Origin: Allosphingosinicella indica
Lineage (GTDB): Bacteria; Pseudomonadota; Alphaproteobacteria; Sphingomonadales; Sphingomonadaceae
Direction of reading: 5' to 3'
Length of the DNA: 64,000 nt
NCBI RefSeq assembly: GCF_900177405.1
Contig: NZ_LT840185.1
Span: 2,595,501 to 2,659,500, forward strand
The notes under the pieces were generated by a model. It did no database searches, was not told the origin of the DNA, and saw only the letters and a list, made by a program, of their open reading frames with translations. Shown piece after piece: positions 1-64,000 of this stretch. Each line of letters starts with the position of its first letter. The stretch's first letter is position 1. Both the position numbers and the translations under genes were made by a program.

Positions 1-710
1 AGAGTCTCCGCATCGCTCGCCAGCGCGTAATCGAGGATGCTCTTCGTCGATCCGACGTGATCCGCATGGTCGATGATGTGCGGCGGGCATTCCGGGTGCG
101 CGAGGACCGGCGCGCCGGGATGCTGTGCCTTGAGCTTCAGAAGCTCCGTTTCCGAAAACGCCTCGTGGACGATGCAGACGCCGGGCCACAGCAGCATGTC
201 GCGCCCGGTCTTGCGCGCCAGATAGCCGCCGAGATGCTTGTCCGGCCCGAAGATGATCTTCTGGTCGGCCGGGATCTGGCTCAGGATGATTTCGGCCGAC
301 GACGAGGTGACGATGATGTCGCTCAGCGCCTTCACCGCCGCCGAACAGTTGATGTAGCTGAGCGCGATATGATCCGGATGCCGCTCGCGGAACGCGCGGA
401 ACTGGTCCGGCGGGCAAGAATCCTCGAGGCTGCAGCCCGCATCCATGTCGGGCAGGACAACGATCTTATCGGGGCTCAATATCTTCGCCGTCTCGGCCAT
501 GAAACGGACGCCGCAGAAGGCGATCACCTCGGCGTCCGTCGCCGCGGCCTTGCGGCTGAGGTCGAGACTGTCGCCGACGAAATCGGCCAGGTCCTGGATG
601 TCCGGCGTCTGGTAATAATGCGCGAGGATCACCGCGTTGCGCTCCTTGCGCAGCCGGTCGATCTCGGCGCGGAGGTCCAGGCCCTTCAGGCTGACGTTCG
701 GTGCGTTCAT
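1..710 (-). CDS. nadA: Quinolinate synthase A (partial, C-terminus outside window)
   Basis: Condenses iminoaspartate with dihydroxyacetone phosphate to quinolinate in NAD synthesis, using a 4Fe-4S cluster in the cytoplasm. The frame is open from an ATG at 710 to the window edge (about 236 codons of the roughly 330 usual). Visible family motifs are AHYYQTPDIQDLADFVGDS near the N-terminus, FCGVRFMAETAKILSP, and LPDMDAGCSLEDSC, which carries cluster-type cysteines. The start overlaps the stop of the DUF4230 gene upstream as ATGA, so it is the last visible member of a long co-transcribed set. No nadB or nadC is in the window. The identification is firm; only the truncated end is unseen. Confidence 0.95.
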   Translation of the reverse strand, partial: MNAPNVSLKGLDLRAEIDRLRKERNAVILAHYYQTPDIQDLADFVGDSLDLSRKAAATDAEVIAFCGVRFMAETAKILSPDKIVVLPDMDAGCSLEDSCPPDQFRAFRERHPDHIALSYINCSAAVKALSDIIVTSSSAEIILSQIPADQKIIFGPDKHLGGYLARKTGRDMLLWPGVCIVHEAFSETELLKLKAQHPGAPVLAHPECPPHIIDHADHVGSTKSILDYALASDAET

Positions 711-1399
711 TGCTTCGCGGTCTCCTCGGCCAGCACATCCTCCATCCGGCGCGACCTGTCGAGCCATGACGGATCGTCGGCGCCGGCCTCGTCGGCAAAG
801 CGCGCGACCACGGTCGCTTCGATGCCCGCTGCGCCCAGCGGCAGCGCGAAGCTGCGCGCGACTGCCTTGCGCGCTGCGTCGCGCGCCATCCTCATCGGCA
901 CCGGCCCGCGCGCCTGATCGAGCAGGCTCTTCTGCGCGGCGCGGCGGTTGGCGGTGTCGAGCGCGGCCTCCGCGTCGGTGAGCCGCATCAGCACGCCGCC
1001 GCCCGAATATTCCTGCACCGCGCCGAGATCGATCTCGGGTCCGGCGAGCTCGATCGGCGGCAGCGTGACGGTTAGCCGCTTCGCCGCGGCATCCCAGGCG
1101 AGATCGTCATCGCCCAGTTTCGCGAGGTCGATGTCATAGCGAACAGTGCCCGGCATGATGATCGTCTTCTGCGCACTAAGGCCATAGCGGCGCTGCGTCG
1201 CGGTCACGACGGCGACATAGCGCGCGACGAACGGGGTCAGCCGCGCCTGCTCGCGCACCGATTGCAGGCTCGCGCTCGCCACTGCTTCGGCATCGGGGCC
1301 GGAGCGGAACCATTTCGCCCCGCCGACGAGCGCCAAGAGCAGCCCGCCGACGAGCAGTCCCGCGACGATTGCGATGACGAGCGGACCACGGCGGATCAT
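707..1399 (-). CDS. DUF4230 domain-containing membrane-anchored protein
   Basis: A 230-residue protein of unknown function. An N-terminal hydrophobic segment (about residues 6-28, rich in Val, Ile, Leu, Gly) is followed by a soluble domain of the DUF4230 type, with a VATQRRYG-like stretch and conserved YDIDLAKL and VTLPP segments. It is probably anchored in the inner membrane with the domain outside. The ATG at 1399 is chosen because it overlaps the stop of the MBL gene as ATGA; an upstream in-frame ATG at 1414 would only add five residues. It in turn overlaps nadA. A functional link to NAD synthesis is not established and co-transcription is all the sequence shows. Confidence 0.8.
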   Translation of the reverse strand: MIRRGPLVIAIVAGLLVGGLLLALVGGAKWFRSGPDAEAVASASLQSVREQARLTPFVARYVAVVTATQRRYGLSAQKTIIMPGTVRYDIDLAKLGDDDLAWDAAAKRLTVTLPPIELAGPEIDLGAVQEYSGGGVLMRLTDAEAALDTANRRAAQKSLLDQARGPVPMRMARDAARKAVARSFALPLGAAGIEATVVARFADEAGADDPSWLDRSRRMEDVLAEETAKQ

Positions 1400-2250
1400 G
1401 CCGCCAGCCTCCATTCTGCGCCGTCGCCCATGACGAGCCCGCGCGCGCGAAGATCGATGAGGTGGGCGAGCACCGAACGTTCCGCCGCGGGGTGCAGCCG
1501 CGGATCGACGCCCCGGTACATCGCCTTGACCATTTCCGGCACACTTCCTTCGCCCTGTTCGAGCTGACGCAATATCTGCCGCTCGCGCTGGCGGCGGTGC
1601 ATCAGCATGCCGCGGACCAGCTTGCGAGGATTTTCGATCGCGGGGCCGTGCGCGGGGAGGTAGAGCGCTTCCTCACGCGCCAGCAGCTTGTCGAGGCTCG
1701 CCATATAGGCGGCCATGTCACCATCGGGCGGCGAGACGATGCTGGTCGACCAGCCCATCACGTGATCGCCGCTGAACAAGATGTCGGCTTCCGGCAGCGC
1801 GAAGCAGAGGTGGTTGGAAGTATGTCCGGGCGTCTCCACCGCTTCCAGCGTCCAGTCGTCCCCGGCGATCCATTCGCCATCGGCAAGGATGCGATCGGGC
1901 GTGTAGTCGAAATCGAAAGCCGCGTCGGCGCGAGGACCCAAATCTTCGATGGCCAGCGGCGCGCAGCCGACGATCGGAGCGCCGGTCTTCTCCGCGAGCG
2001 CGCGGGCGGCGGGGCTGTGGTCGCGATGCGTGTGGGTACAAACGATGGCGGCGATCGACGCGTCGCCCACCGCACCGATAATCCTTGCGATGTGGTCCGC
2101 GTCGTCGGGGCCGGGATCGATGACCGCCAGCCCTTCGCCCGCACCCACGATATGCGTCCAGGTGCCGGTATAGGTGAACGGAGACGGATTGGGCGCCAGC
2201 ACGCGCCGGACCAGCGGGTGCGGCTGTTCGAACCTCTCGATCGTCTCCAT
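1396..2250 (-). CDS. MBL-fold metallo-hydrolase (LACTB2-like)
   Basis: A 284-residue metallo-beta-lactamase-fold hydrolase. The zinc-binding motif HTHRDHSPAA is intact, followed by a VETPGHTSNHLCF histidine motif and SGDHVMGW, with a C-terminal winged-helix-like tail (from about residue 210) as in LACTB2-type proteins. Family members include RNA- and thioester-cleaving enzymes; the substrate here cannot be told from sequence. The ATG at 2250 is preferred over a TTG at 2286, since the encoded sequence from METIERFEQ matches the usual family N-terminus. It overlaps the DUF4230 start downstream and lies 48 bases after the nucleotidyltransferase stop. It is unrelated in type to the B3 enzyme at 33997. 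Confidence 0.85.
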   Translation of the reverse strand: METIERFEQPHPLVRRVLAPNPSPFTYTGTWTHIVGAGEGLAVIDPGPDDADHIARIIGAVGDASIAAIVCTHTHRDHSPAARALAEKTGAPIVGCAPLAIEDLGPRADAAFDFDYTPDRILADGEWIAGDDWTLEAVETPGHTSNHLCFALPEADILFSGDHVMGWSTSIVSPPDGDMAAYMASLDKLLAREEALYLPAHGPAIENPRKLVRGMLMHRRQRERQILRQLEQGEGSVPEMVKAMYRGVDPRLHPAAERSVLAHLIDLRARGLVMGDGAEWRLAA

Positions 2251-2298
2251 GCCGCGCCATGTGGCACCGGCGGCGGCGAAATCCAAGGCGAAGGCGTG

Positions 2299-3345
2299 CT
2301 AGGCGGTGGCCTCGACCGCCGGCGATGCGGCGGCTCGGCGCTTGCCGAGCTTGGTCAGCAGGTGTCGCGCGAGCATCAGCGGCGGCATTCGCAGCCAGTG
2401 CGAGCGGACGTAGAAAGCGAAGCGGAGGGCCTTGCGCGTCTCTCGCCCCCAACCGTCACGCGCGACAAGCCGCGCGGCGAACAGGCGGTCGACGATGCTC
2501 AGCCGTCCTGCGAAGCCATGATCGACGGGCGTACCATAGAGACGATGCGACAGCCGGAGAGCGCGGCGCACCGCGGGTGCGAGCTGGTGCAGTGCCGCCT
2601 GCTCTATGAGCGCCTCGCGGAACGCAGGACAATCGAACTCGCGCAGCAGCCGGTCGATGTCCCACAGGTTGCGGAGCCCGCCCCCCAGGTCGCCGTCGGC
2701 AAAGAGATGCGCGGCGGAGTGGAGGACGAGATCGGGTGGCGAGAAGACGCTGAGCCCGCTCTCCAGACGCGTCGCATCGCGGACCAAAGCGTCGGCATCG
2801 GGCGTCGGGCGCGCGGTCGGCGGCAGGATGGTGTGGTGCACATCTGCCATCCGGTCGCGCTCCTTGTGGATCAGCGGCGGCAGCTCGTGCATCCAGCGGC
2901 GATAATAGAGATCGTCATAGGCGTCCGCCTTGACCCATTCCCACCCGGCGGCAAGCAGCGCGGCCTGCGCCGCATCGAGATGGCGCGCGGGCACCAGCAG
3001 ATCGAGATCGCCGATATAGCGCCCTTCCCCGGCGTCCAGCCCGGCCGCGGCATAAGCGGTGCCCTTTAGCAGCACGACCGGCATGCCGAGCGGCGCAAGC
3101 GCACGGCGCGCCATCTCCGCTTCCCAGAGTGCGAGCGTCCGCCCGCGCGCGCAGTCGCGGCGCGCGTCGTCAAGGATCGCGGCGATCTTTCCTTCCGGCG
3201 CGAACGGCGCGGTGCGGATTGCGAGCGCAGCAAGCAATTGCTCGGCGCGTGCGACGGCGATCATCGCTTCCCAATCCGTCGGCGAAAGGCCACGAACGCT
3301 CTGCGGCTTGCGAAGTGCGCGAATCAGGCAGCGCGCCGGACTCAT
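2299..3345 (-). CDS. Nucleotidyltransferase family protein (NTP_transf_5 type)
   Basis: A 348-residue protein with a minimal nucleotidyltransferase fold of the NTP_transf_5 kind. The conserved VVLLKGTAYAAAGL (about residues 90-103) is followed by GRYIGDLDLLV with the paired acidic residues D113 and D115 expected to bind metal. Such proteins recur beside HPr-kinase-like and PqqD-like proteins, including in some lasso-peptide clusters (paeninodin type). The ATG at 3345 overlaps the stop of the kinase gene as ATGA. The modified substrate is unknown; co-transcription with the kinase and PqqD-like gene suggests it acts on the same client molecule (inference). Confidence 0.82.
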   Translation of the reverse strand: MSPARCLIRALRKPQSVRGLSPTDWEAMIAVARAEQLLAALAIRTAPFAPEGKIAAILDDARRDCARGRTLALWEAEMARRALAPLGMPVVLLKGTAYAAAGLDAGEGRYIGDLDLLVPARHLDAAQAALLAAGWEWVKADAYDDLYYRRWMHELPPLIHKERDRMADVHHTILPPTARPTPDADALVRDATRLESGLSVFSPPDLVLHSAAHLFADGDLGGGLRNLWDIDRLLREFDCPAFREALIEQAALHQLAPAVRRALRLSHRLYGTPVDHGFAGRLSIVDRLFAARLVARDGWGRETRKALRFAFYVRSHWLRMPPLMLARHLLTKLGKRRAAASPAVEATA

Positions 3346-4205
3346 GCCGCCTCGCGCCACAGTTGTTCAACCATCGCGACGGCTTCGTCGGTGCTGCCAT
3401 AATCGACCGCGCGCGCCGGGAGCTTCACCAGCGCGGTGAGCGCTGCAAAGGCCGGCTCGCCGAGCGCGACATAATTGGTCGATGCCTGGGTCAGCCGCAT
3501 GAACAGCTCCGCCTCGCCGACCGACCGCACCTCGGCGGGCCAGTCATGGCCGAAGCGCGGGAACAGGATCAGCGCGGGCCGCGCGGGTTCTCGCATGCGC
3601 GCGACGGCCTCTACCGAAGGGCGGAGATGGCGGATCGTCCCTTTCGGCGTGCCGTAGAGCTGCGGCCCGAACCGCTCTTCGGGGAGCATCGCGCGCATCG
3701 CGTCGATCGCGCTATTCTTGAGGCTGACCGCGCGCGGGAACGGATGCAGCAGTCCGTCGTCGAGGCCGAGCAGCGCGAATTCGTCGCCCATGAAGCGCCA
3801 GCCACGCTCGCCCAGGATCGCGGACAGCGTCGATTTCCCCGCACCCGAGAGGCCCGTGAGCAGCAGGGCGCGCCCGTCCCGCTCGACGCTCGCGGCGTGG
3901 AGCAGCAGATACCGCTTCTGCCCCAGCGCCATCTGAAGGTTCATCCCCATCTCGGCGGCGAGCAGGCCGTGAGCGATCGAGAGCGGCGCGGCTTCGGGCA
4001 GCATGAAATCGCCGCGGATCGCGATCGAGGGGCGGATCCAGCGCCGCCACGGACGCTCCGCCTCCAGCCGCACGGTGAAATCGGCGACCGCATCGGCGTC
4101 GTTATAGCCCGCATAGAGATGCCGAAGAGTGTCGACCGGCGCGCTCCATTCGGATCCAATTCGGAACGTGACCGGGCCAACCGTGAGGCGGAGGCTGTGC
4201 TTCAT
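3342..4205 (-). CDS. HprK-related kinase A
   Basis: A 287-residue protein related to the C-terminal kinase domain of HPr kinase/phosphorylase. The P-loop GLSGAGKST lies at residues 118-126, preceded by LLLHAASVERDGRALLLT and followed by FMGDEFALL (about 138-146), the acidic motif typical of this family. The N-terminal 100 residues do not match HprK's regulatory domain. No HPr, EI or EII gene is nearby, so the target is unlikely to be HPr. In lasso-peptide clusters related kinases phosphorylate the precursor's C-terminal serine. The gene overlaps the PqqD-like gene upstream (4202-4205) and the nucleotidyltransferase downstream (3342-3345), implying translational coupling. Confidence 0.88.
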   Translation of the reverse strand: MKHSLRLTVGPVTFRIGSEWSAPVDTLRHLYAGYNDADAVADFTVRLEAERPWRRWIRPSIAIRGDFMLPEAAPLSIAHGLLAAEMGMNLQMALGQKRYLLLHAASVERDGRALLLTGLSGAGKSTLSAILGERGWRFMGDEFALLGLDDGLLHPFPRAVSLKNSAIDAMRAMLPEERFGPQLYGTPKGTIRHLRPSVEAVARMREPARPALILFPRFGHDWPAEVRSVGEAELFMRLTQASTNYVALGEPAFAALTALVKLPARAVDYGSTDEAVAMVEQLWREAA

Positions 4206-4477
4206 GCCCGCTGCACCAGACCCGCAGCCTCCAGCTCGCCGAGCCGCGCCGCAAGCGCCTCGACCGCGCCCTCGCCGAGATCGAACCGCGCGGCAAGCCG
4301 ATCGGCGAGCGCCGATGCGTCGGCGGGGGCTTCGGCAAGCGCGTCAAGGATTTCCGGCGCGGGCGATGCAAGGAAATGCGTCAGCCCCGAGGGGCGATGG
4401 AAGAGCAGGGTCAGCCCGTCGAGCGGGACAACCTGCACCGCATCGGCGGGATCGGAACGATAGACGGGGCCGGACAT
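4202..4477 (-). CDS. PqqD-like peptide chaperone (HPr-rel-A system)
   Basis: A 91-residue protein of the PqqD/RRE fold, which binds leader peptides and presents them to modifying enzymes. The N-terminus (VQVVPLDGLTLLFHRPSGLTHFL) gives the three-strand part and the C-terminal two thirds a helical part ending in LAARLGELEAAGLVQ, a typical arrangement. It sits 11 bases after the stop of the Tat-signal protein and overlaps the kinase gene by four bases. This placement between a small exported protein and a kinase suggests that it delivers that protein, or another peptide, to the kinase and nucleotidyltransferase (inference). Confidence 0.8.
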   Translation of the reverse strand: MSGPVYRSDPADAVQVVPLDGLTLLFHRPSGLTHFLASPAPEILDALAEAPADASALADRLAARFDLGEGAVEALAARLGELEAAGLVQRA

Positions 4478-4488
4478 GCCGGCACCGC

Positions 4489-4896
4489 TTAACGCGACAT
4501 CTGCAGCGAGGCGTAGCAGGTGAAGCCGCTCATGCCCTGCTGCAGACGGCGGATGTAATTGGCATAGGCCTGGCTCGCCTCGGCATCCATGCCGGCGGGC
4601 GCATAGCCGCTGTTCAGCAGCCGCTTAGCCTCCTGGCCGGTGATCGGGCGGCGCGCGGGCGGAAAGGCCCCCGGCGTCCCCGGCGCAACCAGGCTGCCAT
4701 CGGCAGCGATGTAGCTGCCGCCGGATTGCGGCGTCGGCACCGGGATCTGGCAGTTGAGCACCGATCCCGCCGTCTGCGCCAGCGCGGGGCGCACCGTCAC
4801 CACCGTCGAGGCCGCGACCGCGCCGAGCATCAGCACGCTCCGCCGGCTCGCCGCCGCGAGATCGATCTCCTGCGCCTTGCCGCTGTCTTCGCTCAT
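4489..4896 (-). CDS. Small Tat-signal exported protein, candidate client of the HPr-rel-A system
   Basis: A 135-residue protein, unrecognised as a family. It has a twin-arginine-type signal, ASRRSVLMLG at residues 16-25, a hydrophobic core, and a likely cleavage site after PALA (residue 40). The mature part has two cysteines (C49 and C127), a Pro/Gly-rich stretch and a helical segment around EASQAYANYIRRLQQ, and it ends in LQMSR with a penultimate serine. It is the first gene of the operon with the PqqD-like, kinase and nucleotidyltransferase genes. ATG 4896 is chosen; ATG 4908 would add four residues. Whether it is processed or phosphorylated is inference. Confidence 0.65.
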   Translation of the reverse strand: MSEDSGKAQEIDLAAASRRSVLMLGAVAASTVVTVRPALAQTAGSVLNCQIPVPTPQSGGSYIAADGSLVAPGTPGAFPPARRPITGQEAKRLLNSGYAPAGMDAEASQAYANYIRRLQQGMSGFTCYASLQMSR

Positions 4897-4992
4897 GCCC
4901 TCGGCCATAATCCCAGCGGCCTTTCACAAGCGTAAAGCTGCGGCAAGACGGCGATGGTGGCGGTATCATCGCGGGACGGATAGGAGGCGGAC

Positions 4993-6285
4993 ATGAACAG
5001 CGTATCGCCGCGCCGCCTGATCATCGCCGCCGCCTTCGTCGCGGCAGGGCTGGCGCTGGCGCTGTCGGCGGGCGCCCCGGTCGCGGCGGCGCTGGTCGCG
5101 CTCATCGCCGGCCTTGCGGCGGCGGCACTGGCATGGCCGGGCGACGGCGGCCCCCGAAGCGACGACGGCCAGCGCGCCGCCCTGTCCACCCTCCCCGACA
5201 CCGCGCGGCTGCTGGAGGCGATCGACGAGCCGATGCTGGTGGTGCGCGATCGCCGCGTGATCGCCGCCAATTCGGCGGCGCGCGCGGTGCTCGGCGATCA
5301 TATCGAGGGCGTCGACGTCCGCCTCGCCATCCGCCACCCCGCCGCCGCCGAGCAATTGTCCGCCGAGCGGCCGGAATCGAGCGTCACCCGCGCCGATCTG
5401 ATCGGCCTCGGCGAGCGCGACCGGCGCTGGCAGATGGCGACGAGCCGGATGGAGGACGGCAGCCATCTTGTCCGCTTGACCGACCGCAGCGCCGCGCACG
5501 CCTCCGAACAGATGCGCGTCGATTTCGTCGCCAATGCCAGCCACGAGTTGCGCACCCCGCTCGCCACCGTGCTCGGCTTCCTCGAGACGCTGCGCGACGA
5601 CGATCAGGCCGCGGGCGATCCCGCGACGCGAGGCCGCTTCGTCGACCTCATGTATGCCGAGGCGCGCCGCATCCACCGGCTGGTCGACGATCTCATCTCA
5701 TTGTCGCGAATCGAGGCCGAGCGATTCAGCCCGCCGCGCGAATCGGTGCCGCTGCTGCCGCTGGTCGAGGAGGTCCGCGTCGGCGCAGGGCAATTGCTCG
5801 AAGCGCGCGGCGGTCGGATCGAGGTCGTCGCTGATGCCGCCCAGCCCGTAGCGCTCGGCGATCGCACCCAGCTCCTCCAGCTCCTCCAGAACCTCATCGT
5901 CAACGCGATCAAATATGGCCGCGCGGGCGAGACGGTGACCGTCCGCTTCGAGGATGCGGGTGCCGAAATGCTGCGCGTCACCGTCATCGACCGCGGCGAA
6001 GGCATCGAGCCCGATCATATACCGCGCCTCACAGAGCGATTCTATCGCGTCGATCCCGGCCGCAGCCGCTCAATGGGCGGCACCGGCCTCGGCCTCGCGA
6101 TCGTCAAGCATATCGTCGGGCGGCACCGCGGCCAGCTCGATATCCGCTCGACTCCCGGAGAGGGCACGCAGGTCTCGGTGTTGCTTCCGCGCGCCGCCGG
6201 ACCGGGGCCGATGTCATCAAAGAGTCACGTAAACGTCACACAGGGCACTCGAAACGACCCTAGCGAGGCGCCGGGCATGGATTGA
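4993..6285 (+). CDS. phoR: Phosphate regulon sensor histidine kinase PhoR
   Basis: A 430-residue inner-membrane histidine kinase that phosphorylates PhoB when phosphate is low. Two short hydrophobic segments cover residues 9-48, a PAS-like region follows (about 70-165), then HisKA with the phospho-acceptor H184 in NASHELRTPL, and an ATPase domain with N box (NLIVNAIKYG), G1 (DRGEGI) and G2 (GGTGLGLAIV). The ATG at 4993 follows a strong AGGAGG ribosome site. The gene is divergent from the HPr-rel-A operon and heads phoR-pstCAB-phoU-phoB. The last 25 codons, after the kinase fold ends, overlap the Pho box that should drive pstC. This tail (SSKSHVNVTQGTRND) is probably non-functional as protein. 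Confidence 0.93.
   Translation: MNSVSPRRLIIAAAFVAAGLALALSAGAPVAAALVALIAGLAAAALAWPGDGGPRSDDGQRAALSTLPDTARLLEAIDEPMLVVRDRRVIAANSAARAVLGDHIEGVDVRLAIRHPAAAEQLSAERPESSVTRADLIGLGERDRRWQMATSRMEDGSHLVRLTDRSAAHASEQMRVDFVANASHELRTPLATVLGFLETLRDDDQAAGDPATRGRFVDLMYAEARRIHRLVDDLISLSRIEAERFSPPRESVPLLPLVEEVRVGAGQLLEARGGRIEVVADAAQPVALGDRTQLLQLLQNLIVNAIKYGRAGETVTVRFEDAGAEMLRVTVIDRGEGIEPDHIPRLTERFYRVDPGRSRSMGGTGLGLAIVKHIVGRHRGQLDIRSTPGEGTQVSVLLPRAAGPGPMSSKSHVNVTQGTRNDPSEAPGMD
6211..6243 (+). promoter_or_regulatory. Pho box (three PhoB half-sites) upstream of pstC
   Basis: Three 7-base PhoB-type half-sites recur with an exact 11-base period: ATGTCAT at 6211, GAGTCAC at 6222 and ACGTCAC at 6233, separated by the A/T-rich spacers CAAA and GTAA. 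This matches the known Pho-box architecture (consensus CTGTCAT plus 4-base spacers). It lies inside the 3' end of phoR, 39 to 84 bases before the possible pstC starts. PhoB would activate pstCAB-phoU-phoB from here, giving positive autoregulation of phoB. Confidence 0.8.
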
Positions 6286-6326
6286 CCGTCGGCCCGCCGG
6301 GGCAATCGAGGATTTCGACCGAGGCC

Positions 6327-7712
6327 GTGACGACCTTCAGCCTGTTCTTCCTGCTGCTCGGCTTGGGCGCGATCGCCTGGGCGAGTGCCCGTGCCCGCGC
6401 GCTGGCGCTGGCCGGCCCCGCGCCGCAGCGCGCGCATTCGCTGCCCGGCTATCACGGCTGGTATGTTGCCTTGTGGGCGCTGGTGCCCGCCGCCGCCTTC
6501 CTGATCGTCTGGAGCCTGCTCGCGCCCGGTCTCGCGATGGACGCCGCGCTGCATCACCCCGCCGCCGCATCGCTTCCCGCCGCGTCGATCGACCGCGCCG
6601 CCGCGCTCGCAGAGGTCCGCGCGCTGGCGGAGGGCAAGCTGCAATTCGCCTTCCGTCCCGAATCCAAGGCGCTCGCCGAAGCCTATCGCGACGCCGCCGC
6701 CACCTATGGTTGGGTCGCCGCAGCAGTCACAGTGCTGATCGCCTTCGCGGGCGGCGCGTTCGCCTTCACGCGCATCGGCCCTGCCTTCCGCGCCCGCTCG
6801 CGCGTCGAGCGGCTGGTGATGGCGGCGCTGCTCACCGCATCGCTGATCGCGATCCTCACCACCGTCGGCATCGTCGCCTCGCTGCTGTTCGAATCGCTGC
6901 GCTTCTTCAGCAAGGTCTCGCCGATCGAATTCCTGTTCGGCACGCAGTGGAGCCCGCAGACCGCGATCCGTGCCGATCAGGTCGGATCGTCGGGCGCGTT
7001 CGGCGCCATTCCCCTGTTCTGGGGCACGATCTTCATCGGCGCGATCATCGCGATGATCGTCGCCATTCCGCTCGGCTTGATGAGCGCGATCTTCCTCACC
7101 CAATATGCGAGCCCCCTCGCCCGCGCCTGGCTGAAGCCGATCCTCGAGGTGCTGGCCGGTGTCCCCACCGTGGTATACGGCTATTTCGCCGCGCTCACCG
7201 TCGCGCCTGCAATCCGCAGCTTCGCCGCTGCGGTCGGCATTCCCGGCGCGTCGTCCGAAAGCGCGCTCGCCGCCGGGCTGGTCATGGGAGTGATGATCAT
7301 TCCCTTCGTCTCCTCGATGGCCGACGATTCGATCGCCGCGGTGCCGCAGGCGATGCGCGACGGCAGCCTCGCGATGGGCGCCACCAAGTCCGAGACGATC
7401 AAGCAAGTGCTGCTCCCCGCGGCGCTTCCGGGCGTCGTCGGCGGGGTTCTGCTCGCGGTCAGCCGCGCGATCGGCGAGACGATGATCGTGGTGATGGCCG
7501 CGGGTCTCGCCGCCAACCTCACTGCCAATCCGTTCGCCAGCGTGACCACGGTGACGACCCAGATCGTCCAGCTCCTTACCGGAGATCAGGAATTCGACAG
7601 CGCCAAGACGCTCGCCGCCTTCGCGCTGGGGCTGGTACTGTTCATCGTCACCTTGCTGCTCAACATCGTCGCGCTGCGCGTCGTGCGGAAATATCGGGAA
7701 GCTTATGAATAG
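6327..7712 (+). CDS. pstC: Phosphate ABC transporter permease PstC
   Basis: Inner-membrane permease subunit of the high-affinity phosphate importer PstSCAB. It is about 461 residues, longer than the enterobacterial protein of about 320, because of extra N-terminal membrane segments (from about residue 1 to 160) as usual in alphaproteobacteria. The C-terminal half has the ABC permease fold, with the EAA-like loop DGSLAMGATKSETIKQVLLP and seven or eight hydrophobic segments in total. The GTG at 6327 is preferred; a TTG at 6282 overlapping the phoR stop would add 15 non-hydrophobic residues and would place the start nearer the Pho box. It overlaps pstA by eight bases. No pstS is present in the window. 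Confidence 0.92.
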   Translation: MTTFSLFFLLLGLGAIAWASARARALALAGPAPQRAHSLPGYHGWYVALWALVPAAAFLIVWSLLAPGLAMDAALHHPAAASLPAASIDRAAALAEVRALAEGKLQFAFRPESKALAEAYRDAAATYGWVAAAVTVLIAFAGGAFAFTRIGPAFRARSRVERLVMAALLTASLIAILTTVGIVASLLFESLRFFSKVSPIEFLFGTQWSPQTAIRADQVGSSGAFGAIPLFWGTIFIGAIIAMIVAIPLGLMSAIFLTQYASPLARAWLKPILEVLAGVPTVVYGYFAALTVAPAIRSFAAAVGIPGASSESALAAGLVMGVMIIPFVSSMADDSIAAVPQAMRDGSLAMGATKSETIKQVLLPAALPGVVGGVLLAVSRAIGETMIVVMAAGLAANLTANPFASVTTVTTQIVQLLTGDQEFDSAKTLAAFALGLVLFIVTLLLNIVALRVVRKYREAYE

Positions 7713-8973
7713 CGCCGTTGAACGCAGCCCGACCGACTGGAAGGGCGCGGCGATGCAGCGCCGCATCCGCCGCCGCTATGCTGCGGAGCGCCGCTTCCGG
7801 CTCATGGGGCTGCTCGCCATCCTGCTGTCGGTCGGCTTCCTCGCCTTCCTGCTGCTGACGATGGTCGGCAATGGGGCGCGGGGCTTCACGCAGACCGAAA
7901 TCCGCCTGCCGGTCGATTTCGCGCGCTCGTCGCTGATGATCGATCCGGCGCTGCTCGCCGGCGACGCGCGACAGGCCAATGCGGCGCTCGCCGCGGCCGA
8001 TTTCCAAGGCGTCACCGATGCTGCGGCGAAGGCGGCCTATGGCGAGACTGGCGACCGGCTCTTGTCCGATGGGGCATGGGTCGCTTTGCGCGATGCGGCG
8101 CGCGACGATCCCGCACTGCTCCAGCGTCAGGCCGATCTCTGGGTGCCCGCCGCGACCGACATCGACCTGGCCGCCAAAAGCAGCGGCAGCGCAGAGGCGG
8201 AAAAGATCCACGCTGGGCTCGAAGCGCGCGACGCGGTCCGCACCGGGCTCAACTGGAGCTTCCTCACCGGCGCGGATTCGACCGATCCGACCCTCGTCGG
8301 CATCTGGGGCGCGTTCAAGGGATCGCTCCTCACCATGCTGGTGACCATCGCCCTCGCCTTCCCGATCGGCGTGCTGGCCGCGGTCTATCTCGAGGAATAT
8401 GCGCCGCGGAACCGCTGGACCGACCTCATCGAAGTGTCGATCAACAATCTCGCGGCGGTCCCCTCGATCATCTTCGGCCTGCTCGGCCTCGCGGTTTTCC
8501 TCAACGTCATGCACCTGCCGCGCTCCGCCGCGCTGGTCGGCGGGATGACGCTGGCACTGATGACGATGCCCGTCATCGTCATCGCCGGCCGCAACGCGAT
8601 CAAGTCGGTGCCGCCCTCGATCCGCGACGCGGCGCTCGGCATCGGCGCGTCGCCGGTGCAGGTCGTGTTCCACCATGTCCTGCCGCTGGCGCTGCCCGGT
8701 ATCCTCACCGGCACGATCATCGGCATGGCGCGCGCGCTGGGCGAGACGGCACCACTGCTGATGATCGGTATGCGCGCCTTTATCGCGACGCCGCCCAGCG
8801 GGATCACCGATCCTGCCACCGTTCTTCCCGTCCAGATCTTCCTCTGGTCGGACGAGGTCAGCCGCGGTTTCGTCGAGAAGACGTCGGCGGCGATCATCGT
8901 CCTTCTGGCCTTCCTCCTCGCGATGAACGGCCTCGCCATCTATCTTCGCAACAAGTTCGAGCGCCGCTGGTGA
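7705..8973 (+). CDS. pstA: Phosphate ABC transporter permease PstA
   Basis: Second permease subunit of the phosphate importer, 422 residues. A first membrane segment (about residues 34-55) is followed by a long hydrophilic, probably periplasmic insertion (about 60-190), absent from short PstA proteins but common in alphaproteobacteria. The permease fold then runs to the end, with the EAA-type loop [21 protein letters not shown]. The start overlaps the end of pstC, and the stop at 8971-8973 lies directly before the pstB start, so the subunits are made together. Confidence 0.92.
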
Positions 8974-8975
8974 AA

Positions 8976-9797
8976 ATGATGACAGACATGAGCATGAGCG
9001 ACATCGCCGCGCACCAGCGCGCCGATCACAGCCACGACGGCGATCCGCGCATCCGCGCCGAAAATGTCAGCGTCTTCTACGGCAACAAGAAGGCCATCGA
9101 CGACGTCTCGATCGACATCGATCAGGACAATGTCACCGCCTTCATCGGCCCGTCGGGCTGCGGGAAATCGACGTTTCTCAGGACACTCAACCGGATGAAC
9201 GACACGATCGCCTCGGCGCGTGTTGAGGGCCGGATCACGCTCGATGGCGAGGACATCTATTCCTCCGGTATGGACGTGGTCCAGCTCCGCGCCCGTGTCG
9301 GCATGGTCTTTCAGAAGCCCAATCCGTTTCCGAAATCGATCTTCGACAATGTCGCCTACGGTCCGCGCATCCACGGCCTCGCGACCAGCAAGTCCGAGCT
9401 GGAAGGCATCGTCGAGCGGTCGCTGAAGCGCGCCGGCCTATGGGACGAGGTCAAGGACCGCCTCGCCGATAGCGGCACCGCGCTTTCCGGCGGCCAGCAG
9501 CAGCGACTCTGCATCGCCCGCGCGATCGCGGTCGATCCCGAAGTGATCCTGATGGACGAGCCCTGCTCGGCGCTCGATCCGATCGCCACCGCCAAGATCG
9601 AGGAACTGATCCACGAGCTGCGCGGGCGCTACGCGATCGTGATCGTAACCCACAACATGCAGCAGGCCGCGCGCGTCTCGCAGCGCACCGCCTTTTTCCA
9701 CCTCGGCCATCTGGTCGAATATGGCGACACCTCTGCCATCTTCACCAACCCGACCGAGACGCGGACCAAGGATTACATCACCGGCCGGTACGGCTGA
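8976..9797 (+). CDS. pstB: Phosphate ABC transporter ATP-binding protein PstB
   Basis: ATPase subunit of the phosphate importer, 273 residues from ATG 8976 (alternatives GTG 8970 and ATG 8979, 8988 or 8994). Walker A is GPSGCGKST, the Q-loop is [11 protein letters not shown], the ABC signature is LSGGQQQRL, Walker B is [13 protein letters not shown], and the switch histidine is in [10 protein letters not shown]. These are all hallmark PstB sequences. The open frame continues upstream through pstA in another frame, but homology begins at about [16 protein letters not shown]. It lies in operon with pstCA and phoU. Confidence 0.95.
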
Positions 9798-9808
9798 GGA
9801 GCATCACG

Positions 9809-10516
9809 ATGGCGACAACGGGACATACGGTCAAAGCCTTCGATCAGGACCTCGACGAGCTGCGCGCGACCATCGCGGAGATGGGCGGGCTGGCCGAGGA
9901 AGCGATCCGCGAGGCGATGCGCGCGCTGGTGCAGCGCGACAGCGAGGGTGCTCTTCGCGTCGTCGAGGCGGACCGGCGGATCGACGCGCTGGAAACCGAG
10001 CTGGAGCGCGCCGCCGTCCAGCTCATCGCGCTGCGCGCGCCGATGGCGGACGATTTGCGCGAGGTGATCGCGGCGTTGAAGATCGCAAGCGTCGTCGAGC
10101 GGATCGGTGATTATGCCAAGAATATCGCCAAGCGCGTGCAGGTGATCGGCGAAGCACCGGTTATCGAGCCGCTGTCGCTACTCCCGGAAATGGCGCGGAT
10201 CGCGGGCGAGATGGTGCACAGCGTGCTCGACGCCTTCGCCGCGCGCGATGCCGAGAAGGCGCTGGCGGTCTGCGAGCGCGACCGCGCGGTCGACGATTTC
10301 TACAATTCGATCTTCCGCACGCTCCTCACCTTCATGATGGAGAATCCGCACAACATCACACCGGCGACGCACCTCCTCTTCGTCGCAAAGAATCTCGAGC
10401 GGATCGGCGATCACGCCACCAACGCCGCCGAGATGGTCTATTTCGCGGCTACCGGCTTGCATGTTGCGGACCGCCCGCGCGGTGCTGCTACGGAAACGGT
10501 CGGCAGCGATGGCTAA
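9809..10516 (+). CDS. phoU: Phosphate signalling accessory protein PhoU
   Basis: A 235-residue all-helical protein made of two PhoU repeats. Each repeat contains a metal-binding ExxxD-type motif, seen as ASVVERIGDYAKNIAKR (about residue 92) and KNLERIGDHATNAAEM (about residue 196). PhoU couples the state of the Pst transporter to PhoR and keeps the Pho regulon off when phosphate is plentiful. It starts 12 bases after pstB with a GAGGA ribosome site, and its 3' end overlaps the phoB start by eight bases. Confidence 0.94.
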   Translation: MATTGHTVKAFDQDLDELRATIAEMGGLAEEAIREAMRALVQRDSEGALRVVEADRRIDALETELERAAVQLIALRAPMADDLREVIAALKIASVVERIGDYAKNIAKRVQVIGEAPVIEPLSLLPEMARIAGEMVHSVLDAFAARDAEKALAVCERDRAVDDFYNSIFRTLLTFMMENPHNITPATHLLFVAKNLERIGDHATNAAEMVYFAATGLHVADRPRGAATETVGSDG

Positions 10517-11207
10517 GGGCCGCATCCTGCTGGTCGAGGACGACAGCGCGCTCGCCGAGCTGCTCGTCTATCATTTCACCCGCGAGGAGTTCGAGGTCGA
10601 GCGCACCGCGGACGGCGAGGAGGCAATGCTGCTCGCGACCGAGAACCCGCCCGACATCGTGCTGCTCGACTGGATGATCGAGGGCGTGTCGGGGATCGAG
10701 GTCTGCCGCCGCCTTCGCCGCCATTCGGAGACCGCCAACGTCCCGATCATCATGCTCACCGCGCGCGGCGAGGAGACGGATCGCGTCCGCGGCCTGGAGA
10801 CGGGTGCCGACGATTATGTTACCAAGCCGTTCAGCCCGCGCGAGCTGGTCGCGCGCGTCGGCGCGGTGCTGCGCCGGGTCCGGCCCGCGCTCGCCGGCGA
10901 ACAGCTCGGCTATTCCGATCTCGAGATGGACATCGTCAGCCACAAGGTAAAGCGCGGCGGACAGACCGTCGCGCTCGGGCCGACCGAATTCCGCCTGCTG
11001 CGCCACTTCCTCGAACATCCCGGCCGAGTCTTCTCGCGCGAGCGTCTGCTCGACGCGGTCTGGGGGCACGATTCCTACATCGAGCCGCGCACCGTGGACG
11101 TGCACATCCGGCGGCTCCGGAAAGCGATCAATCTGGAAGGACGACCGGACATCATCCGCACCGTCCGTTCGGCCGGTTACGCGCTGGATGCCGACGGCAC
11201 CGCCTGA
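10509..11207 (+). CDS. phoB: Phosphate regulon response regulator PhoB
   Basis: A 232-residue OmpR/PhoB-type DNA-binding response regulator. The receiver domain has acidic residues D11 and D12, the phospho-acceptor D54 in VLLDWMIEG, and the conserved lysine in DDYVTKPFSPREL. A winged-helix domain follows, with LGPTEFRLLRHFLEHPGR and RTVDVHIRRLRKAI. It binds Pho boxes such as that at 6211-6243. ATG 10509 overlaps the end of phoU; the open frame begins at 10461 but the extra residues do not belong to the receiver fold. It is the last gene of the Pho operon. Confidence 0.94.
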   Translation: MAKGRILLVEDDSALAELLVYHFTREEFEVERTADGEEAMLLATENPPDIVLLDWMIEGVSGIEVCRRLRRHSETANVPIIMLTARGEETDRVRGLETGADDYVTKPFSPRELVARVGAVLRRVRPALAGEQLGYSDLEMDIVSHKVKRGGQTVALGPTEFRLLRHFLEHPGRVFSRERLLDAVWGHDSYIEPRTVDVHIRRLRKAINLEGRPDIIRTVRSAGYALDADGTA

Positions 11208-11213
11208 CGGCCT

Positions 11214-11630
11214 TTATTCGCCCCCCATCTTCAGGATCACCGACCATTCCTCCTCGGTGATCGGCGTCACCGACAAGCGAAACTGGCGGAACATCGCCAT
11301 TCCGGCGAGCGCCGGCTCGGCCTTCAGCGCCTTGAGGGTAACCGGCTGCGGCAACGGGCGGACGGGCGCGACGTCGACCGCGACGAAGCGGCCGCTCTTG
11401 TCGCTCGGATCGAGATAGGCGGTGCGCACCACCTCGGCGATGCCGACGATCGCCAGCCCCTCGTTGGAATGATAATAAAGCAGTTCGTCGCCGACCTGCA
11501 TCGCCTTCAGATAGAGCGCCGCCTGGTTGTTGCGTACGCCGTCCCAGATCGTCCGCTTGTCGCGGACCAGATCGTCCCAGGCATATTTGTTCGGCTCGGA
11601 TTTCACGAGCCAGTGCGATGGCTTGGTCAT
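11214..11630 (-). CDS. EVE domain-containing protein
   Basis: A 138-residue cytoplasmic protein made of a single EVE domain, a PUA-like fold that reads modified bases in nucleic acids. Recognisable family sequences are HWLVKSEPNKYAWDDL at the start, WDGVRNNQAALYLKAM, and GDELLYYHSNEGLAIVGIAEV. It is convergent with phoB, with six bases between the stops. The ATG at 11630 gives the usual MTKPSHWLVKSEP start; an ATG at 11645 would add five residues. The ligand is unknown. Confidence 0.88.
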   Translation of the reverse strand: MTKPSHWLVKSEPNKYAWDDLVRDKRTIWDGVRNNQAALYLKAMQVGDELLYYHSNEGLAIVGIAEVVRTAYLDPSDKSGRFVAVDVAPVRPLPQPVTLKALKAEPALAGMAMFRQFRLSVTPITEEEWSVILKMGGE

Positions 11631-11764
11631 CGCGCCAATCGACATATTTCCGGCGCGTTTTCAACCGCCGCGCAAACATTCTTCGTCAATGGAGAAAAAT
11701 CGTTTCGTCCACGTTTAGGTCGCATGTCGCCTGCGTACCGGCGGCTCACCAGAGGAGATCTTCG

Positions 11765-12148
11765 ATGAAGACGATCATGTTTGCGGCCGCCCTGATGCTC
11801 GGCGGCGCGGCTATCGCACAGACCAGCACCGATACGATGCCGCCGGAAACGGCGAACGATCCGAACGCCACCGAGATGGCGCCTGCGCCCGCCCCGATGG
11901 CCGGCGGCTCGACGGTCGCGCCGGGCAATGCCGCTCCAGAACGCGATGCGCGTGGCATCCCCGTGGTGTCTGATCCCGCAATGGCGCCGGGTGGCGCCAA
12001 CCAGGCTCCGCCGTCCGGTCCGGCCGTGCCCGCGCCGAACCAACAGGCAGTGTTCGCCACCCAGGCATCGACCAAGGAATACAAGCCCTGCACCAAGACC
12101 GTCACCGACGGGTGCGTGCAGACCTACGAGCGCGGCCGCACGCGCTGA
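11765..12148 (+). CDS. Small secreted hypothetical protein
   Basis: A 127-residue protein with a Sec signal (MKTIMFAAALMLGGAAIAQ, cleavage likely after AIA at about residue 18). The mature part is Pro/Ala-rich and disordered, then ends in TKEYKPCTKTVTDGCVQTYERG with two cysteines that could form a disulphide. No enzymatic domain is seen. A strong GAGGAGAT ribosome site precedes ATG 11765. A sequence resembling a general-stress sigma (EcfG) promoter, GGAGA at 11691 and CGTTT at 11712 spaced by 16, lies upstream but matches poorly. The function is unknown. Confidence 0.7.
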   Translation: MKTIMFAAALMLGGAAIAQTSTDTMPPETANDPNATEMAPAPAPMAGGSTVAPGNAAPERDARGIPVVSDPAMAPGGANQAPPSGPAVPAPNQQAVFATQASTKEYKPCTKTVTDGCVQTYERGRTR

Positions 12149-12155
12149 TGCTTAC

Positions 12156-12180
12156 GGCGGGGCGCCATGCGCGCCCCGCC
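12156..12180 (+). terminator. GC-rich hairpin, probable terminator without U-tract
   Basis: A perfect 10-base stem (GGCGGGGCGC at 12156-12165 with its complement at 12171-12180) closes a 5-base loop directly after the small secreted protein gene. No run of T follows, so it may act with Rho or as a messenger-stabilising structure rather than as a classical intrinsic terminator. Confidence 0.5.
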
Positions 12181-12254
12181 GCTTCGCCGCTGCTTGCCAG
12201 CGGACGGCCCCTCCCCCATGACTTGCGCGAGCAGAGCGGGGAACGAATTCCGAC

Positions 12255-13154
12255 ATGACCCTATCGTTTGACGGACGCGTTGCCATTGTCACCGGCGCCG
12301 GCGGCGGGCTTGGCCGCACCTACGCGTTGGAGCTCGCACGTCGCGGCGCGCGCGTCGTGGTCAACGACCTTGGCGGCGCGCGGGACGGATCGGGCAGCTC
12401 CGACACCGCCGAGCAGGTCGCCGAAGAGATACGCGCGGCCGGCGGCGAAGCGATCGCCAATGGCGCGAGCGTCACCGACGAAGCGCAGGTCGAGGAAATG
12501 GTGGCCGCTGCGCGCGAGCGTTGGGGCGGCATTCACATCCTCATCAACAATGCCGGCATCCTGCGCGACAAGAGCTTCGCCAAGATGGACATCCCCGATT
12601 TCCGCACGGTGGTGGACGTGCATCTCACCGGATCGGCGATTTGCACCAAGGCGGTGTGGAACGGGATGCGCGACCAAGCCTATGGCCGCATCCTGATGAC
12701 CGCATCCTCGACCGGTCTGTTCGGCAATTTCGGCCAGGCCAATTATGGCGCGGCGAAGCTCGGTCTCGCAGGGCTTGCCAAGACGCTTCATCTGGAAGGC
12801 GCAAAGTACAATATCCACGTCAACACGATAGCGCCGACGGCGGCGACGCGGATGACCGAGGATCTGCTGCCCGAGGCGATGCTGACGGCGTTCGATCCCG
12901 CACTAGTCACGCCTGGCGCGATCTACCTCGTGTCCGACGATGCGCCGAGCAACGTGATCCTCGGTGCGGGCGCGGGCGTGTTCCAGGCCTGCTATGTCAC
13001 GCTGACGCCGGGCGTGGCGCTGCCTGCGGACGACCGCAGCGTCGAGGCAGTCGCGGCCAACTGGGACCGGATCGTCGACCGCAATGGCGAGATCGTGCCG
13101 GAATCGGGCGCCGAACAGGCGATGCTCATCCTGCAACAGCTTTCGAAAGGCTGA
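12255..13154 (+). CDS. SDR-family 3-hydroxyacyl-CoA dehydrogenase-like oxidoreductase
   Basis: A 299-residue short-chain dehydrogenase resembling the dehydrogenase part of peroxisomal multifunctional enzyme type 2. The Rossmann motif is TGAGGGLGRTYA (about residues 13-24), followed by VVNDLGG, NNAGILRDKSFAKM, and the catalytic Ser-Tyr-Lys in TASSTGLFGNFGQANYGAAK. A C-terminal extension beyond 250 is typical of this group. It probably oxidises a 3-hydroxyacyl-CoA with NAD. It is convergent with paaE, with three bases between the stops, so a role in acyl-CoA breakdown near phenylacetate catabolism is plausible but unproven. Confidence 0.85.
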   Translation: MTLSFDGRVAIVTGAGGGLGRTYALELARRGARVVVNDLGGARDGSGSSDTAEQVAEEIRAAGGEAIANGASVTDEAQVEEMVAAARERWGGIHILINNAGILRDKSFAKMDIPDFRTVVDVHLTGSAICTKAVWNGMRDQAYGRILMTASSTGLFGNFGQANYGAAKLGLAGLAKTLHLEGAKYNIHVNTIAPTAATRMTEDLLPEAMLTAFDPALVTPGAIYLVSDDAPSNVILGAGAGVFQACYVTLTPGVALPADDRSVEAVAANWDRIVDRNGEIVPESGAEQAMLILQQLSKG

Positions 13155-13157
13155 CGC

Positions 13158-14234
13158 TCAGGCGTCGTAGTCGAGCTCGACGCCCTCGCCCTTCGGCACC
13201 GACTGGCAGGTCAGCACATAGCCGGCCGCGACCTCCTCGTCGGTGAGGCCGTAGCGCGCCGCCATCTCGACCTCGCCGGAAACGACACGCGCGCGGCAGG
13301 TGGCGCACACGCCCGCCTTGCAGGCATAAGGCGCCGGGAGCCCGGCGGCGCGAGCGCTGTCAAGAATGTTACCCGCTGCTGCGTCGAACGGCACACGGCG
13401 CTTGCGTCCGTCGAGCGTCACCAGCATCGCCGCGCCCGACACCTGCTCGGTCAGCGCCTGCATCTCCGCCGCCTGCGCGGCCGACGGGCGATCGGCGGTG
13501 AAGCGTTCGACATGGACCTTTTCACGCGGGACATCGCGCGCGGCGAGCGCCTCTTCCGCCGCTTCCATCATCGGCCCGGGGCCGCAGATGAAGAAGGCGT
13601 CGACGGCAGCGGGATCGACGAGGGTTTCGAGGATCGCGTCGCATTTGGCGCGGTCGAGCATGCCGTTGAACAACTCGATGTCCTCGAACTCGTCGGACAG
13701 GAAATGATGGATCTCAAGCCGCCCCATGTGACGGTTCTTCAGCTTCGCCAGCTCCTCCAGAAAGATCACCGACATGCTGTCACGATTGCCGTAGAAGAGC
13801 GTGAACCGGCTCTCCGGCTCGACCGCGAGCGCGGTCTTGATGAGCGAGATGACGGGGGTGATCCCCGAGCCGCCCGCGAAGCCGACGTAATGACCGCTGT
13901 GGCCGGGCGAAAACTCGCGCGTGAAGCTGCCGTGCGGCGCCATCACCTCGACGCTGTCGCCGGGCTTCAGATGCTCGTTCGCCCAGCCGGAAAAGACGCC
14001 GCCCGCGATGCGCTTGACGGTGACCTTGAGCTGCCCCTCGTCGGGCGCGACGCACAGCGAATAGTTGCGGCGCACGTCCTCGCCGCCGATCTCGGTGCGC
14101 AAGGTGAGATGCTGGCCGGGCGCAAAGCGGAACGTCTCCTTCAGCTCCTCCGGCACGGCAAAGCGGATCGATTTGGCATCGGCCGTTTCGGGCACGATTT
14201 CGGCGACGGTCAGGCGATGGAAGCTGGCGGACAT
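13158..14234 (-). CDS. paaE: 1,2-phenylacetyl-CoA epoxidase reductase subunit PaaE
   Basis: Electron-transfer subunit of the multicomponent epoxidase, passing NADPH electrons to the di-iron oxygenase PaaA. At 358 residues it has an N-terminal FAD-binding ferredoxin-reductase domain (RNYSLCVAP; GFAGGSGITPVISL) and an NADP-binding part (FFICGPGPMM). A C-terminal plant-type 2Fe-2S domain carries the cluster cysteines in APYACKAGVCATCR and a distal cysteine in YVLTCQS. ATG 14234 comes one base before the paaD stop, as expected in an operon; an open upstream extension lies inside paaD and is not real. Confidence 0.95.
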   Translation of the reverse strand: MSASFHRLTVAEIVPETADAKSIRFAVPEELKETFRFAPGQHLTLRTEIGGEDVRRNYSLCVAPDEGQLKVTVKRIAGGVFSGWANEHLKPGDSVEVMAPHGSFTREFSPGHSGHYVGFAGGSGITPVISLIKTALAVEPESRFTLFYGNRDSMSVIFLEELAKLKNRHMGRLEIHHFLSDEFEDIELFNGMLDRAKCDAILETLVDPAAVDAFFICGPGPMMEAAEEALAARDVPREKVHVERFTADRPSAAQAAEMQALTEQVSGAAMLVTLDGRKRRVPFDAAAGNILDSARAAGLPAPYACKAGVCATCRARVVSGEVEMAARYGLTDEEVAAGYVLTCQSVPKGEGVELDYDA

Positions 14235-14235
14235 C

Positions 14236-14817
14236 TCAGTGGCACTTGAAATGGTCGAACGGCTCGAGGCACGCATGGCAGCGCCAGAGCGACTTGCACG
14301 GCGTCGAGCCGAAGCGGCTGATCTCGGCGGTGTCGGACGATCCGCACTGCGGACATTCGACGGCGCGGACACCGGCAGGCAGCGGCGGCGCGATGCCATA
14401 GGCCTTGAGCTTCGCACGGCCCTCCCCGGTGATCCAGTCGGTCGTCCACGGCGGGGTCAGCACCGTCTCGATCCGCGTGGCGCGATAGCCTGCGGCGTCG
14501 AGCGCCTCGCGGACCATCGTCTCGATCACATGCGTGGCGGGGCAGCCGGTGTAGGTCGGCGTGAGCACGACGCGATCCGCATCGGCATGGCGCACGATGC
14601 CGAGATCGGTAATCCCGAGCACAGGGATTTCGGGATCAGGGACGGCTTCGAGGACCTGCCAGATCGAGCCCTCCCCCTCGATGGGGGAGGGTTGGGTGGG
14701 GGTGGCGTCTCCGGAAGACGCTCGGCCTCGTTCTTGAGCGCCACCCCACGTCAACCCCTCCCCATCAAGGGGAGGGGCTTTCGCGCGTCGCACTTGATCG
14801 ACCACCACGCTCACCAT
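14236..14817 (-). CDS. paaD: PaaD, phenylacetyl-CoA epoxidase assembly protein, with in-frame repeat insertion
   Basis: A 193-residue accessory protein of the MIP18/PaaD family, needed for iron-sulphur or di-iron maturation of the epoxidase. Clear family sequences are VPDPEIPVLGITDLGIVR, LTPTYTGCPATHVIE, PPWTTDWIT, and the C-terminal zinc-ribbon-like ECPQCGSSDT with WRCHACLEPFDHFKC. Typical homologues are about 165 residues. Here residues about 13-50 (14669-14779) are the in-frame translation of a palindromic repeat, between a short N-terminal helix and the conserved domain. ATG 14817 overlaps the end of paaC by seven bases. The conserved domain is intact, so the protein is probably functional. 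Confidence 0.92.
   Translation of the reverse strand: MVSVVVDQVRRAKAPPLDGEGLTWGGAQERGRASSGDATPTQPSPIEGEGSIWQVLEAVPDPEIPVLGITDLGIVRHADADRVVLTPTYTGCPATHVIETMVREALDAAGYRATRIETVLTPPWTTDWITGEGRAKLKAYGIAPPLPAGVRAVECPQCGSSDTAEISRFGSTPCKSLWRCHACLEPFDHFKCH
14669..14779. repeat. Palindromic repeat (CCCTCCCC family) inside paaD
   Basis: A long imperfect inverted repeat. The outer arms are CCCTCCCCCTCGATGGGGGAGGG and ACCCCTCCCCATCAAGGGGAGGGG, each itself a hairpin, and the inner arms are GGGTGGGGGTGGCG and CGCCACCCCACG. Its length and phase keep paaD open. It belongs to the same structural class as the elements at 16065, 31085, 38853 and 59626. Confidence 0.75.
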
Positions 14818-15656
14818 GTCGCGTCCGGATAAGTGCGCGGCAGGAATTGCATCACGCAGAGCAGGTGGCCGAGATGCTCGCTGTGGTGGCCGCGGCGGCC
14901 ACCGAGGATGGGGCGCTGTGCGGGCGGCGCGTCGAGCGTCGCTTCGGCCAGAACCGCGCCGATCGCGCTTTCGTAATCCGACCGGAAGACCGCCGGATCG
15001 ACGCCGATTCCCGCCTCCGCCATCGCGGCGACGGTTCCGTCGCTCTCGAACAGTTCGGGGACGAAGCGCGCCATCCAGTCGAGCCCGGCGATCATCCGCG
15101 CGCGGCTCTCGTGGGTGCCGTCGCCCAAGCGGACCACCCATTCGGCGCTGAGCACGCGGTGATAGGCGACTTCCTTGACCGCCTTGGCGGCGACATCGGC
15201 GATCGGGGCGTAGCTGGAGCGCGTCAGATGATCGAACAGCAGGTGCTGCCAGGTCGAGAAATAGAATTGCCGCGCCATCGTCTGGGCGAAATCGCCATTC
15301 GGCTGCTCGACGAGAAGGCAGTTGCGGAAATCGAGCACGTCGCGACGGAAGGCGAGCGCATCACCGTCGCGGCCCTTCCCTTCCAGCGCGCCCGCGGCGT
15401 TGAGGAAATGCGTCGCCTGCCCGACCAGATCGAGTGCCATGTTGGCGAGGCTGAGATCGACCTCCACCGCCGGCGCATGGCCGCACCATTCGCCGAGCCG
15501 GTGGCCGAGGATCAGGCTGTCGTCGCCGAGCCGGCAGAGATAATCGAACAACGCATCGCGATGCGCTGCTTCGACCGGCGCATCGAACGCGCCGTGATCG
15601 GGCGCACGCGCGGCCTTCGCCTCGACATCCTTCTCGATGGTGGGGAGCGAGGGCAT
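14811..15656 (-). CDS. paaC: 1,2-phenylacetyl-CoA epoxidase subunit PaaC
   Basis: Structural, catalytically inactive ferritin-like partner of PaaA in the epoxidase core, 281 residues. Family sequences include LFDYLCRLGDDSLILGHRLGEWCGHAP, LANMALDLVGQATHFL, QFYFSTWQHLLFDHL and AVKEVAYHRVLSAEWVVRLGDGT. ATG 15656 gives the expected N-terminus; the open frame continues upstream through a palindromic repeat and is not coding there. Its stop overlaps the start of paaD. Confidence 0.94.
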   Translation of the reverse strand: MPSLPTIEKDVEAKAARAPDHGAFDAPVEAAHRDALFDYLCRLGDDSLILGHRLGEWCGHAPAVEVDLSLANMALDLVGQATHFLNAAGALEGKGRDGDALAFRRDVLDFRNCLLVEQPNGDFAQTMARQFYFSTWQHLLFDHLTRSSYAPIADVAAKAVKEVAYHRVLSAEWVVRLGDGTHESRARMIAGLDWMARFVPELFESDGTVAAMAEAGIGVDPAVFRSDYESAIGAVLAEATLDAPPAQRPILGGRRGHHSEHLGHLLCVMQFLPRTYPDATW

Positions 15657-15671
15657 TAATCGACCCTCCGC

Positions 15672-15757
15672 CTGCCCTGAGCGTGTCGAAGGGCTGCCTT
15701 TCTTTCCGCGCTTGAGCACAGAGAAGGACAGGGCTTCGACAGGCTCAGCCCGAGCGG
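15672..15757. repeat. Imperfect palindromic repeat between paaC and paaB
   Basis: The arms GCCCTGAGCGTGTCGAAGGG (near 15674) and AGGGCTTCGACAGGCTCAG (near 15730) face each other across about 35 bases. This fills most of the 124-base gap between paaB and paaC and would form a hairpin in the paa transcript. The core (GAGCG, then GTCGA) resembles the arms of the elements at 24410 and 30421. Confidence 0.65.
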
Positions 15758-15780
15758 CGAAAGGGTGGTGATGATCCCCA

Positions 15781-16062
15781 TCATATGTGGGTGATGCCGT
15801 CGGGAATGTCGTAGAAGGTCGGGTGGCGGTAGATCTTGTCCTCGGCGGGCGCGAACATCGCTGCGTCGTCGGACGGATCGGACGCAGTGATCGCGGCGGA
15901 TTGCACGACCCACAGGCTCACCCCTTCCATTCGCCGGGTGTAGGTGTCGCGGGCGTGGCGGATCGCGATCTCGGCATCGGGCGCGTGGACGCTGCCAACA
16001 TGGCGGTGCGACATGCCGCCCTTGGCACGGACGAACACTTCCCAGAGCGGCCAGTCGCTCAC
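15781..16062 (-). CDS. paaB: 1,2-phenylacetyl-CoA epoxidase subunit PaaB
   Basis: Small bridging subunit of the epoxidase complex, 93 residues. It matches the family from WPLWEVFVRAKGGMSHRHVG through HARDTYTRR to the end YDIPDGITHI. The start is a GTG at 16062, because the conserved sequence begins three residues later. No ATG is available except far upstream (16242), and that would force translation of the palindromic repeat at 16065-16195. The repeat therefore lies directly against the start codon and may overlap or remodel the ribosome site. Confidence 0.9.
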   Translation of the reverse strand: MSDWPLWEVFVRAKGGMSHRHVGSVHAPDAEIAIRHARDTYTRRMEGVSLWVVQSAAITASDPSDDAAMFAPAEDKIYRHPTFYDIPDGITHI

Positions 16063-16064
16063 GA

Positions 16065-16195
16065 AATCCTCCCCGGAACGGGGAGGGGGACCAGCCACAG
16101 GCTGGTGGAGGGGGTTCGGAGGCCCCCTGTGTGCGCGGAGAGCCCCCTCCACCGCACTTCGTGCGGTCCCCCTCCCCGTCCCGGGGAGGATTTGA
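16065..16195. repeat. Palindromic repeat (CCCTCCCC family) between paaA and paaB
   Basis: An inverted repeat with outer arms AATCCTCCCCGGAACGGGGA and GTCCCGGGGAGGATTT, inner arms GGTGGAGGGGG and CCCCCTCCACC, and small variable hairpins between them. Its outline and most of its arms match the element inside ligD at 31085-31211, so the two are copies of one family. It occupies nearly all the paaA-paaB gap and ends a few bases from the paaB GTG. Confidence 0.8.
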
Positions 16196-16204
16196 GAAAG
16201 AGCA

Positions 16205-17188
16205 TCATGCCGCCTCCGCTTTGCGTGCCCGCTTTTCGGCATGGGCGGCGGCCGCCTCGCGGACCCACGCGTTCTGCTCCCACGCGTCGCGGCGCGCCTT
16301 CATCCGCTCCTTGGCGACCGGGCCTTCGCCGCGGACGACCGCGTAGAATTCCTCCCAATCGACAGCGCCGAAATCATAGCCGCCCTTCGCGTCGTTCCAC
16401 GCAAGATCGCGGTCCGGGACGGTGAGGCCGATCGCCTCCGCCTGCGGCACGGTGATATCGACGAACTTCTGGCGAAGGTCGTCATTGGTGTCGCGCTTGA
16501 TCCGCCAGCGCATCGACTGGGCGGTATTGGGGCTGTCCGCATCGGGCGGGCCGAACATCATCAGCGACGGCCACCACCAGCGGTTGAGTGCATCCTGCGC
16601 CATCCGCTTCTGATCGTCGGTGCCGGCGGCGAGGTGCATCATGATCTCATAGCCCTGGCGCTGGTGGAAGCTCTCTTCCTTGCAGACACGAACCATCGCG
16701 CGGGCATAGGGGCCGTAGGAGGTACGCTGCAGCGGCACCTGGTTCATGATCGCGGCGCCGTCGACCAGCCAGCCGATCGCGCCGATGTCCGCCCAGGTGA
16801 GCGTCGGATAGTTGAAGATGGTGCTGTACTTCGCCTTCCCCGAATGCAGCGCCTCAATCATTTCCCGGCGACTCGTGCCCAGCGTCTCGGCGGCGGAATA
16901 GAGATAGAGGCCGTGGCCGGCCTCGTCCTGCACCTTGGCGAGCAGGATCGCCTTGCGACGCAGCGATGGCGCGCGACCGATCCAATTGCCCTCGGGCAGC
17001 ATGCCGACGATCTCGCTGTGCGCATGCTGCGAAATCTGGCGGGTCAGCGTGCGGCGATAAGCCTCCGGCATCCAGTCCTTGGGTTCGATGAACTCATCGG
17101 CCGCGACCCGCGCCTCGAATGCGGCGAGCTTGGCCGGATCTTCGATATGCTCGACGGTCTTCGATTTGCTGAGTTCGGTCGTGTACAT
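16205..17188 (-). CDS. paaA: 1,2-phenylacetyl-CoA epoxidase catalytic subunit PaaA
   Basis: Di-iron monooxygenase subunit that converts phenylacetyl-CoA to the 1,2-epoxide, 327 residues. Visible carboxylate and histidine ligand motifs include [18 protein letters not shown] and [15 protein letters not shown], within a ferritin-like helical fold. The N-terminus [35 protein letters not shown] is highly typical. It is the first gene of paaABCDE, and a TetR-type operator lies 31 to 54 bases upstream of the start. Confidence 0.96.
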
Positions 17189-17218
17189 CGCTTGGCTCCT
17201 GACCCCACGGATTTACCA

Positions 17219-17242
17219 TTCGCCGACCGATCGGTCAACGAA
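17219..17242. promoter_or_regulatory. TetR-family-type operator upstream of paaA
   Basis: The sequence contains the perfect 12-base palindrome GACCGATCGGTC (17225-17236), flanked two bases out by TTCG and CGAA, giving a 24-base near-symmetric site. PaaR-type TetR repressors of phenylacetate genes bind ACCG-N-CGGT palindromes of this kind and release on phenylacetyl-CoA. It sits in the short gap between paaJ and paaA, in a position to repress paaABCDE. No TetR gene is in the window. Confidence 0.65.
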
Positions 17243-17260
17243 TGCGCATCCCTCCGCTCG

Positions 17261-18463
17261 TCAAACGCGCTCTATCACCATTGCGATCCCCTGCCCTACG
17301 CCGATGCACATCGTGCACAGCGCGTAGCGACCGCCGGTGCGGTGCAGTTCCTGGGTGGCGGTGAGGGCGAGGCGGGCGCCGGACATGCCGAGCGGGTGGC
17401 CGAGCGCGATCGCGCCGCCGTTGGGATTCACGTGCGGCGCATCGTCGGCGAGGCCGAGGCGGCGCATGACGGCGAGACCCTGCGCGGCGAAGGCCTCGTT
17501 CAGTTCGACGACGTCCATGTCGGCGATCGACAGGCCCAGCCGGGCGAGCAGCTTCTCGCTCGCCGGCGCGGGGCCGATGCCCATGATGCGCGGCGGCACG
17601 CCGGCAACGGCGGCACCGACAATGCGCGCGCGCGGGGTAAGGCCGTTGGCCTTCGCCGACTCCTCCGATGCGATGAGCAGCGCCGCGGCACCGTCATTGA
17701 CGCCCGACGCATTTCCCGCGGTGATCGTGCCGCCCTCGCGGACGATCGGCTTCAATTTGCCCAAGGCCTCGGCGCTGGTCTCGCGCGGATGCTCGTCGCG
17801 ATCGACAAGAATGGCGTCGCCCTTGCGTTGCGGGATCGAGACCGGCGCGATCTCGGCGGCGAGGCGACCGTTGGCCTGCGCCGCGGCGGCGCGGCGCTGG
17901 CTTTCCGCCGCGAACCTGTCCTGATCCTCGCGACTGACCCCAAACTCCTCGGCAACATTCTCGGCCGTCTCGGGCATCGAATCGACGCCGAATTGCGCCT
18001 TCATCAGCTTGTTGACGAAGCGCCAGCCGATAGTGGTGTCGTACATCTCGGCCTTGCGATCGAAGGCCGAGGTCGCCTTGGCGACGACGAAGGGCGCGCG
18101 GCTCATGCTCTCCACGCCGCCGGCGACGAGCAGGCCGCCCTCCCCCGCCCGGATCGTGCGCGCCGCCATCGCGACCGCGTCGAGGCCGGAACCGCAGAGG
18201 CGGTTGAGCGTGACACCGCCCGCGGTGTCGGGCAGGCCGGCGAGCAGACCCGCCATCCGCGCGACGTTGCGATTGTCCTCGCCCGCCTGATTGGCGCAGC
18301 CGTAGATCACGTCTTCGACCTGGCCCCAATCGACGCCCGGGTTACATTCGATCAGCGCGCGAATGGGGTGCGCGGCGAGATCGTCGGCGCGGACCGAGGA
18401 CAAGGCGCCACCGTAGCGCCCGATGGGCGTGCGGATCGCATCGCAGATGAAGGCTTGGGTCAT
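17261..18463 (-). CDS. paaJ: 3-oxoadipyl-CoA / 3-oxo-5,6-dehydrosuberyl-CoA thiolase
   Basis: A 400-residue thiolase that cleaves 3-oxoadipyl-CoA (and, in the phenylacetate route, 3-oxo-5,6-dehydrosuberyl-CoA) with CoA. The nucleophilic cysteine is in [15 protein letters not shown], the general-base histidine in [19 protein letters not shown], and the second cysteine in [10 protein letters not shown]. The start [19 protein letters not shown] is characteristic of PcaF/PaaJ. Its placement beside paaA, paaI, paaG and paaZ favours the paa role, although a share in the beta-ketoadipate pathway cannot be excluded. Confidence 0.92.
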
Positions 18464-18476
18464 GTCTCGTTCCTCA

Positions 18477-18553
18477 CGTCATTGCGAGCGGAGCGAAGCA
18501 ATCCAGCCTCGCGCGCCCTGGATTGCTTCGTCGCTGCGCGCCTCGCAATGACG
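18477..18553. repeat. Palindromic repeat (GTCATTGCGAG family), copy 1
   Basis: The arms CGTCATTGCGAGCGGAGCGA and its counterpart ending CTCGCAATGACG flank GAAGCAATCCAG and CTGGATTGCTTCG, so the element folds as one long hairpin. It lies between the paaJ start and the paaI stop. Two more copies are at 19778 and 51750. Confidence 0.85.
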
Positions 18554-18554
18554 A

Positions 18555-18980
18555 TCAAGGTTCGATCACCGCGCCGCCGAGGGTGCGGCTGTAGCCCTGA
18601 AACTCTGCGATGGCGCGGCCGTCCTCGCCGCGGACGCTCACCTGATAGACGCCGGAGCGGCCGGCCGTCGCGGCCTCACGCGCTTCGGCGACAAGCAGCT
18701 CGCCGTCCTGCGCCGCGTCGAGAAACACCACCGACGCCTGGGCAGCGACGGCGCGGACGTTGCGGCTGTTGCAGGCATAAGCGAATGCAGTGTCGGCGAG
18801 CGCGAAGATCATCCCGCCGTGCGCGATGCCGTGGCCGTTGAGCATGTCGGGCCGCAGCCGCATGGCGATGCGCGCATAGCCAGCACGCGCTTCCTCGATC
18901 GTCACGCCCCACGCCGGGCCGGTGCCCTCCGCCGCCAGCATGGCGCGCGCAACCTTGTCGGCGATCCGATCTGCGTCCAT
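18555..18980 (-). CDS. paaI: Hydroxyphenylacetyl-CoA thioesterase PaaI
   Basis: A 141-residue hotdog-fold thioesterase that rescues stalled ring-hydroxylated CoA esters in phenylacetate catabolism. Family signatures are LNGHGIAHGGMIFALADTAFAYACNS, which contains the catalytic acidic and histidine residues, and SGVYQVSVRGEDGRAIAEFQGYSR. ATG 18980 is taken; ATG 18992 (MRVPM) would overlap the divergent paaG start within CATG. The divergent starts are at most ten bases apart, so its promoter must lie inside paaG. A palindromic repeat lies just beyond the stop. Confidence 0.9.
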   Translation of the reverse strand: MDADRIADKVARAMLAAEGTGPAWGVTIEEARAGYARIAMRLRPDMLNGHGIAHGGMIFALADTAFAYACNSRNVRAVAAQASVVFLDAAQDGELLVAEAREAATAGRSGVYQVSVRGEDGRAIAEFQGYSRTLGGAVIEP

Positions 18981-18990
18981 TGGAACGCGC

Positions 18991-19770
18991 ATGGCCTACG
19001 AAACCATCGACTTCAAGCTGGAGGGCGGCGTCGCGCGGCTGACGCTCAACCGGCCCGACCGGCTCAACAGCTTCACCGTCCAGATGCACGAGGAGGTCGC
19101 CGACGCGCTCGGCCGGCTCGACGATGCGCGCGCGCTGGTGCTCACCGGCGCGGGGCGCGGCTTTTGTGCGGGACAGGATCTCAACGATCGCGCGGTGGCG
19201 CCCGGCGAGGCGGTCGATCTCGGCGAGTCGGTGGAACAGCGCTACAATCCGCTGATCCGGCGGCTGACCGCGCTGCCGATGCCGGTGATCGCGCGGGTCA
19301 ACGGCGTCGCGGCGGGCGCAGGCGCCAATATCGCGCTCGCGTGCGACATCGTGATCGCGGCGAAATCGGCGAAGTTCATCCAGTCGTTCGCGGCGATCGG
19401 GCTGATCCCCGACAGCGGCGGCACCTGGGTGCTGCCTCGGCTCGTCGGCCAAGCGCGCGCGCTGGGGCTGGCGCTGACCGGCGATCCGCTGCCCGCGGAG
19501 ACGGCGGCGGAATGGGGCCTGATCTGGAAGGCGGTCGACGACGATGCGCTCGACGCCGAGGTGGACGCGCTGGCGGCGAAGTTCGCAGCCGGGCCGACCC
19601 GCGGGCTGGGCGAGATCAAGCGGATGATCCGCGAGAGCTGGGACCAGAGCCTCGACGCCGAACTCGACCGCCAGCGCGATGCGATGCGGGCGCTGGGCTA
19701 CAGCGAGGATTATCGCGAAGGCGTCGCCGCGTTCATGGAAAAGCGGAAGCCGAATTTTGCCGGGAAGTGA
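18991..19770 (+). CDS. paaG: 1,2-epoxyphenylacetyl-CoA isomerase PaaG
   Basis: A 259-residue crotonase-family enzyme converting the ring epoxide to the oxepin-CoA, with additional enoyl-CoA isomerase activity in characterised members. The CoA-binding and oxyanion sequences RLTLNRPDRLNSF, LTGAGRGFCAGQDLNDR and ARVNGVAAGAGANIALACD are present, followed by GLIPDSGGTWVLPRLVGQARAL. ATG 18991 has GGAA six bases upstream. It is divergent from paaI and followed by a palindromic repeat and paaZ. Confidence 0.92.
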   Translation: MAYETIDFKLEGGVARLTLNRPDRLNSFTVQMHEEVADALGRLDDARALVLTGAGRGFCAGQDLNDRAVAPGEAVDLGESVEQRYNPLIRRLTALPMPVIARVNGVAAGAGANIALACDIVIAAKSAKFIQSFAAIGLIPDSGGTWVLPRLVGQARALGLALTGDPLPAETAAEWGLIWKAVDDDALDAEVDALAAKFAAGPTRGLGEIKRMIRESWDQSLDAELDRQRDAMRALGYSEDYREGVAAFMEKRKPNFAGK

Positions 19771-19777
19771 CCAAAGC

Positions 19778-19858
19778 CGTCATTGCGAGCGAAGCGCGGC
19801 AATCCAGCCCGGCGTTGGTGCCATGGATTGCTTCGTCGCTTCGCTCCTCGCAGTGACG
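19778..19858. repeat. Palindromic repeat (GTCATTGCGAG family), copy 2
   Basis: Arms CGTCATTGCGAGCGAAGCG and CGCTTCGCTCCTCGCAGTGACG enclose GGCAATCCAG and ATGGATTGCTTCG. It occupies the paaG-paaZ gap and ends 17 bases before the paaZ ATG, so any hairpin would form in the leader of paaZ. Confidence 0.85.
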
Positions 19859-19874
19859 CGAAAGGGATAATGCG

Positions 19875-21893
19875 ATGAAGACCCTGAAACTCCTCAATTA
19901 TGCCGCCGATCGCTGGGTGGGGGGCGACGGCAGCCTCGCCGATGTGCACAGCGCCATCACCGGCGAAGTGTTCGCGCAGACGGGCAGCAGCGGGCTCGAT
20001 TTCAAGGCGATGCTCGATCATGCCCGCAACGTCGGCGGGCCGGCGCTCAGGCGGCTGACCTTCCACGAGCGCGCGCATATGCTGAAGGCGCTCGCCAATG
20101 CGATCATGGCGCGCAAGGAAGAGCTGTACGAACTCAATTACGCGACCGGCGCGACGCGCGCCGACGGCTGGATCGACATCGAGGGCGGCGCTGGCACCCT
20201 CTTCTCCTTCTCGTCCAAGGGCCGGCGCGAGCTGCCAAATGGCAAGGTGCTGATCGACGGCGCGATGGAGCCGCTGTCGAAGGGCGGCACCTTCGTCGGC
20301 CAGCACGTCTTCACACCGCTGCAGGGCGTCGCCGTCCACATCAACGCGTTCAACTTCCCGGTGTGGGGGATGCTCGAAAAGCTCGGGCCGACGCTGCTGG
20401 CGGGCGTACCGGCGATCGTGAAGCCGGCGTCGTCGACCGGCTATCTGACCGAAGCGGCGTTCCGCATCATGATCGAGGCCGACATCTTGCCGCCGGGCGC
20501 GCTACAGCTCGTGATGGGATCGACCGGCGACCTGATGGATCATCTGACGCTGCAGGATGTGGTAAGCTTCACCGGATCCGCGCAGACCGCGATGAAACTG
20601 CAGTCTCATCCGGTGATCGCGCGAGAGTCGGTGCGCTTCATCGCCGAACGCGATAGTTTGAACGCCTCGATCCTCGGCCCCGATGCGGCGCCGGGGACAC
20701 CCGAGTTCGATCTGTTCGTCAAGGAAGTCGCGCGCGAGATGACGGTGAAGGCGGGGCAGAAGTGCACCGCGATCCGCCGCGCGATGGCGCCGGCCGAGCA
20801 TCTCGACGCGGTGCAGGACGCGCTCGCCGAACGGCTCGCCAGGGTGCGGATCGGCGATCCGCGCGAAGAGGGCGTGCAGATGGGCGCGCTCGCCAGCCAG
20901 GCGCAGCTCAAGGACGTGCGCGCGCGCGTGACCGAGCTCGCCAAATCGGCGCGGATCGTCTCCGGCGATCCCGAAACGCCGCCGGTGCCCGGCAATGGCG
21001 CTTTCATATCGCCGATCCTGCTCCGCTCCGACGATCCCTGGGGCGCCGACGCGGTGCATGACGTGGAAGCGTTCGGGCCGGTATCGACGATCATGCCCTA
21101 TCGCGATCTCGACGATGCGATCGCGCTTGCCAATCGCGGGATGGGCAGCCTCGCGCTCTCGCTGTTCACCTACGACACCGACACGGCGCGCGATTTCGTG
21201 CTCGGCGCGGGCGCCTATCATGGCCGCATGGTGATCCTCGACCGCACTTCGGCGAAGGAATCGACCGGTCACGGCTCCCCCCTTCCCGTGCTCGTCCACG
21301 GCGGGCCCGGACGCGCGGGCGGCGGCGAGGAGATGGGCGGCGTCCGCGGCGTCGCGCATTACATGCAGCGCACCGCACTCCAGGGATCGCCCGAGATGCT
21401 GTCCAAGGTGATCGGCCAGTGGCTGCCGGGCGCAGACACGCCCGAGGGTGACGTTCACCCCTTCCGCAAGCGGATCGCCGAGCTCGACATCGGCTATACG
21501 CTGAAGACGGCGAGCCGAACCGTGACGCTGGAGGATGTCGAGCATTTCGCGCGCTTCACCGGCGACACTTTCTATGCGCACATGGACGACGAGGCGGCGA
21601 AGGCGAGCCCCATTTTCGAGGGTCGCGTCGCGCATGGCTATCTGATCCTGTCGTTTGCCGCGGGGCTTTTCGTCGAGCCGGCGCCCGGCCCGGTGCTCGC
21701 CAATACCGGGCTCGAAAACCTCCGCTTCCAGACGCCGCTCTATCCGGGCGATGCGATGCGGGTAGAGCTTACCGTCAAATCGAAGAGCGTCCGCGACGAG
21801 GAGAAGGGCGAGGTCCGCTGGGCGGTGCGCATCCTCAACCAGAATGATGAGGTGGTCGCGACCTACGAGTTGCTGACGATGAACCGACCGTAA
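19875..21893 (+). CDS. paaZ: PaaZ, oxepin-CoA hydrolase / 3-oxo-5,6-dehydrosuberyl-CoA semialdehyde dehydrogenase
   Basis: A bifunctional 672-residue enzyme that opens the oxepin ring and oxidises the resulting aldehyde. Residues 1 to about 520 form an aldehyde dehydrogenase domain with general base E258 (FIAERD) and nucleophile C297 (VKAGQKCTAIRR), matching E256 and C295 of the E. coli enzyme. The C-terminal part (about 535-672) is a MaoC-type hydratase with FTGDTFYAHMDDEAA and FEGRVAHGYLILSF. Length and both active sites are intact. Part of the plus-strand half of the paa cluster; GGGAT precedes the ATG. Confidence 0.96.
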   Translation: MKTLKLLNYAADRWVGGDGSLADVHSAITGEVFAQTGSSGLDFKAMLDHARNVGGPALRRLTFHERAHMLKALANAIMARKEELYELNYATGATRADGWIDIEGGAGTLFSFSSKGRRELPNGKVLIDGAMEPLSKGGTFVGQHVFTPLQGVAVHINAFNFPVWGMLEKLGPTLLAGVPAIVKPASSTGYLTEAAFRIMIEADILPPGALQLVMGSTGDLMDHLTLQDVVSFTGSAQTAMKLQSHPVIARESVRFIAERDSLNASILGPDAAPGTPEFDLFVKEVAREMTVKAGQKCTAIRRAMAPAEHLDAVQDALAERLARVRIGDPREEGVQMGALASQAQLKDVRARVTELAKSARIVSGDPETPPVPGNGAFISPILLRSDDPWGADAVHDVEAFGPVSTIMPYRDLDDAIALANRGMGSLALSLFTYDTDTARDFVLGAGAYHGRMVILDRTSAKESTGHGSPLPVLVHGGPGRAGGGEEMGGVRGVAHYMQRTALQGSPEMLSKVIGQWLPGADTPEGDVHPFRKRIAELDIGYTLKTASRTVTLEDVEHFARFTGDTFYAHMDDEAAKASPIFEGRVAHGYLILSFAAGLFVEPAPGPVLANTGLENLRFQTPLYPGDAMRVELTVKSKSVRDEEKGEVRWAVRILNQNDEVVATYELLTMNRP

Positions 21894-21979
21894 CGCTGTT
21901 CAGCAAAACGCCGACTTTTCTGAACGGCGGCTAACAAATCAATTCAGGAGCGGCTCAAGGCGAATCGTCCAGAAGGGTG

Positions 21980-22018
21980 CTCGGCGGGTGACACGCGTAT
22001 CTGGTCCCCGCCGAGTTT
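21980..22018 (+). terminator. Hairpin after paaZ, weak terminator or leader structure
   Basis: CTCGGCGGG at 21980-21988 pairs perfectly with CCCGCCGAG at 22007-22015 and is followed by TTT. It could end paaZ messages or be a 5' leader hairpin of the glycine-zipper gene that starts at 22037. The upstream gap (21894-21979) holds an inverted GTTCAG/CTGAAC pair and nothing else recognised. Confidence 0.35.
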
Positions 22019-22036
22019 ACCGGAAGGAGTTTTGTC

Positions 22037-22363
22037 ATGCGTAAGGTTGTTCTCGCCATGACGGCCCTGAGCCTTACGGTTCCGGCCGTTACCGTTCCCA
22101 CCGCCGCTTATGCCCATCGCACGGGCTATGAGCATTCCCACCGCTACGACGCCCGCGACTATCGCGGCCAGGACCGGCGCTATGCCTGCCGCAAGGGCAG
22201 CGGCACCACGGGTCTGATTGTCGGCGGCGCCGGCGGTGCGCTGCTCGGCCGCGAGATCGACGGCGGGCGCGACCGCACCACCGGGACCGTGCTCGGCGCC
22301 GCACTCGGCGCGCTGCTCGGCCGCCACGTGGACCGCAACGTGATCAGCAACAAGTGCCGCTGA
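22037..22363 (+). CDS. Glycine-zipper 2TM-domain protein, exported
   Basis: A 108-residue envelope protein. A Sec signal (about residues 1-26, ending TAAYA) is followed by a basic, tyrosine-rich stretch. A glycine zipper follows, GLIVGGAGGALLGREI and GTVLGAALGALLG (about 59-94), of the kind found in SlyB/Rick_17kDa-like proteins that associate with the outer membrane. Two cysteines (CRKGS and the NKCR end) may pair. There is no lipobox. A strong GGAAGGAG site precedes the ATG. A terminator follows, so it is a single-gene unit. The exact role is unknown. Confidence 0.8.
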   Translation: MRKVVLAMTALSLTVPAVTVPTAAYAHRTGYEHSHRYDARDYRGQDRRYACRKGSGTTGLIVGGAGGALLGREIDGGRDRTTGTVLGAALGALLGRHVDRNVISNKCR

Positions 22364-22382
22364 CATAACGAATGAAGGATGG

Positions 22383-22410
22383 ACGCCCGGGCCGATGCCC
22401 GGGCGTTTTC
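22383..22410 (+). terminator. Intrinsic terminator after the glycine-zipper gene
   Basis: ACGCCCGGGC (22383-22392) and GCCCGGGCGT (22397-22406) form a perfect 10-base stem with a 4-base loop, followed by TTTTCC. It ends the 22037 transcript. The rest of the 22411-22627 gap probably contains the promoter of the barrel-protein gene; a perfect GTTGCA-TTCC-TGCAAC inverted repeat at 22505-22520 is the only distinct site seen in it. Confidence 0.8.
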
Positions 22411-22627
22411 CTTACTCGGCCTATCTCATGTCGTATCCGGAACGGCTTCGCGCTACGCCGTTGGAAATATAGCCAAAAAGCGCGAATTTGGCCGGCCTGC
22501 CAGTGTTGCATTCCTGCAACTGCACCCCGCCAACACATCATATTTGGCGGATTTCCGCGGTCCCATACGGCACCGATCGGCGGTTCGGGACGTATCTGCT
22601 CCAATCAAACTGGACAGGACGAACCGC

Positions 22628-23443
22628 ATGAACCGATCTCTTCTTCTCGCCGCGCTCGCCACGACCGCCATCGCGGCCGCTCCCGCCGCCGCGCAGACCG
22701 CCGACTGGACCGGCGGCTATGTTGGTGGCCAAATCGGCTATTCCTTCCAGCCGAGCGACGGCAACGAGCGGATCGTCTTTGACACGAACCTCGACGGCAG
22801 CTTCGGCGATCAGGTGAACAACGCTGCGGGCGCCAACGCCTTCTCGCCGGGCTTCTGCGGCGGCGTCGCGCGTGGCTCCACCCCCGCCGCCGGTTGCCGC
22901 AAGGACCGTGACCGCGTCGAATTTGGCGTGCACGCCGGCTATGATTATCAGATGGATCAGTTCGTGCTCGGCGGCGTCGTCGAATATGCGCGGACCAACA
23001 TCCGCGACGGCGTGACCGCGTACAGCACCACCCCTGCCTTCTACAGCTTCGAGCGCCGCCTGCGCGACACCGCGGGCCTGCGCCTGCGTGCCGGCCTCGC
23101 CACCGGCGAGACGCTGTTTTACGGCACCGGCGGCCTTGCCTACGGCAAGGTGCGCAACCGCTTCACGACAAGCAACACGGCCAACACCTTCACCGACACC
23201 GGAAACGACGATGCGTGGGGCTACAAGCTCGGCGGCGGCATCGAGCAGAAGTTCAGCCCGAACTTCTCGGTCGGCCTCCAGTATCTCTACACCAGCCTGA
23301 AGGACGACGATTATCGCGTTCGCGCCGGCGGCGCGGCGGGTACGCCGTTTACCACGGTAAATGCTGCGGGCACCGACTTTGCGCGAACCAGCGACCGCTT
23401 TACTTATCACTCGGTGCAGCTCACCGGCAGCTTCCGCTTCTGA
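22628..23443 (+). CDS. Outer-membrane beta-barrel protein (OmpA-like/porin family)
   Basis: A 271-residue outer-membrane protein. The Sec signal (MNRSLLLAALATTAIAAAPAAAQ) is cleaved after AAAQ or AAA, and the mature protein begins DWTGGYVGGQIGYSF, typical of the 8-strand outer-membrane barrel family of alphaproteobacteria. Alternating strands such as VEFGVHAGYDYQM, GLRLRAGLATG and FSVGLQYLYTSL follow. The protein ends LTGSFRF, with the terminal phenylalanine used for barrel assembly. Two cysteines lie in a predicted extracellular loop (CGGVARGSTPAAGC). It is a single transcription unit bounded by terminators. Confidence 0.88.
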   Translation: MNRSLLLAALATTAIAAAPAAAQTADWTGGYVGGQIGYSFQPSDGNERIVFDTNLDGSFGDQVNNAAGANAFSPGFCGGVARGSTPAAGCRKDRDRVEFGVHAGYDYQMDQFVLGGVVEYARTNIRDGVTAYSTTPAFYSFERRLRDTAGLRLRAGLATGETLFYGTGGLAYGKVRNRFTTSNTANTFTDTGNDDAWGYKLGGGIEQKFSPNFSVGLQYLYTSLKDDDYRVRAGGAAGTPFTTVNAAGTDFARTSDRFTYHSVQLTGSFRF

Positions 23444-23461
23444 TCCAGTTCGTTGCGTGGG

Positions 23462-23494
23462 AAGGGCCTCGGCGGAAACGCCGGGGCCTTTTTC
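23462..23494 (+). terminator. Intrinsic terminator after the barrel-protein gene
   Basis: The arms AAGGGCCTCGGCG and CGCCGGGGCCTT pair with one mismatch and one bulge around a GAAA-type loop, followed by TTTTTC. It lies between the convergent barrel gene and bkdB and ends four bases before the bkdB stop, so it may serve both strands. Confidence 0.75.
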
Positions 23495-23497
23495 GTG

Positions 23498-24724
23498 TCA
23501 GGCGTCCCGCGGCCAGCCTTCGATCAGCTCGACGAAGCGGCTGAGCCAGAGGTTGGTCTGGTGCCCGTCCACCACGCGATGGTCGATAGTGAGGCTGACA
23601 TAGGCCATCGGGCGGATCTGGATCGTGTCCACCCCGCCCGCCTCGCGGACCACGACGCGTTTTTCGAGCTTGCCGACACCCAGGATCGCCGATTGCGGCT
23701 GGTTGATGATGATCGGCGAGGCGAACAGCGATCCCGAAACGCCGTGGTTGGAGATGGTGAAAGTGCCGCCGCGCACGTCCGCCGAGTTGAGCTTCTCGGC
23801 GCGCGCCTTGCGTGTCATCTCGTCGAGCCCGGCGGCGATGCCCTTCAGCGACAGCCGCTGCACCTGGCGGAGAACGGGAACGATCAGCCCCTTTTCGCCG
23901 AGCGCGGTGCCGACGCCGATGTTGATGTCGCCGAACAGTTCGAGCCGGTCGTCGTGCCAGCGGCTGTTGATCGCGGGCGCGACCTTCATCGCCTCCGCCG
24001 CCGCGGCGACAACATAGGCGGTGTAGGTGAGCTTGACGCCCTTCTTCTCGAGCGCCGCCTTGTGGGCCTCGCGATGCGCGATGATCGCGCTGAAATCGCA
24101 TTCGAACATCGCGGTGACGTGTGGCGCCTGCGTCACCGAATTGAGCATATTCTCGGCGATGCGCAGCCGCATGCGATCATGCGGCACGCTGTGCGAGGCG
24201 ATGCCGGAATCGCTCGGCGCGACCTGCGGCTGCGCGGTGGTGCGCGGCCCCTCGGGCTGGACACGCGTCGCCTGATCGACCGCGCGATCGACATCGGCGC
24301 GAGTGATACGGCCATCGCGCCCCGTGCCGTCGATCGCGGAGGGATCGATGTCGTGCTGGATCAGCGCGCGCTTCACAGAAGGAGAGAGACGCATCGACCG
24401 CACGTCTTCGCTCGTCCCGAGCGAAGTCGAGGGGCGTGTCTCGGAGGCCGGTTCTGGCGCCCCTCGACTACGCTCGGGACGAGCGGATCCTGAGGCGTCG
24501 TCGATCCGGCCTAGCACCGCACCCGGCGCCGCTTCTGCATCGCTGTCGAGCAGAATTTCGGCCAGCACACCGGCGGCAGGCGCGGGTACTTCGACGGCGA
24601 CCTTGTCGGTCTCCAGCTCGACCAGCGGGTCGTTGATCTCCACCCGGTCGCCGACCTGCTTGAGCCAGGTGCGAACGACGGCCTTGGTGCCCTCCTGCTC
24701 GATCGGCGCGACGACGTCGATCAT
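23498..24724 (-). CDS. bkdB: Branched-chain 2-oxoacid dehydrogenase E2 (dihydrolipoyl acyltransferase), with in-frame repeat
   Basis: Acyltransferase core of the branched-chain 2-oxoacid dehydrogenase complex, 408 residues. It has an N-terminal lipoyl domain with the lipoylated lysine in LVELETDKVAVEVPAP, a peripheral-subunit-binding domain (RLSPSVKRALIQHDIDPSAIDGTG), and a catalytic domain ending in SLTIDHRVVDGHQTN with the HxxxDG motif. Residues about 81-105 (24410-24484), exactly between the lipoyl and binding domains, are the translated form of a palindromic repeat. Linkers there are naturally flexible, so the insertion is likely tolerated. It overlaps the fused E1 gene by one base. No E3 gene is in the window. 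Confidence 0.92.
   Translation of the reverse strand: MIDVVAPIEQEGTKAVVRTWLKQVGDRVEINDPLVELETDKVAVEVPAPAAGVLAEILLDSDAEAAPGAVLGRIDDASGSARPERSRGAPEPASETRPSTSLGTSEDVRSMRLSPSVKRALIQHDIDPSAIDGTGRDGRITRADVDRAVDQATRVQPEGPRTTAQPQVAPSDSGIASHSVPHDRMRLRIAENMLNSVTQAPHVTAMFECDFSAIIAHREAHKAALEKKGVKLTYTAYVVAAAAEAMKVAPAINSRWHDDRLELFGDINIGVGTALGEKGLIVPVLRQVQRLSLKGIAAGLDEMTRKARAEKLNSADVRGGTFTISNHGVSGSLFASPIIINQPQSAILGVGKLEKRVVVREAGGVDTIQIRPMAYVSLTIDHRVVDGHQTNLWLSRFVELIEGWPRDA
24410..24484. repeat. Palindromic repeat (CTCGTCCCGAGCG family) inside bkdB
   Basis: The arm GCTCGTCCCGAGCGAAGTCG, continuing AGGGGCG, faces its near-perfect complement ending ACTACGCTCGGGACGAGC, with about 21 unpaired bases between. It is in frame in bkdB, where it yields PERSRG and STSLGTSE. 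The second copy at 30421-30495 has the same arms but a different loop. Confidence 0.85.
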
Positions 24725-26808
24725 CAGAAGGACACCAGTTCGTCGATCTTGGCACGGATGCGATCGACGCTGGGCACCGCCCAGTCGAGCAGCACCGGAT
24801 TGTGGGGGCTCGGGATGTCGGGCATCGTCACGCGGGCGACAGGCGCGTCGAGATCGAGGAACGCTTCGTCGGCGACGACCGCGGCAACCTCCGCGCCGAA
24901 GCCGCCGGTGCGCAGATCTTCATGCACGATCAGGCAGCGGCGCGTGCGGCGCACCGAGTCCAGAACCATGTCGCGGTCCCACGGCATGAGAGTGCGCAGA
25001 TCGATCACGTCGGCGGAACGCCCGTCCGCCGCTGCCTCGCAGCGCGGCACCATCGCGCCCCAGGTGACGATGGTGAGATCATCGCCCTCGCGCGTTTTCT
25101 TCGCCTTGCCGAACGGCAGGACGTGATCGTCGCCCGGATAAGGCCGGCGCGCCCAGACATCGTCGAGCATTGCGCGATGTTCGAAGAACAGCACCGGATC
25201 GTTGCCGCGCAGGCCAGCGCGGAGCAGGCCGACCGCATCCTCGGCATTGCTCGGCACCGCGACCAGCCAGCCGGGATTGTGGACGAACTGCACTTCGTTG
25301 GTCTGGCTGTGCCAGGGATCGCCGCACTTAAAAAAGCCGCCTGGCACGCGCAACACCATCGGCGCGGCGAAGCGGTTGTTGGTGCGCCAGCGCATCGTGC
25401 CGCAATCGTTGATCTGCTCGAGCGCGGGCTCGGCATATTTGCGGAACTGGATTTCGGGCACCGGCATCAGCCCGGCGAGCGCCATGCCGACCGCGCGGCC
25501 GACGATGCCCTCTTCGGAAAGGCTGGTGTCGAACACGCGCTCGATGCCGTGCTTTTCCTGGAGGCCCAGAGTGACCGCATGGACGCCGCCCTTGGGGCCG
25601 ATATCCTCGCCGAACAGCAGGACGCGCGGATTGATCTGCAGCTCGTGATCGAGCGTGCGGCGGATGGCTGTGACCATGTTGATCCGCTGGCCCTCGCCCT
25701 GCGGCACGTCGGTGGCGGCCGGCGGCGTGTAGCCCTTGCTCCACTGGCCGCCCTGCACCTGCATCTCGCCTTCGAAGAAGACGTGGCGGGTGACCGTTTC
25801 GGGATCGGCGACGCCCCTGCCCTCGGCAATCGCGCGCGCCTGCTCGACGGCGGCGTCGGCCTCGGCGGCGATGGCGTCCCACTCTTCGTCGGACAGCAGC
25901 GGCCCGACGAGATAGGATTTGAGCTTGGGCAGCGGATCGCGCGCCCACTCCTCGTCGACGAAATCGGCCGACTTGTAGGTCTGCGTGTCCTGGAAACTGT
26001 GGCCTTGCAGCCGTGGTACGCTGAGGCGGAGCATCGCCGGCCCCTTGCCAGAGCGGACGTGATCGAGCGCCAACCCGGCGAGCCGCGCGGCTTCCGCAGG
26101 CTCGGTGCCGTCGCCCGAGAAGATTTCGAGATTGCCGAAGCTCGCGAGATTCTTCGCGATGTTGCCGCCCGGCGTCTGGTAGCTCGACGGCACCGAGATG
26201 CCGTATTGATTGTCCTCGACGTAGAAGAGCATCGGCAGCCGCTGCGTCGTCGCGATGGTCAGCGCCGCCCAGAAGCCGTTGGTGGCGACCGATGCGTCAC
26301 CGCCGAGCACGACCGCGATGGCATCCTGATAGGCGCGGTCCTTCAGGACATCGCGATAGTAAGTGATCGCCTGCGCCCAGCCCGCGGTGGGCGTATATTG
26401 CGCGCCGACGCCGCCGCACATCGGGAGCGCGGGGGTGCCATCGGGATTGGGGAAATTGAACACGACGCCGATGTCGCGCCCGTCCGAATAGCCGCCGGCG
26501 CGGCCCATGCCTGAGCCGAGCGCATCCTCCAGCGGCACACCCAAGGAGAGGAGCAGCGGGCGCGAGCGATAATAGCCGCACACCGCATCGCCCTTCGCAT
26601 CGAGCTGCAAGCCCAGCATGATCTGCGCCATGTCGTGCCCGCGCGCCGAGAATTGGTAGAGCACCTTCTTCTCGGGAACGAGCCTTTCCTCCTCCAGCTT
26701 GTCGAGCGCGCGGCTGACGTGGACGAGATAAGCGACGCGGCGCCAATCGAAGCGCGGATCGGGCGCGTTGCCGCCCGGGCGGGCTTTCGCGGCGAGCGCT
26801 TCAGGCAT
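24724..26808 (-). CDS. Branched-chain 2-oxoacid dehydrogenase E1, alpha and beta fused
   Basis: A 694-residue thiamine-diphosphate decarboxylase-dehydrogenase. The first half (to about residue 330) matches the E1 alpha chain: SRALDKLEEERLVPEKK, GMGRAGGYSDGRDIG, and a TPP motif-like GGDASVATNGFWAAL with EDNQYGIS. The second half matches E1 beta: INMVTAIRRTLDHELQ, VLLFGEDIGPKGGVHAVT, and IVHEDLRTGGFGAEVAA. Together with BkdB it oxidises 2-oxoacids from Leu, Ile and Val to acyl-CoA. The ATG at 26808 overlaps the aminotransferase stop by eight bases; the longer open frame upstream lies within that gene. Single-chain E1 enzymes of this type are known in several groups but are less common than split chains. 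Confidence 0.9.
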   Translation of the reverse strand: MPEALAAKARPGGNAPDPRFDWRRVAYLVHVSRALDKLEEERLVPEKKVLYQFSARGHDMAQIMLGLQLDAKGDAVCGYYRSRPLLLSLGVPLEDALGSGMGRAGGYSDGRDIGVVFNFPNPDGTPALPMCGGVGAQYTPTAGWAQAITYYRDVLKDRAYQDAIAVVLGGDASVATNGFWAALTIATTQRLPMLFYVEDNQYGISVPSSYQTPGGNIAKNLASFGNLEIFSGDGTEPAEAARLAGLALDHVRSGKGPAMLRLSVPRLQGHSFQDTQTYKSADFVDEEWARDPLPKLKSYLVGPLLSDEEWDAIAAEADAAVEQARAIAEGRGVADPETVTRHVFFEGEMQVQGGQWSKGYTPPAATDVPQGEGQRINMVTAIRRTLDHELQINPRVLLFGEDIGPKGGVHAVTLGLQEKHGIERVFDTSLSEEGIVGRAVGMALAGLMPVPEIQFRKYAEPALEQINDCGTMRWRTNNRFAAPMVLRVPGGFFKCGDPWHSQTNEVQFVHNPGWLVAVPSNAEDAVGLLRAGLRGNDPVLFFEHRAMLDDVWARRPYPGDDHVLPFGKAKKTREGDDLTIVTWGAMVPRCEAAADGRSADVIDLRTLMPWDRDMVLDSVRRTRRCLIVHEDLRTGGFGAEVAAVVADEAFLDLDAPVARVTMPDIPSPHNPVLLDWAVPSVDRIRAKIDELVSF

Positions 26809-28021
26809 CGGCGGGCTCCGGCAGGAAGGACAGCACCGCGGCGGCGAAGCGATCGACATTGTCGTCGGACAGGCCGGCGACGTTGAACCGGCCCGATCCC
26901 GCGACATAGATGCCGTGCGCGGCGCGTAGTTCCAGCACCTGATCGGGCGTCAGCGGCAGGATCGAGAACATGCCGTTCTGATCGTCGATGTAGGCGAGCC
27001 GCGGATCGGCGGCGGCGATGCGCGCCCGCAACTCGCGGATACGCGCCAGCATCTCGCGCAGCTCCGCGCGCCAGTCGGCGGCGAGCTCGGGCGTGTCGAG
27101 GATGATGCGGACCACGGCCGCGCCGTGATCGGGCGGCATCGACCAGCTCGTGCGCGCCAGGCCGAGCAGATTGCCGAGGATGATCTGGGCGTTCTTGGCG
27201 CTTGTCCCCTTGGCGAACAGGGCGCCGGTGCGCTCGCGGTAGAGGCCGAAATTCTTGTCGCAGCTTTGCGCGACCAGCGCCTGATCGGCCGCCTCGACGA
27301 CGAGCCGCGTGCCCGCGGCATCCTCCTCCAGCCCGTTGCCGAGGCCCTGATAGGCGAGATCGACGAACGGCACGAGGCCACGGCGCGAGACGAGATCGGC
27401 GACTGCGCGCCACTGGTTGAGATCGAGATCGGCGCCGGTGGGGTTGTGGCAGCAGCCGTGGAGCAGCACGACATCACCTGCATTCGCGCCTTCCAGCGCA
27501 TCCATCATCGCGTCGAACAGCACGGTGCGCGATCTGGGATCGTAATAGGGATACTGAACGATCGGCACGCCAGCGCTGCCGATGAGCGGCATATGGTTGG
27601 GCCAGGTCGGCTGGCCGACGAAGATGCGCGCGCCGCCGCCCGCGACGCGGATGAGTTCCGCGCCCAGCCGCAGCGCGCCGCAGCCACCCGGCGTCTGCAC
27701 GCCGACGATCGCATCGTTGGGTGCCGCCTGCGCGCCGAAGACGATCGGCTTGATGAGCTCGACGAACCGCTCGTCGCCCGCGGAGCCGAGATAGGTCTTG
27801 GTGTCCTGCGTTTCGATCAGCACCCGCTCGGCGGCCTTGACCGCGCGGAGGATCGGCGTGTTGCCGGCGGCATCGCGATAGACGCCGACGCCGAGGTCGA
27901 TCTTGTCGGGCCTTGTGTCGGCGCGGGAGAGCGCAATGAGCGCGAGCAGCGCGTCGGCGGGCTGCGCCTCCAGCCGCTCGAACAACGTCTTCCCCTCCAC
28001 CGCGTGGGCTTCTTGCGTCAT
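26801..28021 (-). CDS. Aromatic / branched-chain amino acid aminotransferase (class I, TyrB-like)
   Basis: A 406-residue PLP-dependent aminotransferase of the aspartate/tyrosine aminotransferase subfamily. Signature stretches are RPDKIDLGVGVYRD near the N-terminus, LLHGCCHNPTGADL, VDLAYQGLGNGLEED, and the PLP lysine in SCDKNFGLYRERTG. It ends FNVAGLSDDNVD. Co-transcription with the 2-oxoacid dehydrogenase suggests it generates, or exchanges with, the 2-oxoacids used by that complex, although the subfamily usually prefers aromatic or acidic substrates. It is transcribed away from the Lrp/AsnC regulator at 28135. ATG 28021 is followed by a well-formed N-terminus. Confidence 0.87.
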   Translation of the reverse strand: MTQEAHAVEGKTLFERLEAQPADALLALIALSRADTRPDKIDLGVGVYRDAAGNTPILRAVKAAERVLIETQDTKTYLGSAGDERFVELIKPIVFGAQAAPNDAIVGVQTPGGCGALRLGAELIRVAGGGARIFVGQPTWPNHMPLIGSAGVPIVQYPYYDPRSRTVLFDAMMDALEGANAGDVVLLHGCCHNPTGADLDLNQWRAVADLVSRRGLVPFVDLAYQGLGNGLEEDAAGTRLVVEAADQALVAQSCDKNFGLYRERTGALFAKGTSAKNAQIILGNLLGLARTSWSMPPDHGAAVVRIILDTPELAADWRAELREMLARIRELRARIAAADPRLAYIDDQNGMFSILPLTPDQVLELRAAHGIYVAGSGRFNVAGLSDDNVDRFAAAVLSFLPEPADA

Positions 28022-28134
28022 CAGACCTCCCTTGGCGATGATGGCGAACCTAGATCATTGGTCGGGCGAAGGCGTATCAAATGCCCGCGATCCCGGTATA
28101 GAATTGCAAACTTTGTTTCGCTAAACCGTCCAAC

Positions 28135-28605
28135 ATGAAGGAAGACGGTCAACTCGACGCGATCGACAAACGGCTGCTACGCGAACTGCAGCGCGATGCG
28201 GGCCTCAGCCATGCCGCGCTGGCGGAAAAGGTCGGCGCCTCCTCCGCATCGGTGTGGCGCCGCATAAGGGCTTTGGAGCAAGCCGGGGTGATCGGCAAGA
28301 CCGTCCGCCTCGCCGACCCCGAGGCGCTCGGCCGCTCGGTCAACGTGCTCTGCCAGGTGCGCATGAACCGCCAGACCACCGCCAGCCGCGCCGAATTCGA
28401 GCAGTTCATCCAGTCGCGCGCCGAAATCGTCGAATGCTATGCAATGTCGGGCGAGTGGGATTATCTGCTACGGATCGCAGTGAAGGACGTCGCCGACTAC
28501 GACCGCTTCATCATGCGCGGCGTGCTGGCGCACCCGAGCGTTGCCAACGCCGCCAGCAATTTCGCGCTCCGTCAGGTGAAATATACGACGGAGATACCGG
28601 TTTAG
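28135..28605 (+). CDS. Lrp/AsnC family transcriptional regulator (BkdR-like)
   Basis: A 156-residue feast/famine regulator. An N-terminal helix-turn-helix (DAIDKRLLRELQRDAGLSHA through SVWRRIRALEQAGVI) is followed by the RAM ligand-binding domain (SRAEIVECYAMSGEWDYLLRI and AHPSVANAASNFALRQVKY). It is divergent from the aminotransferase-bkd operon across a 113-base gap, the arrangement of BkdR activators that respond to branched-chain amino acids. The gap holds GCAAACTTTGT near 28106, a partial dyad that could be part of its binding site. No ribosome site is visible before the ATG. Confidence 0.88.
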   Translation: MKEDGQLDAIDKRLLRELQRDAGLSHAALAEKVGASSASVWRRIRALEQAGVIGKTVRLADPEALGRSVNVLCQVRMNRQTTASRAEFEQFIQSRAEIVECYAMSGEWDYLLRIAVKDVADYDRFIMRGVLAHPSVANAASNFALRQVKYTTEIPV

Positions 28606-28650
28606 CGCAGCTTGCCGAATCGGGTATATGACGTCGACGGAGAGCTAGTG

Positions 28651-28976
28651 ATGCCAGTCAGACGAACGCGCATAATGTACATTGAAGATAAGTCGACCTG
28701 AACGGACCGGCACGGATCGGTCGCGTCACGTTCTCCAAATCCGGGCGATCAATTCACTACGACGGTCGCACGTTTCAGAATTTGGCCGGGAATGGGTTCA
28801 AGGCGAACTATTTCGACGTCGATACGGGCGACCATTATTGGATTTCAGGTCCGCGCAAAGATGGTTGCGACCGGCTTTACGAGGGCAGCACAATGCCCGT
28901 CGAGATCGATCCAGACGTCAAAGAGGAATATTGGCGGGACATTAGAGGTGCCTATCCGCACCAGCTTTCTCCGTAG
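28651..28976 (+). pseudogene. Small conserved-looking gene with probable frameshift near the start
   Basis: From ATG 28651 (GGAGAG site upstream) the frame reads MPVRRTRIMYIEDKST and then stops at 28696-28701. In the next frame, continuous from 28692 to the stop at 28976, the sequence LNGPARIGRVTFSKSGRSIH proceeds through FKANYFDVDTGDHYWISGPR to an acidic PVEIDPDVKEEYWRDIR. The two parts look like one protein of about 105 residues broken by loss of one base (or four) near 28696. From memory, similar small proteins run MYIE...GPARIGRVTFSKSG without a break. If the break is a sequencing error the gene is intact; otherwise translation could only begin at CTG 28698 or TTG 28782. Function unknown. 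Confidence 0.55.
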
Positions 28977-28991
28977 ACCAGCCTCTTCCAT

Positions 28992-29408
28992 TTAAGTTCC
29001 GGCATTCTGAACGTATTTACCAGGCCATCGACGAAATGCAAATAGACAGCCGTTGGCTCCATAAATGGCTTTCCACTGCTGGCCTTTTCTGACTTGCAAC
29101 AACCGTCCTCGACCGTACATCACAGCCACTCTCGCGTCTCCGACGACCCAGGCATCAAGCATTCGCTCAAACTCGTCGGCTATCTTTTCGAACGGAAAGA
29201 AATACGACCAGAAATCAGAAATTCCGAAATTGAGTTCGTCACAGTTTTGAAGACCGAGAGTCATGGCCATCGATAGTTTCGGCTGCTCCGGAAACGTCCA
29301 GCAGACCTCAATCGGCGCGTCTGTCTCGACGATGTAAATTAAACCATGGCGCTCAGCGAAGCGTTTGAATAAGGCCTGCGCCTCTTCGCTATAATCGCGT
29401 CGTCCCAT
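28992..29408 (-). CDS. Hypothetical protein, unrecognised
   Basis: A 138-residue protein with no family I recognise. It begins MGRRDYSEEAQALFKRFAE and is rich in aromatic residues (LNFGISDFWSYFFPFEK; WKAIYGANGCLFAF), with several cysteines and no signal peptide, so it is probably a small globular cytoplasmic protein. The ATG at 29408 is chosen because the open frame upstream has no coding character. Codon choice is less GC-biased than in the flanking genes, suggesting more recent arrival. It is transcribed away from ku. Confidence 0.6.
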   Translation of the reverse strand: MGRRDYSEEAQALFKRFAERHGLIYIVETDAPIEVCWTFPEQPKLSMAMTLGLQNCDELNFGISDFWSYFFPFEKIADEFERMLDAWVVGDARVAVMYGRGRLLQVRKGQQWKAIYGANGCLFAFRRWPGKYVQNAGT

Positions 29409-29536
29409 TGCAAACTTCCTACGGCGGGAATGGCAATGTCGGCAAGCGTGTGCCAGGCACCGACTGCCACTTAAGTGACGGTGGAACCCTAGTGCGCTCC
29501 AGCAATTGAATCGCCCGCGATACGATTGCGGAGACG

Positions 29537-30412
29537 ATGGCGATGGCGGCACGGCCTTATTGGAAGGGACAGATCCGGCTCGCGCTGGTCTCGATCCCGG
29601 TCGAAATCTATTCCGCGACCAAGAGCGGCGCGACGATCGCCTTCAACCAGATCCACGAGCCCACCGGCAAGCGCATCAAATATGAGAAGGTGGTGCCCGG
29701 CGTCGGCGCGGTCGATCCCGACGAGATCGTCAAGGGCTTCGCGCTCGCCAAGGGCAAATATGTGCTGCTGGAAGACGAGGAGATCGAAGCGGTCAAGCTG
29801 GAGAGCAAGAAGACGCTGGAGCTGACCCAGTTCGTCGATTCCCAGGAGATCGACCCGCTCTATTACGAGCGGCCTTATTATGTCGTCCCCGCCGACGATC
29901 TGGCCGAGGAGGCCTTCGTGGTGCTGCGCGAGGCGCTGCGGCATACAAAGAAGGTGGCGCTGGGGCAGCTCGCGATGCGGGGGCGCGAATATATCGTCAG
30001 CCTCAAACCCTGCGGCCGCGGCATCTTGCTGGAGACGCTGCGTTATGCCGACGAGGTCAACAAGGCGCAGGGCTATTTCCGCGACATCGGCGACGTGAAG
30101 CCCGACGCCGAACTGCTCGAGCTGGCCGAGACGCTGATCGACAAGAAAACCGCGAAGTTCGATCCGTCCAAGTTCCACGACCGCTATGTCGATGCGCTGA
30201 AGGATCTGATCGAGCGCAAATCGAAGGGCCGCAAGATCGAGACCGACGACGAGGCGCCGATGCCATCACGCGGATCAAACGTGATCGACCTGATGGCCGC
30301 GCTGAAGAAATCGGTCGAGAAGCCGGGCGCGGCGAAGAAAGCCTCTGCGAAGAAGGCCCCGGCGAAGAAGACCGCCAAGGCACCGGCGCGCAAGAAAGCG
30401 GCCAATGGCTGA
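29537..30412 (+). CDS. ku: Non-homologous end-joining protein Ku
   Basis: A 291-residue homodimeric Ku that encircles broken DNA ends and recruits LigD. The Ku core runs from PYWKGQIRLALVSIPVEIY to about residue 235, with KRIKYEKVVPG, LELTQFVDSQEIDPLYYERPYYVVP and LKPCGRGILLETLRYADEV. The tail (about 268-291) is Lys/Ala-rich, as in many bacterial Ku proteins, and would aid DNA binding. ATG 29537 is taken; ATG 29543 is equally possible. The ligD gene follows 93 bases downstream on the same strand, separated only by a palindromic repeat. Confidence 0.95.
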   Translation: MAMAARPYWKGQIRLALVSIPVEIYSATKSGATIAFNQIHEPTGKRIKYEKVVPGVGAVDPDEIVKGFALAKGKYVLLEDEEIEAVKLESKKTLELTQFVDSQEIDPLYYERPYYVVPADDLAEEAFVVLREALRHTKKVALGQLAMRGREYIVSLKPCGRGILLETLRYADEVNKAQGYFRDIGDVKPDAELLELAETLIDKKTAKFDPSKFHDRYVDALKDLIERKSKGRKIETDDEAPMPSRGSNVIDLMAALKKSVEKPGAAKKASAKKAPAKKTAKAPARKKAANG

Positions 30413-30420
30413 CGCTTTCC

Positions 30421-30495
30421 GCTCGTCCCGAGCGAAGTCGAGGGGCGCCAGCACGGCCGCATCAGATACGCCCCTCGACTACGCTCGGGACTAGC
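30421..30495. repeat. Palindromic repeat (CTCGTCCCGAGCG family) between ku and ligD
   Basis: The left arm GCTCGTCCCGAGCGAAGTCG is identical to that of the element inside bkdB. The right arm ends GACTACGCTCGGGACTAGC, one base different, and the loop is unrelated. It fills the ku-ligD gap and ends eleven bases before the ligD ATG. Confidence 0.85.
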
Positions 30496-30505
30496 GAGGG
30501 ATATA

Positions 30506-33022
30506 ATGGCCAAGAAGCCCGACCCGCTCGAAACCTACAATCGCAAGCGTGATTTTGCGAAGACGAAGGAGCCTTCCGGCAAACGCGCTCGCAAGCCCGG
30601 TAACAGCTTCATGGTGCAGAAGCATGATGCGACGCGGTTGCATTATGATCTGCGGCTCGAAAAGGACGGCGTGCTCAAGAGCTGGGCGGTGACGCGCGGG
30701 CCGAGCCTAGACCCCGCCGACAAAAGGCTCGCGGTCGAGACCGAGGATCATCCGCTGAGCTACGCGACCTTCGAGGGCACGATTCCCAAGGGCGAATATG
30801 GCGGCGGCACGGTGATGCTGTGGGATCGCGGCACCTGGGCGCCGATCGCGGGCAAGGGCGCCGACGACCTGGACGAAGGCCATCTCCACTTCACGCTCGA
30901 CGGCGAGCGGATGAAGGGCGAGTGGCTGCTCGTCCGCATGAAGCGCCGCCCGGGCGAGAAGCGCGACAATTGGTTGCTAAGGAAGGTCGAGGATGAACAT
31001 GCCGGGGCGCCCGATGGGCTGACGGGGACGTATCTGACCTCCGTATCGACCGGACGGACGATGGACGAGATTGCGAAGGGAAAAGATCCTCCTCGGAACG
31101 GGGAGGGGGACCATGCGAAGCATGGTGGAGGGGGGGCTGCGTCTCGCTCCAGCCCCCCTCCACCACGCGCCAAGGGCGCGCGGTCCCCCTCCCCGTCCCG
31201 GGGAGGATTTAAGCCCCCCGCCTTTCGAAAACTGCAACTCGCGACCCTCGTCGATGCGGTGCCGGGCGGATCGGCGTGGCTGCACGAGATGAAATATGAC
31301 GGCTATCGCTGCCTGCTCTCGATCGGCGGCCGGCGGGCGAAGATCTTCACACGCTCCGGGCTCGACTGGACGGACAAGTTCCCCGAGATCGCGGAGGCCG
31401 CCGCTGAGCTGGAGGTCGGCTCGGCGTTGCTCGACGGCGAGATCGTCAGCCTCGACGATCGCGGCGTCACCAGTTTCTCTGCACTCCAGCAGGCGATAAG
31501 CGAGGGCGGGCGCGGCCTCACCCTCTTCCTGTTCGACGCACTGGCAATCGACGGCAAAGACCTCACCAAGCTCCCCAATATCGAGCGCAAGGCGCGGCTC
31601 GCGTCGCTGATCGGCGAGGGCAAGCCACCCGCGATCCTCTATGCCGAGCATGTCGTAGGCGCGGGCGAGAAGCTGTTCGACGCGATGTGCGAAGCCGGCG
31701 GCGAAGGCATCGTCTCCAAGAAGGCCGACGCGCCCTATCGCGGCGCGCGCACGAAGAGCTGGCTCAAGGTCAAATGCACGCGGCGGCAGGAGTTCGTCGT
31801 TATGGGCTGGACGCCGAGCGACAAAGCGGGGCGCGCGCTGCGCAACCTGCTGCTCGGCGTGCGCGAGGGCAAGACGCTGCGCTATGCGGGCAAGGTCGGC
31901 ACCGGCTTCTCTCAGGCAGTGATGACCGAGCTGATGGCGAAGTTCGACAAGCTCGGCCGTAAGACCGCGCCGGCGGAGGTTCCCCGCGCCGAGGCTCGCG
32001 GCGCACGCTGGGTGACGCCGAGCCTGGTCGCTGAAATCGCCTTCGCCGAGTTCACCGCGGAAAATGTCGTGCGCCACGCGAGCTTCCTGGGGCTCAGAAG
32101 CGACAAGAAGGCGGATGCGGTAACGGTCGAGAAGCCCGCCGCTCTCCCCGCGGCGGACAAGGACGACGTGCGCATCAGCAACCCCGATCGCGTCATATTC
32201 CCCGATGCGAAGATCACCAAGGGCGCCCTCGCCGATTATTATCGTGCGGTCGGGACGCTGATGCTCCCCACGCTCTCGCACCGGCCGGTGAGCCTGGTCC
32301 GCTGTCCGCAGGGTCGCGCGAAACATTGCTTCTTCCAGAAGCACGACGCGGGAAGCTTCGGCCCGCACGTCCATGCCGTGCCGATCCGCGAGAAGGACGG
32401 CGGCAAGGAGGATTATCTCTATGTCGAGGACGTGCCCGGCATTCTCGCCTGCGTGCAGATGGGGTCGATCGAGTTTCATGGCTGGGGATCGCGCGTCGAA
32501 GCAGTCGAGATGCCCGACCGGCTGGTGTTCGATCTCGATCCCGACGAGGGGCTTGGCTTCGATGCGGTGAAGAAGGCGGCGACGGACCTTCGCCGGTACC
32601 TCGACGACATCGGCCTCCAGACCTTCGCGATGCTGACCGGCGGCAAGGGCCTCCACGTGATCGCGCCGCTGACGCCGGAGGCGAAGTGGCCGGCGGTCAA
32701 GGACTTCGCCCAGCGCTTCGCGCTCGCGCTTGCCGAGGCGGAGCCGGATCGCTTCACCGCGACCATGTCCAAGGCCAAGCGCAAAGGGCGCATCTTCCTC
32801 GACTGGCTGCGCAACCAGCGCGGATCGACCGCGATCCTCCCCTACTCCGCCCGCGCCCGCGAAGGCGCGCCGATCGCCGCGCCGATCGCCTGGGACGAGC
32901 TTGCCGATTTCGAGGGCGGCAACGCGTTTTCGGTGAAGGATGCGGAGACATTGCTCGAACGTGCGTCGAGCCGGACGCTGCAAGGCTGGGGTGTCGCCGA
33001 CCAGGTTTTGCCCGACGTCTAG
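30506..33022 (+). CDS. ligD: DNA ligase D (three-domain, NHEJ), with in-frame repeat insertion
   Basis: An 838-residue multifunctional end-joining enzyme. Its order is an N-terminal 3'-phosphoesterase domain (MVQKHDATRLHYDLRLE; EYGGGTVMLWDRGTW), an ATP-dependent ligase domain with adenylated lysine K263 in EMKYDGYRCLL, and a C-terminal primase-polymerase domain (about 555-838: ISNPDRVIFPDAKITKGALADYY; VFDLDPDEGLGFDAV; LTGGKGLHVIAPL). Residues about 193-235 (31085-31211) translate a palindromic repeat, placed exactly between the phosphoesterase and ligase domains. All catalytic motifs are intact. GAGGG precedes the ATG. It works with Ku, encoded immediately upstream. Confidence 0.95.
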   Translation: MAKKPDPLETYNRKRDFAKTKEPSGKRARKPGNSFMVQKHDATRLHYDLRLEKDGVLKSWAVTRGPSLDPADKRLAVETEDHPLSYATFEGTIPKGEYGGGTVMLWDRGTWAPIAGKGADDLDEGHLHFTLDGERMKGEWLLVRMKRRPGEKRDNWLLRKVEDEHAGAPDGLTGTYLTSVSTGRTMDEIAKGKDPPRNGEGDHAKHGGGGAASRSSPPPPRAKGARSPSPSRGGFKPPAFRKLQLATLVDAVPGGSAWLHEMKYDGYRCLLSIGGRRAKIFTRSGLDWTDKFPEIAEAAAELEVGSALLDGEIVSLDDRGVTSFSALQQAISEGGRGLTLFLFDALAIDGKDLTKLPNIERKARLASLIGEGKPPAILYAEHVVGAGEKLFDAMCEAGGEGIVSKKADAPYRGARTKSWLKVKCTRRQEFVVMGWTPSDKAGRALRNLLLGVREGKTLRYAGKVGTGFSQAVMTELMAKFDKLGRKTAPAEVPRAEARGARWVTPSLVAEIAFAEFTAENVVRHASFLGLRSDKKADAVTVEKPAALPAADKDDVRISNPDRVIFPDAKITKGALADYYRAVGTLMLPTLSHRPVSLVRCPQGRAKHCFFQKHDAGSFGPHVHAVPIREKDGGKEDYLYVEDVPGILACVQMGSIEFHGWGSRVEAVEMPDRLVFDLDPDEGLGFDAVKKAATDLRRYLDDIGLQTFAMLTGGKGLHVIAPLTPEAKWPAVKDFAQRFALALAEAEPDRFTATMSKAKRKGRIFLDWLRNQRGSTAILPYSARAREGAPIAAPIAWDELADFEGGNAFSVKDAETLLERASSRTLQGWGVADQVLPDV
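31085..31211. repeat. Palindromic repeat (CCCTCCCC family) inside ligD
   Basis: Outer arms GATCCTCCTCGGAACGGGGA and CCCGTCCCGGGGAGGATTT, inner arms GGTGGAGGGGGGGCTG and CAGCCCCCCTCCACC (with mismatches), and small variable hairpins. The outer and inner arms match the element at 16065-16195. It keeps the ligD frame open and encodes a Gly/Pro/Ser/Arg-rich linker. Confidence 0.85.
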
Positions 33023-33885
33023 GCAGCCTCGGCCGCCATCCAATCCGAGAATGATTTCATCGCCGCGCTCGGCTCGCGCGACTTGAGGCGCGTCAGCCAA
33101 TAGGCGCCGGTCGCGACCGCCGCCGCGAATGGCTGGACGATCCGGCCGTCGGCCAGCTCGCGCTCGAACAGCCGCGGCGGCGCGAGCGCGACCCCTGCCC
33201 CCTGCATCGCCGCTTCGACCATCAGCCGCGAGGAATCGAACACCGGGCCGGTCAGCGGCGGCGGCTGGAGCCCGGCGACGCGGAACCAGTCCGGCCAGTC
33301 GTCGGCGCGGTAGGAGCGCAGCAATATTTCGCGCGCCAGGTCCTGCGGCTGTCGCAGGCGCTGGGCGGTCGCCGGGCTGCATAGTGGGGTGAAGGAGGGC
33401 TCGAACAGCCGCACCGCGTCCGTGCCGTGCCAGGCGCCGTCGCCGAAGCGGATGGCGTAATCGAGGCCCTCGGCGGCGATATCGACGCGGTTGTTGTTGG
33501 TGAGCAGCCGGAGGTCGATGAACGGATGCGCCTCCTGGAAGCGCGCGATCCGCGGCATCAGCCAGCCGACCGCGAAAGTGCCGACCACGCCGACGCTTAG
33601 CACTTCGCGCACCGCACCGCCGCGAAACCGGCCGAGCATGTCGGCGATGCGATCGAAGCTTTCGGTGAGCGCGGGCATCAGCGCCCTCCCCTCGTCGGTA
33701 AGCGCCAGCCCACGCGGCAGGCGGCGGAACAGGAGCGCGCCAAGCCGCTCCTCCAGCGCCTTCACCTGGTGGCTGAGCGCGGCGGGCGTCACGCACAGCT
33801 CGATCGCCGCATTGGTGAAACTCAGATGCCGCCCCGCCGCCTCGAAAGCACGCAGGGCGTTGAGCGGAAGATTGGGGCGGATCAT
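33019..33885 (-). CDS. AmpR-like LysR-family transcriptional regulator
   Basis: A 288-residue LysR-type regulator very close in sequence to AmpR/GcvA. The N-terminal helix-turn-helix contains LPLNALRAFEAAGRHLSFTNAAIELCVTPAALSHQVK. The effector domain carries the AmpR-like run VGVVGTFAVGWLMPRI followed by NNNRVDIAAEGLDYAIRFGDG and AWHGTDA. It is divergent from the B3 beta-lactamase at 33997, with a shared 111-base gap that has a LysR-type site. AmpR proteins sense cell-wall recycling muropeptides and switch beta-lactamase on; the same is inferred here. ATG 33885 is preferred to GTG 33891. The 3' end overlaps the ligD stop by four bases. Confidence 0.85.
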   Translation of the reverse strand: MIRPNLPLNALRAFEAAGRHLSFTNAAIELCVTPAALSHQVKALEERLGALLFRRLPRGLALTDEGRALMPALTESFDRIADMLGRFRGGAVREVLSVGVVGTFAVGWLMPRIARFQEAHPFIDLRLLTNNNRVDIAAEGLDYAIRFGDGAWHGTDAVRLFEPSFTPLCSPATAQRLRQPQDLAREILLRSYRADDWPDWFRVAGLQPPPLTGPVFDSSRLMVEAAMQGAGVALAPPRLFERELADGRIVQPFAAAVATGAYWLTRLKSREPSAAMKSFSDWMAAEAA

Positions 33886-33894
33886 GCACACCCG

Positions 33895-33907
33895 TTAGTT
33901 TTTCTAA
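33895..33907. promoter_or_regulatory. LysR-type (AmpR) operator candidate
   Basis: TTAGTTTTTCTAA is a perfect dyad (TTAG, five T, CTAA) that also fits the LysR T-N11-A motif. It lies in the gap between the divergent AmpR-like and beta-lactamase genes, ten bases from the regulator start and about 90 from the beta-lactamase start, the usual location for autoregulatory and activating binding by an AmpR protein. Confidence 0.55.
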
Positions 33908-33996
33908 ACACAGCGCCGAGCTATCATCGTTTGCCCCGCGGCGCCACCAAAGGCAGTTTTCGGCAGAAATCAGACCCTGTCTTCGGGAGAACTGTC

Positions 33997-34869
33997 ATGC
34001 GCCGACTGAGCATTCTCGTATCGCTTCTACTTGCCACGGCCGCGCCCGCCGCGGCGAACGATCCCAAATGGAGCGAGCCGATCGCGCCGTTCAAGATCGC
34101 CGACGGGCTCTATCATGTCGGTTCGCGCGACATTGCGGCCTTTCTGATCGACGGCGGCAAGGACGGGCTGGTCCTGCTGGACGCGGGTGTGCCGGATTTC
34201 GCGCCGCGCGTGATCGAGAATATCCGCACGCTGGGCTTCGATCCCAAGCGCGTGCGCATCCTGCTCAACAGCCAGGCGCATTTCGACCATGCCGGTGGCC
34301 TTGCCGCGATCCAGAAGGCGACCGGCGCCAAGCTGCTACTGAGCGCGCCCGATGCGGCGTTGATGAAGCGCGGCGGCAAGCGCGACTTCGCTTTCGGCGA
34401 CGCCGTCCCCTACCCTGTCGCGCGTGTCGACGGGATCGTGAAGGACGCCCACCGCGTGACGATCGGCACCGCGACGCTGACCGCCCACATCACTCCGGGT
34501 CATACCAAGGGCTGCACGACGTGGACGATGCCGCTGAAGGTAGACGGCGCGACGAAGACCGCGCTCTTCATCTGCGGCACCTCCGCGCCGGGCTACCGTT
34601 TGATCGGCAACCCCGCCTATCCCAACATCGTGGCCGATTTCCGCGCCAGCTTCGCGAAGCTGAAGGCACTGCCCTGCGACATCTTTCTCGGTTCGCACGG
34701 CTCCTATTTCAACATGGACGAAAAACGGGGCCGGGCCGGCGCGACGCCGAACCCGTTTCTCGATCCGGAAGGCTGCAGCGCCTTCCTCGATGCTTCCAGC
34801 CGCCGCTTCGAAACAGAGCTAGCCAAGCAGCAGGCGGATCATTTGCGCGCGGGGACCGTCCAGAAATAG
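33997..34869 (+). CDS. Subclass B3 metallo-beta-lactamase (Gln at the first zinc-ligand position)
   Basis: A 290-residue periplasmic zinc hydrolase. A Sec signal covers residues 1-20 (ending APAAA). The B3-type pattern is clear: LNSQAHFDHAGGLAA gives Q93, H95, D97 and H98, PGHTKGCTTW gives H169 and K171, and GSHGSYFNM gives H234. These correspond to standard positions 116, 118, 120, 121, 196 and 263. Position 116 is Gln rather than His, as in GOB-type enzymes. The start ATG 33997 has a GGGAG site. Divergent control by the AmpR-like gene supports a role in beta-lactam defence; activity is inferred. Its 3' end overlaps the convergent methyltransferase gene by 31 bases. Confidence 0.88.
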   Translation: MRRLSILVSLLLATAAPAAANDPKWSEPIAPFKIADGLYHVGSRDIAAFLIDGGKDGLVLLDAGVPDFAPRVIENIRTLGFDPKRVRILLNSQAHFDHAGGLAAIQKATGAKLLLSAPDAALMKRGGKRDFAFGDAVPYPVARVDGIVKDAHRVTIGTATLTAHITPGHTKGCTTWTMPLKVDGATKTALFICGTSAPGYRLIGNPAYPNIVADFRASFAKLKALPCDIFLGSHGSYFNMDEKRGRAGATPNPFLDPEGCSAFLDASSRRFETELAKQQADHLRAGTVQK

Positions 34870-35399
34870 ATTCGCGACCCGTCGATCTCCTGCTCTGCTT
34901 CCGGCTCCCAGTCGCCCATGCGGAAGGCGTGGCTGACGATGCGCGTACCGGGCTTCAATTCGGCGAGCAACTTGGGCCGCAGCTTCTCGTTGAGGCTGTC
35001 GAGCAGATAGAGCGTCACCACGGTCGCTTCGCTGAAGTCGGATTTGAAGAGGTCCGCCTGCCTGAAGGTGACCAGATTGGTGACGCCCGCCGCTTTGGCA
35101 TTGGCATTGGCTTCCTTGATCCGCTCGGGATCGATGTCGATGCCGGTGCCACGCACGCCGAACTGTTTGGCGGCGGTGATCGGGATGCGGCCGTCGCCCG
35201 AGCCAAGATCGTAGAGCACGTCGCCCTTCTTGACCTTCGCCATCTTGAGCATCGCATCGACGACCGGCTGCGGCGTCGGCACGTAGATAACGTCGGGCCG
35301 CGCGGCTTCGAGCTGCGGCTCCGCGGTGTTCTGCGAATGGATCGCCGCCGCGGACGCGAGCGCGGCGGCACCTGCCACCGCCAGGACCATGAACTTCAT
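34839..35399 (-). CDS. Class I SAM-dependent methyltransferase-like protein with signal peptide
   Basis: A 186-residue protein. Residues 1-22 form a Sec-type signal (MKFMVLAVAGAAALASAAA), and the rest is a short Rossmann methyltransferase with motif I DVLYDLGSGDGRIPITAA, then GIDIDPERIKEANANA and FRQADLFKSDFSEATVVTLYLL. SAM is cytoplasmic, so an exported methyltransferase is odd; the segment might instead be a membrane anchor facing inward. The start ATG 35399 overlaps the permease stop as ATGA. Related short proteins are often annotated as methyltransferases without proof. The substrate is unknown. Confidence 0.8.
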   Translation of the reverse strand: MKFMVLAVAGAAALASAAAIHSQNTAEPQLEAARPDVIYVPTPQPVVDAMLKMAKVKKGDVLYDLGSGDGRIPITAAKQFGVRGTGIDIDPERIKEANANAKAAGVTNLVTFRQADLFKSDFSEATVVTLYLLDSLNEKLRPKLLAELKPGTRIVSHAFRMGDWEPEAEQEIDGSRIYFWTVPARK

Positions 35400-36736
35400 G
35401 CCGTCACCTCCTCTTCGTTCGGAACTTCGAGAAACAGAAGCAGCAGCGCACCGACACCGAGCACGGCGACGCCGAACAGCGCGCTCGCGCCGGTGTAGGC
35501 GAGGCTGGAATAGAGGAGATAGGCGCTGGTGAGGCAGAAGAGCGCGGGCAACATCGGGTAGAGCGGCACGCGGAACGGCCGCTCGGCGCCCGGATCGCGC
35601 GCGCGGAGCACGAACAGCGAAACACCGACGAGAAGCAGGAACAGCCAGAACACCGGCGCGGTATATTCGACCGCATGCTGGAAACCGTCGCGGGTGAAGG
35701 CACCGGCGATGACAAGTGCCAGCGCGATCACCGCCTGCGCCACCAGCGCGTTGCGCGGCGTGCCATGCGCCTCGTCCCATTTGCCGAGCCAGGCGAGCTG
35801 CGGGAAATTGCGTCCCATCGCGTAGCTGGTGCGCGCGCCGGTGATTGCGCTGGCGTTGAGCGAGGTGAGCGCGGCGATCGCGACCATCAGGCTGATGACC
35901 ACCGCGCCCGTGGGCCCCAGCGTCGCATTCATCATGTCTGACGCCACGGCTTCCGATCCAGCGATGCCGTCGAGGCCGAGCACGCGGAGATAGGCATAAT
36001 TGACCAGCAGATAGAGCACCGTCACCAGCGTCAGCCCGCCGACCAGCGCCCAGGCGATCCGTCGCTTTGGACCGCGCAGCTCCGCCGACACATAGGCCGC
36101 TTCGCTCCAGCCGCCGAAGGTGAGCAGCACGAAAACGAGGACCAGCCCGACCTGCGCCTCGCCCGACGGCGGCGGCAGCCTGGTGCCCTCCGGCGCGAAC
36201 AGCAGGCCGGCGCCGATGATGAGCAGCAGCCCGCCGACCTCCATCGCGGTCAGCCACATCTGGCTGCCCATCCCGCGATGGACGTGGAGCCAGTTGATGA
36301 GGGTGAAGGCGATGACGGCGCCGGCGGCATAGAACGCCGGCCCCATCGGCCCGATCGGCAGCACCGCCGCGATATAATCGCCGAAAACGAAGGCGAGCAA
36401 AGCGATCGAGCCGGTCTGGATCACCGACAGCCGCGCCCAGGCGTAGAGGAAGCTTAGCCGCCGCCCGAAGGCGCGGGTGAGGAAATGATAGTCACCGCCG
36501 GCGCTGGGATAGGTCGAGGCCAGCTCGGCATAGACGAGCGCGCCGACGATAGAGAGCAATCCCCCGACGAACCAGGTGAGGAGGAAAACCGTCTCGCTCC
36601 CGGCATTGGCGGCGACGAGCGACGGGGTGCGGAAGATGCCGGCGCCGATGACTATGCCGACGGTGAGCACGATCACGTGGCGAAGGCCGAGCGTCTGACC
36701 GGGACCGGACGCCCTCGCTTCCGCCTCTGCCGTCAT
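35396..36736 (-). CDS. APC-superfamily amino acid permease
   Basis: A 446-residue inner-membrane transporter with about twelve hydrophobic segments. The start, LGLRHVIVLTVGIVIGAGIFRTPSLVA, has the GxGIF motif of the APC superfamily in the first helix. ELASTYPSAGGDYHFLTRAFG (family helix 2-3) and the helix 6-8 regions also fit. The substrate is probably an amino acid, but specificity cannot be read from the sequence. It is transcribed first, with the methyltransferase-like gene coupled behind it. The 197-base gap upstream to the TelA gene shows no distinctive site beyond a CTTTC-N6-GAAAG dyad near 36802. Confidence 0.85.
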   Translation of the reverse strand: MTAEAEARASGPGQTLGLRHVIVLTVGIVIGAGIFRTPSLVAANAGSETVFLLTWFVGGLLSIVGALVYAELASTYPSAGGDYHFLTRAFGRRLSFLYAWARLSVIQTGSIALLAFVFGDYIAAVLPIGPMGPAFYAAGAVIAFTLINWLHVHRGMGSQMWLTAMEVGGLLLIIGAGLLFAPEGTRLPPPSGEAQVGLVLVFVLLTFGGWSEAAYVSAELRGPKRRIAWALVGGLTLVTVLYLLVNYAYLRVLGLDGIAGSEAVASDMMNATLGPTGAVVISLMVAIAALTSLNASAITGARTSYAMGRNFPQLAWLGKWDEAHGTPRNALVAQAVIALALVIAGAFTRDGFQHAVEYTAPVFWLFLLLVGVSLFVLRARDPGAERPFRVPLYPMLPALFCLTSAYLLYSSLAYTGASALFGVAVLGVGALLLLFLEVPNEEEVTA

Positions 36737-36933
36737 CGTCGGCCAATCCTCGCGACTGTCATTCTGCTGCTTCTCCCGCGCCCGACTTGCATTGAACGAC
36801 CTTTCGGCACGGAAAGTTGCGCCGCGAACCGATTTGCGCCTTCTGTATTGCCCTGATAATACACATTGGCTCTTGCGCAGATGCGGCCCTCTCCCCCATC
36901 TTGCCGGGACCGACGTTCGACATGGGAAGCGAC

Positions 36934-38118
36934 ATGGCCACCGAAACCAAGCTGAAGCTCGATCCGCCCGAGGTGCTGACGCCGGTCGCGCCGCAGGATG
37001 CCGCGGGGCTGGTGCCGCTGAAGGACAGCGAGCGATCGGCGCTGCAAGTGAAGGTGGACACCTTCGTCGACGAGCTGGTGACGATCGACGCCAATTCGCC
37101 CGAGTTCGGCAAGAAGGTCGATCAGCTCACCGCGATGGGCCGCAAGGAAATCGCCGAGGCCGCGGGCGCCTCCAACCGCTTTCTCGACCGACCGGTAAAG
37201 GCGATCGACAGCGACACCGGCATCGGCAGCGACCTCACCCAGCTCCGCAAGACGGTCGAGGATCTCGATCCCAGCCGCCAGGGCAAACTGACCGGGCGCA
37301 AGAAGTTTCTCGGCATCATCCCCTTCGGCGGCAAGTTGCAGGGCTATTTCCGCCAGTATCAGTCGGCCCAGACGCACATCTCGGCGATCCTGGCGCGGCT
37401 CGCGTCGGGCAAGGACGAGCTGCTGATGGACAATGCCGCCATCGACACGGAGCGCGCGGGCCTCTGGAAGACGATGGGCAAGCTCGAGCAGATGATCCAC
37501 ATCTCGAAAACGATGGACGCGAAGCTCGAGGAGAAGGCGAACGAGCTCGACGCGACCGACCCCGCCAAGGCCAAGGCGATCCGCGAGACGGCGCTGTTCT
37601 ATACCCGTCAGCGCACCACCGATCTGCTCACCCAGATGGCGGTGACGGTGCAGGGCTATCTCGCGCTCGATCTCGTCAAGAAGAACAATGTCGAGCTGGT
37701 GAAGGGCGTCGACCGCGCATCGACCACCACGGTCTCGGCGCTGCGCACCGCGGTGACGGTGGCGCAGGCGCTGACCAACCAGAAGCTGGTGCTCGATCAG
37801 ATCACGGCGCTCAACACCACCACGGCCAATGTCATCGACGGCACGGGCACGATGCTGAAGAACCAGACCGGCGAGATCCACAAGCAGGCGGCTTCGGCGA
37901 CCATCCCGCTGGAGACGCTACAGCGCGCCTTCCAGAACATCTACGACACGATGGACCAGATCGACCAGTTCAAGCTGCAGGCGCTTGGCAACATGAAGCA
38001 GACCGTCGACACGCTCTCCAACGAGGTCGAGAAATCGCGCGGCTACATCGCCCGCGCCGAGGGTGTGTCGCAGAACCGGCTCGAAGCGGCGACGCCGCTG
38101 ACCGCGATCGAGGGCTGA
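36934..38118 (+). CDS. Toxic anion resistance protein, TelA/KlaA family
   Basis: A 394-residue, largely helical cytoplasmic protein of the TelA family, associated with tellurite and other envelope stresses but biochemically uncharacterised. Recognisable parts are FLGIIPFGGKLQGYFRQYQSAQTHI, LYTRQRTTDLLTQMAVTVQ-like segments and ALNTTTANVIDGTGTMLK, with extensive coiled coil. The start ATG 36934 has GGGAAG six bases upstream; ATG 36922 is an alternative, and the open frame from 36817 lacks coding character. The following XpaC-like gene begins two bases after the stop, a common pair in many bacteria. Confidence 0.87.
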   Translation: MATETKLKLDPPEVLTPVAPQDAAGLVPLKDSERSALQVKVDTFVDELVTIDANSPEFGKKVDQLTAMGRKEIAEAAGASNRFLDRPVKAIDSDTGIGSDLTQLRKTVEDLDPSRQGKLTGRKKFLGIIPFGGKLQGYFRQYQSAQTHISAILARLASGKDELLMDNAAIDTERAGLWKTMGKLEQMIHISKTMDAKLEEKANELDATDPAKAKAIRETALFYTRQRTTDLLTQMAVTVQGYLALDLVKKNNVELVKGVDRASTTTVSALRTAVTVAQALTNQKLVLDQITALNTTTANVIDGTGTMLKNQTGEIHKQAASATIPLETLQRAFQNIYDTMDQIDQFKLQALGNMKQTVDTLSNEVEKSRGYIARAEGVSQNRLEAATPLTAIEG

Positions 38119-38119
38119 G

Positions 38120-38851
38120 ATGGCGCGGCCGCCCGCCAGCGTCGACGAAGCGATCGCGCGGTTCGACGATCTCATCGCGCGCTACGATCACGGCACGCCA
38201 GCGGCCGGCGCCGCACGGCGCCGCGACATCGGCCGCAGCGCGCGATCGATGGGCCGCCGGATCGCCAATATCGGTATGGCGGTGGGTGCCCTGCTGGTCG
38301 CGACGATCGGCTTCGGGCTGATCGTCGGGCCGATCGGGATCAGCGGGCTGTTCCTGATCGCGGTGGCGATCGTGGCGATCCTTCTGTTCTTCTCCTTCTG
38401 GCCGGGCGAGCGGCCGATCGCCGCAGCGCCGTTCACGTCCGAAATGTCTAACCGCGACGTGGTGAGCCGGCTCGATTCGCTGCTCAGCCGCCGCCGCACC
38501 GCGCTGCCGGTCACGGCCGGGCGCAAGATCGACGCGATCTCGGCGCAGCTCCCGCTGCTCGAATCGCGGCTCGGCGGCATGGAGACGCTCGATCCGCTGG
38601 CGCAGGACGCGCGGCGGCTGATGGGCCAGCACATCCCCGAGCTGCTCGATCGCTACGAGAAGGTGCCCGCCGCCTACCGCCACGAGCGCGACGGCGGCGG
38701 CCTGACGGTCGACGAACGGCTGGTCGCCGGGCTAGACGCGGCCAAGGACGCCCTCGACGATCTCGGCCGCAAGATGGCCCGCGACGATCTGAGTGCCTTC
38801 GAAGCCAAGGGCCGTTTCCTAGAAAGCCGCTACAAGGACCCAGACACTTAA
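38120..38851 (+). CDS. XpaC-like membrane protein paired with TelA
   Basis: A 243-residue protein with an N-terminal basic segment, two adjacent membrane helices (about residues 50-95: IGMAVGALLVATIGFGLIVG and GLFLIAVAIVAILLFFSF), and a helical cytoplasmic domain (about 120-243). The layout and position right behind telA fit the XpaC / 5-bromo-4-chloroindolyl-phosphate-hydrolysis family. Sequence similarity alone is modest. It probably forms a membrane-associated complex with the TelA protein (inference). Confidence 0.7.
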   Translation: MARPPASVDEAIARFDDLIARYDHGTPAAGAARRRDIGRSARSMGRRIANIGMAVGALLVATIGFGLIVGPIGISGLFLIAVAIVAILLFFSFWPGERPIAAAPFTSEMSNRDVVSRLDSLLSRRRTALPVTAGRKIDAISAQLPLLESRLGGMETLDPLAQDARRLMGQHIPELLDRYEKVPAAYRHERDGGGLTVDERLVAGLDAAKDALDDLGRKMARDDLSAFEAKGRFLESRYKDPDT

Positions 38852-38852
38852 A

Positions 38853-38990
38853 CTCCCCTCCCTCAAAGGGAAGGGCCGGGGGGGGGTCGCGGCTGAGCCG
38901 GCTCGATGCCGGCGAAGACGCTTCAAGCCCCGAAAGGCTCGCTTCGCTCGCACCCACCCCAAACCCCTCCCTGAAATCAGGGAGGGGCGT
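38853..38990. repeat. Imperfect palindromic repeat (CCCTCCCC family) between xpaC-like gene and SBF transporter
   Basis: The outer hairpin ACTCCCCTCCCTCAAAGGGA and the distal ACCCCTCCCTGAAATCAGGG (continuing AGGGG) face each other, with GC-rich, partly paired sequence between. It explains most of the 151-base gap (38852-39002); no promoter is obvious apart from it. Confidence 0.65.
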
Positions 38991-39002
38991 TAAGGGTGCC
39001 GT

Positions 39003-39986
39003 ATGCCGCGCCTGATCGACCGCATCCTACCGGACCGCTTCATCCTCTGGCTGCTCGCGACGGTCGGCGTCGCGACCTTGCTGCCGGTGCGCGGGATCGC
39101 CGCCGATGTCGCAGAATGGGCGACGCTGGCGGCAATCTTCCTGCTGTTCTTTCTCCACGGCGCGCGGCTGCCGCGCGAGGCGCTGGTCAAAGGCTTCACC
39201 GACTGGCGACTGCACCTCGCGATCTTCGCGGCGACCTTCATCCTCTTCCCGATCGCCGGCCTTGCGCTGTCGCGGCTGCTGCCGGGATTGTTCTCGCCCG
39301 AGATCTGGACGGGCATCCTTTTTCTCTGCGCCCTGCCCTCCACAGTGCAGTCGTCGATCGCCTATACGTCGATGGCGGGTGGCAATGTCGCGGGGGCAGT
39401 GGCGGCGGCGGCGGGTTCGCAACTTCTGGGCGTATTCCTGACGCCGCTGCTACTCGGTGCGCTGCTCGCGGCGCAGGGCAGCGGGATCGCGCTTGGCGGT
39501 ATCTGGAAGATCGTCCTCACGCTCTTCGTGCCGTTCGTGTTTGGCCATCTGCTGCGGCCGACGATGCTCGGGGTGATCGAGCGCCACCCGAATCTCGTCT
39601 TTGCGGTCGACAAGGGGACGATCCTGCTCGCCGTCTATGCAGCCTTTTCCGCGGCGATGCTTGACGGACTTTGGCAGCGCGTGCCGCCTGCCGAAATCGG
39701 TGTCGTCGCGGGCTTCGTGACCGTGTTGCTCGTCGCCGCGCTCGGCGCGACCGCGGCGATCGGGCGGCTGGGCGGGTTCGCCCGCGAAGATCGGGTCGCG
39801 ATCCTCTTCTGCGGCACCTTCAAGTCGGTGGTGAGCGGCGTGCCGATGGCGCATATCCTCTTCCCGGGCGCCGCGGCCGGGTTCGTCATCCTGCCGATCA
39901 TGCTCTACCACGCCGCCCAGCTCGTGGCCTGCGCCTGGGTCGCGGCGTGGATGGGTCAGAGGGTTCCATCCGCGGAGAGAACATAG
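39003..39986 (+). CDS. Bile acid:sodium symporter family transporter (SBF-like, YfeH type)
   Basis: A 327-residue inner-membrane protein with nine or ten hydrophobic segments. FFLHGARLPREALVKGFTDWRLH and LCALPSTVQSSIAYTSMAGGNVAGA are characteristic of the YfeH/SBF_like group, the second being the conserved crossover region. The substrate is unknown; relatives move organic acids or drugs. Its 3' end overlaps the end of gspN on the other strand by 31 bases. Confidence 0.85.
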   Translation: MPRLIDRILPDRFILWLLATVGVATLLPVRGIAADVAEWATLAAIFLLFFLHGARLPREALVKGFTDWRLHLAIFAATFILFPIAGLALSRLLPGLFSPEIWTGILFLCALPSTVQSSIAYTSMAGGNVAGAVAAAAGSQLLGVFLTPLLLGALLAAQGSGIALGGIWKIVLTLFVPFVFGHLLRPTMLGVIERHPNLVFAVDKGTILLAVYAAFSAAMLDGLWQRVPPAEIGVVAGFVTVLLVAALGATAAIGRLGGFAREDRVAILFCGTFKSVVSGVPMAHILFPGAAAGFVILPIMLYHAAQLVACAWVAAWMGQRVPSAERT

Positions 39987-40672
39987 CCGGCCGAGCCGAG
40001 CTGGAAGCCCGCGGCGGTCAGCCGGTCGCGCGCCGCATCGTCCTGCGGCCGCACGGCGAGCTGGATCGCGTAGCTGCCATCGGCGCGGAGGCGGAAATTG
40101 AGCGATTCCATCCCCGATGCGCTGGCGAGCGGCAGCAGCAACGCGCCCTGATCGCAGCGCGCATTGCCGGTGAGCGAGGGCGGCAGGGTCAGCCCGCCGA
40201 CATCGCCCGCAATGCTCGCGGTCACCGCCCCTTCGGCACTAGCACAGAGACCGTCCGCGAACCGCACGCTCAGCCCTTGTGCATCGAGCGCAGCGACCGG
40301 CAGCGGCCCGAACGCCGAGCCGATGTCGAGCTTGCCGGTGAGATCGTCGACGCCAAAGGCATGGCGCGACACGGTGATCGCGCCGGTGAACGGATTGGCT
40401 TCGTCGCGCCGCTCCAGATCGACGCGCGCGCGGCCGAGGAACAGCGGCAGCGCGTTGAGCCGCGCATCGAGATCGCCGAGCGCGACCGGACCAAGCTGCG
40501 CTTCGCTGAGCGCGCCATACCAGATGCTGCCGCGCGCCTCGCGTGCCGCAAAACCGCGCACATCGAGATCGAGCCAGCCGAGCACCAGCCGGAGCGGCAA
40601 CAGCGCGATCAGCGCGAACAGCAAGGCGCAGAGGAAGAACAGACTGCGGCCGAGCGGCAGGCGGATACGCAT
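39956..40672 (-). CDS. gspN: Type II secretion system protein GspN
   Basis: A 238-residue inner-membrane-anchored accessory protein of the type II secretion system. One N-terminal membrane segment (about residues 8-30) is followed by a periplasmic domain with WLDLDVRGFAAREARGSIWYGALSEAQLGPV, typical of GspN. It is the last gene of gspC-N. ATG 40672 overlaps the gspM stop by one base. Its convergent overlap with the SBF gene means the two 3' ends share sequence. Confidence 0.85.
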   Translation of the reverse strand: MRIRLPLGRSLFFLCALLFALIALLPLRLVLGWLDLDVRGFAAREARGSIWYGALSEAQLGPVALGDLDARLNALPLFLGRARVDLERRDEANPFTGAITVSRHAFGVDDLTGKLDIGSAFGPLPVAALDAQGLSVRFADGLCASAEGAVTASIAGDVGGLTLPPSLTGNARCDQGALLLPLASASGMESLNFRLRADGSYAIQLAVRPQDDAARDRLTAAGFQLGSAGYVLSADGTL

Positions 40673-41151
40673 CAGCCGCCCCTCCGCCGGAAGGTCGCCT
40701 GCGCCGAGACGGTAGGATCGGCATTGGCGGTGACGGTGAGCCGCGCGACGACGAGGCCGCGCGCTTCCATCTGGCGTATCCAGCCGAACAGCGCCTGCGG
40801 CCGTGCGCTGTCGATGGTGATGCTCGCCTCGCTCTCGCTCACCCGCTCGACCCGCGCCACCGGGAAGCCCGCCTCGGTAGCGGACTGGTTGAGCATCGTG
40901 TCGATCGGCCCGCCGAGATTGGCCGGCGCCTCGTTCTGAAGGCCCTGGATCGCGGCGGCGTTGGCGCGCGCCTCCGCCAGCGCGATTGCGGCGGCGCCAT
41001 GCCGCTCCCGCGCGGCGGACAGCGCGTCGTCGAGCGGGCGGATGACGAGCAGCCAGGCGAGCACCAGCGCGGCGAGCCCGCCCATCGCCAGCAGCAGGCG
41101 CTGCTCGCGCAAGGTTCGGCCCTGCCACCAGCGCTTGAAGCTATCGATCAT
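40672..41151 (-). CDS. gspM: Type II secretion system protein GspM
   Basis: A 159-residue bitopic inner-membrane protein of the assembly platform. A short cytoplasmic head (FKRWWQGRTLREQRLLLAMG) leads into a membrane segment (about 22-42) and a periplasmic ferredoxin-like domain. It partners GspL. The ATG at 41151 overlaps the gspL stop as ATGA. Confidence 0.88.
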   Translation of the reverse strand: MIDSFKRWWQGRTLREQRLLLAMGGLAALVLAWLLVIRPLDDALSAARERHGAAAIALAEARANAAAIQGLQNEAPANLGGPIDTMLNQSATEAGFPVARVERVSESEASITIDSARPQALFGWIRQMEARGLVVARLTVTANADPTVSAQATFRRRGG

Positions 41152-42266
41152 GATCCGCGCACCGTAAGATCGACGATCTGCCGGCCGCCGCCGCTGCGCG
41201 GCGCACCGGCTTCGACGGTCAATCCGCCGGCGCGGATGCCATCCTGCACCGCGGCAAGCGTCGCATCGCCATCCCCCTGCACCGCGGCGCGCAGGCTGCC
41301 GTCGCGATCGAACACCAAGGATTGCAGCTCGGCATTGGGCGTCGCGCGGATCGCGTCGAACAGGATGCCGGAGAGCGCACCATAGCCGAGCCCCGCGCCG
41401 CGCAGATCGGCAAGGCGGCGGGTGATCGCGATGCCGGGATCGGAGGCGGTGCCGGCACCCGGCGCGGCTTGCTCGGCGACCATCGCGAGCTCTGCCTCCA
41501 GCCCGTCGGCGGCGCTGGAATAGCGCAGGATCGCGGCGATCTGGATCGCCAGCGTCAAGACGAGAATGCCGAGCGCGAGCGCGGCGAGGCGGCGCACGAC
41601 CGGCCATTCGATCTTCCAGCGCTTGCGCTTCGCGAACGGCCCTTGGCGGAGATTGATCGCGGGTTCGGTAATAGCGGCGTCCAGCCCGTCCTCGAAGCCC
41701 GCCCGGTCGAGGGCCGTGACGGGCGCGTCGCCAAGCACCAGCGCGGCGAGCTCCGGCTCGATGGCGAAGGCGTCGGATCGGCCGCGCCACAGCGGCACCG
41801 CGCCGCGATCGAACCGCGCATAGCCTTCATCGGGTGCGGCGATCAGTAGCGGCTCGGGCAGGATGAGGTCGGGATCGAACCCGTCGGCCTGGAGGCGCCC
41901 GATCCAGCCCGCCATCGGGAGTGCCGGGACGATGCCCACCGCGCGCACCGGCTCGTCGGGCAATTCCGGACCGACCGAGACATGCATGTCGGCGAGTGGC
42001 TGGGCGGAGACGTCGGCGGCGGCGATCCGCGCGGCGGCCACCGCCTGCAACGGCGCGAGGCCCGCAGGTACTTCCAGCCAGTGCATCGCGACGCTGTCGC
42101 CCGGGACGATCGCGGCGATCAGCGGCGCGCGCGCGTCCTCGGTCACCAAAGGGATCACATCCTCGGCGGCGCCGCGCGCGACCACCTGCCCATCGGACAG
42201 GCGCAGCCAGCCTTCTCGATCGCCCGCGGCGTCGAGGAAGATCAGCAGGGCGTCGATGGCGCTCAA
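41148..42266 (-). CDS. gspL: Type II secretion system protein GspL
   Basis: A 372-residue platform protein connecting the ATPase GspE to GspM. The cytoplasmic actin-like part (about residues 1-225) binds GspE in characterised systems, one membrane helix follows (about 232-252: LAALALGILVLTLAIQIAAI), then a periplasmic domain. Sequence similarity is weak, as usual for GspL, and the assignment leans on gene order between gspK and gspM. It overlaps both neighbours by four bases. Confidence 0.85.
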   Translation of the reverse strand: MSAIDALLIFLDAAGDREGWLRLSDGQVVARGAAEDVIPLVTEDARAPLIAAIVPGDSVAMHWLEVPAGLAPLQAVAAARIAAADVSAQPLADMHVSVGPELPDEPVRAVGIVPALPMAGWIGRLQADGFDPDLILPEPLLIAAPDEGYARFDRGAVPLWRGRSDAFAIEPELAALVLGDAPVTALDRAGFEDGLDAAITEPAINLRQGPFAKRKRWKIEWPVVRRLAALALGILVLTLAIQIAAILRYSSAADGLEAELAMVAEQAAPGAGTASDPGIAITRRLADLRGAGLGYGALSGILFDAIRATPNAELQSLVFDRDGSLRAAVQGDGDATLAAVQDGIRAGGLTVEAGAPRSGGGRQIVDLTVRGS

Positions 42267-43252
42267 TCCTCACTCCCCCAACGTCGCGCAATCACCCGCG
42301 CCGGCCGTATCCGGGCGTCGATCAGCGCCGATTCCCTCAATTCCGCCCCCTGCAGCGCGATGCGGATATCGACCGAGAACCAGCGCGTCCTTAGCTGAGG
42401 TTGCAGTTGAACGTCGAGGGGAAGCAGCACGCTCTGCATCGGCCCGAGCCGATAGAAATCGTAGAGATTGTCCCATCCCGCCACCGGCCGCGCCGCGATT
42501 GCCGCGCGCGCCGTTTCCAGCGGGATCTGGTCGGGCGCGAGCATCGCGAGGAGCGGCGCCTGTTCGACGCTCAAGGTGTTGATGTTGATCGGGGAGAGAT
42601 CAGCGCTGGGCAGCGCGCAGATCCACGGGCGGACCTGCGCGTAGATTTCCGGCGTCATGCCCTGCACCGCGCGCAGCTCGGTGACGTCGGCGAACAAAGT
42701 GTTGCCGGCGCGATAGGGCTGCGCGGCTCCGGCGTAGACCGCATCCTCGCCGCCGCCGACGCTGGGGATATCGTCGCCGTCGACCCAGTCGCCCGCCGAC
42801 GCCGCGATCCGGTCCGCCGGGCCCTGCGGCACGCCGAGCAGCCGCATCAGCGCCGAGAATTGCGCGACGCCGGTCGCGCGCGGCACCAGAGGATTGGGCG
42901 GAACACCTTCCGCCACGCTGTTGATGTTGAAACAATTTCCCCCGTCGCGCACCGTCGCTTCGGCGAGGCCGAGATCGTCGGGCAGCGGGATGCGGCGGAC
43001 GCCGCCGTTCCATCCCCCCGCGTTGGTGGTACGCTGCGCGTCGAGCGCAAGCAGATCGTCGGCGGTCAGCGCCATCAGCGATTCGATGCCGACCGCGAAG
43101 GCGCGCGCCTGATCGAGCGCAGCAGTGTTGATCGCGAGCGCGGTCGAGAGGCGCAGCTTCTCCAATGCCGCGGCGGTCAGCGCGCCCATCACCGCGACGA
43201 GTAGCAGCACCGCGAGCAGCGCCGCGCCGCGCTCGGACGGGCGAACCCTCAC
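42263..43252 (-). CDS. gspK: Type II secretion system minor pseudopilin GspK
   Basis: A 329-residue pseudopilin at the tip of the pilus. The prepilin region is RPSERGAALLAVLLLVAVMG, without the Glu at +5, which is the known peculiarity of GspK. The large globular domain contains NCFNINSVAEG and two SAM-like helix-hairpin repeats (GDWVDGDDIPS; LSPININTLSVEQAPLLAML). The start is GTG 43252, overlapping the gspJ stop as GTGA; a long upstream open frame lies in gspJ. Cleaved by the prepilin peptidase at 57528. Confidence 0.9.
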   Translation of the reverse strand: MRVRPSERGAALLAVLLLVAVMGALTAAALEKLRLSTALAINTAALDQARAFAVGIESLMALTADDLLALDAQRTTNAGGWNGGVRRIPLPDDLGLAEATVRDGGNCFNINSVAEGVPPNPLVPRATGVAQFSALMRLLGVPQGPADRIAASAGDWVDGDDIPSVGGGEDAVYAGAAQPYRAGNTLFADVTELRAVQGMTPEIYAQVRPWICALPSADLSPININTLSVEQAPLLAMLAPDQIPLETARAAIAARPVAGWDNLYDFYRLGPMQSVLLPLDVQLQPQLRTRWFSVDIRIALQGAELRESALIDARIRPARVIARRWGSED

Positions 43253-43851
43253 AGCGTCACCCCGACGAGGAAGAGCTGGCGGATGTTGCCGTAGCGTTCG
43301 GTGTCGATCGTGAGTTCGACCGCGCGGGGCAGATCGACCGGGCGGTTGGGATCCCAGCGATCGCGCCATTCGCCGCGCTGGTCGCGATAGCGGAGACGGA
43401 CCGCGCGCACGCCTTCGATCAGTACCGTGGGAGGCATCGCCGCCGCACCGTCGACGAAGCGCCAGGCCCGCCGCTCCAGCCGCCCCTCTCCCAGCAGATA
43501 CTCGACTTTCTGGATCGAAGGGCGATCGGCATTGTCGAGATTTTCCCAGCCGCGGCGGGTGAAGCCCATCAGCACCGTCTGGCCGCCGTCATTGCCTTCG
43601 AACGCCGGCCGCGGCGCCCCGGCCTCGTCGCGGGTGAGGCGTTCGGTCGCCTGCGCGAGATCGGCGGTCAGGATCGCGCCAGTGCGCCGCACCTCCGACA
43701 GTTCGCCGAGCCGGGCGTTGGCGGCGTCCTGCGCGCGCACGCTGAACGAGAGCAAGGCGACGCCCGCTGCCGACAGCATCCCGAAGATGAGCAAGGCCAC
43801 GAGCAGCTCGACGATCGTGAAGCCGCCCTCCCCCGATGACGCGCGGATCAT
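43249..43851 (-). CDS. gspJ: Type II secretion system minor pseudopilin GspJ
   Basis: A 200-residue minor pseudopilin. The type IV prepilin motif EGGFTIVELLVALLIFGML has the cleavage Gly, Phe +1 and Glu +5. The globular domain contains VLMGFTRRGWENLDNADRPS and VEYLLGEGRLERRAWR, typical of GspJ. ATG 43851 overlaps the gspI stop as ATGA. Confidence 0.92.
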   Translation of the reverse strand: MIRASSGEGGFTIVELLVALLIFGMLSAAGVALLSFSVRAQDAANARLGELSEVRRTGAILTADLAQATERLTRDEAGAPRPAFEGNDGGQTVLMGFTRRGWENLDNADRPSIQKVEYLLGEGRLERRAWRFVDGAAAMPPTVLIEGVRAVRLRYRDQRGEWRDRWDPNRPVDLPRAVELTIDTERYGNIRQLFLVGVTL

Positions 43852-44276
43852 TGCGCTGCGCGCCGGAAGATGACCAGCCGCGCCGCTTCCGGGCCGAGCT
43901 GGCCTTGCACGCTGATATTGATCTGCTGGATGCGCGGCTCGGGCGAGAGGCCGGTGACACGCGTCCACGTCCAGCTCCGCCCGGCATTCTCGACCTGCCC
44001 AGTCTCGGTGCCGAGCGCGGGCGGGACAGGATCGGTCATTGCCTCGATCGCGACGTTGCGCGCGACGATCTGCGCGAAGGCCTGTTCCTGGAGGCGCGCG
44101 GTGTTCGAGACCGTCGCGCCCTCGAGCCGCAGCAAGGCAAGCGCGGCGAGGCTGAAGATAGCGAGTGCGACAAGCATCTCGATGAGAGTGAAGCCGCCTT
44201 CGCACGCGTCCTCCGCGCGCGAAGGCGCCCTAGCGAAAGCGGGAGCCCAGTCTTCCGATCGTTCAGCGGACGACAT
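43848..44276 (-). CDS. gspI: Type II secretion system minor pseudopilin GspI
   Basis: A 142-residue minor pseudopilin. The prepilin motif is CEGGFTLIEMLVALAIFSL, preceded by a rather long leader from ATG 44276; later in-frame starts are absent before the motif. The conserved ARNVAIEAMTDP and a terminal VIFRRAAQ fit the family. The start overlaps the end of gspH by 14 bases. Confidence 0.9.
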   Translation of the reverse strand: MSSAERSEDWAPAFARAPSRAEDACEGGFTLIEMLVALAIFSLAALALLRLEGATVSNTARLQEQAFAQIVARNVAIEAMTDPVPPALGTETGQVENAGRSWTWTRVTGLSPEPRIQQINISVQGQLGPEAARLVIFRRAAQ

Positions 44277-44748
44277 GGATCTTCCCGTCATAGGCGACAT
44301 CGATCGCCGCCTCGCTGTCGCCGCGCCGGAGGAGCACGCGCGCCGGCTCGACGATGCCGGTTGCGTCGAAGACGATCCGCGCCTCCTGCCCCGGCGCAAC
44401 TGCGGCGAGGGTGCCGCCGTCCCACGGCACTTCGGTGACCGGCACGCCGCCCAGTGGCTGCCAGCCGCCCGGGCCGCGCTGATCGAAGCCGTAACCGGAT
44501 GCGGTGACGCGGATCGAGGTGGCGCGGGCATCGATCACCGCGCGGTCCTGCACCGCCTTGGCACGCGCGGCGAAACGCTCGGCCTCGCCGATCAGATGGC
44601 TGCGGTCGCCAGGAATCGCGAGCACCACCGCAGTCGAGACGATCGCGATGATGGTCAGCACGATCAGCAGCTCGACGAGGGTGAAGCCGTCGCTATGCGA
44701 GCAGAATGCGCGGTCAGCCGCTCCAGTTGCTGATGTCGGCATTCTCAT
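44263..44748 (-). CDS. gspH: Type II secretion system minor pseudopilin GspH
   Basis: A 161-residue minor pseudopilin. The motif HSDGFTLVELLIVLTIIAI carries the cleavage Gly, Phe +1 and Glu +5; the globular part is of GspH/FimT type. ATG 44748 is chosen (ATG 44742 and 44769 are possible), so its leader overlaps the 3' end of gspG by 35 bases. Confidence 0.88.
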   Translation of the reverse strand: MRMPTSATGAADRAFCSHSDGFTLVELLIVLTIIAIVSTAVVLAIPGDRSHLIGEAERFAARAKAVQDRAVIDARATSIRVTASGYGFDQRGPGGWQPLGGVPVTEVPWDGGTLAAVAPGQEARIVFDATGIVEPARVLLRRGDSEAAIDVAYDGKIHVVR

Positions 44749-45136
44749 TCTCGCCGCCCGCGCGGCCATCGGCGCCGTACGATATGATGTCGAACGCCTG
44801 CCCGTTCGCCCCCGGCACCGCGTAGCGATAGGGGTTGCCCCAGGGATCGTCGGGAAGTCGCTTGACGAACCCGCCCGCGACCAGCGCTTGCAGCCCCTCC
44901 TGCCCGTTGGGATACCGCAGGTTGTTGAGCCGGTACATTTCCAGCCCCTGCTCCAGCGTCGCGATGTCCGCCTTCGCCTTGGTGACCGCGCTCTTGTCGA
45001 GCGCCGGCGTCACGTTGATGACGACCACCGTCGCGAGCAGTCCGAGAATGACGATCACCACCATCAGCTCGACGAGGGTGAAACCTTCCTCGTCGTCCTG
45101 ACGGCGAAGGCGGCCGAGTGTCGAAAGAAGGCGCAT
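44714..45136 (-). CDS. gspG: Type II secretion system major pseudopilin GspG
   Basis: Major pseudopilin, 140 residues. The prepilin motif is DEEGFTLVELMVVIVILGLL, and the C-terminal part has the hallmark calcium-binding pseudopilin sequences YRLNNLRYPNGQEGLQAL, LPDDPWGNPYRYAVPG and FDIISYGADGRAGGE. ATG 45136 starts just after the gspF stop at 45139. GspO (57528) should cleave after the Gly. Confidence 0.96.
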   Translation of the reverse strand: MRLLSTLGRLRRQDDEEGFTLVELMVVIVILGLLATVVVINVTPALDKSAVTKAKADIATLEQGLEMYRLNNLRYPNGQEGLQALVAGGFVKRLPDDPWGNPYRYAVPGANGQAFDIISYGADGRAGGENENADISNWSG

Positions 45137-45138
45137 GT

Positions 45139-46368
45139 CTATCCTATTCCGCCCGCAAGCGTGTCGAGTTGGAGGATGGGGAGCAGGATCGATAGCACGA
45201 TCAGCGCCACGATCATGCCCATCACGATGATGATCGCGGGTTCGAGCAGCGACAGCGCGGTGGCGGTGAAGCCGTCGAACTCGCGCTCCAGATAGTCGGC
45301 GGCGCGCTCCAGCATGATGTCGAGCTTGCCCGACGCCTCGCCCGATGCGGCAAGATAGACGAGCAGCGGCGGGAAGATGCCGGCGCGGCGCAGCGCGACC
45401 GACAGGCTGCCGCCGGTGCGGATCGCCTCGGTGATGTCCGCCGAAGCCGCGCGCAGCGCGCGATTGTGCACCGTCTGGGTGGTGAGCTTCAGGCCTTCGA
45501 GCAGCGGCAGGCGGCTCGCCACCATCGTCGAAAGCGTCCGCGCCATGCGTGCGGCGTGAAGATCGCGCATTAGCCGGCCGAGCAGCGGGATCTTGAGCAG
45601 GCGGCGATCCACGCTCATCCGAAACCGCTCGTCGCGCATCGCCCGCGCGAAAAGGAGGATCAGGCCCACGATCGCGGCAAGCAGCAGCCACCACCAGTTG
45701 CCGAGGAAATTCGAAAGGCCGATGACGATGCGGGTGAGCAACGGCAGCGCCTGCCCGACATCCTCGAACTGCTCGACAACCTTGGGCACGACGAACACCA
45801 TCAGCGCAAAGACCACGAAGGTCGCGACGATCGAGAGGATCACCGGATAGGCGAGCGCGCTCATCACCTTGCCGCGGACCTCGGCCTGGCGCTCCTGGAG
45901 GTCGGCAAGGCGGGCGAGGATCTGCGGCAACGTCCCCGATCCTTCGCCCGCGGAGACCATCGCGCGGTAGAGCGGTGGGAAGCTCGACGGCTCGCGCCCC
46001 ATCGCTTCGGACAGGCGGCGGCCCTCGACCACTGCCGTGTGCACGGCGTCCAGCACGCGGCGGACGTGCTCCTGCTCGGACTGGCGCGCGATCGTGCGGA
46101 GCGATTCCTCGAGCGGACTGACCGTGACCAATGTCGCGAGCTGGCGGGTGAAGAGCGTAAGCTGCTTCGAGCTCAGTCGGCGGCGGAAGCGGAAGCTGCC
46201 GCGCGACAGCAACGGCGATGCCGATGCGCCGGTCGATGGCTCCATGCGCACCACATAGAGTCGGCGGTTACCGAGCAGCGCGCGGGCGGCGTCGGCATTG
46301 TCGGCGCGCACCGATCCGCGCTTCTCGCGGCCGGCGGTGTCGAGCGCCAGATAGTCGAAATCAGACAT
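45139..46368 (-). CDS. gspF: Type II secretion system inner-membrane platform protein GspF
   Basis: A 409-residue platform protein with two repeated cytoplasmic T2SSF domains separated by membrane helices (about residues 165-195, 215-240 and 375-400). Conserved runs are LTLFTRQLATLVTVSPLEESL, YRAMVSAGEGSGTLPQIL, and the second-copy YLAASGEASGKLDIMLE. The start overlaps the end of gspE by eight bases. Confidence 0.95.
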   Translation of the reverse strand: MSDFDYLALDTAGREKRGSVRADNADAARALLGNRRLYVVRMEPSTGASASPLLSRGSFRFRRRLSSKQLTLFTRQLATLVTVSPLEESLRTIARQSEQEHVRRVLDAVHTAVVEGRRLSEAMGREPSSFPPLYRAMVSAGEGSGTLPQILARLADLQERQAEVRGKVMSALAYPVILSIVATFVVFALMVFVVPKVVEQFEDVGQALPLLTRIVIGLSNFLGNWWWLLLAAIVGLILLFARAMRDERFRMSVDRRLLKIPLLGRLMRDLHAARMARTLSTMVASRLPLLEGLKLTTQTVHNRALRAASADITEAIRTGGSLSVALRRAGIFPPLLVYLAASGEASGKLDIMLERAADYLEREFDGFTATALSLLEPAIIIVMGMIVALIVLSILLPILQLDTLAGGIG

Positions 46369-47938
46369 GTTCCGGCTCGGCCTCCCGGCGCGAGATGCGG
46401 ACGGCTTCCTCGGGCGTCGTCACCCCTTCGCGCACCAGCGCCCGCGCCGCCGCGCCGAGATTGGGGGCGCCGCGGAAGGCGTGGCTGGCGATCACCGCCT
46501 CGTCGCCGCCGGAATTGATCAGCCGCCGGATCGTTTCATCGATGCGCACCGCCTCGAACACGCCGATCCGGCCCTTGTAGCCGCTCTGCCCGCATTCGGA
46601 GCAGCCGCGCGCCTCGTATATCGTCGTGCCGGGATCGAAGCCGAGCAAGGCACTGACCGAGCCCGACGCCTGCACCGGCACCCGGCAATGCGGGCAGAGC
46701 CGTCGCACCAGCCGCTGCGCGATGACGGCGCGGAGCGTGGAGGCGAGCAGGAACGGCTCGATCTTCATGTCGCGCAGCCGCGTGATCGCGCCGACCGCGT
46801 CGTTGGTATGCACCGTCGAAAGCACAAGGTGACCGGTGAGCGACGCCTGGACGGCGATGTCCGCCGTCTCGCGATCACGGATTTCGCCGACCATAACGAC
46901 GTCGGGATCCTGGCGGAGGATGGCACGAAGCCCGGTCGCGAACGTTAGGCCGACCTTGTCGTTGACCTGCGTCTGGCCGACGCCCTCCACCGCATATTCG
47001 ACCGGATCCTCGACCGTGAGGATGTTGCGGCTGCCGTCGTTGAGGAGGCGCAGCCCCGCGTAGAGCGAAGTCGTCTTGCCCGATCCTGTCGGGCCAGTGA
47101 CGAGCACGATGCCGTTGGGTTCGGCGAGCGCGTCGCGGAAGACCGCCTCGATCGCGGGCGGCATGCCCAGCTCCTCCAGCCCGATTCCGGCATTCTCCTT
47201 GTCGAGGATGCGCAGCACCACACGCTCGCCGGCGCGGCTGGGCAGCGTCGAGACGCGGACGTCGAGCAGCTTGCCGCCGAGCGTGAGGCCGATGCGGCCG
47301 TCCTGCGGGATGCGCCGTTCGGCGATGTCGAGACGCGCCATCACCTTGATGCGGCTGACCACCACCGGCGCGACGTGCGGCGGCATCCGCAGCGTCTCGC
47401 GCAGCACGCCGTCCACGCGCATCCGCACGACGAGGCCGGTCTCGTAAGGCTCGATGTGGATGTCGGACACGCCCTGCCGCGCGGCATCGGCAATGATGCC
47501 GTTGATGAGGCGGATCGCGGGCGCATCGTCGGCGGAGTCGAGCAGATCATCCGCGGTCGGAAGATCGGTGGCGAGATGCGCGAGATCGTCCCCCAGGCCG
47601 AGCGATCCCGCCGCGTCGGCGGCGAACTGACCGTCCATCGCATAGCGATCCGAGAGGATGCGATCGAAGGCGTCGGGCGCGGCGAACTGCACGTCGAACG
47701 GCCGCGCGAGATAGCGCCGAACCTCGATCAGCGCCTTGGGATCGGCGCCCTCCTTGAGCGCGACCTGGAGATGGCCGTCCTCCTCCCCCAACAGCGCGAC
47801 ACCGAAGCGCTTGGCGAAGGGATAGGGAATGTTGACGGGAAGCGCGCGCTCGGCGGTCAGCTCGATCGCATCGCCAGCCTGCTCGGCCGCGGTCGCGGGG
47901 GCGTCGCCGCCCTCCCTACTGCCGCGGCCGATCTTCAC
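46361..47938 (-). CDS. gspE: Type II secretion system ATPase GspE
   Basis: A 525-residue cytoplasmic ATPase powering pseudopilus assembly. An N1E-like domain is followed by the ATPase domain with Walker A GPTGSGKTTSLYAGL and the Asp and His boxes in TVEDPVEYAVEGVGQTQVN and VMVGEIRDRETADIAVQASLTGHLVLSTVHTND. A tetracysteine zinc module (CPHC and CSECGQSGYKGR) follows. ATG 47938 overlaps the gspD stop as ATGA. Confidence 0.96.
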   Translation of the reverse strand: MKIGRGSREGGDAPATAAEQAGDAIELTAERALPVNIPYPFAKRFGVALLGEEDGHLQVALKEGADPKALIEVRRYLARPFDVQFAAPDAFDRILSDRYAMDGQFAADAAGSLGLGDDLAHLATDLPTADDLLDSADDAPAIRLINGIIADAARQGVSDIHIEPYETGLVVRMRVDGVLRETLRMPPHVAPVVVSRIKVMARLDIAERRIPQDGRIGLTLGGKLLDVRVSTLPSRAGERVVLRILDKENAGIGLEELGMPPAIEAVFRDALAEPNGIVLVTGPTGSGKTTSLYAGLRLLNDGSRNILTVEDPVEYAVEGVGQTQVNDKVGLTFATGLRAILRQDPDVVMVGEIRDRETADIAVQASLTGHLVLSTVHTNDAVGAITRLRDMKIEPFLLASTLRAVIAQRLVRRLCPHCRVPVQASGSVSALLGFDPGTTIYEARGCSECGQSGYKGRIGVFEAVRIDETIRRLINSGGDEAVIASHAFRGAPNLGAAARALVREGVTTPEEAVRISRREAEPEHV

Positions 47939-50127
47939 GGCTGGGGATCGCCGACTTGCGGCATTACCGGTGTCACCACCTGATCGCCCGCCTGCGGCGC
48001 GACCGGCGCGATCGCCGGCTGCAAAGTGCCCGCCGGATCATAAGAGCTGCTACCCGGCGGCACCGCGCCCATATAGTCGCGCACCAGCTCGTCGATGCTC
48101 GGCTCCTGGTTCGGATCCTGCAGGAACTGCATGCCGCGGATATAGCCGTAACGCCGGTCGGTCATCCGCCGCGCATCCTCCGCCGAGCGCAGGATGGTCG
48201 GGCGGATGAAGACCATGAGGTTGGTCTTTGCGCGCGCGCGGCCCTTCGACTGGAATAGCGCGCCGAGCAGCGGGATGTCGCCCAGCAGGGGGATCTTCTC
48301 GATCGTGCGCCGCTCATTGTCGTCGAGGAGGCCGCCAATGCCGACGATGTCGCCGTCGTCGACGGTGATCGTCGTCTCGATCTCGCGCTTGTTGAGGATG
48401 AGATCGGAGAAATCGGACGAGACCGGCCCGGCGATCGAGCTGACTTCCTGCCGAAGATCGAGCTTGATCGTGCCGCCGGCGTTGATCTGCGGCTTCACTT
48501 CGAGGCTGATACCGACGTTCTGCCGCTGGACGGTGCGGAAGGCGTTGTCGAAATTGTCGCTCAGCGCCTCGCCGGTGGTGATCGGGATTTCCTGGCCGAC
48601 GAGGATGCGCGCCTCACGATTGTCGAGCGTCATGATCGACGGCGTCGACAGGATGTTCGACTTGTTGTCGGACTTCACCGCGTTGACGATCGCGCCGAAG
48701 ATCGCGTTACCGCTACGGAAGCCGATCCCCGCGAGCCCTGCATTGGCGCCGAGCAATTGCTGCGCCGCCGCCTGCTGGAGCGTGTCGGCGAGCGACGAAT
48801 TCTGCGTCGTCGTCACCACCTGGCCGTTGACCGTGGTCGTGGTCGTCCGCAGCCGCTCCGCCGCGATCGCACCGGCGATGGTCGCGATGTTCGGGCTGGC
48901 GTTGGAATAATTGGTCACCGCGAACGGGATGTTGCTGCCCTTGAGCCCGGCGAGCAGGAGCTGAACGCCAAGCTGCTTGGCCGCATTGTCGGCGATCTCG
49001 ACGATGATCGCCTCGACCAGCACCTGCTCGCGCCTTGTGTCGAGCTGGCGGATCACCTCGCCCAATTGGCGCTGCACGTCGATCGGCGCCGCGATGACGA
49101 TGGCGTTGGCGCCTTCGAACCGGGTGACGATCGCGCTCTTGTTGCCGAACGCGCCGACGCCGTTTCCGCCCGTGGTTGCACCTGTCGCAGCAGGCGCGGC
49201 GGCGGGCGTGGCCGAGATGGCGGTGGGCTCGGCGACGGTGCGGTTGCCGGTCTGCGTGCGGATCGTCCGCTGCTGCGGCGCCGCCTGCTGCGCCGGCTGG
49301 CCGAGCAGGGTTTGGAGCACCGGAAGGAGCTGCGCGGCATCGGCATGTTCTAGGAAGACGACGCGGATTTCGGTGCCGCTCGCGGCACGCCGGTCGAGAT
49401 CGCGGGCGACTTCGGCGAGCCGCGCGACGGCGGCGGGATCGCCGCGAAGCGCGATCGAGTTGGAGCTGTCCACGGGCACCACGGATACCGCGGCGGCACG
49501 CCCCTCCCCGCCCCCGCCGACCAGCGCGGTTAACGCCTCGGCGATCTCGCGGGCGCCGGCATTTTCGAGCGCGACGAGCTGCGTCGAAGAGGAATCGCGG
49601 TCGATGCTCGACAGGATCTGGCGGATACGGCCGATATTGTCGGCGAAATCGGCGACGATCAGCGAGTTGCGGTTGGCGGTGACCGATCCCTCGCGGCTGA
49701 CCAGCGGGCGGACGCTGTCCACCGCCGAGGCGGCGTCGATGTTGCGCAGCCGGAAAATCTCGGTGACGAAGCTGTTGGGGCTCGGCGCGCGGCCGACGCG
49801 ACTGGCGGTCGTGGCGGCGCTGGCGACCGGCTGGACGCGCAGCGCGCCGCCCTGCGCCGGCACCGCGACGAGGCCGTTGGCGCGCAGCGTCGAGAGGAAC
49901 AGCTCGAAATATTCGGAGCGTGACAAAGGCCGCTGGGTGACGACCGATACCTTACCCTGCACGCCCTGATCGACTATGATCGTCCGCCCGGTGACGCGCG
50001 CGGCATCCTCGATAAAGGCGCGGATGTCGGCTTCGCGGAGGTTGACGACATATTGCGCCATCGCCGGCGCCGCCGACACCGAAGCGAGCGCCATCGCGAT
50101 GGCGATGCGGAGACCGCGGCGGCTCAT
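47935..50127 (-). CDS. gspD: Type II secretion system secretin GspD
   Basis: A 730-residue outer-membrane secretin. A Sec signal (ending APAMAQ) leads into N0-N3 domains (YVVNLREADIRAFIEDAARVTGRTIIVD; repeated LRNIDAASAVDSVRPL and LEHADAAQLLPVLQTL), then the secretin core (LSTPSIMTLDNREARILVGQEIP; VGIGGLLDDNERRTIEKIPLLGDIPLLGALF). A low-complexity Ala/Thr/Gly stretch (about residues 300-325) interrupts N3, as seen in some secretins. The tail after about 665 may be the S-domain. It overlaps gspC by four bases. Confidence 0.95.
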   Translation of the reverse strand: MSRRGLRIAIAMALASVSAAPAMAQYVVNLREADIRAFIEDAARVTGRTIIVDQGVQGKVSVVTQRPLSRSEYFELFLSTLRANGLVAVPAQGGALRVQPVASAATTASRVGRAPSPNSFVTEIFRLRNIDAASAVDSVRPLVSREGSVTANRNSLIVADFADNIGRIRQILSSIDRDSSSTQLVALENAGAREIAEALTALVGGGGEGRAAAVSVVPVDSSNSIALRGDPAAVARLAEVARDLDRRAASGTEIRVVFLEHADAAQLLPVLQTLLGQPAQQAAPQQRTIRTQTGNRTVAEPTAISATPAAAPAATGATTGGNGVGAFGNKSAIVTRFEGANAIVIAAPIDVQRQLGEVIRQLDTRREQVLVEAIIVEIADNAAKQLGVQLLLAGLKGSNIPFAVTNYSNASPNIATIAGAIAAERLRTTTTTVNGQVVTTTQNSSLADTLQQAAAQQLLGANAGLAGIGFRSGNAIFGAIVNAVKSDNKSNILSTPSIMTLDNREARILVGQEIPITTGEALSDNFDNAFRTVQRQNVGISLEVKPQINAGGTIKLDLRQEVSSIAGPVSSDFSDLILNKREIETTITVDDGDIVGIGGLLDDNERRTIEKIPLLGDIPLLGALFQSKGRARAKTNLMVFIRPTILRSAEDARRMTDRRYGYIRGMQFLQDPNQEPSIDELVRDYMGAVPPGSSSYDPAGTLQPAIAPVAPQAGDQVVTPVMPQVGDPQP

Positions 50128-50948
50128 TGCGGCGCCCTCACGGTGAGCGGCACGTTCTGCCCGCCGCGCTCGACCTCGACCGAGACCTGACTGTCGCGCA
50201 CCTGATTGGCGAGCGCGCGGGCCTGCTCGGCGCCGGTGACGCGCTGGCCGTTGACCGAGACAATGACGTCGCCCGGCTGGAGGCCCGCGGCGCGGAACGC
50301 CTCGCCATTGCCCTGCGGATTGACGGTGACGCCGGTCACCTTCCCGCCTTCGAGCCGCGGCTGATACTGGATCTGGTTCGCGGCGGGCGATGGCGGCGGC
50401 GGCGCAGGTTCGGGCGTCGCGAAGATCTGGGTGGTGCTGGCCGCGGTCGGCGCGGGCGCGGGCGGAGTCGCGTCGGTGGCGGGCGTCGATTGGTCGAGGA
50501 AGAGCTGCTCAGGCGTGCCGGCGCGGTCGATGGTGATGCTGTCGAAGCCGACGGCGCTGAGCTTCACCCCCGGCATGATCTCCTCGCCCACGGCGAAGCT
50601 GCGTTGGGTGCCGTCGGGCAGTGCGACGATCGCCGAGCCGCGACCCGAGGCGCGATCCTCGCGGACGCCGAAGAGCTTGAGGTTGAGCGCGGTGACGACC
50701 GCGGTGCCGCCGCCGACTAGGCGGAAGAAGGGATCGAAGCCGACCGGCGCGGCGGGCGCAACGCGGCGGAGCGAATCCGCCGTCCGCCAGTCACCCACAG
50801 GATCGACCGGCGCAAAGATCGTCCACGCCAGCCGCGCGCCCTGGATCGCGAGCAGCGAGAGGAGAGCGAGTTCCAGCGCCGTATAGACGGTCGTTCTCGG
50901 CACCCGCCGCAACAGACGGCGAGCCCGCGGATCCAGAGCTATACGCAT
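50124..50948 (-). CDS. gspC: Type II secretion system protein GspC (PDZ-containing)
   Basis: A 274-residue bitopic inner-membrane protein linking the platform to the secretin. A membrane helix lies at about residues 21-45, the HR domain at 85-150 (LKLFGVREDRASGRGSAIVAL; GEEIMPGVKLSAVGFDSITI), and a Pro/Ala-rich linker precedes a C-terminal PDZ domain (GEAFRAAGLQPGDVIVSVNG). It is the first gene of gspCDEFGHIJKLMN. A Pho-box-like array lies 34-66 bases upstream. A second GspC-like protein is at 56779. Confidence 0.93.
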   Translation of the reverse strand: MRIALDPRARRLLRRVPRTTVYTALELALLSLLAIQGARLAWTIFAPVDPVGDWRTADSLRRVAPAAPVGFDPFFRLVGGGTAVVTALNLKLFGVREDRASGRGSAIVALPDGTQRSFAVGEEIMPGVKLSAVGFDSITIDRAGTPEQLFLDQSTPATDATPPAPAPTAASTTQIFATPEPAPPPPSPAANQIQYQPRLEGGKVTGVTVNPQGNGEAFRAAGLQPGDVIVSVNGQRVTGAEQARALANQVRDSQVSVEVERGGQNVPLTVRAPQ

Positions 50949-50981
50949 CGATCGTTACCCACCCCTTCGGCCCTAAAGCGC

Positions 50982-51014
50982 ATACATGACACATCGGTTC
51001 TGGAATTATGACAG
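50982..51014 (-). promoter_or_regulatory. Pho-box-like array upstream of the gsp operon
   Basis: Read on the minus strand, three 11-base units follow one another: CTGTCATAATT (51014-51004), CCAGAACCGAT (51003-50993) and GTGTCATGTAT (50992-50982). The outer units match the PhoB half-site CTGTCAT in 7/7 and 6/7 positions and the spacing is exact, but the middle unit does not match. It ends 34 bases before the gspC ATG. In Caulobacter type II secretion of a lipoprotein is induced by phosphate starvation, so PhoB control is plausible. Confidence 0.5.
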
Positions 51015-51115
51015 GAAATTGAAGCGCTCCCGCCGCCCCGGACGATGCCGAACTGCCCTTCGCCTTCTGGCCGAATCGGGCTGATTTCCAATCGTTTTAG
51101 GGCTAGTCAGCCGAT

Positions 51116-51736
51116 ATGGACACTGCCCAGACACTTGCCGCCCACCAAGGCGTGCAGAAGGTCCCGAGCCCCAAGCTCGACCTCTTCATCAAACGCGGCT
51201 TCCTCGATGCCGAGGAATGCGCCGCGATCGTCGCGCTGATCGACGTCAACCGCCGCCCCTCGACCATCTCCGACGACATGGGCGACAAATATTTCCGGAC
51301 GAGCGAGACCTGCGATCTCGAAGGCGCCGGCCCGGCGATCGCCGCGCTGGAGGCGAAGATCGCGGCGTTCACCGGTCTCGACCTCGCGCTCGGCGAGCCG
51401 ATCCAGGGCCAGCGTTACGCGGTCGGCCAGGAGTTCAAGGCGCATACCGATTATTTCGAGCCGAGCGGCGAAGGCTTTCAGCGCTATTGCCAAGACAGCG
51501 GGCAGCGGACCTGGACCGTGATGATCTACCTGAACGAGCCGGACGCGGGCGGTGCGACACGGTTCAAGACGATCGACAAGACGGTGCAGCCCGAAACCGG
51601 CAAGCTGCTCGCCTGGAACAATCTAAAGCCCGACGGCCGCCCCAACGTCAACACGCTGCACCACGGCATGAAGGTCCGCGCGGGCACGAAATATGTTATC
51701 ACCAAGTGGTTTCGGGAACGCCCCTGGCCGCGGTGA
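51116..51736 (+). CDS. 2OG-Fe(II) oxygenase, prolyl 4-hydroxylase-like
   Basis: A 206-residue cytoplasmic dioxygenase. The facial triad is visible as H and D in FKAHTDYFEP (about residue 110) and the distal H in NVNTLHHGMKVRAGTKYVITKWF, where the later lysine or arginine binds 2-oxoglutarate. The double-stranded beta-helix core (WTVMIYLNEPDAGGATRF) resembles the bacterial and viral prolyl-4-hydroxylase family. The substrate is unknown. It is a single gene divergent from gspC and followed by a palindromic repeat. Confidence 0.88.
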   Translation: MDTAQTLAAHQGVQKVPSPKLDLFIKRGFLDAEECAAIVALIDVNRRPSTISDDMGDKYFRTSETCDLEGAGPAIAALEAKIAAFTGLDLALGEPIQGQRYAVGQEFKAHTDYFEPSGEGFQRYCQDSGQRTWTVMIYLNEPDAGGATRFKTIDKTVQPETGKLLAWNNLKPDGRPNVNTLHHGMKVRAGTKYVITKWFRERPWPR

Positions 51737-51749
51737 CGTCTCACACGAT

Positions 51750-51823
51750 CGTCATTGCGAGGAGCGTAGCGACGAAGCAATCCAGCGGCACCACTGGATT
51801 GCTTCGCTGCGCTCGCAATGACG
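51750..51823. repeat. Palindromic repeat (GTCATTGCGAG family), copy 3
   Basis: Arms CGTCATTGCGAGGAGCG and CGCTCGCAATGACG enclose ACGAAGCAATCCAG and CTGGATTGCTTCG, the same core as the copies at 18477 and 19778. It lies between the convergent oxygenase and TonB-receptor genes and could act as a bidirectional terminator-like structure. Confidence 0.85.
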
Positions 51824-51869
51824 CGGTAGGCAGCGGCTGGGCCCCGGCTTTCGCCGGGGAACAGTCCGA

Positions 51870-54602
51870 TCAGAACTTCACCGAGGCTCCCAGCGAGACA
51901 CTGGTCCCGACCTGATAGCCGTTGTTGATGATGCGGATGTCGTCCTGCTGGAATTCGATGAAGTCCTCGCCGGTGATGTTGCGCACCTCGAACTTCACTT
52001 CGACTTCCTTGCCGGCGATCTCCAGACCCTCGCGCGCCACGAAATCGAGCCTGAGGCCGGGCCGCTCGACGATGTCCGCCTGGCGGATGTCGCCGACGAA
52101 GGGCCCGCGGTTGGTGATGCGGTTGCTGGCGTAGGTGAGCAGGAAGGTCTGCTGCGACAGCCGGTCGGTGTTCTCCAGACCGAGCTGCAGGTTGACGAGA
52201 TGCTTCGACTGGCCGGTGAGCCGGTCGCCGTCGCCGAACACTTCGGTCGCGGGGCGCTGGCCGCGGCTGTCGTTGATGATCGTCGTGTCGTCCGGCCCGA
52301 CCTTCAGCTTGGAGTCGGCGTAGGTGTAGTTGGCGATCAGCACTGCGCGTCGGGGCGTGAAGAAATCGCCGCCCAGCCCGTCGAGCGCGAAATATTTCTG
52401 CAGCTCCACCTCGGCGCCGTAGAGATCGGCCTTTGGCGCATTGGCAAAGGTCGTCTGCAGCGTGCCGCCGGTGGCGAAGGTCGCAACCGCCTCGATCGGC
52501 CGGTCGATCTTCTTGTAAAAACCGGCAAGGCTGACGCGCTCGTCGCGAGCGAAATACCATTCGTAGCGCGCTTCGGCGTTGGTGAGCTCGCTGTCGACGA
52601 GGAACGGATTGCCGATGAACTGGCGATCCGATTCGATGTCGAGATAGAGCTGCGGCGCCAGCTCGCGGAACTGCGGCCGGGCGATCGTCTTGGAGGCGCT
52701 GAGCCGGAGCTGCTGATCCTCTGCGAAATTCCACGTCACTGTCGCGGCGGGGAGCCAGTAATCGTTCTTGAGCGCCGGAGTCTGGACCAGTCCGCCCTGA
52801 TCGAACAGGTCGATCAGCGTCACCGACTGCTTGCCGTCCTCGTAGCGCACGCCCGCCTCGGCGCTCAGCCCCGGCAGGATTTCGCCGGAGAGCTTTGCAT
52901 AGGCGCCGTGGACGGTGAGATCGGCCTCATAGGCGGCAGCCCCGGCGAGGGCCGAGGTTTCGACCAGCAGGATGTCGTAGGTATAGATGTTATAGTCCGA
53001 GACCAGATAGTCCGGGCGGAGCTGCGACACCGCAATGCCGAGCGCATTGGCCGGACGATAGGCGAAGTCGCGGCGGTAGGCGTCGCGCTTGGTGTCGAGA
53101 TAGGCGTAGCCGGCGGTGAGCGCATAATCGTTCGGGAAGCGGTAGGTGAGGTCCGCGCCGAGGTTATAAACGTCCTCGTTGAGGTTGCTGAAGGACACGG
53201 TCGCGGTCTGGCCGGTGGCGGTGAGGTTGTTGACGTAATCGCCGACCGTCGGGCTGTAGAGATAGGAGAAGTTGCGCTCATACGGAGACTCGCGCTGCGA
53301 GTTGGCATAGCCCGCGCGCACGTCGAGCGACCACGGGTCGGCGCGGAATTCCCCGACGAGCTGGCTGTTGATGAGCTGCCGCTCGAACCACGCCGTCCCC
53401 TGGCGAATGAGCTGCGGCGGCTGCGACGGATCGGGATCGCCGACCGAAAGACTGTAGCCCTCGCCCAGCCGCGCCTGCTTCAGCGTGTCCCGGATGTAGA
53501 GGTTGGTCCAGCGGATCTTGTTCTCGCCGAACTCGACACCGAGACCGAGCAGGCCGTTGACGACGATGCGGTTGTCGGTGCGGACCGTGCGGAAATCGCT
53601 GGCGATGGTGTTGAGGCCGCCGGTCTGCTGCGTCGCCTCACGCGTTTTCCAGCTATTGCTCCAGCCCGCGCTGGCGATGATGCCGACGCGGGTGCTGCCG
53701 ATTTCGAACGCCGTGCCGCCGCTGAGGTCGAGGCCGAAATTGGCGGGGATATGGTTGTTGCGCTGGACCAGCGTGGTCGGCGCGTTGACGAGGCTCGCGG
53801 CGATGTCCTGGATGTCGCGGCGGCTGAACGTCGCGCCTTCCGCGATCAGCGCGCCGCTGTTGAGCGCATCACGCAGGATGCGCGGCGGGGTGCGCGTGCC
53901 GTCGTCGAAGCCGGTGAAATCGCTGTCGCTGCCGTAATAGGTGTAGCCGAGCTGGTTGGTGGTGAAGCTGTCGGCGCCGACGCTGCCGCCGATAGTGAGG
54001 AAGCTCTCGTCCGGGATCGCCGCAGTGGTGAGGTTGATGACGCCGCCGCCGAACTCGCCCGGATAATTCACCGAATAGCTTTTCTGGACAAGCGTCGAGG
54101 CGAGCACGGCGGTCGGGAAGATGTCGAGCGGGATGGTGCGGCGCAACGGTTCGGGCGACGGCAAGGCCAGGCCGTTGAGCAGGGCCAGCGAGTAGCGATC
54201 GCCGAGGCCGCGGACGTAGACGAAGCCGTTGCCGGCGACGCTAAGACCGGTGACGCGCTGCAGCGCGCCCGCGATATCACCCTCGCCGGTGCGGGCGATG
54301 TCCGCGGTCGATAGCACCGAGATGACTTGCGGCGTTGCACGCAGCACATTGGGAATGTTGCGGCCGGTAACGACGATCTCCAGGCTGGAATCGAAGCCAG
54401 GCGCAGATACGTCCACCCGCGTGTCGTCCGCCGCGTCGGGGCCGGGTTCCTCAGCGGCCGGAGAGGCCCCCGCGTCCGGATTGGCGGTGGCGACCGGGCT
54501 CTGGATCGGGGGATGTCCGCCAGTGTCCTGCGCGAACGCAGCCGGCGCATGGAGCGCCGTGGTGAGGAGAAGCATCGCGCCGAGCGTCAGCGGCTTGGAC
54601 AT
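51870..54602 (-). CDS. TonB-dependent outer-membrane receptor
   Basis: A 910-residue outer-membrane active transporter. The Sec signal (ending PAAFAQ) is followed by a Pro/Ala-rich region and a TonB-box-like SSLEIVVTG. The plug domain contains NVLRATPQVISVLSTADIARTGEGDIAGALQRVTGLS and GFVYVRGLGDRYSLALLNGLAL; the 22-strand barrel follows, ending LGASVKF with the terminal Phe. The substrate is unknown. It is downstream of, and on the same strand as, the lipoprotein gene at 54683 with an 80-base gap, and the two look like one unit. The plug type (RGLGDRY) is that of receptors paired with secreted lipoproteins in sphingomonads and Caulobacter relatives (from memory). Confidence 0.9.
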   Translation of the reverse strand: MSKPLTLGAMLLLTTALHAPAAFAQDTGGHPPIQSPVATANPDAGASPAAEEPGPDAADDTRVDVSAPGFDSSLEIVVTGRNIPNVLRATPQVISVLSTADIARTGEGDIAGALQRVTGLSVAGNGFVYVRGLGDRYSLALLNGLALPSPEPLRRTIPLDIFPTAVLASTLVQKSYSVNYPGEFGGGVINLTTAAIPDESFLTIGGSVGADSFTTNQLGYTYYGSDSDFTGFDDGTRTPPRILRDALNSGALIAEGATFSRRDIQDIAASLVNAPTTLVQRNNHIPANFGLDLSGGTAFEIGSTRVGIIASAGWSNSWKTREATQQTGGLNTIASDFRTVRTDNRIVVNGLLGLGVEFGENKIRWTNLYIRDTLKQARLGEGYSLSVGDPDPSQPPQLIRQGTAWFERQLINSQLVGEFRADPWSLDVRAGYANSQRESPYERNFSYLYSPTVGDYVNNLTATGQTATVSFSNLNEDVYNLGADLTYRFPNDYALTAGYAYLDTKRDAYRRDFAYRPANALGIAVSQLRPDYLVSDYNIYTYDILLVETSALAGAAAYEADLTVHGAYAKLSGEILPGLSAEAGVRYEDGKQSVTLIDLFDQGGLVQTPALKNDYWLPAATVTWNFAEDQQLRLSASKTIARPQFRELAPQLYLDIESDRQFIGNPFLVDSELTNAEARYEWYFARDERVSLAGFYKKIDRPIEAVATFATGGTLQTTFANAPKADLYGAEVELQKYFALDGLGGDFFTPRRAVLIANYTYADSKLKVGPDDTTIINDSRGQRPATEVFGDGDRLTGQSKHLVNLQLGLENTDRLSQQTFLLTYASNRITNRGPFVGDIRQADIVERPGLRLDFVAREGLEIAGKEVEVKFEVRNITGEDFIEFQQDDIRIINNGYQVGTSVSLGASVKF

Positions 54603-54682
54603 TGTAAGGTAACCCCCAGGGAATTCGGTTGTGCGGCGGGGCGGCGGCCCGCTGGCCGCCGCCCCTTTCCGGTTCGTTCAGA

Positions 54683-56224
54683 TCAGACGTTGAGTTCGGG
54701 GACCGCGGTGCAGGCCTTGCCGCTGCCGAGCGGGGCGTAGCCCGAGTCGCAGGTCCAGCCGCGGTACCAGGTGTCGTTGGCGTCGCGGACGGCGCCGATA
54801 TAATCCACGTTCTGGAAGAAGGCGCTGATCGAGGTGAGGTTGGCGACCGGAGCGACACCCCGCTCGTTCGCGCCGTTGACGAAGAGATCCGTCAGCGTGG
54901 AGACGAAGTTCGGATTGTTGCCGCTGTTGCCGGCGGCGTTGAACGCCTGGTCCTCGAACGCGTCGGCATCGGGATCGAATGCCGTTGGGCAGGTGAAGAC
55001 CACCGAGCGGAACACCGGCGGGCCAACCTCGTCGATGCCTGCATTGGCGGCCTGCACCGTCTGCGGCGTATCGACGTCGAGGCAGTTGGTAGGGCCAACG
55101 ACCACCCCGTTGTAGAGGCCGTAATCGGTGCCGCCGCGCAGCAGGATCGCGCTGCGGCCCGTGCGGCGCTGGATGAAGGTGAAGTTCGCGAGGCGGGTGT
55201 TCTGACGCGGCACGGCGTCGAACAGGCCGTCGTCGGTCGAGTCCGCCTCGATCATCGTATCGCCGCTGTCGCCGCTGGCCTGATCGCGCTGGATCGCGAG
55301 CAGGAACTGGATGAAGCCCTTGTAGCCGAAGTCGGTGTCGAGGCTGTCATCGTCCGCGCCGGTGATGACGATATGCTTCATGTTGTGGCGGCCGCCGAAG
55401 ATCTCGATGCCGTCGTCGCCGCTGTTGTGGACTTGGATATATTCGATCTCGGTGCCCGCGCCGACGCCGCCGGTGGTAAGGCCCTGCAGCTCGTTGCCCT
55501 CGACCAGCGAGAAGCCGGTGTAGCGGATCTGGACGTAGCGCATCACGCCGCTCGAATCGCCCGCCTGGTCACCGCCGTAGAAGGCGTTGGCGCCGGGGCC
55601 TTCGACGAGGCGCTGGCAGCCGGACGAGCCGCCCGGCACCGCACTGGCGCAATTGCTGATCGGCGCGCGGCCCAGCAGGATGATGCCGCCCCACTGGTTG
55701 GTGCTGCTGTCGGTCGCGGTGCCTTCGATATTCTGGCGCGAGGTGAAGACGATCGGCTTGTCGGCCGTCCCTTGCGCGAAGATCTGCGAGCCGCGGTTGA
55801 CGACGAGGAAGTCGGCGCCCGACGAGGCGAACAGTGTGACGCCCGGATCGATGGTGAAGCGCGATGCCTGGCCACCCGCCGCTGCGCCATCACCGCCGAC
55901 ATCGACGCCGACGTTCACGCGGCCCGAGAAGGAGTAGATCGTCCCGGCGAGGTTCTGGATGCGATAATCGCCGCGGATGTCGTTCGAGATGCGGCAGTTG
56001 CGGCGGTTGGCGATGACGCCGAGATCGGTGGTGCCGGTCGGGCAGGACGCCGCCGGGCCGCTCGGGCTGGGCGTCGGGCTCGGCGACGGCGTCGGGCTGG
56101 GGCTCGGCGTCGGCGTGCCGGGGACGACGATCACGCCTTCCCCGGGCGATCCCACGCTGTCGGCGCCGCAGGCTGCGAGAGGAAGGGCGCTGCCGAGCAG
56201 CAGGATCGTACGAAGAACGGACAT
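54683..56224 (-). CDS. Putative surface lipoprotein with beta-helix-like repeats
   Basis: A 513-residue lipoprotein. The signal ends in a lipobox, LPLAAC (cysteine 19), followed by a Pro/Ser/Thr spacer with three PTPSPS repeats (residues 38-55). The remainder is Gly/Asn/Asp-rich with motif runs such as NRGSQIFAQGTADKPIVFTS, WGGIILLGRAPISN, IEYIQVHNSGDDGIEIFGG and MKHIVITGADDDSLDTDFG, suggesting a right-handed parallel beta-helix. Cysteines near both ends probably form disulphides. Function is not recognised; it may be a cargo or partner of the TonB receptor downstream, and a type II secretion substrate (inference). Confidence 0.75.
   Translation of the reverse strand: MSVLRTILLLGSALPLAACGADSVGSPGEGVIVVPGTPTPSPSPTPSPSPTPSPSGPAASCPTGTTDLGVIANRRNCRISNDIRGDYRIQNLAGTIYSFSGRVNVGVDVGGDGAAAGGQASRFTIDPGVTLFASSGADFLVVNRGSQIFAQGTADKPIVFTSRQNIEGTATDSSTNQWGGIILLGRAPISNCASAVPGGSSGCQRLVEGPGANAFYGGDQAGDSSGVMRYVQIRYTGFSLVEGNELQGLTTGGVGAGTEIEYIQVHNSGDDGIEIFGGRHNMKHIVITGADDDSLDTDFGYKGFIQFLLAIQRDQASGDSGDTMIEADSTDDGLFDAVPRQNTRLANFTFIQRRTGRSAILLRGGTDYGLYNGVVVGPTNCLDVDTPQTVQAANAGIDEVGPPVFRSVVFTCPTAFDPDADAFEDQAFNAAGNSGNNPNFVSTLTDLFVNGANERGVAPVANLTSISAFFQNVDYIGAVRDANDTWYRGWTCDSGYAPLGSGKACTAVPELNV
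56060..56113 (-). repeat. Tandem repeat encoding PTPSPS in the lipoprotein linker
   Basis: Three 18-base units encode the hexapeptide PTPSPS in residues 38-55 of the lipoprotein, forming an extended spacer between the lipid anchor and the folded domain. The third-base variation between units is small, so copy number may vary between strains. Confidence 0.7.
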
Positions 56225-56391
56225 GATCGAAATCCCCTTGTTGAACGAGTGTTCGCTGCGGGAAGGGACTCGAAGAATGCCCTGCCCCGCTCCACTCGCC
56301 CGCTAGGGAGGTTCGGCGTCGCGATTGTTACGGCTTCGTGTAACGAAGCGACTTAAAAGCGTCTTGATTCTGCAACATGGGAGGACAGGCC

Positions 56392-56778
56392 TTGGCCGGT
56401 ATCGATCAGATCAGCACCGCAAACGCTCCGGCACCCGCAGGCCATTATGTGCAGGCGACGCGGTGGGAGGGCCTTGTCCATATCGCCGGGCAATTGCCGG
56501 TGCCGCCCGACCGCAGCGACCGTTCGTCGGCGCCCTTCGCCGATCAGGCGCGGCAGGCGCTCGGCAACCTGCTCGCCATCGCGGAGGCGGCCGGGGCGGG
56601 GCCTGAGACGATGCTCAAGGTCAACGCTTATATCGTCGGCATCGAGAACTGGCCCGAGTTCAACCGCGTCTTCGCCGAAATGTTCGGTGACGCGAAGCCG
56701 GCGCGCGCCGTGATTCCGGTGCCCGAGCTGCACCACGGCTATCTGGTCGAGGTGGATGCGGTGGCGGTGGCGCGCTGA
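56392..56778 (+). CDS. RidA family protein
   Basis: A 128-residue member of the YjgF/YER057c/UK114 family, which hydrolyses reactive enamine/imine intermediates. QATRWEGLVHIAGQLPVPP, LGNLLAIAEAAGAG and KPARAVIPVPELHHGYLVEVDAVAV are typical; the conserved Arg of the active site lies in KPARAV. TTG 56392 is preferred because GGGAGGA lies seven bases upstream; an ATG at 56377 has no ribosome site. Its stop TGA abuts the stop of the convergent GspC-like gene (TGATCA at 56776-56781). A GTTAC-N8-GTAAC dyad lies about 50 bases upstream. Confidence 0.85.
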   Translation: MAGIDQISTANAPAPAGHYVQATRWEGLVHIAGQLPVPPDRSDRSSAPFADQARQALGNLLAIAEAAGAGPETMLKVNAYIVGIENWPEFNRVFAEMFGDAKPARAVIPVPELHHGYLVEVDAVAVAR

Positions 56779-57507
56779 TCAGCCGCCGCGCGAGACCTTC
56801 GCGGTCATCGTCCGGCCGCCGCGCTCGAAGCTGATGGCGACCGGATCGGCGCCGATCTGCTGCGGCATGTCGAACAATCGCTCCTCGCTGTCGATCGCAT
56901 CGGTGCCGACCGCGATGAGGACGTCCCCCGGTTGGAGCCCCGCGGATGCGAGCAGCGGCAGCCGCGCGCCGGGCTTCACGCGATAGCCGCGGATGCCGCC
57001 GTCCGCCTTGCGCGGCTCGAGTCCCATGCGCAGCGCGGCGACTTCCCGACGGGCATTCGCCGCCGCAGGCTGCCCGGTTGCGGTCGGGGCGGCGGGTGCT
57101 TGGGCGGTCGCGGCGCGGTTGAAGGCCAGCCGCATGTCGCCCGATGCCGTGGCCAGGATGACGTGCGAGACGCCGATCGCTTTCAGTGTCGCGCCGGGCA
57201 TCACGTCGCGGCCGATGCGGACGAGCCGCTGGCTCGCGCCGTCGCCGAACACCGCGCCGCTGGCCAGCACGCCGCGCAGGACCAGGGTCGACAGACCGGC
57301 GGCGAGCGGCGCGGGCGCGGCCGGTTCGGGCGGCGGAGCGACCGGCGCGGGCGGAAGGATCGGTGGAGCGATCGCGACGGGTTCTGATGCCGGCGGCGCG
57401 GATGTCTGCGGCCAGAGCGTCCATGCGAAAGCCGCAAGCGAAAGCGCCATCGCGCCGCCGAGCGCGGCCTTGCGGACCTTGGGATCGTGGAGCGCGAGCG
57501 CGGCCAT
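56779..57507 (-). CDS. Second GspC-like protein (HR plus PDZ-like domain)
   Basis: A 242-residue bitopic protein. One membrane segment (about residues 16-34), a Pro/Ala linker, an HR-like domain (LSTLVLRGVLASGAVFGDGASQRLVRIGRDVMPGATLKAIG), and a C-terminal PDZ-like part (GARLPLLASAGLQPGDVLIAVG) mirror GspC at 50124 with little close identity. It lies 20 bases downstream of the prepilin peptidase gene, so the two are probably co-expressed. It may be a paralogue that fits an alternative secretin, or an accessory of the same system (inference). Confidence 0.7.
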   Translation of the reverse strand: MAALALHDPKVRKAALGGAMALSLAAFAWTLWPQTSAPPASEPVAIAPPILPPAPVAPPPEPAAPAPLAAGLSTLVLRGVLASGAVFGDGASQRLVRIGRDVMPGATLKAIGVSHVILATASGDMRLAFNRAATAQAPAAPTATGQPAAANARREVAALRMGLEPRKADGGIRGYRVKPGARLPLLASAGLQPGDVLIAVGTDAIDSEERLFDMPQQIGADPVAISFERGGRTMTAKVSRGG

Positions 57508-57527
57508 CGCGGCCGCCTAGCGTCGGC

Positions 57528-58295
57528 TTATGACAAGCGCGTGACCACCAGCCACAGCGGCCAGGCAGTGACGGCCATCAGCGTGCCGAGCGGTAGCCGG
57601 TCGGTCGCGGCGATGCGCTCGCCGCGCAGCCACCGCGCTGCGATCGCCGCAAGCCCGACCAGCCCCGCACCAAGCAGCACCAGCGGCAATTGCGCCCAGC
57701 CGAGCCAGGCGCCGATCGCCGCCAGCAATTTGGGATCACCTCCGCCCAGCCCGAGGCGCTCGCGCAGCAGCCGGTAAAGCAAGCCGATCGCGGCCAGCAC
57801 GGTGAAGCCGGCAGCGGCGCCGATCAACCGGTCTTCTAGCACAGGTCCAATCCCGAGCCACGCCACCAGAAGGCCCGCGACGATGAGCGGGAATGTCAGC
57901 CGATCGGGAAGCCACTGATGCTCGGCGTCGAGCGCGGCGATCAGCAGCAGCCACCAACCGAACAGGGCGGTAATCAGCGCAGCGACGGGTGACAGCGCGA
58001 GCGCGGCGATCAGCCCGATCAGCGCGGCGCCAATTTCCATGGCGGGATGACGGATATCGATGGCCGCGCCGCAACGGCGGCAACGGCCGCGCTGCAGCGC
58101 CCAGCTCAGCACCGGCACCAGTTCCGCCGCGCCGAGCGCCGCGTCGCATCCGTCGCACGCGGACCGGCCGCCCAGCGCCGATCGCCCCGCGGGCCAACGG
58201 ATCAGCACGGTCGCGAGGAAGCTGCCGACGATAGCCCCGAGGGCCAGGCCGATGACGGCGGCTATCCAGAGTGGCGGGAGCGGAAGGGATGCCAT
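57528..58295 (-). CDS. gspO: Prepilin peptidase GspO (A24 family)
   Basis: A 255-residue polytopic inner-membrane aspartic peptidase that removes the leader of GspG-K and methylates their N-terminus. It has the N-terminal methyltransferase domain with two CxxC pairs (CDGCDAALGAAELVPVLSW and CRRCGAAIDIRHP), then the peptidase domain with catalytic Asp residues in LDAEHQWLPDRLT and LGGGDPKLLAAIG (GxGD-type). It is the only prepilin peptidase in the window and lies away from gspC-N, 24 bases after the CoA-lyase gene of the leucine operon. Confidence 0.93.
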   Translation of the reverse strand: MASLPLPPLWIAAVIGLALGAIVGSFLATVLIRWPAGRSALGGRSACDGCDAALGAAELVPVLSWALQRGRCRRCGAAIDIRHPAMEIGAALIGLIAALALSPVAALITALFGWWLLLIAALDAEHQWLPDRLTFPLIVAGLLVAWLGIGPVLEDRLIGAAAGFTVLAAIGLLYRLLRERLGLGGGDPKLLAAIGAWLGWAQLPLVLLGAGLVGLAAIAARWLRGERIAATDRLPLGTLMAVTAWPLWLVVTRLS

Positions 58296-58319
58296 CGCGT
58301 CGCCGCGTCCAGCGCTGTG

Positions 58320-59174
58320 CTAGATCGCCGGACTTTCGCCCGCGGCGGCGAGAATGCGTTCGGCCTGCACCAGATGCGGGCGGTCGATCATCTTGCCGTC
58401 GAGCGACAGCGCGCCGGCGCCGGGGTTGGCGGCGAACGCATCCACCACGGCGCGGGCGTGCGCCACCTCCGCCTCGCTCGGCGTGAAGGCGGCGTTGATC
58501 ACCGGCACCTGCGCGGGATGGATGGCCATCATTCCGGTGAAGCCGTCGCGGCGCGCGCGGCCGGCATAAGCGGCGAGGCCGTCGGCATCGCGGAAATCGG
58601 GATAGACGGTCTCGATCGGTGCCACCCCCGCCGCCGCCGCGCCAAACAGGGTGAGCGACCGGGCGAGCTGGTAGGGCGGCGTGAAGCTGCCGTCCGCCTC
58701 GCGAGAAGTGACTGCGCCGATCGCTGCTGGCAGGTCTTCCGCGCCCCAGGTGATGCCCGCGAGCCGCTTGGCGCCGGCATAGCTCCCGAGCTGGAACATC
58801 GCGGCGGGCGTCTCGGTCGCGATCGGCAGGATGCGCGCGGTGGCGTTGCCCATCGCGGTCAGCCGCTCGGCCAGCGCATCGACCGACGCGCCGCCCTCGG
58901 CCTTGGGGAGCACGAAGCCGTGCGGCCTCGCGCCGACGACCGCATCCAGATCCTTTTCCCACTCGCCGCCGTCGAGCGGATTGATCCGGACCCAGAGGTT
59001 GGCGGTCGCATTCTCGCTTACGAAATCCGCGACCGCCCGGCGCGCATCGGGCTTGGCGGCGGCGGCCACCGAATCCTCGAGATCGAGGATCAGCGCATCG
59101 GCGCCGAGCCCCAGCGCCTTCGCCATGCGCTCCGGCCGGTCCCCGGGCACGAACAGCAGCGAGCGCAGTTTCAC
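58320..59174 (-). CDS. HpcH/HpaI aldolase/citrate lyase family CoA-ester lyase
   Basis: A 284-residue TIM-barrel CoA lyase of the CitE/malyl-CoA lyase type. LRSLLFVPGDRPERMAKAL, ADALILDLEDSVAAAAK and WVRINPLDGGEWEKDL are family hallmarks, with metal-binding acidic residues such as LDLEDS and the later ETPAAM and YPDFRDADGLAAY. The start is GTG 59174, overlapping the maoC stop as GTGA. With the MaoC hydratase it may process a branched dicarboxyl-CoA, for example citramalyl- or methylmalyl-CoA; the substrate is not provable here. Confidence 0.85.
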   Translation of the reverse strand: MKLRSLLFVPGDRPERMAKALGLGADALILDLEDSVAAAAKPDARRAVADFVSENATANLWVRINPLDGGEWEKDLDAVVGARPHGFVLPKAEGGASVDALAERLTAMGNATARILPIATETPAAMFQLGSYAGAKRLAGITWGAEDLPAAIGAVTSREADGSFTPPYQLARSLTLFGAAAAGVAPIETVYPDFRDADGLAAYAGRARRDGFTGMMAIHPAQVPVINAAFTPSEAEVAHARAVVDAFAANPGAGALSLDGKMIDRPHLVQAERILAAAGESPAI

Positions 59175-59620
59175 AACCGCCGCCGCATCAGTGCGGTTCG
59201 CTCCATTTCGCACACCAGTTCGCCGCGCTGGTTGAACATGCGGTGGGCGAAGGTCACGATCCCCGCGTCGGGCCGCGATTTCGAATCCTTGAGCGCGATT
59301 ACCTCGGTCTCCGCGCGCAGCGTATCGCCGACGAACACCGGGCTCGGCATGCGCACCTTGTCGTAGCCCAGATTGGCGACGAGCGTCCCGAGCGTCGTAT
59401 CGCCAACCGAAAGCCCGACGAGCAGCGCGAAGGTGAAAGTGCCGTTGACGACGATCCGGCCGAACTCGGTGCCGCCGGCATATTCCGCGTCGAGATGGAG
59501 CGGCTGGGGGTTGTGGGTCAGCGTCGAGATGAGGAGATTGTCGGTCTCCGTGACCGTCCGGTGCGGCTGGTGCGAGAGGCGGTCCCCGACGCTCCACTGG
59601 TCGTAATAGCGGCCCGGCAT
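59171..59620 (-). CDS. MaoC family dehydratase
   Basis: A 149-residue hotdog-fold hydratase. The typical start PGRYYDQWSVGDRLSH is followed by the catalytic Asn/His region THNPQPLHLDAEYAGGTEFGRIVVNGTFTFALLVG, then VFVGDTLRAETEVI and VTFAHRMFNQRGELV. ATG 59620 is chosen; upstream open frame crosses a palindromic repeat and is not coding. It overlaps the CoA lyase gene. A likely role is hydration of a mesaconyl- or related CoA in the same route as that lyase (inference). Confidence 0.87.
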   Translation of the reverse strand: MPGRYYDQWSVGDRLSHQPHRTVTETDNLLISTLTHNPQPLHLDAEYAGGTEFGRIVVNGTFTFALLVGLSVGDTTLGTLVANLGYDKVRMPSPVFVGDTLRAETEVIALKDSKSRPDAGIVTFAHRMFNQRGELVCEMERTALMRRRL

Positions 59621-59625
59621 ATTAA

Positions 59626-59774
59626 AGCCCCTCCCCCTTGTGGGGAGGGGTTGGGGTGGGGGTGCGCGCCGCCGGCGCGCGGCGTTGCGTGGCAGCGCCA
59701 CCCCCCATCCAACTCCGCCTAGGCGCCTTCGTCGCCAAGGCTGCGTATCCTTCCCCCACAAGGGGGGAAGAAGG
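59626..59774. repeat. Imperfect palindromic repeat (CCCTCCCC family) between maoC and mccA
   Basis: The outer hairpin AAGCCCCTCCCCCTTGTGGG (continuing AGGGG) and the distal CCTTCCCCCACAAGGGGGGA frame an inner pair GGTGGGGG with CCACCCCCC and GC-rich loops. It fills the 171-base gap upstream of maoC within the leucine operon, where an RNA hairpin could reduce expression of downstream genes. Confidence 0.7.
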
Positions 59775-59791
59775 AGCTGCGAAGGATGACC

Positions 59792-61690
59792 TCACGCGCC
59801 CTCCCCTTTCTCGATCTTCACCAGCATCGCCCCCTCGGTCACCTGCGCGCCCTCCGCGGCGTCGATTGCGGCTACCACGCCGTCGAACGGTGCGACGAGG
59901 CTGTGTTCCATCTTCATCGCTTCCAGCGTGACGAGTTTCTGGCCCTTCTTCACGCTGTCGCCCTGCCGCGCATCGACCGCGATGATCCGGCCCGGCATCG
60001 GCGAAAGCAGGGTGCCGTCCGACCCGGCGCCGCCTGCGCCGGCCCCGCCCGCACCGGGCAAGGTGAAGGCGAAGGCCTGGCCTTCGGCGAACACGAGCAT
60101 CGCATCGCCCTGCGCTGTGGCGACGCCGGCAAGCTCGGCGTCGTCGGTATCGACGACACGCGTCTCGCCGCCCTGCCGCAGCGCGACGCCGGTCTCCGCC
60201 GCGTCGTTGGCACGGAAGCCCTGCAGCGCACGCCAGGGATCGCCCGGCGCGGCGGCGCGGCCGAAGTCGCTGGCCAGCATCGCGGTCGCCGCCATCGCCC
60301 ATACGCCGTCACCCGGTTCGGACGAGGGCACCAGCGCATCGATGCGCGACGGGATGAAGCCGGTATCGACCCGCCCTGCGCGGAAATCGGCATCGGCGGC
60401 GCAGCGCGCGAGGAAAGCGGCGTTAGTCTTGACCGGCCACACCTCGACCTCGTCGAGCGCGCCGAGAAACGTGTCGATCGCTTCCTCGCGCGTATCGCCG
60501 CTGGCGATCAGCTTGGCGATCATCGGATCGTAGAACGGCGTGACGCGATCGCCTTCCTCCACGCCGGTGTCGATGCGGATGCGGCGTCCTAGATCGAAAT
60601 GTTCGAGGCGGCCAGTCGAAGGTAGGAACTCGTGCGCGGGATCCTCGGCATAGAGCCGCGCTTCCATCGCCCAGCCGCTGATCGCGAGATCGTCTTGTCG
60701 CTTGGGGAGGGGCTCGCCCGATGCCACGCGGAGCTGCCATTCGACGAGATCCTGGCCGGTGATCTCTTCGGTCACCGGATGCTCGACCTGGAGCCGCGTG
60801 TTCATTTCCATGAACCAGATGCGATCGGCGCGGAGGCCCTCGCTGGCGTCGGCGATGAACTCGATAGTCCCCGCGCCGACATAATCCACCGCCTCGGCCG
60901 CCTTCACCGCCGCCCCGCACACCGCCGCACGCGTCTCAGCGTCCATGCCCGGCGCGGGCGCTTCCTCGATCACCTTCTGGTGGCGGCGCTGGAGCGAGCA
61001 GTCGCGCTCGAACAGGTGGACGACGTTGCCGTGGGTGTCGCCGAACACCTGCACCTCGATGTGGCGCGGCGAGAGGATATATTTCTCGATGAGCACGCGG
61101 TCGTCGCCGAAAGATGCCGCCGCCTCGCGCTTGCACGATTGCAGCATGTCGGCGAAGTCGGCGGCGTCGTTGACGCGCCGCATCCCCTTGCCGCCGCCGC
61201 CCGCCACCGCCTTGATCAGCACCGGATAGCCGATCGCATCGGCCTCCGCCTTCAGCCGCTCGGGCGCCTGGTCCTCGCCGAGATAGCCCGGCGTGGTCGG
61301 CACGCCCGCCGCGTCCATCAATTTCTTGGCAGCGTCCTTGAGGCCCATCGCGGTGATGCTGGCGGGGTTGGGCCCCACCCAGATCAGCCCGGCGTCGATC
61401 ACGCTCTGCGCGAAGGCCGCATTTTCGCTTAGGAAGCCGTAGCCCGGATGGATCGCCTCCGCCCCCGTCTCCTTAGCGGCGGCAATGATCTTCTCGCCCA
61501 CCAGATAGGAAGCGCGCGCCGCTGGCGGCCCGATATGCACTGCCGCATCGGCCTCACGCACATGCAGCGCATGCCGGTCCGCATCCGAATAGATCGCGAC
61601 CGTCCGGATGCCGAGCCGCCGCGCTGTCCGGGTGATCCGGCACGCGATCTCGCCGCGATTGGCGATGAGGAGAGACTGGATCATGGCCAT
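59792..61690 (-). CDS. mccA: Acyl-CoA carboxylase biotin-carrying alpha subunit (methylcrotonyl-CoA carboxylase MccA-like)
   Basis: A 632-residue biotin-dependent carboxylase subunit. The biotin carboxylase domain (residues about 1-445) begins IQSLLIANRGEIACRITRTARRLG, has the ATP-grasp loop KAVAGGGGKGMRRV, EKYILSPRHIEVQVFGDTHG and MEMNTRLQVEHPVTEEITG. The C-terminal BCCP domain holds the biotinylated lysine in TLEAMKMEHSLVAP. ATG 61690 shares one base with the mccB stop. With MccB and isovaleryl-CoA dehydrogenase it forms the leucine route. Confidence 0.93.
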   Translation of the reverse strand: MAMIQSLLIANRGEIACRITRTARRLGIRTVAIYSDADRHALHVREADAAVHIGPPAARASYLVGEKIIAAAKETGAEAIHPGYGFLSENAAFAQSVIDAGLIWVGPNPASITAMGLKDAAKKLMDAAGVPTTPGYLGEDQAPERLKAEADAIGYPVLIKAVAGGGGKGMRRVNDAADFADMLQSCKREAAASFGDDRVLIEKYILSPRHIEVQVFGDTHGNVVHLFERDCSLQRRHQKVIEEAPAPGMDAETRAAVCGAAVKAAEAVDYVGAGTIEFIADASEGLRADRIWFMEMNTRLQVEHPVTEEITGQDLVEWQLRVASGEPLPKRQDDLAISGWAMEARLYAEDPAHEFLPSTGRLEHFDLGRRIRIDTGVEEGDRVTPFYDPMIAKLIASGDTREEAIDTFLGALDEVEVWPVKTNAAFLARCAADADFRAGRVDTGFIPSRIDALVPSSEPGDGVWAMAATAMLASDFGRAAAPGDPWRALQGFRANDAAETGVALRQGGETRVVDTDDAELAGVATAQGDAMLVFAEGQAFAFTLPGAGGAGAGGAGSDGTLLSPMPGRIIAVDARQGDSVKKGQKLVTLEAMKMEHSLVAPFDGVVAAIDAAEGAQVTEGAMLVKIEKGEGA

Positions 61691-63285
61691 CACATCCTGA
61701 ACAAACCGAAGCGCGCGCGCTCCGGGATCGGAGCGTTCAGCGTTGCGGCGAACGCGAGGCCGAGGACATCGCGCGTTTGCGCGGGATCGATGATGCCGTC
61801 GTCCCAGAGCCGGGCGGTGGCGTGATAGGGGTTGCCTTCGTCTTCGTAGCGCTGGCGGATCGGAGCCTTGAATGTCTCCGCGTCCTCGGGCGACCAACTA
61901 TCCGCATCCTTGTGGACGGTCGCCAGCACGCTCGCCGCCTGCTCGCCGCCCATCACGCTGATCCGGCTGTTGGGCCAGGTGAACAGGAAGCGCGGGGAAT
62001 AAGCGCGGCCGCACATGCCATAATTGCCCGCGCCGAAGCTGCCGCCGATCAGCACGGTGATCTTGGGCACCTGCGCGGTCGCAACCGCGGTCACCAGCTT
62101 GGCGCCGTTCTTGGCGATGCCCTCCGCCTCATATTTGCCGCCGACCATGAAGCCCGAGATGTTTTGGAGGAACAGCAGGGGCACGCGCCGCTGGCAGGCG
62201 AGCTCGATGAAATGGGCGCCCTTCAGCGCGCTTTCCGAAAACAGGATCCCGTTGTTGGCGAGGATCGCGACCGGCATGCCCCAGATACGCGCGAAGCCGC
62301 ACACCAGGGTGGTACCGTAGAGCGGCTTGAACGGATGAAACTCGCTGCCATCGACGATCCGCGCGATCACCTCGTGCACGTCATAGGGCGTGCGCACGTC
62401 GTCCGGCAGGATGCCGTAAAGCTCGTCGGGATCGAATTTTGGCGGCACCGGATCGGCGATGTCGATGTCCGGCGCCTTCACCGTGTTCAGCCGCGAGACG
62501 ATGTCGCGGACGATGCTGAGCGCATGATCGTCATTCTCGGCGAGATGATCGGCGACGCCGGATTTCCGCGCGTGGAGATCGCCGCCGCCAAGATCCTCAG
62601 CGCTGATCACTTCGCCGGTCGCCGCCTTCACCAGCGGCGGGCCGCCGAGGAAGATCGTGCCCTGGTTCTTCACGATCACGCTCTCGTCCGACATCGCCGG
62701 CACATAAGCGCCACCCGCGGTGCAGCTTCCCATCACACATGCGATCTGCGCCAACCCCTCGGCCGACATCTGCGCCTGATTGTAGAAGATGCGGCCGAAA
62801 TGCTCGCGATCGGGAAAGACCTCGGCCTGGTGCGGCAGGTTGGCGCCGCCGCTGTCCACCAGATAGACCGACGGCAGGCGGTTCTGCAGCGCGATCTCCT
62901 GCGCGCGCAGATGCTTCTTCACCGTCATCGGGAAATAGGCGCCGCCCTTCACCGTCGGGTCGTTGGCGACGATCATCGTGTCGCGGCCGGAGACGCGGCC
63001 GATGCCGGCGATCATCCCCGCCCCCGGCGCCTCGCCGCCATACATGTCGCAGGCGGCGAGCTGGCCGATCTCGAGGAAGGGCGATCCGGGATCGAGCAGC
63101 CGGGTGACGCGATCGCGCGGCAGCAGCTTGCCACGGCTGACGTGCCGGTCGCGATGCTTGTCCGGCCCGCCGCGCGCCGACACCACGACCCGTGCCCGCA
63201 GCTCCTCCGCCAGCGCGCGATTGTGCGCGGCATTGGCGCGATAGGCGTCCGAGGCTTCGTCGATCTTGCTCGTCAATATCGTCAT
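61690..63285 (-). CDS. mccB: Methylcrotonyl-CoA carboxylase beta subunit
   Basis: A 531-residue carboxyltransferase subunit that moves CO2 from biotin to 3-methylcrotonyl-CoA in leucine breakdown. [53 protein letters not shown] and [22 protein letters not shown] are characteristic of MCC beta rather than propionyl-CoA carboxylase. Its N-terminus overlaps the 83-residue membrane protein gene by four bases, and its end couples to mccA. Confidence 0.94.
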
Positions 63286-63533
63286 GCCGCCTCCGGGGCG
63301 CGTTTGCGGATGAGGTAGCGGTAAACGCCGAGCAGGTTGATGCCCAGCAGCACGATATTCTGCGTCATCAGCCCCGTCTCCTCATCCATCAGGCCGTAAG
63401 CGATCCACGACAGGCTGGCGAACACGAACAGGACGAAACCCCAGCCGGTGATCCGCCGCCCGTTGTCGAGCGAGATCATGAAGGCCGCGATGATTCCTCC
63501 GATGGTCGCGAACCATTCGAGTGTGCCGCTCAC
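63282..63533 (-). CDS. Small membrane protein in the leucine operon (PQ-loop/CBU_0592-like)
   Basis: An 83-residue protein with three hydrophobic segments (about residues 5-22, 31-48 and 56-75), including [19 protein letters not shown] and [18 protein letters not shown], followed by a basic tail. Length and topology resemble small SemiSWEET/CBU_0592-type proteins. The start is GTG 63533, overlapping the acyl-CoA dehydrogenase stop as GTGA; the stop overlaps the mccB start. Its job within the operon is unknown, though such proteins may dimerise as simple pores. Confidence 0.65.
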
Positions 63534-64000
63534 GCGCCGATCAATTCGCGGCCGATGAGCATGCGGCGGATCTCGTTGGTGCCGGCGCCGATGTCGAGCA
63601 GCTTGGCGTCGCGCGCATAGCGTTCGACCGGCCAGTCCTTGGTATAACCGGCGCCGCCCAGCGCCTGGATCGCCTCGAGGCTGCTCTTCACCGCATTTTC
63701 GGAAGCGAGCAGGATAGCGCCCGCGGCGTCGAAGCGCGTCGTCTTGCCTGCGTCGCACGCCCGCGCCACCGCATAGACATAGGCGCGCGCCGAATTGAGC
63801 GCGACATACATGTCGGCGACCTTCGCCTGGATGAGCTGGAAGCTGCCGATCGCCTTCCCGAACTGCTTGCGCTCGCGGACGAAGGGGATCACGACATCGA
63901 GGCAGGCCTGCATGATGCCGAGCTGGATGCCGGCGAGCACCGTCCGCTCGTAATCGAGCCCCGACATGAGAACGCCGACGCCGCCGTTCTCCGGACCCAT
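63530..64000 (-). CDS. ivd: Isovaleryl-CoA dehydrogenase (partial, N-terminus outside window)
   Basis: C-terminal 156 residues of an FAD-dependent acyl-CoA dehydrogenase oxidising isovaleryl-CoA to 3-methylcrotonyl-CoA. VLMSGLDYERTVLAGIQLGIMQ contains the catalytic Glu at the position specific to isovaleryl-CoA dehydrogenases (helix G), and the end ALGGAGYTKDWPVERYARDAKLLDIGAGTNEIRRMLIG is typical. The frame runs off the right edge. It is upstream in the same operon as mccB and mccA. Confidence 0.93.
   Translation of the reverse strand: MGPENGGVGVLMSGLDYERTVLAGIQLGIMQACLDVVIPFVRERKQFGKAIGSFQLIQAKVADMYVALNSARAYVYAVARACDAGKTTRFDAAGAILLASENAVKSSLEAIQALGGAGYTKDWPVERYARDAKLLDIGAGTNEIRRMLIGRELIGA

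What the first reader, a model, noticed from the sequence alone, without database searches (positions are those of the whole stretch)
2299..4896. HPr-kinase-like, PqqD-like and nucleotidyltransferase trio without lasso enzymes, with a Tat protein as possible client
Four genes coupled on the minus strand encode a Tat-signal protein (135 aa), a PqqD-like leader binder (91 aa), an HprK-like kinase (P-loop at residues 118-126) and an NTP_transf_5 nucleotidyltransferase. Seen: the overlaps and motifs. Known: in paeninodin-type lasso clusters, HPr-kinase-like enzymes phosphorylate the C-terminal serine of the precursor and a nucleotidyltransferase and PqqD-like RRE accompany them; the PqqD/HprK set is labelled HPr-rel-A in annotation resources but its function is unknown. 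Here no cyclase or protease is nearby. Inference: the Tat protein (ends Met-Ser-Arg) could be the phosphorylated or nucleotidylated client, making this a stand-alone peptide/protein tagging system.
Basis: partly seen in the sequence, partly recalled or inferred. Interest (0 to 1): 0.78.

Follow-up and report, generated by a model that had tools for sequence, protein, structure and literature searches.

The report
Tagging system for a Tat-exported protein
Next to an orphan set of three peptide-modifying enzymes lies a small exported protein that is inherited together with them, which makes it the likely target of an uncharacterised protein-tagging system in proteobacteria.

Summary
The four genes are real and the trio is an annotated set of unknown function: HprK_rel_A kinase, PqqD_rel_X and a PF14907 nucleotidyltransferase. 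The new part is the Tat protein. (1) In 149 genomes of the family, kinase and Tat protein occur in the same 45 and are both missing from 104, also in three genomes where they are unlinked. (2) In 75 of 80 wider kinase loci a small Tat-signal protein (in one, its signal cut off by the contig end) lies just upstream. (3) A profile of its signal peptide hits at E <= 1.2e-4 in 31 of 35 kinase-bearing and 0 of 35 kinase-free genomes. (4) Client bodies are of two types, split by one branch of the kinase tree. By analogy with lasso peptides (PsmK/PsmN, reviews read in passages) I infer phosphorylation of Ser130, then hexose or nucleotide addition, before Tat export. Chemistry is untested. No lasso cyclase in the genome.

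The parts
4489..4896 (-). client: 135-aa protein with twin-arginine signal (RRSVLMLGAVAASTVVTVRPALA), a small mature domain and C-terminal tail FTCYASLQMSR
   Evidence: found in the same 45 of 149 family genomes as the kinase; AF2 model has a confident core and a low-confidence tail
4507..4518 (-). codons Cys127-Tyr-Ala-Ser130: the C-x-x-S motif; Ser130 is the proposed modified residue
   Evidence: Cys127 and Ser130 in 101 of 101 distinct orthologues; C(x)2S is the most enriched spacing across 75 divergent clients
4202..4477 (-). PqqD_rel_X, RRE-like leader-binding protein, 91 aa
   Evidence: TIGR04353 66.9 bits over cut-off 35; PF05402 19.5 bits, under its cut-off 23.4; G31, T33, H34 (SG-x-TH) in 170-172 of 179 aligned rows
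3342..4205 (-). HprK_rel_A, proposed client serine kinase, 287 aa
   Evidence: TIGR04352 252.9 bits; H103, K124, D141, E142, K163, K188, N244 in 192 of 192 aligned rows, some of them near-identical
2299..3360 (-). NTP_transf_5 nucleotidyltransferase-fold enzyme, 353 aa
   Evidence: PF14907 166.6 bits; K99, G100, R114, D118, D120, D173, H175, H176 in 183 of 183 aligned rows, some near-identical; AF2 pLDDT 94.9, nearest PDB folds MenT1, ANT(2''), with LnuA and FKRP weaker

Best explanation
This is a leader-guided tagging system for one dedicated, Tat-exported protein. The client is made with a Tat signal peptide that is more conserved than I would expect of a transport signal alone (pattern RRxLLKxxAxAAPVxxTLxSxxAxA). 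PqqD_rel_X binds that signal/leader and presents the client. HprK_rel_A moves a phosphate from ATP to the serine of a C-x-x-S motif (Ser130 in the window). The NTP_transf_5 enzyme then builds on that phosphate, most likely adding a hexose as PsmN does in pseudomycoidin, otherwise a nucleotide. The finished protein is exported by Tat, which carries proteins already folded or processed in the cytoplasm (recalled), and acts in the envelope, often in the setting of exopolysaccharide synthesis. Shown here: gene identities, order, co-inheritance, signal specificity, motif conservation, intact catalytic residues, co-segregation of client type with kinase clade. Inferred: binding, phosphorylation, the second modification, export and final function.
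For: Kinase over cut-off (45 of 149) and client (45 of 149) are the same genomes, including G042 and G122 (client left at phoR, trio far away) and G040 (client plus PqqD apart from kinase plus NTP5). 75 of 80 wider loci have the client upstream of PqqD: 70 by signal profile, L220 by profile at 974 bp, L163, L164, L181 by reading, and L192 by likeness of the part that the contig holds. A plain Tat detector finds 50 of 80 in that slot against 1-4 of 80 in six control slots. C(x)2S near either end in 61 of 75 clients, other spacings 7-13 except C(x)6S 37; C-x-x-S anywhere 65 against a mean of 24.9 in shuffles. Types I (34) and II (40) split by one kinase branch, 0 of 500 shuffles as low. Mini-client L215 (74 aa) has a mature part of about 12 residues, with SCNASLI. 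Signal profile: E <= 1.2e-4 in 31 of 35 kinase-bearing genomes, 0 of 35 controls. Reviews: PadeK, ThcoK and PsmK phosphorylate a Ser of the lasso substrate, PsmN is needed for hexose on the phosphate.
Against: No chemistry was observed. Ten of 75 clients lack C-x-x-S altogether, so one universal acceptor is not proven; in type II the motif is at the other end of the mature protein, next to further conserved serines. Lasso kinases act on the very last residue; here about 1 to 25 residues follow. NTP_transf_5 is missing or replaced at some loci: 67 of 80 have it just downstream on the same strand, 74 of 80 anywhere in the stretch. The signal profile missed 3 of 35 kinase-bearing genomes and gave weak hits (E 0.0017-0.006) in 4 of 35 controls; one of the positives (G766, E 0.003) is no stronger than these. 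Whether PsmN belongs to PF14907 was not tested. The client model is of low confidence outside about residues 60-120.
Confidence: 0.6

Rival explanations
1. The Tat protein is the client, but the final mark is a nucleotide: kinase primes the serine with phosphate and NTP_transf_5 transfers an NMP, or NTP_transf_5 nucleotidylates the protein directly.
For: D-x-D plus a third Asp (D118, D120, D173) and the fold are those of nucleotidyltransferases; of the PDB neighbours, ANT(2'') and LnuA are nucleotidyl/adenylyltransferases by their titles and MenT1 is a nucleotidyltransferase toxin (recalled).
Against: The one characterised lasso parallel, PsmN, gives hexose on phosphoserine in vivo, though the review itself leaves host glycosylation after nucleotidylation open. 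FKRP, a weaker match, is a phospho-alcohol transferase (recalled).
Confidence: 0.2
2. The Tat protein is a functional partner (envelope sensor or matrix protein) and the trio modifies something else, such as a small molecule or another peptide; they are co-inherited because they serve the same pathway.
For: Linkage to phoR in sphingomonads (69 of 76) and to XrtA/PEP-CTERM polysaccharide genes elsewhere (25 of 80) shows it belongs to larger processes.
Against: PqqD-like B1 proteins bind leader peptides (review); client type tracks kinase clade with one change; the signal profile is near-specific to kinase-bearing genomes; PqqD plus client stay together when split from the kinase (G040), though in G042 and G122 PqqD stays with the kinase instead.
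Confidence: 0.13
3. The conserved cysteine, not the serine, is the modified or functional residue (disulfide or thioester chemistry in the periplasm), and the kinase is regulatory.
For: In the window's family Cys49 and Cys127 are both in 101 of 101, which fits a disulfide.
Against: In L177, L202 and L204 the motif cysteine is Ala, Ala and Ser while the serine is kept; these three kinases are one clade, so this is one event.
Confidence: 0.07

Closest known systems
HPr-rel-A set (NCBIfam TIGR04352 HprK_rel_A, TIGR04353 PqqD_rel_X)
   Same: Kinase and PqqD-like protein are members over the curated cut-offs; a public record carries the same names.
   Different: The annotation seen here names no substrate; the client in S. 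parapaucimobilis is a 'hypothetical protein'. The Tat client, its signal profile and its C-x-x-S motif are added here.
Phosphorylated and phosphoglycosylated lasso peptides (paeninodin PadeK/ThcoK, pseudomycoidin PsmK/PsmN)
   Same: HprK-like kinase, PqqD-like protein, annotated nucleotidyltransferase, serine at or near the C-terminus (reviews); a sulfotransferase also occurs in both settings.
   Different: No lactam cyclase over cut-off, client is a Tat-signal protein of up to about 290 aa, serine not terminal.
HPr kinase/phosphorylase (TIGR00679)
   Same: P-loop kinase core; weak sequence likeness over the P-loop region to solved HPr kinases; His, P-loop Lys and acidic residues conserved.
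   Different: 16.1 bits against cut-off 240; a separate short HprK-like ORF lies elsewhere in the genome.
Nucleotidyltransferase-fold enzymes MenT1, ANT(2''), LnuA, FKRP
   Same: Fold of the PF14907 model and a D-x-D pair. Only MenT1 passes E 0.001.
   Different: No sequence match in the PDB at E up to 5.

Membership tests
HPr-rel-A set | HprK_rel_A kinase over TIGR04352 cut-off | tested here: met
   252.9 against 200 bits
HPr-rel-A set | PqqD_rel_X over TIGR04353 cut-off, next to the kinase | tested here: met
   66.9 against 35 bits, genes overlap
NTP_transf_5 (PF14907) | Score over the Pfam gathering cut-off | tested here: met
   166.6 against 31.2 bits
Lasso peptide cluster | Isopeptide-forming cyclase (NF033535) | tested here: not met
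   no match over the cut-off in the whole genome
Lasso peptide cluster | B2 leader protease | tested here: inconclusive
   not among the neighbours identified in about 0-11.2 kb; B2 was not searched by its own model
Lasso-type tailoring | Serine at the extreme C-terminus of the substrate | tested here: not met
   90 of 101 orthologues end in R or G, 1 of 101 in S; the conserved Ser has 5 residues after it in the window
HPr kinase/phosphorylase | TIGR00679 over cut-off | tested here: not met
   16.1 against 240 bits
Tat substrates | Twin-arginine motif, hydrophobic stretch, A-x-A site | tested here: met
   sequence and alignment A3 of 65 rows, second Arg invariant; export itself not tested
RiPP-like system | Leader-binding protein plus genetically encoded substrate plus modifying enzyme | tested here: inconclusive
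   gene content and co-inheritance fit; binding and modification not testable here

The most novel reading that the evidence does not exclude
A Pseudomonadota-wide class of protein modification: a peptide-natural-product toolkit (RRE, serine kinase, phosphate-extending transferase, sometimes a sulfotransferase) used to put a phospho-sugar or similar group on one dedicated Tat-exported protein, using the Tat signal peptide itself as the recognition leader. In polysaccharide loci the tagged serine could anchor or prime the polymer.
Probability: 0.35. Interest if true: 0.9.

Novelty: new variant of a known kind. Interest (0 to 1): 0.74.

Why it matters
HprK_rel_A and its PqqD partner are annotated with no substrate in the libraries and papers searched here. 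A dedicated client, its recognition signal and one candidate residue make the system directly testable in E. coli with four genes. If true, a Tat signal also serves as an RRE leader, and the lasso tailoring toolkit is a special case of a wider protein-tagging machinery tied to envelope and exopolysaccharide biology.

Tried and rejected
C-terminal Ser of Met-Ser-Arg as acceptor: rejected, not conserved. MBL-fold gene downstream as a fifth part: rejected, best hit within 4 kb of the kinase in 0 of 75 named relatives with room. Lasso cluster: rejected, no cyclase over cut-off. A pho box (E. coli-type pattern recalled, 3 mismatches) to link the unit to phosphate control: one hit far away, at or below chance; phosphate control stays open. 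Known fold for the client: none with E under 0.001. Known family for clients: none over cut-off in Pfam or NCBIfam for the window's and for five clients of other loci, given to one or both libraries. Plasmid search for relatives of NTP_transf_5: 4 records, all beside an annotated HprK-related kinase A, so the link to PsmN by sequence was not tested. The first Tat detector was too strict (50 of 80 in the slot) and gave three wrong picks, L211, L215, L219, left out of the profile seed.

Limits of the counts. The signal profile was trained on 50 slot ORFs. A4 holds the signals of 11 of the 35 genomes searched (counted), so those hits are by construction; the other 24, the single hits per genome and the controls are the informative part. 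Client types were sorted by regular expression and by eye: L205 and L214 moved to type II, L153, L176, L181, L182 and L203 from 'other' to type II, L155 to type I; L154 and L184 were left unlabelled. The serine count of type I is partly circular for that reason. The 75 clients include L154 and leave out the contig-cut L192. Genomes were drawn by the tool, but I chose which hits to fetch (80 loci, not every hit; 8 of them are from the window's own family) and which handles to search. XrtA markers were counted by BLAST to one representative each and only within the 4.5-18 kb held.

Papers: PMC9266682 and PMC8498205 read in passages; PMC7470986 searched for terms only; other papers seen as search listings. 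Searches for 'HPr-rel-A', 'HprK-related kinase', 'NTP_transf_5', 'RRE-Finder' with 'HPr kinase', 'PqqD' with 'twin-arginine' and 'HprK', and 'exosortase' with 'HPr kinase' found no paper in the held library; of the 38 papers (20 listed) I opened two and of the two none. This does not cover subscription journals or preprints.
Full report
The observation. Four minus-strand genes at 2299-4896 overlap or nearly touch. The kinase is HprK_rel_A (TIGR04352, 252.9 bits, cut-off 200), the small protein is PqqD_rel_X (TIGR04353, 66.9 bits, cut-off 35), and the last gene is NTP_transf_5 (PF14907, 166.6 bits, cut-off 31.2). The Tat protein belongs to no Pfam family over its cut-off and matches no NCBIfam family. 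The flanks are nadA, DUF4230 and an MBL-fold protein on one side, phoR-pstCAB-phoU-phoB on the other.

The unit in close relatives. In 80 named loci found by the kinase, all four genes lie in the same order in 76; the four others are cut by contig ends. A divergent phoR lies within 900 bp of the Tat gene in 69 of 76. The downstream MBL-fold gene is not part of the unit (0 of 75). In 16 loci, 14 of them titled Sphingobium, there are 1.3-1.5 kb between Tat and PqqD genes; the two examples read, L059 and L078, hold a glycosyltransferase-like ORF, which for L059 matches the GT4-type Pfam models.

Co-inheritance. The same 149 genomes of the family were searched with the kinase family and with the client alignment A1. 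The kinase is over its cut-off in 45, the client is found in 45, and the two lists are identical; 104 lack both, including the two same-genus genomes G053 and G129. The genomes are related, so this is not 149 independent trials. In G042 and G122 the client stays at phoR while the trio lies about 163 and 279 kb away, and in G040 client plus PqqD are on another contig than kinase plus nucleotidyltransferase: linkage is not needed for the pairing.

The unit across Pseudomonadota. I fetched 80 wider loci with kinases over the cut-off, chosen from the hits; 8 are again from the window's family. 70 carry a Tat-type signal profile hit on the same strand 150-900 bp upstream of the kinase. L220 has it at 974 bp; L163, L164 and L181 have a Tat-type ORF by reading; L192 has the client's body, with the signal off the contig: 75 of 80. 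L154 has a client-like ORF after the nucleotidyltransferase; L222 is cut by a contig end; L171, L172 and L188 have neither PqqD hit nor client at the kinase. With a plain Tat detector, set by rule and not trained on these loci, the slot scores 50 of 80 and six control slots 1 to 4 of 80.

The signal is special. Its profile (A4, 36 positions) gave matches at E up to 0.01 in 32 of 35 kinase-bearing genomes and in 4 of 35 genomes without a kinase over the cut-off, the latter all weak (E 0.0017-0.006). At E <= 1.2e-4 it is 31 of 35 against 0 of 35. 11 of the 35 contributed a row to A4. Three kinase-bearing genomes were missed (G543, G768, G829), although their loci L164, L176 and L163 hold clients, and G766 has only a weak hit (E 0.003). 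There is one match per genome except G499, G050 and G1108, the second ones in G050 and G1108 weak (E above 0.001). The second G499 hit (E 1.2e-4) is a type II client-like ORF with no kinase, PqqD or nucleotidyltransferase hit within the 14 kb held. The conserved h-region (PVxxTL) is more than I would expect of transport alone, so I infer that this segment is also the leader read by PqqD_rel_X.

The clients. Two types. Type I, the window's, has [ST]-C-x-x-S-[FLI]-like tails within about 30 residues of the C-terminus. Type II mostly has C-[TS]-x-S-[GA] straight after the signal and a C-x-G-x-[ST]-P-G-[YFW]-like block. C(x)2S near either end occurs in 61 of 75 clients; other spacings reach 7-13, and C(x)6S 37 because type II has a second serine four residues on. 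C-x-x-S anywhere: 65 of 75 against 24.9 (sd 3.7, largest 38) in 500 shuffles. In L177, L202 and L204 the cysteine is replaced but the serine stays; their kinases form one clade, so that is one event. L215 is a 74-aa client whose mature part is only about 12 residues and still holds the motif. On the kinase tree (81 rows, quick method) types I (34) and II (40) are separated by one branch (SH-aLRT 95; 0 of 500 shuffles as low, shuffled mean 24.7).

The enzymes. Kinase residues H103, K124, D141, E142, K163, K188 and N244 are in 192 of 192 aligned rows, nucleotidyltransferase K99, G100, R114, D118, D120, D173, H175 and H176 in 183 of 183 (rows include near-identical ones), so both look active. The nucleotidyltransferase model (pLDDT 94.9) is closest to MenT1 (E 1e-4) and ANT(2''), with LnuA and FKRP weaker and above E 0.001. 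The client model is confident only in its middle, about residues 60-120 of 139, and its tail is not; no known fold.

Mechanism. Reviews read in passages report that HprK-like PadeK and ThcoK phosphorylate the C-terminal serine of lasso precursors, that PsmK does so for pseudomycoidin, and that PsmN, an annotated nucleotidyltransferase, is needed for one or two hexoses on that phosphate; one review leaves open that host enzymes glycosylate after nucleotidylation. Putting this on the present anatomy: PqqD_rel_X binds the signal/leader, HprK_rel_A phosphorylates Ser130, NTP_transf_5 extends the phosphate, Tat exports the product. The order, cytoplasmic modification and then Tat, is inferred from known Tat biology (recalled). 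In L175, L178 and L179 a TPR-sulfotransferase stands where NTP_transf_5 would be, and in L166 both are present; a sulfotransferase gene is also reported in lasso clusters.

Setting. 25 of 80 wider loci carry XrtA/PEP-CTERM exopolysaccharide markers within the stretch held, 21 of them two or more. This suggests a role in envelope or matrix, which is inference.

Verdict. Observation confirmed; 'Tat protein as client' well supported by genomics; 'C-terminal serine' off by four residues; chemistry open. The unit is a member of the annotated HPr-rel-A set, is likely to work like lasso tailoring, but is not a lasso cluster.

Noticed in passing
L059:8476-9660, L078:8475-9653; similar gaps in 14 further loci: GT4-type glycosyltransferase between client and PqqD genes in Sphingobium-type loci (two examples read, one searched in Pfam).
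   Followed up: partly
L178:9181-10878, L175, L179, L166: TPR-sulfotransferase directly after the kinase, in place of NTP_transf_5 in three of four loci.
   Followed up: partly
22 of 80 wider loci, e.g. L182:6713-7498: Trypsin-like serine protease near the unit, in 21 of the 22 with type II clients; a possible processing enzyme.
   Followed up: partly
L241:6622-7254: Second, orphan type II client-like ORF in G499, with no kinase, PqqD or nucleotidyltransferase hit in the 14 kb held.
   Followed up: partly
L215:7032-7256: Mini-client of 74 aa: signal peptide followed by about 12 residues ending SCNASLI.
   Followed up: partly
L239:4013-5112: Vibrio alfacsensis plasmid with a type II-like client and an unannotated, divergent PqqD-like ORF (by reading) before the kinase.
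   Followed up: partly
window 4909-11207: The unit is divergent from phoR-pst-phoU-phoB in the window, and from phoR in 69 of 76 relatives; no E. coli-type pho box was found beside it.
   Followed up: partly
L042:9382-10011: An extra ORF between PqqD and kinase genes that looks like a small DUF559/Vsr-type endonuclease (recalled likeness, not searched).
   Followed up: no
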